Positions 1 to 30,792 of a stretch of DNA of 30,792 nt are shown one piece after another. A model generated the notes under the pieces. That model was not told where the DNA came from. It searched no databases and worked only from the letters and a program-made list of their open reading frames with translations. Within the stretch, counting starts at the first letter, position 1. Each line of letters starts with the position of its first letter. The DNA comes from Oscillospiraceae bacterium (GTDB lineage Bacteria > Bacillota_A > Clostridia > Oscillospirales > WRJC01), in contig WQXD01000011.1 of the NCBI GenBank assembly GCA_009785015.1, positions 1 to 30,792 on the forward strand, given 5' to 3'. The translations under genes were made by a program, and so were the position numbers.

Positions 1-2
1 AA

Positions 3-89
3 AAAGTCGAGTTAGTTGTGAAAATGGCTTTTCAAAATCCCAAATTACTGCGTTACAGAGACTTTTTTGGCTTAAATACTGACATTTGA
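3..89 (+). CDS. C-terminal tail of an upstream gene (partial, unidentified)
   Basis: An open frame enters from the left edge and runs 28 codons to TGA at 87-89. Its last residues read PKLLRYRDFFGLNTDI. The TGA shares its A with the ATG of the following ATPase gene (TGATG), an arrangement typical of translational coupling. I do not recognise the protein. An ATG at 24 would give only a 21-residue peptide, so a fragment of a larger gene is more likely. This could also be non-coding sequence that happens to be open. Confidence 0.3.
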   Translation, partial: KVELVVKMAFQNPKLLRYRDFFGLNTDI

Positions 90-1261
90 TGGATTTTTAT
101 CCTCACTATGCAAATCACGATTTAAAAATATTAGTTGGTATCCGCAGGTGCGGCAAGTCAATAATTTTGGAACAGATTATAGATGAATTGAAAGAGAGCG
201 GCATCAGCGATGCGCATATCATTTATGTCAATTTTGAATTTATTGAATTTGAAGAACTTACTGACTATAAAAAATTAAACGAATATATAAAAGAAAGAAT
301 ACGAGACGATGACTTATACTATTTATTTTTCGATGAAATTCAAAACGTCAAAAATTTTGAAAAAGTTATAAATTCTCTCCGGGCTTCACAAAAAGCGAGC
401 ATATTTATAACGGGTTCAAACAGCAGGCTTCTTTCCGATGAGCTTTCCACGGTTCTTTCGGGAAGGTATGTCGCTTTTAAAATCAATCCTTTATCGTTTA
501 AAGAAATTATCGAATTATTAGATATTAAGGAAATAACAGATGAAATAATATACGATTATATGAAATGGGGCAGCCTGCCGAACAGATTTGAATTTAAAGA
601 AGAAAAAGACATCAAAAATTATTTGCACGGGGTATTTGATTCTATCATACTTCGAGACGTAGTCCAAAGATTGAAAATTCGCGACGTTTTATTATTCAAT
701 CTGATCTTGCAATACATTATTGATACTATCGGGAGAGAATTTTCGTCTGAAAATATAATTAAATTTTTAAAAAGCGAGGGGCGGGATATATCGACGCAAA
801 CAGTTTATTCGTATTTGGACGGCTTGTGCAGGGCTTTATTGATCAGAAAAGCATATAGATATGACGTGCACGGAAAAGCGGTTCTTCGGACATTAAACAA
901 ATATTACGTTACGGACCTGGGCATCGCTCAAATAAAAAATCATAAAAAGTCAATAGATTGGAATTATGCGTTGGAAAATATTATTTACAACGAATTGCTG
1001 ATAAAAGGTTATGACGTTTATACCGGGAAAACCAAAAAAGGCGAAATCGATTTTGTGGCAATCAAAACAAATAGAAAGATTTATATTCAAGCCGCTTATA
1101 CCATATCAACTCCCGAGACAAAAGCCCGCGAATTTGGAGCTTATGAAAATGTAGACGATAATTATCCGAAATATGTCATAACGCTCGATAAACCCGAAAC
1201 AGAAATAAACGGGATAAACCAAATTAATTTGTTAAAATTTTTATTGGAGGATTATTTTTAA
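89..1261 (+). CDS. AAA-type ATP-binding protein with DUF4143-like C-terminal half
   Basis: A 390-residue P-loop ATPase. Walker A is GIRRCGKS at residues 17-24, and Walker B is LYYLFFDE at 76-83. The middle carries TGSNSRLL, a typical sensor segment of this AAA family. The C-terminal part contains KKGEIDFVAI followed by KIYIQAAY, which resembles the PDDEXK-like nuclease remnant of DUF4143 proteins. Such proteins are common accessory genes in Firmicutes and Bacteroidetes and have no firmly established role. ATG at 89 is preferred over TTG at 86 because it overlaps the upstream stop as TGATG; no clear Shine-Dalgarno is visible. The family usually has a few more residues before the P-loop, so the N-terminus may be trimmed. 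The uroporphyrinogen-decarboxylase-like gene starts 11 bases downstream. Confidence 0.85.
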   Translation: MDFYPHYANHDLKILVGIRRCGKSIILEQIIDELKESGISDAHIIYVNFEFIEFEELTDYKKLNEYIKERIRDDDLYYLFFDEIQNVKNFEKVINSLRASQKASIFITGSNSRLLSDELSTVLSGRYVAFKINPLSFKEIIELLDIKEITDEIIYDYMKWGSLPNRFEFKEEKDIKNYLHGVFDSIILRDVVQRLKIRDVLLFNLILQYIIDTIGREFSSENIIKFLKSEGRDISTQTVYSYLDGLCRALLIRKAYRYDVHGKAVLRTLNKYYVTDLGIAQIKNHKKSIDWNYALENIIYNELLIKGYDVYTGKTKKGEIDFVAIKTNRKIYIQAAYTISTPETKAREFGAYENVDDNYPKYVITLDKPETEINGINQINLLKFLLEDYF

Positions 1262-1272
1262 CTATAATTTTT

Positions 1273-2370
1273 ATGATAAAAATATTTGAAAGAGACGAAC
1301 TCACAAAAAAAGAGAGGGTTTTGCGGACGCTGCAGCATTTGGATGTAGACAGGGTAGCTCTTCACGACCAGCTGAGCTACAATCCCGGCGTGATTTCAAT
1401 GTATACAAGAAAGCGCATAGAGGGGTTCAACTATACGGCAGAAGATATAGGCAAAACAATCTCCGCGGCGCTTGATTCCTGCTTTCCGTTTTTTGCCCCG
1501 TGCGGGACTGCCGGATATACGGACGGGTACGGTTTTGTGTTTTTGAACGACAACTGGACAAGATGGCATATCAGCCGCCCTTTTTCCGAAGAGCACGGCG
1601 CAAAAGAATGGCTGTGCGGGCATACCGCAAATTTGACGCGCCAGCTCAAAGAATTTGACGCCGGTTCCTACCGCGAATCATACGGCGAATATATGCGGCC
1701 CATGAAAAGCCTTGCCGGCGAAACAGTCATCATAGATATAACCGGCACGGGATTTTGCGATGTATATGACCGCATGGGGCTGGAAATATTTTCGTTTTTT
1801 CAGCTCGAATATCCCGATATATTTGAGGAATACATGGAAGTCTCGACGGAATTGTCGATATGTAAAGCAAATACCTCCGTACACGCCGAATTTACGCCCG
1901 CGGTTTTGATTGCGGAAGATTTCGCCACAAAACAGGGGCCCATATTCAGCCTTGAATTTTTGAACAGGTTTCATTTCCCGTATGTGAAACGCCTTGTCAA
2001 AGCCCTGCATGAAAACGGCGTTTATGTGATCTATCACAGCGACGGAAACTACAAAAAATCAATTCCCGAACTTATGGGGTGCGGCGTCGACGGCTTTTAT
2101 TGCCTTGAGCCGAATTGCGGAATGGATATAGTGGAGCTGAAAAACGAATACCCCGAAATGGTGTGGTCGGGCGGAGTCGACGGCGTCGATTTGCTGGAGA
2201 GGGGAACGCCCGAGCAGGTGCGCGAAGAAGTCCGCAGGCATATAACCGAAACAAACGCGCTTAAAACGGGCGGCATGATGATCGCCTCATCAAGCGAAAT
2301 CAACCCGCCGGTCAAACCCGAAAACTTTCGCGCCATGGTTGAGGCGACCGATAGCTGCAGAATGTGGTAA
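1273..2370 (+). CDS. uroporphyrinogen decarboxylase (URO-D) family protein
   Basis: A 365-residue protein of the URO-D TIM-barrel family. Recognisable features are the N-terminal KKERVLRTLQHLDVDRV, the central LIAEDFATKQGPIFSLEFL, the HSDGNY loop, and the C-terminal WSGGVDGVDLL segment. True heme-pathway HemE is unlikely: the arginine-rich substrate signature is absent and there are no heme genes nearby. The HxC zinc motif of corrinoid methyltransferases (MtaA/CmuA type) is also missing, because the position reads HSD. It probably belongs to the catabolic subgroup often found beside sugar or aromatic degradation genes in Clostridia; its substrate is unknown. The nearest GGAGG lies about 22 bases upstream of the ATG, which is too far, so translation may be coupled to the preceding gene or begin at another codon. 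Confidence 0.8.
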   Translation: MIKIFERDELTKKERVLRTLQHLDVDRVALHDQLSYNPGVISMYTRKRIEGFNYTAEDIGKTISAALDSCFPFFAPCGTAGYTDGYGFVFLNDNWTRWHISRPFSEEHGAKEWLCGHTANLTRQLKEFDAGSYRESYGEYMRPMKSLAGETVIIDITGTGFCDVYDRMGLEIFSFFQLEYPDIFEEYMEVSTELSICKANTSVHAEFTPAVLIAEDFATKQGPIFSLEFLNRFHFPYVKRLVKALHENGVYVIYHSDGNYKKSIPELMGCGVDGFYCLEPNCGMDIVELKNEYPEMVWSGGVDGVDLLERGTPEQVREEVRRHITETNALKTGGMMIASSSEINPPVKPENFRAMVEATDSCRMW

Positions 2371-2466
2371 ATGCGAAATTAATTGGAATGGATTACAATG
2401 TAAAGGAAAGATTTGCAACAGGGAAAAGTTTATAACTTTTTGGTTAGGCAACAGAAAACTGTACAA

Positions 2467-2995
2467 TGCCGGCGCTTTTTTATTTTTCGCCAGCAATCCC
2501 TGAACACGGTCAAAAAGTTTTTTCGATATGATTGGGGGTACCCCGTCAAGCTTTACGATATCGCGGTAGCGTAATTCGCCTATATAGCGCCTGTTTTTCA
2601 ATATAGTATTGATTATATTATATGTAATCGCCCCGCCGCGAATAGATCGAATACCACGTTTTGTCAATTTATCAATAATTTCTTTTACGGATGATCCGTT
2701 GGCGTATAAAGTAAAAATCTCCATCATAACAGGCGCGGCAATCGGGTCGATTTGAAAATGCTGCTCGGGGTCGATTATATATCCCATCGGAATATTGCCG
2801 CCGTTATATTTGTTTTTCAGGGCGTTTTCGGTCATGCCGCGAACTACTTTTTCACCGAGTTCCACGCTGAAAAATTCCGCATACCCTTCGAGCAGCGATT
2901 CGAGCAAAATGCCCGTTGAATCGGCGGCGATAATTTCTGTCGCCGAAACAACGCGGACGCCGTTTGGAATATCTTGCGTAAATTACAGCTTTCAT
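2467..2995 (-). pseudogene. serine site-specific recombinase, internally deleted and C-terminally truncated
   Basis: The minus strand begins with ATG at 2995 and reads MKAVIYARYSK, the classic start of large serine recombinases including the catalytic serine. After about eleven codons the frame changes to NGVRVVSATE and then ILLESLLEGYAEFF, which is the end of the resolvase domain. The next part is the Recombinase domain (GGNIPMGY, YIGELRYRDIV, LLAKNKKAPA). About 100 residues of the catalytic domain are therefore deleted, with a frameshift at the joint near 2965. After KNKKAPA the zinc-ribbon and coiled-coil segment is gone, and the frame runs on as unrelated sequence overlapping the end of the URO-D gene. 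The ATG overlaps the stop of the nuclease gene as ATGA, so the intact ancestor was probably the last gene of that operon. It is non-functional as a recombinase. Confidence 0.85.
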
Positions 2996-4026
2996 TCGGT
3001 TTCACCCTCAATTTCATACTTGGCTTTTATACGTTTCTCAATATCCTCAGCCGACGGCAGAGTATCTGCCAATTCCTCAGGGACAAAATCGGATAATCTA
3101 TATTCGCTGACTCCTATCGGTTTATTTATATCCTTCAACGCATATTCGGCGGTCAATTTATCCCGTTCCTTGCACAATATAATCCCGATAGACGGATTGT
3201 CGGTTTCGTGTTTCATCATATCGTCAACGGCGGATAAATAAAAATTTAACTTGCCCGCATACTCGGGCTTGAATTTTCCTGCTTTAAGTTCAATCACCAC
3301 ATAACAGCGAAGTTTTGTGTTATAAAATAATAAATCGATATAAAAATCATCGTTTCCGACCGTTAAATGATATTGATTACCCATAAATGCGAACCCTGTT
3401 CCCAATTCGAGCAGAGTCTTGGTTATATTAGCCACTAATTCGTTTTCGATTTCCCGTTCTATCATCTCTTCCCTGATTTCGATAAAATCAAAAACATAAG
3501 GATTTTTAAGCGTATCTCTCGCCAGTTCACTTTGCGGCGACGGCAGATTTCGCTTGAAATTATCCGCCTTTTCTGCCAATACCTGCCGTTCATATAGTTT
3601 TATTTCAATCTGATGAACTAAAACATCCCTTGACCAACCGTTTTCGAGGATTTTATTTCCATACCATAAATATTTTTCTTTATCGGAAATTTTATCCATT
3701 AACGCCTGATTGTGATACCATGTCAAATCTGCAAGCGGCACTTGCAGATTTTCAAAATCATTGAAAAATTCGGCAAATCTGCGCATATATCTCAAATTGC
3801 GAACGGAATAACCTTTGGCGTTCGGAAATTCCAGTTTTATATCGCGGGCAAGGTTTTCCACAAAACTTTTGCCGTATTCGCTGTTCTCGATTATGATTTT
3901 TCCGATATTCCAATACAGGATAATTTGCTCGCGGTTAATACCCAAAACCGCTTTGTATTGCGCCGCGTGAATTTGAGTTTTTATGTTTTCCAGGATTTCA
4001 AAATATTTATTATTGTTTATCAGCAT
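2992..4026 (-). CDS. YhcG/DUF1016-type PDDEXK nuclease-domain protein
   Basis: A 344-residue member of the DUF1016 (YhcG) family. The N-terminal helical DUF1016 region includes ILYWNIGKIIIE, YSVRNLRYMRRFAEFF, LTWYHNQALM and the KNPYVFDFI linker. The C-terminal PDDEXK nuclease core shows NDDFYIDLLFYN (Asp231) and YVVIELKAGKF (Glu246, Lys248). The active-site residues are all present, so it is probably functional. Members are widespread on mobile islands and near restriction systems; their role is not settled, and a DNA repair or defence function is often suggested. The ATG at 4026 lies a few bases after the stop of the frameshifted small gene, and its own stop overlaps the recombinase ATG, so the three form one operon driven by the promoter at 4407-4435. 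Confidence 0.9.
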   Translation of the reverse strand: MLINNNKYFEILENIKTQIHAAQYKAVLGINREQIILYWNIGKIIIENSEYGKSFVENLARDIKLEFPNAKGYSVRNLRYMRRFAEFFNDFENLQVPLADLTWYHNQALMDKISDKEKYLWYGNKILENGWSRDVLVHQIEIKLYERQVLAEKADNFKRNLPSPQSELARDTLKNPYVFDFIEIREEMIEREIENELVANITKTLLELGTGFAFMGNQYHLTVGNDDFYIDLLFYNTKLRCYVVIELKAGKFKPEYAGKLNFYLSAVDDMMKHETDNPSIGIILCKERDKLTAEYALKDINKPIGVSEYRLSDFVPEELADTLPSAEDIEKRIKAKYEIEGETE

Positions 4027-4032
4027 TATTTA

Positions 4033-4348
4033 TCACCGTTTCCCTTCATCTGAAGTCATACGAATTTCAAGTGAGCCATCGCGAAGTTTTTTTTCAAAAA
4101 TTATTTGCATTTTTTGACTTTGTGTATCATCAAAAGATTCAGACAACGAAGATTTGTTAAACAATCGAATAAAACTCTCGGTATATTCTTTCTTGCGTTG
4201 GGAACGACTTAACGAATAATATTTTTTATTTTGATATGTATTTAAGTCAACATTTGGATATGACCGAATAGCCGCGCTAAGTTCATCAACAAGTATTTTT
4301 TAAAGCCTGTTCTAATGTTTGCGATGAGTTGTCAATTAATCGTGACAT
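4033..4348 (-). pseudogene. small unidentified gene with a one-base frameshift
   Basis: The start is ATG at 4348 behind a strong AAGGAG. The first frame, MSRLIDNSSQTLEQALK, meets TGA at 4286-4288. Removing one base from the run of six A on the minus strand (4296-4301) joins it to a downstream frame. That frame reads ILVDELSAAIRSYPNV, contains LSRSQRKKEYTESFIRLF, and ends at TGA 4033-4035 just before the nuclease gene. The joined product would be about 104 residues and is hydrophilic. I do not recognise the family. The second frame stays open for more than 80 codons, which argues for a real gene carrying a recent indel or a base error in a homopolymer. A -1 slip at the TTTAAAA heptamer would lead into the wrong frame. 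Confidence 0.6.
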
Positions 4349-4406
4349 AATAATCTCCTTATAATACAGACATGATTTGGCTTCGTATGAACTTAATATT
4401 TAATAA

Positions 4407-4435
4407 ATTATAACAGAAAAATCAAAATTTATCAA
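4407..4435 (-). promoter_or_regulatory. sigma-70-type promoter of the small gene - nuclease operon
   Basis: On the minus strand TTGATA (4430-4435) and TATAAT (4407-4412) are separated by 17 bases. They lie about 60 bases upstream of the ATG at 4348. The rest of 4349-4488 is very AT-rich and shows no gene. Confidence 0.7.
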
Positions 4436-4488
4436 CAAATATTATATTTATTTTGCAAAAATTTTCAAATTATTACATAATCGAAAAT

Positions 4489-4526
4489 AAAAATGGTTAA
4501 TACAATCAAAGCTATTAACCATTTTT
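4489..4526. terminator. bidirectional-looking hairpin (13-bp stem)
   Basis: AAAAATGGTTAAT (4489-4501) pairs perfectly with ATTAACCATTTTT (4514-4526) around a 12-base loop. T-rich tracts flank both sides. It lies between the end of the dehydrogenase fragment and the promoter of the nuclease operon, so it could serve as a second terminator for minus-strand transcripts. The stem is AT-rich and therefore weak. Confidence 0.45.
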
Positions 4527-4560
4527 GATTTTGTAATTATCTTAATTTTAAAAACACAAC

Positions 4561-4610
4561 AAAAACCCGAACGCCTCGCCGATGATTTTTACGTCCGGCG
4601 GAGAGTTCGG
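4561..4610 (-). terminator. intrinsic terminator after the dehydrogenase fragment
   Basis: On the minus strand CCGAAC...CGCCG pairs with CGGCG...GTTCGG (4605-4610 with 4567-4572 and 4596-4600 with 4577-4581), with a few internal mismatches. It is followed directly by GTTTTTGTTGTG, a U-rich tail. This is suitable as the terminator of the minus-strand gene ending at 4713. Between 4611 and 4712 I see no gene, only one arm of the inverted repeat described separately. Confidence 0.55.
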
Positions 4611-4627
4611 ATTATTGGGTTTTGGCA

Positions 4628-4663
4628 GGGGGTAAGGGTTACTATACCTTTACCTCTACGAAT
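4628..4663 (+). repeat. left arm of a degenerate inverted repeat
   Basis: This 36-base stretch, with core GGGTTACTATACCTTTACC, resembles the reverse complement of 6159-6194, with core GGGATAATATACCTTTTACC. Roughly three quarters of positions agree and one or two small indels are needed. The two arms enclose the truncated dehydrogenase and the truncated DeoR gene. They may be worn ends of a mobile or rearranged segment; chance similarity of AT-rich sequence cannot be excluded. Confidence 0.35.
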
Positions 4664-4712
4664 CGGATTTCGTACATTTCAAGGAGAGTTACACGCCTAT
4701 GGCAAATATGAA

Positions 4713-5552
4713 TTAAAAATGTTTTGCGTTGCTCAATAAAAAATGCTCCGCTTCAGCGCACCACAAACCATTTTTTTGTGCGATAATATTACCTAATTCT
4801 TTCAGAAGTGGATCCTCTGAATTTACCATTTCCGTGATAGCGGTCAACGGCATATTGATGTGGTTATAAATTAAAATTTTTCCCGCGCGGATATTTGGAA
4901 GATTAAGCGTGGCATCTATCACTGCATTAAGACCTCCCACATGAGAAATCATGTTTACCGGGTTTATCGTTCCTTTTGCCATGAGGTCAAGTGCTTCAAT
5001 CATATCTTTTGTAGTGCCACCTGAATTACCCGCTACATGGGTCAAAAGATAATGGACGTTATAGAAATTTATTTGCGCTGTAAAATTTGGGTCGGATGGG
5101 CCGGAAAAGAAGTTAAGACAACCATCGTGTCCTAATAGCGCGTCTGCTTGTTCGACGATTGATGAAAAAGGAGCGTAAACATATACATCATCATAACCAC
5201 CGCCAGCTATGTCGCGCATTGTAGTTACCGAAGCAATAAATTCGGTTGTATGGAGATAGGTAAGTTTAACACCCCGTTCTGCCGCATATTCAGGAGGATA
5301 TAACATTTCTGCGCGTGTAAGGCGAGCATCGTTACCGGGCGCGGTTTCGGTGACAGTTATTATTGAAGGACGCCGTGGACCATTCAACGCATAATCGATT
5401 GCGCCAAGACCCATTGGGCCTGTACCTCCAAGAATAGCCATTTTTCCATTTTCCTTGATTCCCATAATATGGATATAATCACCTATTTTAGTATGATAGT
5501 TTACGTTAAATCCACCAAGCTGCGCGATTAAATCAATTACGGTGGAAGTATT
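4713..5552 (-). pseudogene. zinc-dependent sugar-phosphate dehydrogenase fragment (L-sorbose-1-phosphate reductase-like)
   Basis: The open frame from ATG 5465 gives 250 residues. The same frame continues upstream with family-like sequence (LIAQLGGFNVNYHTKIGDYI) until a TGA at 5553-5555. The body contains KMAILGGTGPMGLGAIDYAL, a Rossmann GGxGPMG signature, then GGYDDVYVYAPFSSIVEQA and HVAGNSGGTTKDM. This resembles the C-terminal cofactor-binding half of L-sorbose-1-phosphate reductases, which are about 400 residues long. The N-terminal catalytic, zinc-binding half is missing, so activity is not expected. It is divergent from a truncated DeoR gene, the usual regulator of such operons, suggesting the remains of a sugar-alcohol island. 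The family name is by motif resemblance only. Confidence 0.65.
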
Positions 5553-5651
5553 TCACACTGTGCATATAATTGAATGAAAACATGCAGAATCGCGCATAAC
5601 ATCTTAACATATCAATACTCTTAAATTGGTAATTAACGAAAGGAATATATT

Positions 5652-6077
5652 ATGAGTGCGTTTGAACGTCGTTTCGAAATTGCTGAACAACTAAAAAAAG
5701 CTAACAAAGTGAACGTAGAAACACTCGCAAAACAATTTTTTGTTTGCGAGTCAACAATACGTCGCGATCTCGACCGCCTTGTGCGTGATGGTATGGCTAA
5801 ACGTACATATGGCGGGGCTGTTCTGCTTGATAATTCGACAAGCGATTTGCCTATGCTCATACGCGAACGAGAAAATATTGAAATAAAAAACGCCATTGCG
5901 CGTCAAGCTGCGGAATTTATTCACGACGGGGATACAATTTTCATGGATACAAGCAGCACAGTTATGGCTCTTGTACCATTTTTAAAAAAGTTCACGGGTT
6001 TGACAGTCGTTACTTATGTGATAAAGGATAAACAATTTTTAAATTCGAAACCAAAACAAACACCTATGAAATATTAG
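5652..6077 (+). pseudogene. DeoR-family transcriptional regulator, C-terminally truncated
   Basis: The product has 141 residues, whereas DeoR repressors usually have about 250. The N-terminal helix-turn-helix is complete: RRFEIAEQL, VNVETLAKQFFVCESTIRRDLDRL, then MAKRTYGGAVL. The start of the sugar-phosphate-sensing domain follows (DGDTIFMDTSSTVMALVPFL, FTGLTVVTYV). After TVVTY the sequence diverges into KDKQFLNSKPKQ and stops inside the left arm of a terminator hairpin. The DNA-binding part may still be made, but effector sensing would be lost. ATG 5652 has AAAGGAAT upstream. It was probably the repressor of the neighbouring divergent dehydrogenase gene. Confidence 0.8.
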
Positions 6078-6099
6078 GTGTCTGTTTTGGTTTTTATTT
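6048..6099 (+). terminator. strong intrinsic terminator
   Basis: AAACCAAAACAAACACCTA (6048-6066) pairs with TAGGTGTCTGTTTTGGTTT (6075-6093) with one mismatch, around an 8-base loop. A T-rich tail follows. It overlaps the last codons of the truncated DeoR frame, which suggests that the coding sequence was joined by deletion directly to a pre-existing terminator. Confidence 0.8.
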
Positions 6100-6158
6100 T
6101 GCGCCTTAATTATAGGGGAACAAAACCTTTAAACGCGCCTGCGGAAGTTTGTTACGCT

Positions 6159-6194
6159 ATTCGAGGGTAAAAGGTATATTATCCCTACCCACCC
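6159..6194 (-). repeat. right arm of a degenerate inverted repeat
   Basis: Partner of 4628-4663 (see there). The surrounding stretch 6100-6329 contains no gene that I can see. A small AGGG/CCCT hairpin follows at about 6201-6215. Confidence 0.35.
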
Positions 6195-6329
6195 ACTTTT
6201 GAGGGCTGAAACCCTTGATTTTACGCGAATTTTTTATGCTTAAATGTCTACATCTACGTGTTTGAAAATAGTTTGCTTTATGTCCGTTTTGTAAATATTT
6301 TTCCGAATTATAAAAATGTCCTTGACAAA

Positions 6330-7832
6330 TCAATTGGAATGGACTTCTATTGTTTTATCCATTTTTGACTGTACGGCCGGTTTCACTTTTTCGATTGCGG
6401 ATACTATGGCAGTCGTGTTCCGCTTTTCATACAATCCGTTTATAGTTGTGATCATTCCCCAGTCGTACATCTGGTCGATTGTGAACATGCGGTTTCTCAG
6501 TATGATATCGAGCATCGCCGAAGATTCCTCGTCGCGCAGGTATTTGCCCTCGAGAGTTATGTCGTAAAACGCCGGGGTGAGCGTATTCATGGATTCGGCG
6601 CACAGCGCCTCCAGAATAAACCCGGTGCGCTCCGGGTTGGGATTTGTGGCCGGAATGCAAATCATGCTGCTCGCGTTATGAGACGCTTTGATATAATATT
6701 TATCCTGCGTCTCGTCGAGCTTTGCCTGAGGCAATATGCCGAAATTCACGTCCGACGCCCGCATCCGCGCCACGAGTTGGAGCACTTCGGCCAAAAACAG
6801 CGCGCGGTTATCCTCAAAAATATTTTGAATCAACGCAGGGCCGACGGGACCGCCCGTCGCTTTTGCCGTCCATTCGTTGGACAACAATACCGTGACTTTA
6901 TCCGAGAGCAGTTCCATTGTCTTTTCCAAAACCGTAATTGAGCGGGGCGTGTCCGCGATAAGCCTTGGCAAATCTTTTTCGTCCTTGTCCACTACATTCT
7001 GTCCGGCTCCGTGGTACATCATGCTGATATTGTTTCCCGAACAAGCCAAACCGTAAAGATCGTGGGGCCCTGGTGCGCCGTCGCCGTCAAGGTCTTTTGA
7101 AACCTGACGTACCATTTGGGTCAATTTGTCAAGCGTCCATTTGTTTTCGGCCACCAACAAATACGGATCTTCGAGTCCGAAATCGGCGACCAGTTTTTTG
7201 TTGAAAAGCAGGATGTAGGAACCGCTCGCGGGGAGTATGCCTATATCCCCCGTGGTAGCGTATAATTTATTGTTAAGCGACAAATCGCGCTCAGCCGCTT
7301 TATCCCACCAAAGCGCGTTCAGATCCAGATTCGGAACATCATATAGGTTGAGCAGATAGCCGCCGTCAATCAGCGAGCTTAATTTGTAGAAATGGTAACT
7401 GAGCGCGTCATAGGGGCTGTCTCCGGCATCTAAAATTTTCCGCACGGCGGAAGCCTCCTCGTTTGCGGCGGTGGAACGGATTTCCGTGATTTTAATATTA
7501 TATTTATCTTCGATATAAATGTTGCGCCTGTAAACTGCGTCGTTTATCGGTTCTCCGTTTTCCTGTTCGGCGTATATATCCGCCGCCTGCCATTCGGCGG
7601 CGTGTTCGCCGCGGACAAAGAAACAAAATTCATATCCGCCGAAATCGCGGTCATCGAGCCGGGGCGCCGCTTTTTCCGGTATTTGGTCGATTGACGTTTC
7701 CGTATCCGCCGGGGCAGGGCCATGGGACATATCATCCGGGTTTTTTTCCGCCGCGTCGCCGCACGCGGCGAAAACAAAGGCCATATACATTAAAATGACA
7801 ATGACAGAAAGTATTATAATATACCGTTTCAT
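6330..7832 (-). CDS. extracellular solute-binding lipoprotein (ABC transporter family 1 type)
   Basis: A 500-residue protein. The N-terminus MKRYIIILSVIVILMYMAFVF is a lipoprotein signal ending at FAAC, with Cys24 as the lipidation site, followed by a charged linker rich in D, E and P. The body (GGYLLNLYDVPNLDLNALWW, PASGSYILLFNKKLV, ENKWTLDKLTQMV, DGAPGPHDLYGLA) is typical of large carbohydrate-binding proteins of ABC importers in Clostridia. It would sit on the outer face of the membrane and capture an oligosaccharide or sugar. No permease or ATPase genes are next to it, so it must share a transporter encoded elsewhere. ATG 7832 is chosen over TTG 7850 because AAGGGG lies 8 bases upstream and the signal peptide then begins correctly. 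Confidence 0.85.
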   Translation of the reverse strand: MKRYIIILSVIVILMYMAFVFAACGDAAEKNPDDMSHGPAPADTETSIDQIPEKAAPRLDDRDFGGYEFCFFVRGEHAAEWQAADIYAEQENGEPINDAVYRRNIYIEDKYNIKITEIRSTAANEEASAVRKILDAGDSPYDALSYHFYKLSSLIDGGYLLNLYDVPNLDLNALWWDKAAERDLSLNNKLYATTGDIGILPASGSYILLFNKKLVADFGLEDPYLLVAENKWTLDKLTQMVRQVSKDLDGDGAPGPHDLYGLACSGNNISMMYHGAGQNVVDKDEKDLPRLIADTPRSITVLEKTMELLSDKVTVLLSNEWTAKATGGPVGPALIQNIFEDNRALFLAEVLQLVARMRASDVNFGILPQAKLDETQDKYYIKASHNASSMICIPATNPNPERTGFILEALCAESMNTLTPAFYDITLEGKYLRDEESSAMLDIILRNRMFTIDQMYDWGMITTINGLYEKRNTTAIVSAIEKVKPAVQSKMDKTIEVHSN

Positions 7833-7871
7833 GTGTAATTCCCCTTGCAATATTGTTGTTTATTGATTTAA

Positions 7872-7900
7872 ATAATAGCATATCCGTCAAAATAATGCAA
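7872..7900 (-). promoter_or_regulatory. promoter of the solute-binding protein gene
   Basis: On the minus strand TTGCAT (7895-7900) and TATTAT (7872-7877) have a 17-base spacer. They lie about 40 bases upstream of the start codon. Confidence 0.5.
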
Positions 7901-7902
7901 TA

Positions 7903-7914
7903 GTGAAATTTCAC
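7903..7914. promoter_or_regulatory. perfect palindrome GTGAAATTTCAC, candidate operator
   Basis: A 12-base perfect palindrome lies directly upstream of the -35 box of the solute-binding protein gene and about 35 bases upstream of the -35 box of the divergent isomerase operon. This is a suitable position for a shared regulator. No second copy and no regulator gene were noticed nearby, so its function is inferred from position only. Confidence 0.4.
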
Positions 7915-7948
7915 ATACTGTATTGTTATTTTTTGTGAATATTGTCCA

Positions 7949-7977
7949 TTGAATTATTTTGTCGACTGTGATATTAT
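7949..7977 (+). promoter_or_regulatory. promoter of the isomerase - cupin - oxidoreductase operon
   Basis: TTGAAT (7949-7954) and TATTAT (7972-7977) have a 17-base spacer, about 40 bases before the ATG at 8017. Confidence 0.5.
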
Positions 7978-8016
7978 GATTGAAAACGGTTTTATTAAAA
8001 AAGGCGGATTGTTAAA

Positions 8017-8847
8017 ATGGCGGTTGTTATAAGCTCGTTTCCGCGCGTATTTTGCGGCGTTAAAACGGCGGAGGAACAGGCCCGGTTTTTTAAAAAATGC
8101 GGATATACACACGGCGATTTGCTTATCAGGGATAATTTTTTCGTGAACAGCGACTCGCCGGCAGAAGCTTTTCAAGCGGTATACGACACATATGAAAAAG
8201 AGGGCGTCCGTTTGTATTCCGCTATAACGGATTTGAACGCCCCGTGCGAAAACATGGAAAAAATATTGGATTTCTGCGGCAGGCACAATATATGCAAAAT
8301 AAAAATCGGGCCGTACCGTTATTATGGGAATTCCTACCGGAATCTTTTCGCGAAAGCGCGTACAGATCTGACAGGGCTTGAGAGCCTTTCAAAGCGTTAC
8401 GGCGTACAAATACTTGTACAGAACCACGGCGGTACTATTCATTCCAGTCCGAGCCTGTCCAGAGCGCTGGTAGAAGAGCTTGATCCGGACAAAGTCGCTA
8501 TTTACTACGACGCGGGAAACATGATGAACGGAGACGGGCATGAAGCGTGGGCGCTGGGCATCGACATCGCCGGAAAATACCTGAGTCACGTCGGGATTAA
8601 AAACGTGCATTGGTTCAAGAAATCCGACGGCAAATGGAGCCGGGATTTTTGCCGACTGCGCGACGGCATAATCGACTACTGCGAGGTATTGGGGGCATTG
8701 AAGGCGGCCGGTTACAGTGGGGATTACTCCGTCCATACTTTTTATGTGCCGGACGGCAGCATACACGAGCAGTCAACCATAGAAAACGCGGCCGGCGATC
8801 TCGCGTATTTTAAGGAATTATTAAAAATATGGGAAGTGATGAGATGA
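8017..8847 (+). CDS. sugar phosphate isomerase/epimerase-type TIM-barrel protein
   Basis: A 276-residue protein of the xylose-isomerase-like / AP-endonuclease-2 fold. Landmarks are the KIKIGPYRYYG strand, VQNHGGT at residues 134-140, YYDAGNMMN at 163-171 with Asp165, the SHVGIKNVHW strand near 190-199, and a C-terminal GYSGDYSVHTFY. Family members often have ENH and a final Glu as metal ligands; here they read QNH and VHT, so the metal site may differ. The protein should act in the cytoplasm on a sugar, inosose or sugar acid; its exact substrate is not readable. It opens an operon with a cupin (ATGA overlap) and an oxidoreductase, a common trio in polyol and uronate catabolism. AAGGCGGA serves as ribosome site. 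Confidence 0.8.
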   Translation: MAVVISSFPRVFCGVKTAEEQARFFKKCGYTHGDLLIRDNFFVNSDSPAEAFQAVYDTYEKEGVRLYSAITDLNAPCENMEKILDFCGRHNICKIKIGPYRYYGNSYRNLFAKARTDLTGLESLSKRYGVQILVQNHGGTIHSSPSLSRALVEELDPDKVAIYYDAGNMMNGDGHEAWALGIDIAGKYLSHVGIKNVHWFKKSDGKWSRDFCRLRDGIIDYCEVLGALKAAGYSGDYSVHTFYVPDGSIHEQSTIENAAGDLAYFKELLKIWEVMR

Positions 8848-9191
8848 GTAAAAAAAAATATCATGTGCGCCGGTTTGACGAAATCGACCCGGTGGATTGT
8901 CCCTGCGGCAAAGCGCGCAGGGCTTTTGCCGAAGAATCCGAAAGGCTGATGTCGCTGCACCGCGTCGATATCAGCAGGGATTCGCGAAAGCACTACCACA
9001 AATGTATGACTGAGACATATTATGTGCTCTCGGGCGCGGGAATCATGGAATTGGACGATGATGCAGTGCCTCTCGAACCCGGAATAAGCGTGATGATACG
9101 GCCCGGCTGCCGCCACCGCGCCATCGGCGATTTGCAGATTTTGAATATATGCATACCGGCATTCGACGCCGGCGATGAATTTGAGGATTAG
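8844..9191 (+). CDS. small cupin-domain protein
   Basis: A 115-residue single-domain cupin. The first cupin motif gives His50, His52 and Glu57 (KHYHKCMTETYYVLSG), and the second gives His91 (IRPGCRHRAIG), so the metal-binding set is complete. Such stand-alone cupins are often sugar isomerases or binding proteins. Here one may act on the same substrate as the neighbouring isomerase and oxidoreductase, which is inferred from context. ATG 8844 is preferred over ATG 8829 because it overlaps the upstream stop as ATGA and has GGGAAGTG at proper distance. The gene ends with TAG, showing that amber codons act as ordinary stops in this genome. Confidence 0.85.
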   Translation: MSKKKYHVRRFDEIDPVDCPCGKARRAFAEESERLMSLHRVDISRDSRKHYHKCMTETYYVLSGAGIMELDDDAVPLEPGISVMIRPGCRHRAIGDLQILNICIPAFDAGDEFED

Positions 9192-9218
9192 TTAATTTAA
9201 AGAACAGGAGTTTAGAAT

Positions 9219-10232
9219 ATGAGCATTGTAAAAATCGGGATAATAGGAGCAGGCGGTATGGCCGCCAATATCCATCTTCCGTCCCTTTCCCGCATCAGCG
9301 GCGCGAAAGTCTGCGCGATATGCGACCTAGAAGTAAAAAAGGCCGAAAAACTCGCTGAAAAATACAATATTCCCAAAGTGTACACGCTGTATAGACAAAT
9401 GATAGCCGAAAACGAGCTCGACGCGGTATTCGTCCTGGTACAGCCTGACCAGTCATTCAGGGCAGTTCTCGATTGCTTGAACGCGGGGCTCGATGTTTTT
9501 ACGGAAAAACCCGCAGGTGTGACTTTGTTTCAGGCTCAAACGCTCCGGCGCAAGGCAAAAGAAAAAAACGCGGTACTTCAAGTCGGATTGAACCGGAGGT
9601 ACATACCGCTTCTGAGCATGATAGTGGACAGAATTAAAAGCGAAACCGAAATAAATCAAATAAATTCGTATTTTATAAAACATGAAGACGCGTCAATGTA
9701 CTATAACGGCTGTTCGACGTTCTTTTTCTGCGACGTCATTCACAGTATCGATACAATTTTGTGGATCGCCGGTTCGAAACCGCTCAAAGCCGCTACGATT
9801 CAGGGACAGTACAACTGCTCCGTGCCCAATGCGTGGAATTCCCTGATTCTGTTTGAAAACGGAATCACAGCGAATCTGCAATCAAATTACAACGCGGGCG
9901 GGAGGGCGCACGGAGTGGAAATATTCGGCGAAACGGTGAGCGCTTATGTGGATCTCGGTTTTGGCGGCGCGGGATGTTCTGCTGAATTGATTCATCACAA
10001 GCAAAACATGTTTTCAATGGCCGCGGCGGGCAATTCCGCACTTCCCAATGTTGAAAAAATCGACGGGATTACCTTGGCAGGCGACGAAAATTATTATGTT
10101 TACTATGGATATCTTGCTGAAGACGAAGCGTTTATAAAAAGTGTGACCGACAGAACGCCTCCGCTTTCCGGAATAGACGAATCAGTTGCTACGATCGAAC
10201 TCATGGATATGCTGCTTGCAAATATTTTGTGA
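9219..10232 (+). CDS. Gfo/Idh/MocA family NAD(P)-dependent oxidoreductase
   Basis: A 337-residue protein. The Rossmann dinucleotide loop is GIIGAGGMAANIHLP near residues 7-21. The family signature EKPAG lies at 96-100 with the conserved Lys97. A sugar-binding C-terminal domain follows, with SYFIKHEDASMYYNG and FFFCDVIHSIDTILW (the DxxxHxxD-like segment). These enzymes oxidise or reduce hydroxyls of sugars, inositols and sugar acids. It closes the plus-strand operon, 27 bases after the cupin, with CAGGAG as ribosome site. Only 7 bases separate its stop from that of the convergent VOC gene, and no terminator hairpin is seen between them. Confidence 0.9.
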   Translation: MSIVKIGIIGAGGMAANIHLPSLSRISGAKVCAICDLEVKKAEKLAEKYNIPKVYTLYRQMIAENELDAVFVLVQPDQSFRAVLDCLNAGLDVFTEKPAGVTLFQAQTLRRKAKEKNAVLQVGLNRRYIPLLSMIVDRIKSETEINQINSYFIKHEDASMYYNGCSTFFFCDVIHSIDTILWIAGSKPLKAATIQGQYNCSVPNAWNSLILFENGITANLQSNYNAGGRAHGVEIFGETVSAYVDLGFGGAGCSAELIHHKQNMFSMAAAGNSALPNVEKIDGITLAGDENYYVYYGYLAEDEAFIKSVTDRTPPLSGIDESVATIELMDMLLANIL

Positions 10233-10239
10233 TACATGT

Positions 10240-10599
10240 TTATAAGTAAACGCACCAGTTTACGCCGAATTTGTCGACCAACGAAAACAGCAGCGGATTC
10301 CACTCGCACGGCCCCAGTGAATGTTCAATCTTAGCTCCGTCGCACAGGACATCATACGCTTTGCGAACGGCTTCCTCGCCGTTTTTACCGAATTCAATGC
10401 AAATTTGAATCGTATTACCCGCAACGGGTTCACAATCGGTCAGTTCCGATAAAAATAAAATTTGTCCGCCGATGTTAAATTGGGAGTGTATGTACGTTCC
10501 GTCGTCATGCCGTCCGAAATCCGCGACTCCATCTAAACCGAACGCTTCCTTGTAGAATTCCGCCGCCGTATCGCTGCGGCGGACGTAAAGCTGTATCAT
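10240..10599 (-). CDS. VOC (glyoxalase/PhnB-like) family protein
   Basis: A 119-residue protein with the vicinal-oxygen-chelate pattern: MIQLYVRRSDTAAEFYKEAF at the start, the IGGQILFLSE strand, the IEFGKNGEEAVRKAYDVL helix, and an ending FGVNWCVYL. It is closest in look to PhnB/YjdN-like proteins of unknown substrate. AAAGGAAA precedes the ATG. It lies 22 bases after the alcohol dehydrogenase gene and is probably the last gene of the kinase - dehydrogenase operon. Its role in the pathway cannot be read. Confidence 0.8.
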   Translation of the reverse strand: MIQLYVRRSDTAAEFYKEAFGLDGVADFGRHDDGTYIHSQFNIGGQILFLSELTDCEPVAGNTIQICIEFGKNGEEAVRKAYDVLCDGAKIEHSLGPCEWNPLLFSLVDKFGVNWCVYL

Positions 10600-10621
10600 A
10601 AAATTTTTCCTTTATACTTTA

Positions 10622-11653
10622 TTATGTTGTTATTTTTGCTTTATTGGCAAATATCGCTTTGACAAATCCTCTCGGCCTTTCTTCCGCCATTTTGATTCCC
10701 GCGGCATAATCCTCGAGTTTTATAATATTCGTCGCGAGCGCTGACGTATCTATCAGGCCGTCTTCAAGCAAGGCGAGGCATCTTTTTACCATATCCCAAT
10801 TATTGCCCGCGCCGGCAACGCGCAGGTTTTCAATATGGATATCGTCCACTCGTATGTTCATCAAAGCGCCTTTTCCATATCCGGAGAGTCCCACTTTGCC
10901 GCCTCTTTTGGCAATTTTGAACGCCGCGCTTATACATTCTTCGCTGCCGGTCGCGTCAATTACCACATCGGTTCCTTCGGGATGATATTTGCGCGCGATT
11001 TCCCTTATGTCGCCTTCTTTCGTCGCGGCGACGGCATATGCCCCCATTTTCAGGGCTATATCCAAGCATTTATCGCTCTTTGCGGCCACGATGATGCGCC
11101 GCATGCCCATAGCGCGGGCGACGGCAAGCACATTCAATCCGATGGAACCCGCCCCGAATATGAGCAGCGTTTCGCCGAAAGCGGCCCCTGTTTTTTCGAG
11201 AGTGCCGACCGCCACGCCAATCGGTTCTATCAGCGAACCTTGTACAAACGATATATTTTCCGGCAGTTCGTACAACGCGTAAGCCGGAACTGCCATATAT
11301 TCGGCATACGCCCCGTTTTCTTTAAATCCTATCTCGCGAAACGACGCGCAGTTCCGCCAAAGACCGCTCCTGCACGCGGGGCACGTCAGGCAGCATATAT
11401 CGTTGCTGCCGACGACGCGCTTTCCGATCTAGTGCTCATCTTCCGTATCTGCCGCAGCTTCGACGACCCCGCTCCATTCATGCCCGGGTATGAGCGGATA
11501 CTTCACCGGTATGCGTCCGGAAAACACTTCCAGGTCCGTCGCGCATATAGCGGCGGCTTCGACGCGTATAAGCACCCAGCCTTTTTTCAGTGCAGGCACC
11601 GGAACCTCGCATAAAGATAAACTTCCCGGACCATTTACAATTATCGCTTTCAT
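10622..11653 (-). pseudogene. zinc-dependent alcohol (polyol) dehydrogenase interrupted by one amber stop
   Basis: One continuous frame of about 342 residues, broken only by TAG at 11429-11431 (codon 75). Before it: VEAAAICATDLEVFSG (catalytic Cys37, Asp40) and PLIPGHEWSG (His58, Glu59). After it: IGKRVVGSNDICC, the structural zinc cysteines 88, 91, 94 and 102, GLWRNC, then the Rossmann half FGAGSIGLNVLAVARAMG and ATGSEECISAAF. Every catalytic and zinc-binding residue is present, so the gene is otherwise intact; a substitution or base error is likely. Without readthrough only a 74-residue fragment is made, although the second half (from ATG at 11296) could be translated alone. The family includes sorbitol, threonine and galactitol-phosphate dehydrogenases, which fits the neighbouring kinase and polyol dehydrogenases. 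Confidence 0.85.
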
Positions 11654-11678
11654 ATTTATTTCATTCCCCCTATATTTT

Positions 11679-12749
11679 CTATATTCTAAAATATTGAATT
11701 ATCGATTCATACAATTTTTCATCTGCCCGCAGCCCGCAGGTATTTATCAGCACATTGTCTATTTTTGTCTTGTTATCGCCGCATATGCCCGCATAATCAA
11801 TCGCGGCCGCCGCTGTTTTTGCCAATACGTCCGCGCTGCCTCCGTGTTCCATTATGAGGCGGGCAGGTTCTATGATACGTTCCGAGGGCGACAGCTTGCG
11901 CAGGGGCGAGGCGGCGTTTCGCGAAATGCTGTCCGTTATTTTTTTGTTTTGAAACTTGACTTTCGACAACAGCGCGAATTTTTGCTGTTCTTTAGATTCT
12001 ATTCCGTATTTTTCGCATATTGCTTTGTTTATTTCCAAGTAAAAATTGTCCAGCAGTTCATCGATTTCCGGGTCGTTTGCCGCGTCGGAATAAAGCTCGT
12101 AACCTTTTTTTGCCCCTATATACGCGATAATGGCGCTTGCGGCGTTATATGTATATATTTTGCGCCGCATGAGCGTCGCGAAATCCGAAACGGGTTCAAT
12201 GCCGTTTAAACCGGCCAAAAAATCGGGGATATTTTTGTCCGTGTACAAAACAGGATAATTCTCGCTTTTTATATCCAATTTATTCGGTCCACCGGAACCG
12301 TTTTTATCCTCTGTCGTCGTGCAGAAAACCGCTCCCGAACAAGCGCGTCCAAAAAGGCGGTCGCCTCCGAATAATTCCGCCGGGCAAACGGCGTTTTCGC
12401 AGGCGATCACGCATATACCGGAACGTATAAATTTTTTCAGCCAATTGCCTGCATTTGCCGTATTTTCCGCTCCGACGCTGACAAATACGCAATCGCAGGT
12501 TTGCAGAACAGATTCGCATTCGGGGTCTTTTGTCGCGTAGGCCTCATATCCCGTTATTTTATCCGGTTTGCGCGAATCATAATAATTTACGTAAAATTGC
12601 CCCCGCGACTGCAGCTCGTCTATAAGCCCTGTATTTTCGTCGAAAAAAACTATTTGCGCCTGACCCTGCAGAAGCCGCGCTATAAAACCGCGACCCGTCC
12701 TGCCCGCGCCGACAACCGCGATTTTTTTTTGTTTTGTTCCTATATCCAT
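11679..12749 (-). CDS. mannitol-1-phosphate 5-dehydrogenase-like protein (second paralog)
   Basis: A 356-residue member of the long-chain polyol dehydrogenase family. The NAD-binding loop is VVGAGRTGRGFIARLL near residues 12-27, and the C-terminal domain has PLRKLSPSERIIEPARL. The active-site block reads RRKIYTYNAASAI with Lys197 and Asn202. Where MtlD enzymes have a His two residues further on (K-x4-N-x2-H) this protein has Ser205. It may therefore be altered in chemistry or substrate. The ATG overlaps the end of the upstream paralog by 10 bases, so the two are translated together and may work as a pair. Oxidation of a polyol phosphate is the simplest role, given the kinase at the head of the operon. 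Confidence 0.75.
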   Translation of the reverse strand: MDIGTKQKKIAVVGAGRTGRGFIARLLQGQAQIVFFDENTGLIDELQSRGQFYVNYYDSRKPDKITGYEAYATKDPECESVLQTCDCVFVSVGAENTANAGNWLKKFIRSGICVIACENAVCPAELFGGDRLFGRACSGAVFCTTTEDKNGSGGPNKLDIKSENYPVLYTDKNIPDFLAGLNGIEPVSDFATLMRRKIYTYNAASAIIAYIGAKKGYELYSDAANDPEIDELLDNFYLEINKAICEKYGIESKEQQKFALLSKVKFQNKKITDSISRNAASPLRKLSPSERIIEPARLIMEHGGSADVLAKTAAAAIDYAGICGDNKTKIDNVLINTCGLRADEKLYESIIQYFRI

Positions 12750-13885
12750 TTTTTATCTCTCAATTCGTCGATTTTTTTTAACACCAAATCATAAAGCGGA
12801 TCATCTTCGGACAAACCGCAGATTTTGCGCAGCACGCCCTGCGCCCCTTCATTTTCGCGCAGTACGCGCAATTCGTCTGCGGACGAATCATCCGAGGCGC
12901 CTTCGTAATATATCGCGGCGGCGACGGCGGCGGCAAGCCCGTTTGGGATTATGCCGTAATTCAGCGCCAATTTTGCCGAGCCCACAAGCCTGTCGTCAGG
13001 GCCGAGTTTGCGTATCGGGTCGCGGGCGTTGCGTTCCGTCGTATCGACAATTATTCGGTCGCAAAGCTTTGAGCGCGAAGTTTCGGCGAAGGCCATTTGC
13101 TCCTCTGACGGTATTCCATATTTCGCGCACAGCGCGCGTCCGGTTTCGTCATAGACTTTATTTAAAATATCGGCTATGCGTATATCTCTTGCAGCGTCGG
13201 AGATATATTTATGCCCGAGCGCCGCTCCGAGATATGACACTGTCCCGTTTGCCGCGTTGTATGTATAGAATTTGCGCTCCAGATATCCCGCGAAATTATG
13301 TATCGGCTCCACTCCGGCGATCTCGGGCAGGGGAGCCGCAAGGCCGCCGGCGTCAAGGGGCAGGCGCCAGTAATCCTGCACGCAAACGCACAAGGGGTCG
13401 CATGCGAGCATATCGGCGCCGGGTTCGACAGCCGAGCGCATGACGACGGCTTCGGCAAATCCCGCTTTGATCTCCGGCGCGATGAACGATACCCCGTTTT
13501 TGAGTATACCGGCGGGCTGTTTCCAGTTTTCACAAGTTATGACATTCACAATTCCGGGCGCGGCGCTTTTCAGCGCGTCTGCCAGCGCCGGAATAATCGC
13601 AGGCAGATTTTTTCCGCCCACCGCGGTGAATATCACCCGTGCGTCGCGGGCTTCGGCGTTGATTTTTTGTTTGTCACAGGCCCATATCGCGCGCCAGCCG
13701 CGCACGACGCTGTTTTTTTCCGGGGCCCCGAAAACGTTCACGGTATATTCGCCGCGCGCATTCATAAGTTCCGTCAATTCGCTGCTCTCTTCGATAAAAG
13801 CGAAATCACGGCCCGACAAAAACAAAAGCTGTCCGATAAAACCGCGCGATATCTTTCCCGCTCCGAAAATCATGCATTCAGCCAT
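12740..13885 (-). CDS. mannitol-1-phosphate 5-dehydrogenase-like protein (first paralog)
   Basis: A 381-residue protein, about the usual MtlD length. The N-terminal MIFGAGKISRGFIGQLLF is the NAD-binding loop, VITCENWKQPAG is the conserved CEN segment, and the C-terminal domain has PIRKLGPDDRLVGSAKL. The active-site block reads LERKFYTYNAANGTVSYLG with Lys205 and Asn210, but Asn213 stands where MtlD has its conserved His. The protein follows the FGGY kinase by 31 bases with GAAAGGCGG as ribosome site. It is clearly homologous to the next gene but not a recent copy. Cytoplasmic polyol-phosphate or sugar-acid oxidoreductase is the likely class; the substrate is open. Confidence 0.8.
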   Translation of the reverse strand: MAECMIFGAGKISRGFIGQLLFLSGRDFAFIEESSELTELMNARGEYTVNVFGAPEKNSVVRGWRAIWACDKQKINAEARDARVIFTAVGGKNLPAIIPALADALKSAAPGIVNVITCENWKQPAGILKNGVSFIAPEIKAGFAEAVVMRSAVEPGADMLACDPLCVCVQDYWRLPLDAGGLAAPLPEIAGVEPIHNFAGYLERKFYTYNAANGTVSYLGAALGHKYISDAARDIRIADILNKVYDETGRALCAKYGIPSEEQMAFAETSRSKLCDRIIVDTTERNARDPIRKLGPDDRLVGSAKLALNYGIIPNGLAAAVAAAIYYEGASDDSSADELRVLRENEGAQGVLRKICGLSEDDPLYDLVLKKIDELRDKKWI

Positions 13886-13916
13886 GTTTACCGCCTTTCT
13901 TTATTATGAATTTTCC

Positions 13917-15308
13917 TTACCAAAACAATTCCCGCGTATCAAGCCCGTCGGTCATATCCCGCCAGGCGTTGTACATTCGTTTATACACTTCAAACCGGTA
14001 ACGCAGCCGGCCGCCCAGAGCCAAATCGGGCTCCCATGTTCTTTGCTCGCGTTCCCATTCGCCTCCCGCCATTTTGACCGCTCCCATCGCCGATCCGCAG
14101 TCGGGCCTCTCGCCTATAACGGGTACTCCGAACAAAGACGCTTTGAGTATTCCCAAAATTTCGGCGCCGGACGCTTTGCCCGTTGTCTTTATGTGGTTTA
14201 TTTCGGGGCAGCCGAGTTTTTGATAGATATCATACAGCGAAAATACTACGCCTTCGCATATGCTGTAGCTCAAATCCTCCTGTTTGCAGTTTTCCGAAAT
14301 CCCGCAGAATACACCCCGCGCGCCCGAATCGAACACCGGAGCGCGTTCGCCTCTCACATACGGCAAAAATATCGGGGCCTTTTCGCGCAAAGATAAGCGG
14401 CTGCCGCCGTTTGCATCGGGTGAACTAAAACCCAAATTTGTCCGCGCCATATTCAAAGCCCTTCCCGATGACGCGGTCACGCCGTAATGCGCGTATAATC
14501 CAAAAGCTCCGAAACGCCCGATTATGAGCGGCGTCGGTTTGGCCTCGGCTGCCGTCACTCCGAAATGCTCGCTTGTGCCGGTGATATCAAAACATGTCCC
14601 CGCGTCTTTTATATCCATTCCGACAAGCGCGCTGTAAAAATCGCTGTATCCAACACAAACGGGAGTCCCTTCGCATAGCCCGGTCAGAGAAGCGCCGTTT
14701 TTGTCGATTTGCGCCCATTTCTGTATTACAGGCAGCCTGTTTTCATCTATACCCGCGTATTTTATAAGTTCCGGCACATATTTTTCCGCGTCCCAGTCCG
14801 CCAGCCCGCGCCATGAAGCCGCGTCGCTGTATAGACTTCCGGTGAGTAACGCACAGAGCCAGTCTTTGGGCTGCAACAGGACGCAATCGCCGAGCATTCC
14901 GGGATATGCGTTTTTGATATACAGTATATTTGGCAGCGGATATGAAGTCAGGTTCGGGTGATACATGCCGGTCATCGCGAAAAACGCCTCGCAGTCGATT
15001 TCAGCCAAAACTTTTTTGAGAAACGTCTCCCGCCCCGCGGTATGCCACGGCAGCCACAGCCTTATATCATCCAAATTATCGCGCGGCGCGGTTATATAGC
15101 TGCCCGCTTGTCCGGTCATTCCGATTGATTCCGTATTTTTCAAATCAATCTGCCCGCCCAAACGGCCAAACATATCCGCCAGCGCCGAAATCATTCCCTT
15201 TGGCCCGTCTTTATCGTAGGAAGCGCTTAAAACAACCGGCTCTCCGAATCCGGCCGCAAAACATTTTATTGAGGATGTGCCCAAATCTATCCCGATAACT
15301 TTTTTCAT
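13917..15308 (-). CDS. FGGY-family carbohydrate kinase
   Basis: A 463-residue sugar/polyol kinase. The N-terminal phosphate loop is VIGIDLGTSSIK. The first-domain substrate segment is IGMTGQAGSYI. The second-domain VGYSDFYSALVG carries the catalytic Asp223, followed by FLPYVRGERAPVFDSGARG and the TGKASGAEILGILKASLFG helix near the C-terminus. FGGY kinases phosphorylate pentuloses, hexuloses, glycerol or polyols; the exact substrate cannot be read. It is the first gene of a minus-strand operon with two MtlD-like dehydrogenases and a zinc alcohol dehydrogenase, which suggests a ketose or polyol pathway. The promoter at 15501-15529 implies a leader of about 185 bases that includes the double-hairpin repeat. 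Confidence 0.88.
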   Translation of the reverse strand: MKKVIGIDLGTSSIKCFAAGFGEPVVLSASYDKDGPKGMISALADMFGRLGGQIDLKNTESIGMTGQAGSYITAPRDNLDDIRLWLPWHTAGRETFLKKVLAEIDCEAFFAMTGMYHPNLTSYPLPNILYIKNAYPGMLGDCVLLQPKDWLCALLTGSLYSDAASWRGLADWDAEKYVPELIKYAGIDENRLPVIQKWAQIDKNGASLTGLCEGTPVCVGYSDFYSALVGMDIKDAGTCFDITGTSEHFGVTAAEAKPTPLIIGRFGAFGLYAHYGVTASSGRALNMARTNLGFSSPDANGGSRLSLREKAPIFLPYVRGERAPVFDSGARGVFCGISENCKQEDLSYSICEGVVFSLYDIYQKLGCPEINHIKTTGKASGAEILGILKASLFGVPVIGERPDCGSAMGAVKMAGGEWEREQRTWEPDLALGGRLRYRFEVYKRMYNAWRDMTDGLDTRELFW

Positions 15309-15385
15309 GATTTTATTATTTACCTTGTTTTTGCGTATTTTTTGTGTTATAGCGGTTTGATTTAATCTGCGGAAAAACGCATCGG

Positions 15386-15462
15386 GTAGGGGCGCACAGT
15401 GTGCGCCCGTGATTTCAGACCGGCGCAGGGTATTTACGCGGACGAACGCTGTTCGTCCCTAC
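15386..15462. repeat. 77-bp double-hairpin repeat with GTAGGG/CCCTAC ends
   Basis: The element begins GTAGGG and ends CCCTAC. It holds two near-perfect hairpins: GGGCGCACA/TGTGCGCCC around one base (15390-15409) and GGACGAAC/GTTCGTCC around three bases (15440-15458). It looks like the small palindromic REP/MITE-type intergenic repeats of many anaerobes. It sits in the presumed 5' leader of the kinase operon. The remainder of the 459-base gap 15309-15767 holds two promoters' worth of AT-rich sequence and a hairpin near the lipoprotein gene, but no other gene. Confidence 0.7.
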
Positions 15463-15500
15463 AGTAATTCCGTTCATTTTATCAATTTGCTATAATATAT

Positions 15501-15529
15501 ATCATATTATTAAATTTTCAAAATGTCAA
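15501..15529 (-). promoter_or_regulatory. promoter of the kinase operon
   Basis: On the minus strand TTGACA (15524-15529) and TATGAT (15501-15506) are spaced by 17 bases. No other good promoter lies closer to the kinase start at 15308. Confidence 0.65.
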
Positions 15530-15714
15530 GATAAATTTTTAAAAAATCTTCAATTCGCAAAGTTAAAATTTTCATGCAAAAGAGCGTATTTTTATGCGCC
15601 CTTTTTACGCTCCTGTGCTATTTGTCAACAATTTCAATCGACGAAAAAAGTTTTATATTTTGTATTTAATTTATTTACATTTTATTTTTCACTTTGGACT
15701 ATAATTTCACTTAT

Positions 15715-15745
15715 AATGATGATAAGCGAAATGCTTGTCATCATT
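15715..15745 (+). promoter_or_regulatory. 13-bp hairpin just upstream of the lipoprotein ribosome site
   Basis: AATGATGATAAGC (15715-15727) pairs with GCTTGTCATCATT (15733-15745) over all 13 positions, allowing one G-U, around the loop GAAAT. It ends about nine bases before GGAAGG. It could be an operator or an RNA structure that controls translation. Two TATAAT-like boxes lie at 15700-15705 and 15712-15717. Confidence 0.45.
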
Positions 15746-15767
15746 AACTTTTTGGAAGGCAAAACCG

Positions 15768-16727
15768 ATGAAAAAATTCGATATAATATTAACGCTGATT
15801 TTGCTTGCTTTATCCCTAACTTCATGCTCCAAAGAAAAAAATCTCCTTGGCAACAATATCAACAACAGTGTCCTTTTGAATAATGCGGTCTGTGAAGACA
15901 AAAATTATATATATGTCGCAGATATCGAAAACGGCATCAAAAAAATTGACAAAAAAGATAATTCGGTAACAATATTACGCCATAAAGGAGGCAATTTGAA
16001 TCTGCACAATAATTATTTGTATTACCAGGACATATATGAAGGAAACCTTTGCAGGGTCAGCACAAAAGAAACTGATGGAGATGCTGAATTACTGTTGGGC
16101 TACAAAGATTCTTACTTTATGTTTGATGGGGTGATATATCTTGTTTGCATTTACAATGATATATTTTGCATGGATGCGGATGGAATGAACAAAAAAATGG
16201 ATTCATCTTTTGACAGGAACGAAAAATATTTTATTTGCGGGTATGACAGCAAATATATATACATCATACGTAAATATGACTACACTTCCACAGTAAATAA
16301 AGATGGCCTTTCACTTACGTTTGAATATTTTTTATCGAGGAAAACCCGCGGCGGGGAAAATTTCGAAAATTTGTTTCCTGTGTATTCCGGCTTATACGAT
16401 GAGGTAAACAAATTCCTGCTTATATGCAATGGCTATTCATATTACGCTATCAATGGAAAAATCGTTAGAAACCAGCTTGAAGTAAATGCTCCGGCGGAAG
16501 TATTATACGAAGATGAGTCGGCGGAAAGATTTAAATTGATAGCCGTGCTCGACGAATATATATACTTCAAAGATTGTATAAATGAAGATATCATATACAA
16601 ATTGACTATCGACGATAAAAATGTAGAAGTCATAGACTTGCCGCACGAAAACATAATATTTTATGTAGATGATTCAAAAAACCGCTTGAACTATATAAAA
16701 GATGACGTAATATATACATTAGACTAA
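15768..16727 (+). CDS. lipoprotein with predicted beta-propeller-like repeats
   Basis: A 319-residue protein. The start MKKFDIILTLILLALSLTSC is a textbook lipoprotein signal with lipobox LTSC and Cys20. The rest shows repeated short beta-strand units such as KNYIYVADIENGIKKIDK, NNYLYYQDIYEGNLCRV, KYIYIIRKYDY and DEYIYFKDCINEDIIYKL. This pattern is like the DUF5050-type propeller lipoproteins of Firmicutes, which are of unknown function. It should sit on the outer membrane face. ATG 15768 is used because GGAAGG precedes it and the signal peptide then begins properly. Its base composition is more AT-rich than the genes on both sides, suggesting separate acquisition. Confidence 0.75.
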   Translation: MKKFDIILTLILLALSLTSCSKEKNLLGNNINNSVLLNNAVCEDKNYIYVADIENGIKKIDKKDNSVTILRHKGGNLNLHNNYLYYQDIYEGNLCRVSTKETDGDAELLLGYKDSYFMFDGVIYLVCIYNDIFCMDADGMNKKMDSSFDRNEKYFICGYDSKYIYIIRKYDYTSTVNKDGLSLTFEYFLSRKTRGGENFENLFPVYSGLYDEVNKFLLICNGYSYYAINGKIVRNQLEVNAPAEVLYEDESAERFKLIAVLDEYIYFKDCINEDIIYKLTIDDKNVEVIDLPHENIIFYVDDSKNRLNYIKDDVIYTLD

Positions 16728-16761
16728 TTAACGGAACTCGGTTAACGTGAATTCGGAATTT

Positions 16762-18042
16762 TCATGATTTCGGCAAATCAAAAATTTTCTGCGTGAACCT
16801 ATAGATAAACAGCGCCGCGTCTGCCCTCGTCAAATTTTCGCCGCTCACTTCCGTGTCCATCAAATAACCGGCGGAAGATACAAGATACGCGGCAAATTCT
16901 TTTGCGCTTATTTCTTCTCGAGGCTTGAATTTGCCGTCCGGAATATCACCAAACACCCCCGCGGCCGCGAGGTTTTCAACCGCCTCTTTTTCGGCGGGGG
17001 AAAGGCCGCCGATATCGTCGTATGCGGCGCGGTGTCTTTTTTTCATTTCGCGTATGGCCTCCAAACGAAGCGGTTTTCCGCTGCCGCGCAGTTCAAAGTA
17101 TGTCGGGCAGATCCAGCCGCCTTCGTCATTTTCGTTCCAGGCGTAAACAATAACTGAATTGAATATGGTCTGATTTTTGTTTTCGGCGTTGAAATTAAAA
17201 GCGTTTTCGATGTTTTGCGCTATTTCTTCGGGTGTGCCCTGTTCTGCGTATTGATTTTTAAAATCCTCATAATCGGGCTCCCACGGGGTGGGGTTATCGT
17301 AACGCGGCCTTTTATCCCAGCCGGAAGTGATCTGCGGCACGAATTGCGATCCGGTTTTTTTCATGCTGTTCCATAAGAGCGCGTCGTTTTCCATGACGGC
17401 CGAATACGGACAGCCCGCCGACGGCGTGCCGCCCGTGTACAGGCTTATCGCCTGCAATCCCAGTTCAGAAGCGATCATGGCCGCTTTCGGGATATTGAAA
17501 TTCATTCCTATGATGTATGGTTGGAAAACTCCCGCTTTTTCGCATTTATTGCGAAAAGTTTCCAAGCTGTCTTTTATCGGCCAATCCGCTTCGAATATAT
17601 ATACCACAGGGCGCCCGTCGGCTGTTTTTTGATAATACGGTTTTTTGAACTGCTCGATATAATCGTCCCATTCGGCCCAATCGCCGACAAACCTCTGGCT
17701 TTCAAATATGGCGCACCATTTTATGCCGTTTCTGTACAAACTGTTCTGATAGGCCTTGCGCGCGAAACTCATGCCGCCTTTGTAATGCAGTACGGCGAAA
17801 TAATCTATGCCGTATGTCTTGGCAAACTGTATTTCCTTATCGACGATTTCCTGTTTCGCGCCGTCGATAAACACTTCGTTCGGCCCGGTGATTTCTGCGA
17901 ACCACGGAATTCTGAAATGATATTTTTCCGGGGAGAGCGAACGGTTTACGGCAATCCCCACATCGCCGTGACGGTCGCCCGTCCACGCATCCCAGCGAAT
18001 CGCCCCTATAAGCGGCCTCTCGTTGCGCAAAGACGTATCCAT
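16762..18042 (-). CDS. GH99/WbsX-like glycosidase-type protein with C-terminal SLH-like region
   Basis: A 426-residue protein. Residues 1 to about 340 resemble the glycosyltransferase-WbsX / GH99-like TIM-barrel family: GAIRWDAWTGDRHGDVG, YGIDYFAVLHYKGG, GRPVVYIFEADW, PQITSGWDKRPRYDNPTPW, and SVIVYAWNENDEGGW near the end, probably including catalytic acids. Residues 347-426 hold one SLH-like unit (AVENLAAAGVFGDIPDGKFK, then SAKEFAAYLV) and a partial second one (NLTRADAALFIYRF). SLH domains bind cell-wall polymer outside the cell, yet no signal peptide precedes MDTSLRNERPLIGA. It lies 20 bases after the GH78-like gene and is probably co-transcribed. Its polysaccharide substrate is unknown. Confidence 0.75.
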   Translation of the reverse strand: MDTSLRNERPLIGAIRWDAWTGDRHGDVGIAVNRSLSPEKYHFRIPWFAEITGPNEVFIDGAKQEIVDKEIQFAKTYGIDYFAVLHYKGGMSFARKAYQNSLYRNGIKWCAIFESQRFVGDWAEWDDYIEQFKKPYYQKTADGRPVVYIFEADWPIKDSLETFRNKCEKAGVFQPYIIGMNFNIPKAAMIASELGLQAISLYTGGTPSAGCPYSAVMENDALLWNSMKKTGSQFVPQITSGWDKRPRYDNPTPWEPDYEDFKNQYAEQGTPEEIAQNIENAFNFNAENKNQTIFNSVIVYAWNENDEGGWICPTYFELRGSGKPLRLEAIREMKKRHRAAYDDIGGLSPAEKEAVENLAAAGVFGDIPDGKFKPREEISAKEFAAYLVSSAGYLMDTEVSGENLTRADAALFIYRFTQKIFDLPKS

Positions 18043-18062
18043 AAAACAACTTACCCTTTCTT

Positions 18063-20513
18063 CTATTTCACTTCAAACTCATAATTCCCGCCGCCGGCGT
18101 TGTTTATGACAATATAATCACCGTCGTTTTCGGTTTTTAAACCGCATTCACACGCGGGCTTTCCGTTGATATGGATTTCGCCGCCGCCGATTTTCGGCAG
18201 ATAAATTTGAGCGGTCGTCCCATACGGCGAAATCAGCGAGGCGGCAAATGAATCCGATGTTTTTTTCCATTCGAATTCGATATCGCCGTATATCGTGGGA
18301 ACGCATCCTTCGGCGTAGTCCATTCCCGCAGTCATCGGTTTTACTTTGTACTCCGAAAACCCCGCTTTGAGCGGCTGTATTCCGAGCATATATCCGCTCA
18401 TGATATGCGCCATCGCCGTGTCCGGGTGCGACAAGTCGCCCCAGTTGGCGCCGTTTGCCTGCCCGACGGGATATATCATGCATTCCCATGTCGTACACGG
18501 CCCCCTGTCGTCGTCGAGGGGGGAAAACCAGTCTATTCTGTTTTTGGGCTCGTACAAACGCCCGATTGCCTCGCGGTCAAATCCGTATTCGTAGAATCCG
18601 CGTATGACAAGGCTCACTATTTTGCCGTGGAAAAACTCTTCAGCCATGAAACGGTCCCGTATTTTTTCGGCGGCGCCGTTATCCACAAATTTTACGGCCA
18701 TAGCCAGGGCGTTGGACATAAAACAATAGGCGTCGCTGCCCTTGTGCGTGGTAAAATATCCGTCTGAATGCCATAAATATTTGTTTATCCCCTCGCGCAT
18801 GACTTCCGCTCTTTTTTTAAATATTTGCGCGTCGCTGTGAAATCCCAGATTTTCGGCTATAAACGCCCCGTCCGTCAAAGCGTCCCAAATCAGAATATTA
18901 TTGTATGTGTATTTTCCGATGGTCTGCCCGAGGACATGATCCCACAATCCTTTTGAAGTGTCGTAACGCTGAAAATGAAGGCCGTCCGCTTCGGTATAAT
19001 CCCATAGATAATCGAGGTCGGCTTTCATAACGCCGTACATTGAAGCGCAAGTTTCCAAATCGCCCGTATAGAGCAGGTAATCCGCCAGAGTCGGCACGAA
19101 CCAGGCCGAAAATATATCCGACTGGTAATACCCGTAATCGCCGATTTTGGGCGGTTCTTTGTTTTCCGGATAACATGTGGCCCATACATACCCTTCCGGA
19201 GTGGTGTTGAAGGCGAACATCAAAAGCGAATCGCGCATATAGGAATATCCCTTGAATGTGTAATACAAATTGCGGCCCGCCCAGTCCAAATCGCCTATCC
19301 ACGGGAGCCTGTCGCGTTTGGCCCCGTCCGCCACAAACGACAATGTGCGGCCGAAATCCCATTTATCCAAACCGGATTTAAAATTGTCGTAAAACAACAT
19401 TTCCCCGCCGGGGGACCGCAATATGGCTTCCCCGAAAAACGCCCATTGATCCAACCCCTGGCAAAAACCGCAGGAGCCGTATTCATACGTGCCGTCAGTG
19501 GTGACGTCTATCAGCGATCCGTCGAGATATGTCGTGAAAACGTCGCCGGAAACGACTGTTTTTATGTGATATTCCCGGTTGTCCAAAACACCAGAATCGA
19601 GAGCTTTCGCGTCTTTTATATTTTTGTAAACGCCGTCAACCCGGCGTTTCGCGTAAAATTTACCGTCGAGGTCCAGCCTGAAAATAATGCAGTTATCTTT
19701 ATTCAGCGCTCTTACCACCCATCCGAGCGACGATACCGGACCCGGGTTTTTGGTTATTGACGCGGTAAATTCAAACGAATAATTTGACAATTTGTAAAGA
19801 CCGGCGTCGGCGATGAGCCCGACGCCGTTCGCTTTTGACAGACCGCGCGCGGCGAGCTTTTGGTTGCCCTTTACCACTTCCCACATATTCGAGTTCGCAA
19901 AAGACGCAATCTGGCAGGTATAAGCCGAAGAATACCATAAACCCGTGAGATTCTTATCCGAACAATCGAAATAGCCTTCATATTCCGAGCGGTCGGAGAC
20001 GTTTTCTATGTAATACCACTCCATTTCAATTTCTCCCGCCGTGTCGAGCTGGAAGCGCACCGCGCGCTGCTGCCCCTGTATCATGGGAGAGGCATAAATG
20101 CCGGGCGCGGAAATCGTGTACAATTCATATCTGTACGGATTGGCCGGGGCAGCGGGCAGTTCCACCCCCAAATAAGTGGCCGTGCCGCGGTTGTAATCTC
20201 CGTTTTCGCCGTGTACCGGGTGGAGCAGGTGATCATACCAGTCCGAATATGAAATACGAAGCACCGGATTTCCGGTTTGGGATTTTATTTTGAACACCGG
20301 ATAACCGCCGGGAGTGGATTTTCCCATGTCCATGATAAAAAACGGTTTGTCGCCGGTTTTTTGGGATATGAGCTTTGCGGGCAGGCAGCCGTCATTTAAA
20401 ATGTTTTCAGCCCCGGTTATATCCCCGTATGTATACTTTACCTTTGTGCCGCAGCATTTTAAAGGGCATGTCAGCACATATTTTTGCATTTGCGCTTTTT
20501 TTTCGCTTTTCAT
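18063..20513 (-). CDS. alpha-L-rhamnosidase-like (GH78-type) six-hairpin glycosidase
   Basis: An 816-residue protein. The N-terminal beta-sandwich region is followed by a concanavalin/laminin-G-like insert at about residues 210-370 (YSFEFTASITKNPGPVSSLG, YHIKTVVSGDVFTTYLDGSL). The (alpha/alpha)6 barrel begins around 380 with DGAKRDRLPWIGDLDW at 396-411, where acidic residues match the catalytic region of GH78. Later hallmarks are KYTYNNILIWDALTDGAF, RGPCTTWECMIYPVGQANG and a C-terminal beta domain ending GNYEFEVK. No signal peptide is present, so it likely acts on imported oligosaccharides. ATG 20513 is chosen over the upstream ATG at 20573 because AGGAAAGGGA lies at the right distance. The specificity for rhamnose is a family guess. 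Confidence 0.8.
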   Translation of the reverse strand: MKSEKKAQMQKYVLTCPLKCCGTKVKYTYGDITGAENILNDGCLPAKLISQKTGDKPFFIMDMGKSTPGGYPVFKIKSQTGNPVLRISYSDWYDHLLHPVHGENGDYNRGTATYLGVELPAAPANPYRYELYTISAPGIYASPMIQGQQRAVRFQLDTAGEIEMEWYYIENVSDRSEYEGYFDCSDKNLTGLWYSSAYTCQIASFANSNMWEVVKGNQKLAARGLSKANGVGLIADAGLYKLSNYSFEFTASITKNPGPVSSLGWVVRALNKDNCIIFRLDLDGKFYAKRRVDGVYKNIKDAKALDSGVLDNREYHIKTVVSGDVFTTYLDGSLIDVTTDGTYEYGSCGFCQGLDQWAFFGEAILRSPGGEMLFYDNFKSGLDKWDFGRTLSFVADGAKRDRLPWIGDLDWAGRNLYYTFKGYSYMRDSLLMFAFNTTPEGYVWATCYPENKEPPKIGDYGYYQSDIFSAWFVPTLADYLLYTGDLETCASMYGVMKADLDYLWDYTEADGLHFQRYDTSKGLWDHVLGQTIGKYTYNNILIWDALTDGAFIAENLGFHSDAQIFKKRAEVMREGINKYLWHSDGYFTTHKGSDAYCFMSNALAMAVKFVDNGAAEKIRDRFMAEEFFHGKIVSLVIRGFYEYGFDREAIGRLYEPKNRIDWFSPLDDDRGPCTTWECMIYPVGQANGANWGDLSHPDTAMAHIMSGYMLGIQPLKAGFSEYKVKPMTAGMDYAEGCVPTIYGDIEFEWKKTSDSFAASLISPYGTTAQIYLPKIGGGEIHINGKPACECGLKTENDGDYIVINNAGGGNYEFEVK

Positions 20514-20545
20514 AAAAAAATCCCTTTCCTCAAAGTTATGATATA

Positions 20546-20574
20546 TTGACAACACTACTGTGATATGGTACAAT
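20546..20574 (+). promoter_or_regulatory. consensus promoter of the GNAT gene
   Basis: TTGACA (20546-20551) and TACAAT (20569-20574) have a 17-base spacer, 30 bases before the ATG at 20605. It overlaps the upstream region of the divergent GH78-like gene, whose own promoter I cannot assign with confidence. Confidence 0.75.
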
Positions 20575-20604
20575 TGATTGTAATAAAAACAGGGAGGTCA
20601 GATA

Positions 20605-21087
20605 ATGCAAATACGCAAAACGGCGGTTGCCGATATTGATTCGGTAATGCAAATATACGCGGAAGCGCGTGAGTTCATGCGCGAAAACGGAAATCCGACG
20701 CAGTGGAAAGACAAAAATCCGCCGCAAAGCCTGATAGAAGGGGATATACAACAAAAAAAAAGCTATGTATGCGTCGAAAACGACGAAGTCATCGCAGTTT
20801 TCTATTTCGCCGTCGAATGCGAGCCGGTCTATAACTCGATTGCCGGCAACTGGCTCAGCGACGAAATATACGGCGTGATCCACCGGATCGCGAAACGCCG
20901 TCAAGCGCCTAAGGGCGTGGGGCGCTTTTGTATAGAATGGTGCATCAGGCAATGCGGAAATATAAGAATCGACACGCACGAAAACAACGCGCCCATGCGC
21001 AAGCTGCTCGGCAATCTCGGCTTTGTCTATTGCGGGGTTGCGCGCTATCCCGACGGCGGCGAACGCATGGCCTTTCAGAAAATCTAA
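20605..21087 (+). CDS. GNAT-family N-acetyltransferase
   Basis: A 160-residue GNAT protein. The N-terminus is MQIRKTAVADIDSVMQIY. The middle strand is SYVCVENDEVIAVFYFAVE. The acetyl-CoA region is APKGVGRFCIEWCIRQCGNI, then IRIDTHENNAPMRKLLGNLG, FVYCGVARY and the end ERMAFQKI, the usual motif A/B order. The strand RIDTHENNAPMRKLL is typical of small-molecule acetyltransferases; the substrate is unknown. GGGAGGT lies at a good distance from the ATG. Its stop overlaps the stop of the convergent scfB gene by four bases. Confidence 0.88.
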   Translation: MQIRKTAVADIDSVMQIYAEAREFMRENGNPTQWKDKNPPQSLIEGDIQQKKSYVCVENDEVIAVFYFAVECEPVYNSIAGNWLSDEIYGVIHRIAKRRQAPKGVGRFCIEWCIRQCGNIRIDTHENNAPMRKLLGNLGFVYCGVARYPDGGERMAFQKI

Positions 21088-22493
21088 ATGCCGCTCAAAA
21101 CGGCCTTTATCGCTATCGCGCATTCCACGCGCTTTTTTTCCATTTCACAGGCGATTTCATAGGGCTCATATATGCTGCCGCTGAAATTTTCGTTGTTGGC
21201 GGGGCAGCCTCCGCCGCAAAAATATTTTGCCCAGCATTTTTGGCACTTCTCGTTTGATACTATGTTGTTTTCGTAAAACCTGCCCATCAAATCCCGGTTC
21301 AGGGATATATCCGGCGTGTTCACGTTTCCGAGCCTGTATTTTTCGTTTCCGGCAAACTGGTGGCAGGGGTAGATGCCGCCGTTTGGCGTCACGGCTGCAT
21401 ATTCGCTTCCGGAACCGCAGCCTTTCGCGCGTTTTTTCGCGCAGGGGCCGTTTTCCAAGTCTATGTTGAAATGAAAAAAATTGAAAGTTTCCGCCCTTTT
21501 TCGCCCGCGCCTTATCATTTCCTTTGCCAGAATTTCATATTCCCCGAAGACCGCGGGCAAATCCCGCGCATTTATCGCGTAACCGCTGCTTTCTTCTGCC
21601 ACCACCGGTTCTATCGATATGTTTTCAAATCCGAGTTCCCGCATATGCAGCGCGTCCTCCGCGAAATTCAGATTTTTTTTCGTGAAGGTGCCGCGTATGT
21701 AATAATCCCTGTAATTCGGATTTTTTCGTTTTGCAACCAACTTTTGGTACAGGGGAACGATATCCGCATAGCTGCCGCCGCCGTTCGCGTATTTGCGCAT
21801 TTTGTCGTTTGTCTCTTTTGTCCCGTCCAAGGACAAAACCACATTGGAGATATTTTCGTTTATGAAATCTATTTTTTCCGCATCCAGCAGCGTGCCGTTC
21901 GTGGTCAATGTGAAGCGCACGTTTTTGTTGTATTTTTTTTCGAGCGCGCGCGTATTCGAGACGGTGTTTTTTACCGTTTCGAAATTGAGCAGGGGCTCGC
22001 CGCCAAAAAAATCCACTTCCAGGTTTCTGCGGTTTTTAGAATTTTCCATCAAAAAGCGCATGGCGGCCATCGCCGTTTTTTCACTCATCAATTTGTCTTC
22101 GCCGTTTTCGGAACCGAAACTTCCCCCCCCGGCAAAACAATACGCGCACTCCATGTTGCATTCGTGCGCCACATTCAGGCACAGCGCCTTTACCGGCGTT
22201 TCTTTGGAATACTCAAGTGCCAGATCTTCTTCCTGAGACGAAAATATACAGCGGCTCTCATACAGCTCCAAAAGCTCCGAGTATGCTTTTTTCACCTCGG
22301 AGCCCTCGTATTTCGCCAGTGAATACCTCAAATCCACGGGGCATTCCCCCGGTAGCTCCCTTTGCTTGTTTTTTTCGAGCTCCGTTTCGAGATATCCGGC
22401 CATTTGCGACGCGACGTCGCTCATCAGATGAATTGTTCCGCTCTCGACGTCGAGCACGATATTGTATCCGAAAAGCGTATATCTGTGTATCAT
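21084..22493 (-). CDS. scfB: SCIFF peptide maturase, radical SAM thioether-forming enzyme
   Basis: A 469-residue radical SAM enzyme with an N-terminal peptide-recognition region (RYTLFGYNIVLDVESGTIHL). The cluster motif CNMECAYC places Cys112, Cys116 and Cys119 on the catalytic 4Fe-4S cluster. A SPASM-type C-terminus has cysteines in PCAKKRAKGCG, YPCHQF, CQKCWAKYFCGGGCP and EIACEMEK for auxiliary clusters. This matches the SCIFF maturases that form sulfur-to-carbon thioether crosslinks in the six-cysteine peptide. The ATG at 22493 overlaps the precursor stop as ATGA, so the two are translationally coupled. The pair is nearly universal in Clostridia; the biological role of the product (a ranthipeptide) is only partly known. 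Confidence 0.95.
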   Translation of the reverse strand: MIHRYTLFGYNIVLDVESGTIHLMSDVASQMAGYLETELEKNKQRELPGECPVDLRYSLAKYEGSEVKKAYSELLELYESRCIFSSQEEDLALEYSKETPVKALCLNVAHECNMECAYCFAGGGSFGSENGEDKLMSEKTAMAAMRFLMENSKNRRNLEVDFFGGEPLLNFETVKNTVSNTRALEKKYNKNVRFTLTTNGTLLDAEKIDFINENISNVVLSLDGTKETNDKMRKYANGGGSYADIVPLYQKLVAKRKNPNYRDYYIRGTFTKKNLNFAEDALHMRELGFENISIEPVVAEESSGYAINARDLPAVFGEYEILAKEMIRRGRKRAETFNFFHFNIDLENGPCAKKRAKGCGSGSEYAAVTPNGGIYPCHQFAGNEKYRLGNVNTPDISLNRDLMGRFYENNIVSNEKCQKCWAKYFCGGGCPANNENFSGSIYEPYEIACEMEKKRVECAIAIKAVLSGI

Positions 22494-22672
22494 TTTTGAT
22501 TGTTTTCGCAGCTCTGGTTGGCCACCGTGCAGGAAGTCTTGCAGGCGGACTGGCAGGACGCCTGGCATTCGCCGCATCCCGTCGTTTTTTTGTTTTTTGT
22601 CTTGCTTAGTTTGGGGTTGAGTGTTCTTATATGCGCGTTTTCCCTGGTTTTTTCAACTCTTGTCGTTTCCAT
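22490..22672 (-). CDS. scfA: six-cysteine SCIFF ranthipeptide precursor
   Basis: A 60-residue precursor. The leader half is basic (HIRTLNPKLSKTKNKKT) and the core TGCGECQASCQSACKTSC is followed by TVANQSCEN. Its six cysteines at 33, 36, 40, 44, 48 and 55 fit the six-Cys-in-forty-five pattern. The maturase encoded directly downstream would link Cys to alpha or beta carbons of nearby residues. GGAGGAAA precedes the ATG, and a perfect consensus promoter lies about 40 bases upstream, implying strong constitutive expression. The promoter is back-to-back with that of the aspS operon. Confidence 0.95.
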   Translation of the reverse strand: METTRVEKTRENAHIRTLNPKLSKTKNKKTTGCGECQASCQSACKTSCTVANQSCENNQK

Positions 22673-22712
22673 TTTTGTTTATTTTTCCTCCGGTATATTT
22701 TGGTTTTGACTC

Positions 22713-22741
22713 ATTATACCACACGGCGCGGCAATTGTCAA
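22713..22741 (-). promoter_or_regulatory. perfect sigma-70 consensus promoter of scfA-scfB
   Basis: On the minus strand TTGACA (22736-22741) and TATAAT (22713-22718) match consensus exactly with a 17-base spacer. Confidence 0.85.
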
Positions 22742-22768
22742 TTTAAATTGTAAATTTTTTTTAAATCC

Positions 22769-22797
22769 TTGACATTCGATTCGAAATGTGGTAGAAT
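22769..22797 (+). promoter_or_regulatory. promoter of the T-box aspS-gatCAB operon
   Basis: TTGACA (22769-22774) and TAGAAT (22792-22797) have a 17-base spacer. Transcription would start near 22804, at the beginning of the T-box leader. Confidence 0.8.
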
Positions 22798-22803
22798 CAA
22801 AAC

Positions 22804-23052
22804 CAGAGTTCGGAAAAACCCGCGCATTCGGGAAAGTTTATAAAGAGAGCCGGTCCCATGGGCTGAAAGGATCGTTTAAACGAGTAGTTGCGCGGCAACA
22901 TTTTCCGAAAAATTCCCGGGCTTTTTTTGTAAAATACAATAAATTTAAGTGGGCTTTTTTGGGCCAATGCAGGTGGCACCGCGGGGAAAATATTCTCGTC
23001 CTGGAACAAAAATCGATTTTTGTTGATTTTGTCTCCCGGGCGTTTTTTATTT
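22804..23052 (+). ncRNA. T-box leader (tRNA-sensing riboswitch) of the aspS operon
   Basis: The T-box signature AGGTGGCACCGCGG is at 22971-22984, followed by ATTCTCGTCC. The terminator side carries the perfect palindrome AACAAAAATCGATTTTTGTT (23005-23024), then CCCGGGCG and a T tract at 23043-23048. Upstream conserved pieces AGAGAG (22844-22849) and GGGCTGAAAGG (22859-22869) fit a stem I region, and GTAG (22884-22887) lies in the linker. Uncharged tRNA would stabilise the antiterminator. The expected amino acid is Asn or Asp from the operon content. AAC just before GAGTAG is one candidate specifier and GAT in GGATCG another; I cannot decide without folding. CCCGGGC followed by seven T at 22915-22928 may be a second, earlier termination point. 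Confidence 0.85.
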
Positions 23053-23078
23053 ATTTAACGAAAGGAAAAAACAAGCAT

Positions 23079-24821
23079 ATGCAAAAAAACATGTACAGAA
23101 CCCATAACTGCGGACAATTAGGCGAATCCGACATAGGCAAAACGGTCGGCTTGGCCGGCTGGGTCGATACGATACGCGATCACGGCGGTATAATATTCAT
23201 CGATTTGCGCGATCATTACGGCCTGACGCAAATCGTCGTCTATGACGACGGTTTAATTTCCAAAATCGGCAAAGAATCGGTCATATCAATTATCGGGACA
23301 GTGGTTTTGAGGAATGAGGAAACCGTAAATCCGAAAATAGCGACGGGGTATATAGAAGTCAAGGCCGAAACGCTCACGGTTTTGAGCAGGTCTTTGACAA
23401 ATTTGCCGTTTGAGATACGCGAATCGACGGCGACAAGGGAGGAAGTGAGGCTCAAATACAGATTCTTGGATTTGAGAAACCCGCAGATGCGCCAAAATAT
23501 AGTGACGCGCGCGAAAATAACAAGCCATCTCCGCAGGAAAATGGAAGAATTGGATTTCGTCGAAATACAGACTCCGATTCTGACTTCTTCTTCCCCCGAG
23601 GGCGCGAGGGACTATATCGTGCCCAGCAGAAAACATCACGGCATGTTTTACGCTCTGCCCCAGGCCCCCCAGCAGTTCAAGCAGCTGCTCATGGTTTCGG
23701 GATTTGACCGGTATTTCCAGATAGCGCCGTGTTTCCGGGATGAGGACTCGAGGGTCGACCGTTCCCCCGGCGAATTTTACCAGCTCGATTTTGAAATGGC
23801 GTTTTCCACCCAGGAGGACGTGTTCGCGGTTTTGGAAGATGTGTTTTATGATACATTCACAAAATTTTCGGACAAATATGTCTCCCCGGCTCCCTTTATC
23901 AGAATACCGTATAACGAAAGCATGCAAAGATACGGCTCCGACAAACCCGACCTGCGAAACCCGCTTGTCATAAGCGACCTCACGGACTTTTTTTCGGATG
24001 TGGATTTCAAGCCTTTCAAAAACAGGCCGGTGCGGGGGATCGTGGTCGAATGCGGCAGAATGCCGAACTCGTTTTTTGAAAGCATGCTGAAATTCGCCGG
24101 CGAAATAGGCATGAAAGGCCTTGGCTATATTTCCGTTCTCGAAAACGGGGAGCTGAAAGGGCCGATTGCCAAATTTTTGTCCGCCGAAAAACAGGCCCAA
24201 ATGACAAACATTCTGAAAATGAAAGAATTTGACACGCTGTTTTTCATATCGGACGATTTGAAAACGGTGAACAAGCTCGCGGGGCAGATAAGAATGGAAC
24301 TGGGCAGGCGCATGGGCCTCATCGATGAAAACAAATATGAAATGTGTTTTATCGTGGATTTCCCCATGTATGAGATAAACGAGGAGACAAACAAAATAGA
24401 TTTCGGCCACAACCCGTTTTCAATGCCGCAGGGCGGCCTCGAGGCGCTCATATCAAAAGATCCGCTCGAAATACAGGCGTATCAATATGACTTCGTGTGC
24501 AACGGCGTCGAGCTCACCTCGGGCGCAGTCAGAAACTACAACCCGGAGATATTGGTCAAGGCGTTTGAGCTCGCCGGTTATGACGAAGAGACCGTAAAAA
24601 CCAAATTCGGCGGGATGTACAACGCGTTCCAGTTCGGAGCGCCGCCGCACGCGGGCGGGGCGCCCGGCATTGAGCGGATCGTGATGCTTCTGACCGGCGA
24701 AAAAAATATACGGGAAGTCACGGCGTTCCCCATGACCGGAAACGCCCAGGATTTGATGATGGGCGCTCCCGGCCCGGTCACCGAGGCGCAGCTCAGGGAA
24801 GTGCATATAAAAATCAGATAA
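23079..24821 (+). CDS. aspS: aspartyl-tRNA synthetase, probably non-discriminating
   Basis: A 580-residue bacterial-type class II AspRS. An N-terminal OB-fold anticodon domain (GLAGWVDTIRDHGGIIFIDL) comes first. Then follow the core with motif 2 FQIAPCFRDEDSRVDRSPGE, a GAD insertion, and motif 3 GAPPHAGGAPGIERIVMLL. His35 in RDHGG occupies the position where discriminating AspRS has Leu, and this His is typical of non-discriminating enzymes that also charge tRNA(Asn) with Asp. The second marker site, in RNEETVN, is Glu81, neither the Lys of discriminating nor the Gly of many non-discriminating enzymes. This fits the gatCAB genes downstream, which would convert Asp-tRNA(Asn). ATG 23079 is chosen from homology; the frame extends upstream through the T-box leader by chance. 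Confidence 0.93.
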   Translation: MQKNMYRTHNCGQLGESDIGKTVGLAGWVDTIRDHGGIIFIDLRDHYGLTQIVVYDDGLISKIGKESVISIIGTVVLRNEETVNPKIATGYIEVKAETLTVLSRSLTNLPFEIRESTATREEVRLKYRFLDLRNPQMRQNIVTRAKITSHLRRKMEELDFVEIQTPILTSSSPEGARDYIVPSRKHHGMFYALPQAPQQFKQLLMVSGFDRYFQIAPCFRDEDSRVDRSPGEFYQLDFEMAFSTQEDVFAVLEDVFYDTFTKFSDKYVSPAPFIRIPYNESMQRYGSDKPDLRNPLVISDLTDFFSDVDFKPFKNRPVRGIVVECGRMPNSFFESMLKFAGEIGMKGLGYISVLENGELKGPIAKFLSAEKQAQMTNILKMKEFDTLFFISDDLKTVNKLAGQIRMELGRRMGLIDENKYEMCFIVDFPMYEINEETNKIDFGHNPFSMPQGGLEALISKDPLEIQAYQYDFVCNGVELTSGAVRNYNPEILVKAFELAGYDEETVKTKFGGMYNAFQFGAPPHAGGAPGIERIVMLLTGEKNIREVTAFPMTGNAQDLMMGAPGPVTEAQLREVHIKIR

Positions 24822-24852
24822 TCAAATATTAGCGACAGGAGGGAAAAAATTT

Positions 24853-25128
24853 ATGTATGATTTGGAAAAGCTGGAATCGTTTTCAAAGATAAAACTGAGC
24901 GAAGAAGAAAAAATCAAAGCCGGGCAGTTTTTCGATTTCTGGATTTTGAAATTCCGCGAACTCGAAAATACAAACACGGAAGATGTCGAGCCGCTTTTTG
25001 GAGTATCAACGCTCGAAAACGTGACGCGGGAGGACGCCGCCGAAAAGGAGTTCGGCGCGGATGTAATCCTCGAAAACGCGCCCGACCAATATGACGGATA
25101 TTTCGCCGTGCCGAAAATAATTGAATAG
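24853..25128 (+). CDS. gatC: Asp-tRNA(Asn)/Glu-tRNA(Gln) amidotransferase subunit C
   Basis: A 91-residue GatC of normal length. It has LEKLESFSKIKLSEEEK at the start, the central VEPLFGVSTLENVTREDAAE, and the conserved end ILENAPDQYDGYFAVPKIIE, which wraps between GatA and GatB in known structures. Conservation of this wrapping segment suggests that a GatA-GatB interface still exists even though GatA is reduced. AGGAGGGA precedes the ATG, 31 bases after aspS. The gene ends with TAG, 16 bases before gatA. Confidence 0.93.
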   Translation: MYDLEKLESFSKIKLSEEEKIKAGQFFDFWILKFRELENTNTEDVEPLFGVSTLENVTREDAAEKEFGADVILENAPDQYDGYFAVPKIIE

Positions 25129-25144
25129 GGAAGGGAACAATCGC

Positions 25145-26101
25145 ATGAAAATCGCAGTTGACGAAAACATATTTATAAAAGGCGAAATATGCGCGGCGGG
25201 CTCAAAAATGCTGTATAATTTCAAGGCCCCGTATTCCGCCACTGTCATAAACAAACTGAAAGCCGCCCAAATGACAATTTCCTGCCGGACGAAGACCGGC
25301 GAATTCGGAGGCCGGCCGCCAAAAAAAGAAAGCGCCGCCGACGCGGTCGCCTCGGGTTTGGCCGACGCGGCCTTGGGTATTGACTCCGGGGGCGGCGCGT
25401 ACCGCTTGGCCGCCGGGAGCGGGGTTGTGTATATAAAGCCGACATACGGGACCGTTTCGAGATTCGGATTGGCGGCAAATGTGTCTTCCGTGGACCAGAT
25501 AGGCGTCTACGCCAAAAACTTCGGCGACGGGTTTTATGCGCTGTCCGCCGTTTCGGGCCACGACGCAAACGACCCGCTCACTTACCCGGCCGAAAAATAT
25601 GAGTACGACGCGAAAAAGATCGACGCGAATCAATTGAAAGTTTTTGAAACGGATATCGACGCTTTCAAATACCGCGATTGCCTCGAGCCGGTTTATCTCA
25701 TTGTTTCAGCGGCGGAATTTTACTCCAACACATCAAAATTCGACGGGCTGAAATACGGTTACAGAACCGAAAATTTCAAGGATTTGAACGATATGGTCAT
25801 AAATTCGAGAAGCGAAGCTTTCAGCGCCGAAACAAAATTAAAAACGCTGATGGGGGCATATGTTTTATCGGAGGGGCAATTCGAAAAATATTATTACAAA
25901 GCGGCGCAAATCAGGCGGCTCATAAAAGAAGAACTCGCCGTTTGGTTTGAAAGCTTTGACATTGTCACACTTCCCCTGTCCGACGAATCGGCCGCGCTCG
26001 CCAACCTCACGGGCTGCCCCGCGGTAATTGCCAAAGAAAAGATCATGATAGCAAAAGAATTTGACGAAAACAAACTGTTCGCAATCGGAAGGGAAGGGTA
26101 G
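25145..26101 (+). CDS. gatA: reduced GatA-like subunit lacking the amidase catalytic triad
   Basis: A 318-residue GatA homolog; usual length is about 480-490. About 70 N-terminal residues, a segment before the glycine/serine loop, and C-terminal parts are missing. Aligned by eye to canonical GatA: the catalytic Lys in IKDNI is Asp6 (AVDENI); the GGSSGGS loop with cis-Ser is replaced by RPPKKES (Pro59 at the Ser site); the nucleophile Ser in DTGGS is Gly84 (DSGGG). Scaffold segments remain clear: ENIFIKGEICAAGSKML, VVYIKPTYGTVSRFGLAA, SSVDQIGVY, SRSEAFSAE. The frame is open throughout, has a good ribosome site (AGGGAAGGGA), and sits exactly where gatA belongs. It could be a structural subunit using free ammonia or another amide source, or a decaying gene with a second gatA elsewhere. 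Confidence 0.9.
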   Translation: MKIAVDENIFIKGEICAAGSKMLYNFKAPYSATVINKLKAAQMTISCRTKTGEFGGRPPKKESAADAVASGLADAALGIDSGGGAYRLAAGSGVVYIKPTYGTVSRFGLAANVSSVDQIGVYAKNFGDGFYALSAVSGHDANDPLTYPAEKYEYDAKKIDANQLKVFETDIDAFKYRDCLEPVYLIVSAAEFYSNTSKFDGLKYGYRTENFKDLNDMVINSRSEAFSAETKLKTLMGAYVLSEGQFEKYYYKAAQIRRLIKEELAVWFESFDIVTLPLSDESAALANLTGCPAVIAKEKIMIAKEFDENKLFAIGREG

Positions 26102-26105
26102 AAGT

Positions 26106-27539
26106 ATGCGATATGAAGCTGTAATGGGGATCGAAGTCCATGTAGAGCTTTCCACAGAGTCAAAATTGTTCTGCGCCTGTTCGGCGAAATTCGGAGCGGG
26201 GGCAAACGAAAACGTATGTCCCGCCTGCGCCGGAATGCCCGGGTTTTTGCCCGTGCTGAATAAAAAAGCGGTGGAGCTCGGAATCAAAGCCGGGCTTGTC
26301 ACCGAAAGCGAAATAACAAAAAAAATCACATTCGACAAAAAAAATTATTTTTATCCCGATCTGCCCGCGGGCTTCCAGATAACCCAGTGGTTTTCCCCCA
26401 TATGCAAAAACGGCCGCGTGTCAATAGAGACGAAATCCGGCGCGAAAACAATCAGGCTCAAGCAGATCCATATAGAAGAGGACGCGGGCAAATTGGTCCA
26501 CGCGGCAAATTCAAGCTCGTCGATGGTCGACTACAACAGGGCAGGGGTGCCCCTCATCGAAATAGTCAGCCAAGCGGATTTCGCGAGCGCCGAAGAAGTG
26601 GTCGCCTATCTCAAAAAACTCCAGTCGCTTTTGGTGTACGCCGAAGTATCGGACTGCAAAATGCATGAAGGCTCGATGCGGGCGGATGTGAACATTTCAG
26701 TCCGCGAAGAAGGCGAAAAAAAGCTCGGCGTAAAAACGGAACTGAAAAATATGAACTCGTTTAAGGCGATTGTAAACGCCGTCGAGTATGAAACCAAACG
26801 GCAGACCGAGGCGCTCGAAGCGGGCGAAAAATTGATTCAGGGGACAAGGCGCTGGGACGAGGAAAAAAACATGAGTTTCCCGATGCGAACCAAGGAAGAT
26901 GCCACGGATTACCGGTATTTCCCGGATCCCGACATCATGCCGCTCGCAATAGGGGAAAAATGGATTGAAGAAATAAGAAACTCGCTTCCGGAGCTCGCCC
27001 ATCAAAAATTCAGGCGTTTTGCAGACCAATATGCCTTGAGCGAATATGACGCGAAGATTCTGACCGAAAACAAACGCCTGTCCGAGATTTTCGAGGAAAC
27101 AACCGCTCTTTGCCAAAATCCGAAGGAAACCGCGAACTGGCTGATTGTGGAGCTTTTGAGCCTGATCAAAAACGACGGCAGGGAAATTGAAGACGTGCGC
27201 ATCGACTGCCGGAAAATCGCGGAGCTCATAGGGCTCGTCCTCGAAAATGCGATAAACCGTCCCTCGGCAAAGGAAATATTCGCGAAGATATACCGCGAAA
27301 ACGTAGATCCGAAACAGTACGTCAAAGAACACGGCCTCGGCATGATCTCCGACAGCGGCATGCTGTACAATGCGTGCTTAGATGCGATAGCTGAGGATCC
27401 GGACGGCGTAAAAAAATACAAAAACGGCAACGCGAAGGTATTCGCGGCGTTTGTTGGCACGGTGATGCGCAAAATGAAGGGCAAGGCGAACACCGCGCTC
27501 ATAAACGAAATTTTAAAGAAGATGCTCGAGGAAATGTAA
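26106..27539 (+). CDS. gatB: Asp-tRNA(Asn)/Glu-tRNA(Gln) amidotransferase subunit B
   Basis: A 477-residue full-length GatB. It starts MRYEAVMGIEVHVELSTESK. The zinc knuckle is Cys23, Cys25, Cys38 and Cys41. Next come the kinase-like core with YFYPDLPAGFQITQW, QIHIEEDAGKLVH and DYNRAGVPLIEIVS, then HEGSMRADVNISVR, and the C-terminal helical/YqeY tail (GKANTALINEILKKML) that binds tRNA. The phosphorylation and transamidation sites look intact, so GatB can probably activate Asp- or Glu-tRNA. It starts 4 bases after gatA at ATG 26106; an in-frame upstream start at 26061 would lie inside gatA and is rejected. Confidence 0.95.
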   Translation: MRYEAVMGIEVHVELSTESKLFCACSAKFGAGANENVCPACAGMPGFLPVLNKKAVELGIKAGLVTESEITKKITFDKKNYFYPDLPAGFQITQWFSPICKNGRVSIETKSGAKTIRLKQIHIEEDAGKLVHAANSSSSMVDYNRAGVPLIEIVSQADFASAEEVVAYLKKLQSLLVYAEVSDCKMHEGSMRADVNISVREEGEKKLGVKTELKNMNSFKAIVNAVEYETKRQTEALEAGEKLIQGTRRWDEEKNMSFPMRTKEDATDYRYFPDPDIMPLAIGEKWIEEIRNSLPELAHQKFRRFADQYALSEYDAKILTENKRLSEIFEETTALCQNPKETANWLIVELLSLIKNDGREIEDVRIDCRKIAELIGLVLENAINRPSAKEIFAKIYRENVDPKQYVKEHGLGMISDSGMLYNACLDAIAEDPDGVKKYKNGNAKVFAAFVGTVMRKMKGKANTALINEILKKMLEEM

Positions 27540-27558
27540 AAGGGAAGAGGCGTAATTT

Positions 27559-28806
27559 ATGGATTTAAAAACTTCGGAAAAAAAAGCTTTCCTGCCGGTA
27601 ATTTTGGGCAGCGATGAGAACGCCTACGGAATGGCTCGGGCATTCCACGAAAAATACGGCGTAATACCGGCGGTCATGTGCAAAGCGGTGTATCCCGCTT
27701 CGAGATACACCAAAATCATGGATATAATAAAAATCGACAATCTGGACCGCGAGGATATCTTCATCGAAAATATACAAAAAACCGCTCGGGAAAAATTGAA
27801 AAGTCACGAAAAGCTCATACTCGTGCCGTGCTCCGACTATTACATCGAATACGTTTCGAAAAATGAAAATATCCTCGGGAAATATTTCTGCAACAAATTT
27901 ATCCCGTATGACTTGCTGCAAAGATTCGGAACAAAAGAAAAGTTTTACCAAATATGCGACGAATTCGGGCTCGTATATCCAAAAACCGTGGTATGCGAAA
28001 AAAAGGACCGGATGAATATAGCGGACAATCTGCCCTTTGATTTTCCGGTCATAGTGAAACCCGACAACAGCAACAGCTACGATTATCTCCACAGCGAATT
28101 CGAGGGCAAGAAAAAAGTGTTTTTTGTTTGGTCGAAACAGGAATACATCAAAATCATAACCGAAATGAACAAATCGAGTTATGACGGCCGCCTCATAATA
28201 CAGGATTTTATTTCGGGCGACGACACCCTGACGCGCACGCTGAATTGTTATTCGGACAATGGCGGAAAGGTAAAGCTGATGTGTCTCGGACAGCCTCTGA
28301 TAGAATCGTACGCGCCCCTTGAACTCGGCAACTACGCCGCGCTTATGACCGATCACAACACGGAAATATTCGAAAAATTCAAAAAATTTCTGGAAGATAT
28401 ATGTTTTGTGGGGTTTTCCAATTTCGACATGAAATTCGACAAAAAAAGCGGGGAGTACAAACTGCTCGACATAAACCCGAGGCAGGGGCGCAGCAGTTTT
28501 TTCGTCACCTCCGCGGGTTATAACCTGGCGGAGTTTTTGGTCGACAACTGCGTTTTCGAAAAGGAATCCGAGACGGTCTATGTAAATACCGACAGGCTCT
28601 GGCTCTCGGTTCCAAAATCGGTGATATACAAGTATGTAGACAACCCCGAAGCTTTGGCCCGCGCCAAAAGGCTCATAAAAGAAAAAAAATACGCCTATAC
28701 GCTCCTTTACGGAAAAGACTTCAGTTTAAAGCGGTTTTTGTACATCAAAAGGTATTACAATAAACGCATAAAAGAATACAAAAAATATTTTTTCAAAAAG
28801 CCCTGA
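27559..28806 (+). CDS. ATP-grasp ligase resembling D-aspartate ligase (Asl-type)
   Basis: A 415-residue ATP-grasp protein. The start is FLPVILGSDENAYGMARAFH. ATP-binding Lys167 lies in FPVIVKPDN, followed by EFEGKKKVFFV and IIQDFISGDD. The metal-binding end is FSNFDMKFD, then LLDINPRQGRSSFFVT with Asp304, Asn306 and Arg308. Length and segment order are very like the Enterococcus D-aspartate ligase that adds D-Asp to the lysine of peptidoglycan precursors for an Asp/Asn cross-bridge. That function is inferred from resemblance; related carboxylate-amine ligases have other substrates. It follows gatB by 19 bases with AGGGAAGAGG as ribosome site, so it is part of the aspS-gatCAB transcript. Confidence 0.8.
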   Translation: MDLKTSEKKAFLPVILGSDENAYGMARAFHEKYGVIPAVMCKAVYPASRYTKIMDIIKIDNLDREDIFIENIQKTAREKLKSHEKLILVPCSDYYIEYVSKNENILGKYFCNKFIPYDLLQRFGTKEKFYQICDEFGLVYPKTVVCEKKDRMNIADNLPFDFPVIVKPDNSNSYDYLHSEFEGKKKVFFVWSKQEYIKIITEMNKSSYDGRLIIQDFISGDDTLTRTLNCYSDNGGKVKLMCLGQPLIESYAPLELGNYAALMTDHNTEIFEKFKKFLEDICFVGFSNFDMKFDKKSGEYKLLDINPRQGRSSFFVTSAGYNLAEFLVDNCVFEKESETVYVNTDRLWLSVPKSVIYKYVDNPEALARAKRLIKEKKYAYTLLYGKDFSLKRFLYIKRYYNKRIKEYKKYFFKKP

Positions 28807-28837
28807 CGTATAAAAAAAAAGAAAGGTGGAAAAAAGC

Positions 28838-30304
28838 ATGAGTAAAGCGAAAATTATTTTAAACAAAGATTATACAAAAGGCAAAATTGACAACCGGATT
28901 TACGGGTCATTTGTGGAACACTTGGGCCGGGCTGTCTACGGAGGAATATATCAGCCGGAGCACCCGTCGGCGGATGCAAACGGGTTCAGAACGGACGTTA
29001 TAAACTTAGTCAGAGAATTAAACCTCCCTGTAATCAGATACCCCGGAGGGAATTTCGTTTCGGGGTATAACTGGGAGGACGGCGTCGGGCCGGTTGAGTC
29101 GCGCCCGAAAAGAAAAGAACTGGCGTGGAATGTGATTGAGCCGAATATCGTGGGGACAAATGAATTCGCGTCGTGGGCGAAAAAAGCCGGCTCGGAAGTT
29201 ATGATGGCGGTGAATCTCGGCACCCGCGGCGCGGACGCGGCGAGAAACCTCGTCGAATATTGCAATTGCCCGAGCGGGACCTATTTGAGCGATTTGAGAA
29301 TCAAGCACGGGGCAAAAGAACCGCACAGTATAAAACTGTGGTGTTTGGGCAACGAAATGGACGGTCCATGGCAAATCGGACATAAAACCGCGCGCGAATA
29401 CGGACGCCTTGCGTGCGAGGCGGCGAAGCTGATGAAATGGACAGACCCGTCGATAGAATTGGTGGCTTGCGGTTCTTCGGGGTACGGTATGAAAACTTTC
29501 CCGTCGTGGGACGCGGAAGTCCTCGAAGAGACGTTTGATTTTACAGATTATCTTTCAATGCACCAGTATTACAGCAAGAATAATTTGACTACGCAGACAT
29601 TTCTTGCAAGGACATTGGACATGGACGAATATATCAAAAAAACAATAGCGACCTGCGATTATGTAGCGGCAAAAAAGAAAAGCCGAAAAAAAATAAATAT
29701 TTCTTTCGACGAATGGAACGTTTGGTCGACAGGCAGGGCGGACAATTTTTATCAGGATATATATTCACTCGAAGACGCTGTTCTCGTCGGGTCTATGCTC
29801 ATCACCCTGCTGAAGCACGCGGACAGAATCAAAATCGCGTGTTCGGCGCAGTTGGTGAACGTTATCGCGGCGATTTTGACCGACGATGTCAGCGCGATCA
29901 GGCAGGCTATATTTTATCCGTTCATGCACGCGTCGCTGTTCGGCCGAGGCACGGCTTTGCAGACATTGGTCGATTGTGATAAATATGACTGCCCCGAATA
30001 TACGGACGTGCCGTATGTTGACAGCGTTGCCGTTGAAACCGAAAAAGGCGTGACGCTCTTTGCCGTGAACAGAAGCAGCGAAGAAATCGTTCTCGAATGT
30101 TTGGCCGCAGGATATACAGGTTTAAAAAATCCCGCACATATTGCCATGTTCGAGGACAATATATTTGCGGCAAACACATTTGAAAATCCGGAGGCAGTCA
30201 AGCCTAAAAATATAAGCGATAATATAACCGTCGAAAATTCAAATGATATATGCAAACTCACAACGAAACTCAATCCGGTTTCGTGGAATGTGATACAGTT
30301 CTGA
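28838..30304 (+). CDS. alpha-L-arabinofuranosidase, GH51
   Basis: A 488-residue enzyme of normal GH51 length. IYGSFVEHLGRAVYGGIYQP and VIRYPGGNFVSGYNWEDG are family hallmarks. The acid/base Glu173 is in CLGNEMDGPWQIG, and the nucleophile Glu292 is in SFDEWNVW. A beta-sandwich domain ends the protein. It has no signal peptide, so it acts in the cytoplasm on imported arabino-oligosaccharides, releasing L-arabinose. ATG 28838 (GAAAGGTGG upstream) is preferred over GTG 28826. It lies 31 bases after the ATP-grasp gene with no terminator seen, so it may be read through from the aspS operon, but its function fits the glycosidases further left better. Confidence 0.92.
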   Translation: MSKAKIILNKDYTKGKIDNRIYGSFVEHLGRAVYGGIYQPEHPSADANGFRTDVINLVRELNLPVIRYPGGNFVSGYNWEDGVGPVESRPKRKELAWNVIEPNIVGTNEFASWAKKAGSEVMMAVNLGTRGADAARNLVEYCNCPSGTYLSDLRIKHGAKEPHSIKLWCLGNEMDGPWQIGHKTAREYGRLACEAAKLMKWTDPSIELVACGSSGYGMKTFPSWDAEVLEETFDFTDYLSMHQYYSKNNLTTQTFLARTLDMDEYIKKTIATCDYVAAKKKSRKKINISFDEWNVWSTGRADNFYQDIYSLEDAVLVGSMLITLLKHADRIKIACSAQLVNVIAAILTDDVSAIRQAIFYPFMHASLFGRGTALQTLVDCDKYDCPEYTDVPYVDSVAVETEKGVTLFAVNRSSEEIVLECLAAGYTGLKNPAHIAMFEDNIFAANTFENPEAVKPKNISDNITVENSNDICKLTTKLNPVSWNVIQF

Positions 30305-30349
30305 ATGGATTGATTCAACGAACGATTGCGAATATAGTGAATCTCCCAT

Positions 30350-30483
30350 TAGACCTCTTGCATAACTGTCATTGCGAGGCGGCTTGTCGCCGTGGCAATC
30401 CAGAAAAAACCGATATTCCGATGTACTGGATTGTTTCGCTGCGCTCGCAATGACGGCAATATAGAGGTTATGCATGAAGTCTA
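30350..30483. mobile_element. MITE-like palindromic element flanked by TA
   Basis: The outer inverted repeats GACCTCTTGCATAAC (30352-30366) and GTTATGCATGAAGTC (30467-30481) match at 13 of 15 positions. Each is bordered by TA, as expected for a TA target duplication. Inside are nested inverted repeats: GTCATTGCGAG (30368-30378) with CTCGCAATGAC (30444-30454), and CAATCCAG (30396-30403) with CTGGATTG (30426-30433). No coding sequence is present. Repeats with the GTCATTGCGAG...CTCGCAATGAC core are common between genes of many bacteria. It fills the gap between the arabinofuranosidase and ParB-like genes. Confidence 0.75.
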
Positions 30484-30512
30484 TTGACAAAAGAATCAAA
30501 ACGTGATAAAAT
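30484..30512 (+). promoter_or_regulatory. consensus promoter of the ParB-like gene
   Basis: TTGACA (30484-30489) and TAAAAT (30507-30512) have a 17-base spacer, about 38 bases before the ATG. The -35 box begins at the first base after the MITE-like element. Confidence 0.75.
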
Positions 30513-30550
30513 GTAGAAAATGTGAAATTGATTTTGGGAGGGAAAACAAA

Positions 30551-30792
30551 ATGCGTGAAATAATAATCGACGAGCAGTTCAAAGCGCTGTTGCCCGCGCT
30601 GGACGCGCAGACTTACGCGCTGCTCGAGGAGAGTTTATTGGCCAACGGCTGCCTGCATCCGTTGGTGCTGTGGAACGGAGTGCTGATCGACGGGCACAAC
30701 CGCTACGAGATATGCACAAAACACGAAATCCCATACAATACGATAGACAAGGAGTTCGGGAGCCGCGACGAAGCGCTGATATGGATCATATC
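30551..30792 (+). CDS. ParB-like nuclease-domain protein (partial, runs off the window)
   Basis: The first 80 codons are present. MREIIIDEQFKALLPALDAQ, LLEESLLANGCLHPLVLW and LIDGHNRYEICTKHEIPY match the ParB/sulfiredoxin fold; the DGHNRYEI segment corresponds to the conserved G-x-R/H-R nucleotide-binding loop. Proteins of this type in Firmicutes often belong to phages or integrative elements and act in DNA binding or partition-like roles. GGGAGGG is the ribosome site. The end is missing, so nothing can be said of its C-terminal domain. Its presence may mark the start of another accessory region beyond the window. Confidence 0.8.
   Translation, partial: MREIIIDEQFKALLPALDAQTYALLEESLLANGCLHPLVLWNGVLIDGHNRYEICTKHEIPYNTIDKEFGSRDEALIWII

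Follow-up and report, generated by a model that had tools for sequence, protein, structure and literature searches.

The flagged gene in the window, by which the whole 30,792-nucleotide stretch is meant, is a gatA whose product has lost the residues with which this subunit hydrolyses glutamine, in an operon that looks otherwise complete, raising the question of what a GatCAB amidotransferase with such a subunit could do. The reading argued here, which is considered probable, is that the operon encodes an Asp-tRNA(Asn) amidotransferase that would be fed by free ammonia and in which GatA would be kept as a scaffold.

The aspS, gatC, gatA and gatB genes are closely packed on the same strand, with purine-rich ribosome sites preceding gatC, gatA and gatB (Table 1). 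In a scan with the NCBIfam models the encoded AspRS, GatC and GatB all exceed their curated cutoffs, while GatA remains under its cutoff (TIGR00132, 201.6 bits against 481.1); its location between gatC and gatB is that of a GatA. The original prediction of an otherwise normal aspS-gatCAB operon, with 318 open codons in gatA and good ribosome sites, is borne out by these results.

Table 1. Location of the features discussed, in the window and in loci of related genomes
Feature	Sequence	Position	Strand	Details
Radical SAM/SPASM protein	Window	21084-22577	-	Adjoins the small peptide
Small Cys-rich peptide	Window	22490-22672	-	
aspS, bacterial-type AspRS, His31	Window	23079..24821	+	NCBIfam PRK00476, 764.8 bits (cutoff 443); start at 23079 or 23091, mechanical ORF opens at 22788
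Ribosome-binding-like AGGAGGG, ahead of gatC	Window	24837..24843	+	Read in the sequence
gatC, 91 aa	Window	24853..25128	+	TIGR00135, 65 bits (cutoff 47.1)
Ribosome-binding-like AGGGAAGGG, ahead of gatA	Window	25127..25135	+	Read in the sequence
Degenerate gatA, 318 aa	Window	25145..26101	+	ATG ORF of 318 codons; Lys79 to Asp6, Ser178 to Gly84, cis-Ser loop deleted
Ribosome-binding-like GGAAGGGAAGGG, ahead of gatB	Window	26087..26098	+	Within the 3' end of gatA; read in the sequence
gatB, complete, 477 aa	Window	26106..27539	+	ATG at 26106; GatB family, 623.9 bits (cutoff 338)
AspRS-GatC fused frame	L005	7824-9947		Example; 16 more loci besides the three given
AspRS-GatC fused frame	L007	7833-9953		Example
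AspRS-GatC fused frame	L008	7843-9948		Example
tRNA-Asn(gtt)	L019	5-80		Beside a degenerate-GatA operon
Degenerate gatA	L032	5030-6169		
Degenerate gatA	L052	2652-3851		

Canonical GatA proteins, such as those of S. aureus and A. aeolicus, comprise about 485 amino acids and contain a Lys-cis-Ser-Ser triad together with glutamine-binding residues, all of which are missing from the window GatA. When it is aligned to canonical GatA, Lys79 is replaced by Asp6 and Ser178 by Gly84, and the loop bearing cis-Ser154 (reference residues 133-153) is deleted, as are reference segments 2-67, 264-293, 408-426, 442-451 and 473-484 and residue 253. The predicted disappearance of the GGSSGGS loop is evident in this alignment, and the predicted replacement of the triad holds for Asp6 and Gly84; the third proposed replacement, Pro59, is an accident of alignment in the deleted loop, where Lys60 was aligned instead, and is not a true homologue of Ser154 since the loop itself is gone. 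The amidase-signature fold is found in the degenerate GatA, and the GatA fold is confident.

A protein search with the window GatA yielded 1537 matches at E <= 1e-3. The best 45 relatives among the 120 matches listed (P0002-P0046) are 266-401 amino acids long, share 47-80% identity with the query and mostly each occur on a separate contig. A search of contigs with an alignment as query gave matches, of which the best 80 loci were kept, and one with a single protein gave none. The 236 aligned GatA rows, which are rows rather than species as some proteins were reached twice (e.g. L115 and P0014), split cleanly into 167 degenerate and 67 canonical Lys-Ser-Ser rows once two of the 236, the fragments L131 and L138, are left out. 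No degenerate row out of the 167 retains Lys79, and its place is taken by Asp in 127, by Glu in 30, by other residues in seven and by gaps in three, so that 157 of the 164 rows with a residue at this position have an acid. Asp codons are two changes away from Lys codons, and the uniformity at position 79 would therefore speak for selection of an acid. Two reference residues that we take to bind glutamine, Arg358 and Asp424 (in S. aureus, Arg358 and Asp425), are each kept in about 1% of the degenerate rows. Among the matches listed, the lengths of the degenerate GatAs decrease from 452 amino acids (P0047, triad D-V-E) to 256, as if the triad had been lost first and the trimming had come later. 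Adjoining gatC and gatB genes are present in 57 and 58 of 60 degenerate loci, respectively. Where record titles name a source, it is usually the gut of a termite or a ruminant, and in some cases another source. Judged from these sequences, the degenerate GatAs are a family in mostly gut Clostridia. One degenerate gatA operon (L052) occurs on a contig labelled Methanosarcinaceae archaeon, which is probably a misbinned Clostridia contig, and one of the genomes (G022) encodes two long amidase-domain proteins besides (frames of 979 and 962 amino acids).

The dN/dS ratio of gatA (NG86) is 0.06-0.18 in 15 of 19 pairs of relatives and undefined in the other four. It is 1.0 to 4.6 times that of gatB across the 13 pairs that gave a value for both genes, indicating that GatA evolves faster. 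Two of the three pairs with the window gatA gave no dS and the third was saturated (2.6), so that the argument for selection on the window's own gene is drawn from its relatives. The original prediction had attributed the gene to selection for a non-catalytic subunit and had proposed looking for purifying selection and conserved loss of the triad among homologues. Both are found among the relatives, in the low dN/dS and in the complete absence of Lys79 from the degenerate rows, and together with a single branch in the GatB tree, the conserved new residues and the confident fold they support selection for such a subunit.

The window GatB contains Glu10, His12, Glu125, Glu152, Asn196 and Ser198, as well as Cys23, Cys25, Cys38 and Cys41, which presumably have a role in binding zinc. 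The first six, as kinase/transamidase residues, are kept in 98-100% of the 55 GatBs of degenerate operons. Moreover, 102 of 138 positions that are invariant in canonical GatBs, those of the active site included, are kept in at least 80% of the 55 degenerate operons, a count from which L067, L129, L131, L138, L142 and sequences under 441 amino acids were left out. The ATP and magnesium residues are those named for the yeast enzyme in the accessible part of its description (PMC4027206), to which the window residues were matched by motif and spacing rather than by alignment. In a GatB tree of 81 sequences, from which near-copies and short sequences were left out and whose root was not inferred, 48 of the 49 GatBs that accompany a degenerate GatA fall on one side of a single starred branch; support values are SH-aLRT only, as a quick method was used. 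The exception, L142, has a long branch and is placed beside L067, whose branch is long as well. This locus (genome G408) encodes a GatA of 475 amino acids with the triad N, gap, A, has no aspS and lies outside the degenerate GatB branch; it is possibly a second, recent loss of the triad.

Of 60 degenerate operons 51 have a bacterial aspS gene immediately upstream, as opposed to two of 60 canonical ones; the other nine degenerate operons comprise cases where the contig or stretch ends, cases of overlap and cases where aspS is truly absent, counted together. In one locus with a degenerate gatA (L032) a bacterial aspS lies nearby on the opposite strand. In 19 degenerate operons, in a ruminant-gut branch, aspS is fused to gatC, a type of fusion for which NCBIfam has a family (PRK12820). 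This pairing recalls the Asn-transamidosomes of T. thermophilus (3kfu) and P. aeruginosa (4wj3), in which AspRS is joined with GatCAB, the link here being made by operon or by AspRS-GatC fusion; the glutaminase subunits of those two complexes are presumably active, unlike the GatA considered here. Position 31 of the operon AspRS is His in all 47 degenerate operons aligned (motif RDHGG; four of the 51, with an AspRS of 550 amino acids or less, were left out) and in both canonical aspS-gat operons, while the stand-alone AspRS proteins of such genomes have Leu in 28 of 33 cases, Lys in three, Val in one and His in one (G140). As His31 and Leu31 are taken here to separate non-discriminating from discriminating bacterial AspRS, a distinction for which the papers searched gave no statement, the operon AspRS is a putative non-discriminating enzyme that would charge tRNA(Asn) with Asp. 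In the closest relative with long contigs (G024) the other AspRS is of the archaeal type (NCBIfam PRK05159, 430.5 bits). Dual routes to Asn, and a non-discriminating AspRS with GatCAB as a source of asparagine, are already known, as noted in the excerpted text of PMC4206432.

From the AspRS pairing the complex very probably serves Asn-tRNA(Asn). Counting against this, the one tRNA(Asn) found in the loci (L019) has G1-C72, at odds with the rule that U1-A72 marks the substrates of GatCAB, given in the part of PMC9976931 that was available. The tRNA(Gln) of G024 has U1-A72, and a tRNA(Asn) was not found in the roughly 1.59 Mb of this genome that was read.

Whether the complex is needed was assessed in 50 genomes of relatives, most of them MAGs of unstated completeness, that were examined for gatB, glnS and asnS. 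They were hand-picked, partly for similarity to the window GatA (21 of 22 genomes chosen from those behind the best 80 loci, and 29 of 394), and the proportions below are thus not frequencies in nature. The asnS scan covered the same 21 and 29 genomes, with G016 also in the first set, and G207, G289, G323 and G408, whose GatA is unusual in length or triad, were left out of the synthetase scans. For the 29 the GatA status was taken from a scan of the 394 genomes, and in G078, G111, G165, G174, G198 and G227 a second match was taken to be the same gatA as each has one gatB. Degenerate GatA alone is encoded in 32 genomes, both kinds in nine and the canonical triad alone in nine; in two of the nine genomes with both kinds (G033 and G231) the second, canonical-like copy consists of a fragment located where a contig ends. 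The search for a second gatA and for asnS and glnS, which the original prediction had proposed, thus returned no canonical GatA in 32 of the 50 genomes, and a canonical gatA accompanied by relaxed selection was encountered in none of these.

Each of the 32 genomes with degenerate GatA only has one GatB over the cutoff. AsnRS is missing over the cutoff in 19 of them, GlnRS in five and both in three, so that 21 lack one or both. GlnRS without AsnRS is found in 16, where the single GatCAB is the only visible route to Asn-tRNA(Asn), as AsnRS was not found there. The gap in AsnRS recurs over nine genomes of one order (G047, G078, G111, G141, G165, G174, G198, G227 and G382). These gaps suggest that the complex probably works. 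AsnRS is present in the other 13 genomes and GlnRS in 27, and the complex is therefore not always the only route. In G126 and G167 AsnRS but not GlnRS scores over the cutoff, and the complex there would have to make Gln-tRNA(Gln). One genome, G011, looks mixed, with two AsnRS over the cutoff and intact CarA and PyrG, and was kept in the counts.

In the proposed mechanism AspRS would charge tRNA(Asn) with Asp, and GatB would phosphorylate the Asp side chain of the resulting Asp-tRNA(Asn) and then amidate it to Asn-tRNA(Asn). GatA, able neither to bind nor to hydrolyse glutamine, would act as a structural subunit holding GatC and GatB in an assembled complex. Ammonia from solution would reach the kinase/transamidase site of GatB by way of what is left of the glutaminase site, now open, or by another path; an entrance may have been left open where the cis-Ser loop was, and the new acid at position 79 may attract ammonium. 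Ammonia is abundant in gut fluid, and many gut anaerobes take it as their nitrogen source.

Parts of this scheme have precedents. Yeast GatFAB can amidate with NH4Cl, and truncation of GatF, which removed a part next to the amidase site, weakened the glutaminase and raised the activity with NH4Cl, according to the portion of PMC4027206 at hand; that enzyme is an engineered mutant with GatA itself intact, and differs in this from the degenerate GatA. The mitochondrial, hepatic carbamoyl phosphate synthetase CPS1 of humans still carries a glutaminase domain that is dead and uses free ammonia, which probably enters by another path, as described in the available text of PMC4655335. Unlike the GatA system, CPS1 has a glutaminase of an unrelated fold (class I) and makes another product. 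The ammonia-dependent asparagine synthetase AsnA also makes the Asn amide from free ammonia, but acts on the free rather than the tRNA-bound amino acid and is unrelated to GatA.

Glutaminase sites have also been lost in other amidotransferases of these genomes. CarA was read in 29 of the 46 genomes searched, and its catalytic Cys is lost in 12 of 21 genomes with degenerate GatA, three of which have both kinds of GatA, versus none of eight with canonical GatA (Fisher p 0.009, uncorrected for kinship); it is kept in the other nine of the 21. In the CarA tree, of 35 rows, the Cys label changes at least nine times, five of these changes being required by starred branches, and all the dead CarAs in it come from degenerate-GatA genomes. 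The catalytic His is also lost in several of the dead CarAs. A second CarA-like paralogue without the catalytic Cys occurs in G100, G167, G126 and G025, forming one clade far from the ordinary CarA, and a similar one in G211 lies outside the CarA tree (paralogue loci L208, L209, L210, L287 and L286).

CTP synthase (PyrG, PF06418) was not found in 28 of 41 genomes searched, which include most of those with degenerate GatA and among them the closest relatives G001 and G024, and is present in all seven canonical ones. The catalytic Cys of PyrG is lost in G190, G009 and G004, and is present in G011, G025 and G211 and in six of the seven canonical genomes, the remaining one having a short frame without the motif. 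The Cys of AsnB is absent in G001, G024 (two copies), G140, G010 and G003, so that all three copies read in the two closest relatives lack it, and it is kept in 11 of the 15 degenerate-only genomes read. One AsnB of a canonical-GatA genome (G348) is also without Cys. Further AsnBs over the cutoff were left unread for Cys in G174, G391 (two), G194, G193, G332, G356 and G011, as were two of the three in G348 and one of the two in G343. PurF-like proteins, named by their look, keep the Cys in G001, G024, G140, G190 and others, and in one locus (L300, genome G007) Gly replaces the N-terminal Cys of such a protein (MGGFFG). The trend towards loss is broad but uneven, and the nearest kin of the window show it in GatA and AsnB alone. 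As the CarA and PurF-like proteins of G001 and G024 keep the Cys, glutamine still seems to be used there, and a global switch to ammonia in these closest relatives is accordingly less clear-cut. A match to the glutamine synthetase family (PF00120) is present in 43 of 46 genomes and missing from G126, G167 and G009, which have degenerate GatA and no GlnRS over the cutoff.

A broader and more tentative proposal, which may well reach too far, is that a lineage of mostly gut Clostridia now draws on free ammonia instead of glutamine for much of its amide chemistry. The dead glutaminases, which belong to three unrelated folds (the amidase type in GatA, class I in CarA and PyrG, and class II in AsnB and a PurF-like protein), would then be kept as scaffolds of ammonia-fed enzymes, with the acid at position 79 of GatA helping ammonium in and Gln-tRNA(Gln) made in the same way in G126 and G167.

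Several other explanations can be set against the ammonia-fed amidotransferase. A separate glutaminase, or another protein acting in trans, might feed ammonia to GatB while GatA only scaffolds, as would suit a GatA without its triad in cells where the glutamine synthetase matches imply that glutamine exists. However, no glutaminase-like frame is seen beside the operon among the window ORFs, read by eye and without a family scan, and G126, G167 and G009 combine a degenerate GatA with no glutamine synthetase match. Many of the genomes with degenerate GatA have, moreover, lost the glutaminase of further amidotransferases, which one partner protein would not explain; these losses favour free ammonia over a separate glutaminase and make this alternative unlikely. 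It is even more doubtful that gatA is a decaying relic of a complex made dispensable by AsnRS, GlnRS and AsnB. The genomes with AsnRS and those with GlnRS fit such a course, as does the fall in GatA length among the matches listed, but simple decay is disfavoured by the dN/dS of the relatives and the single branch of the GatB tree, and further by the conserved new residues and the confident fold, the intact GatB and AspRS and the 19 genomes without AsnRS over the cutoff.

The presence of AsnRS in 13 genomes, where there would be no translational need for the complex, could also be accommodated if it performed some other tRNA-dependent task, such as the removal or sensing of Asp-tRNA(Asn). This is very improbable, as GatB keeps its kinase/transamidase residues and, without amidation by the complex, Asn-tRNA(Asn) would have no visible source in 19 of the 32 genomes. 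That the window lies in a contig of about 32 kb could speak for an assembly artefact or chimera, but short relatives occur on many separate contigs and the copy in G024 lies in a contig of 775 kb; with so many independent copies this explanation is ruled out for practical purposes. An ammonia-fed Asp-tRNA(Asn) amidotransferase with a scaffolding GatA is thus retained as the probable reading of the operon.

GatCAB itself is well known, but to our knowledge a glutaminase-dead variant spread over a clade and accompanied by parallel losses in other enzymes is new. Among the open-licence papers listed, paywalled work aside, none describes a natural GatCAB with a dead glutaminase in its title or the opening lines of its abstract, in keeping with the original statement, whose author knew of none of this kind. 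If the reading is correct, no natural GatCAB lacking a functional glutaminase would have been described before, within the literature searched, and this one would have been maintained throughout a large clade; glutaminases that died repeatedly in several enzymes would record a single environmental condition, the plentiful ammonia of guts. Roles of GatA beyond glutamine hydrolysis, the uptake of ammonia by GatB and cell life without glutamine as nitrogen donor would become open to test. To score GatABC among the glutamine-dependent routes of gut metagenomes could then mislead; genome reconstructions do count it as a route to asparagine and glutamine, as in the accessible text of PMC9026213.

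Upstream of the operon, on the opposite strand, the window also encodes a small Cys-rich peptide, presumably of the SCIFF type, and an adjoining radical SAM/SPASM protein, which we take to resemble its maturase (Table 1).
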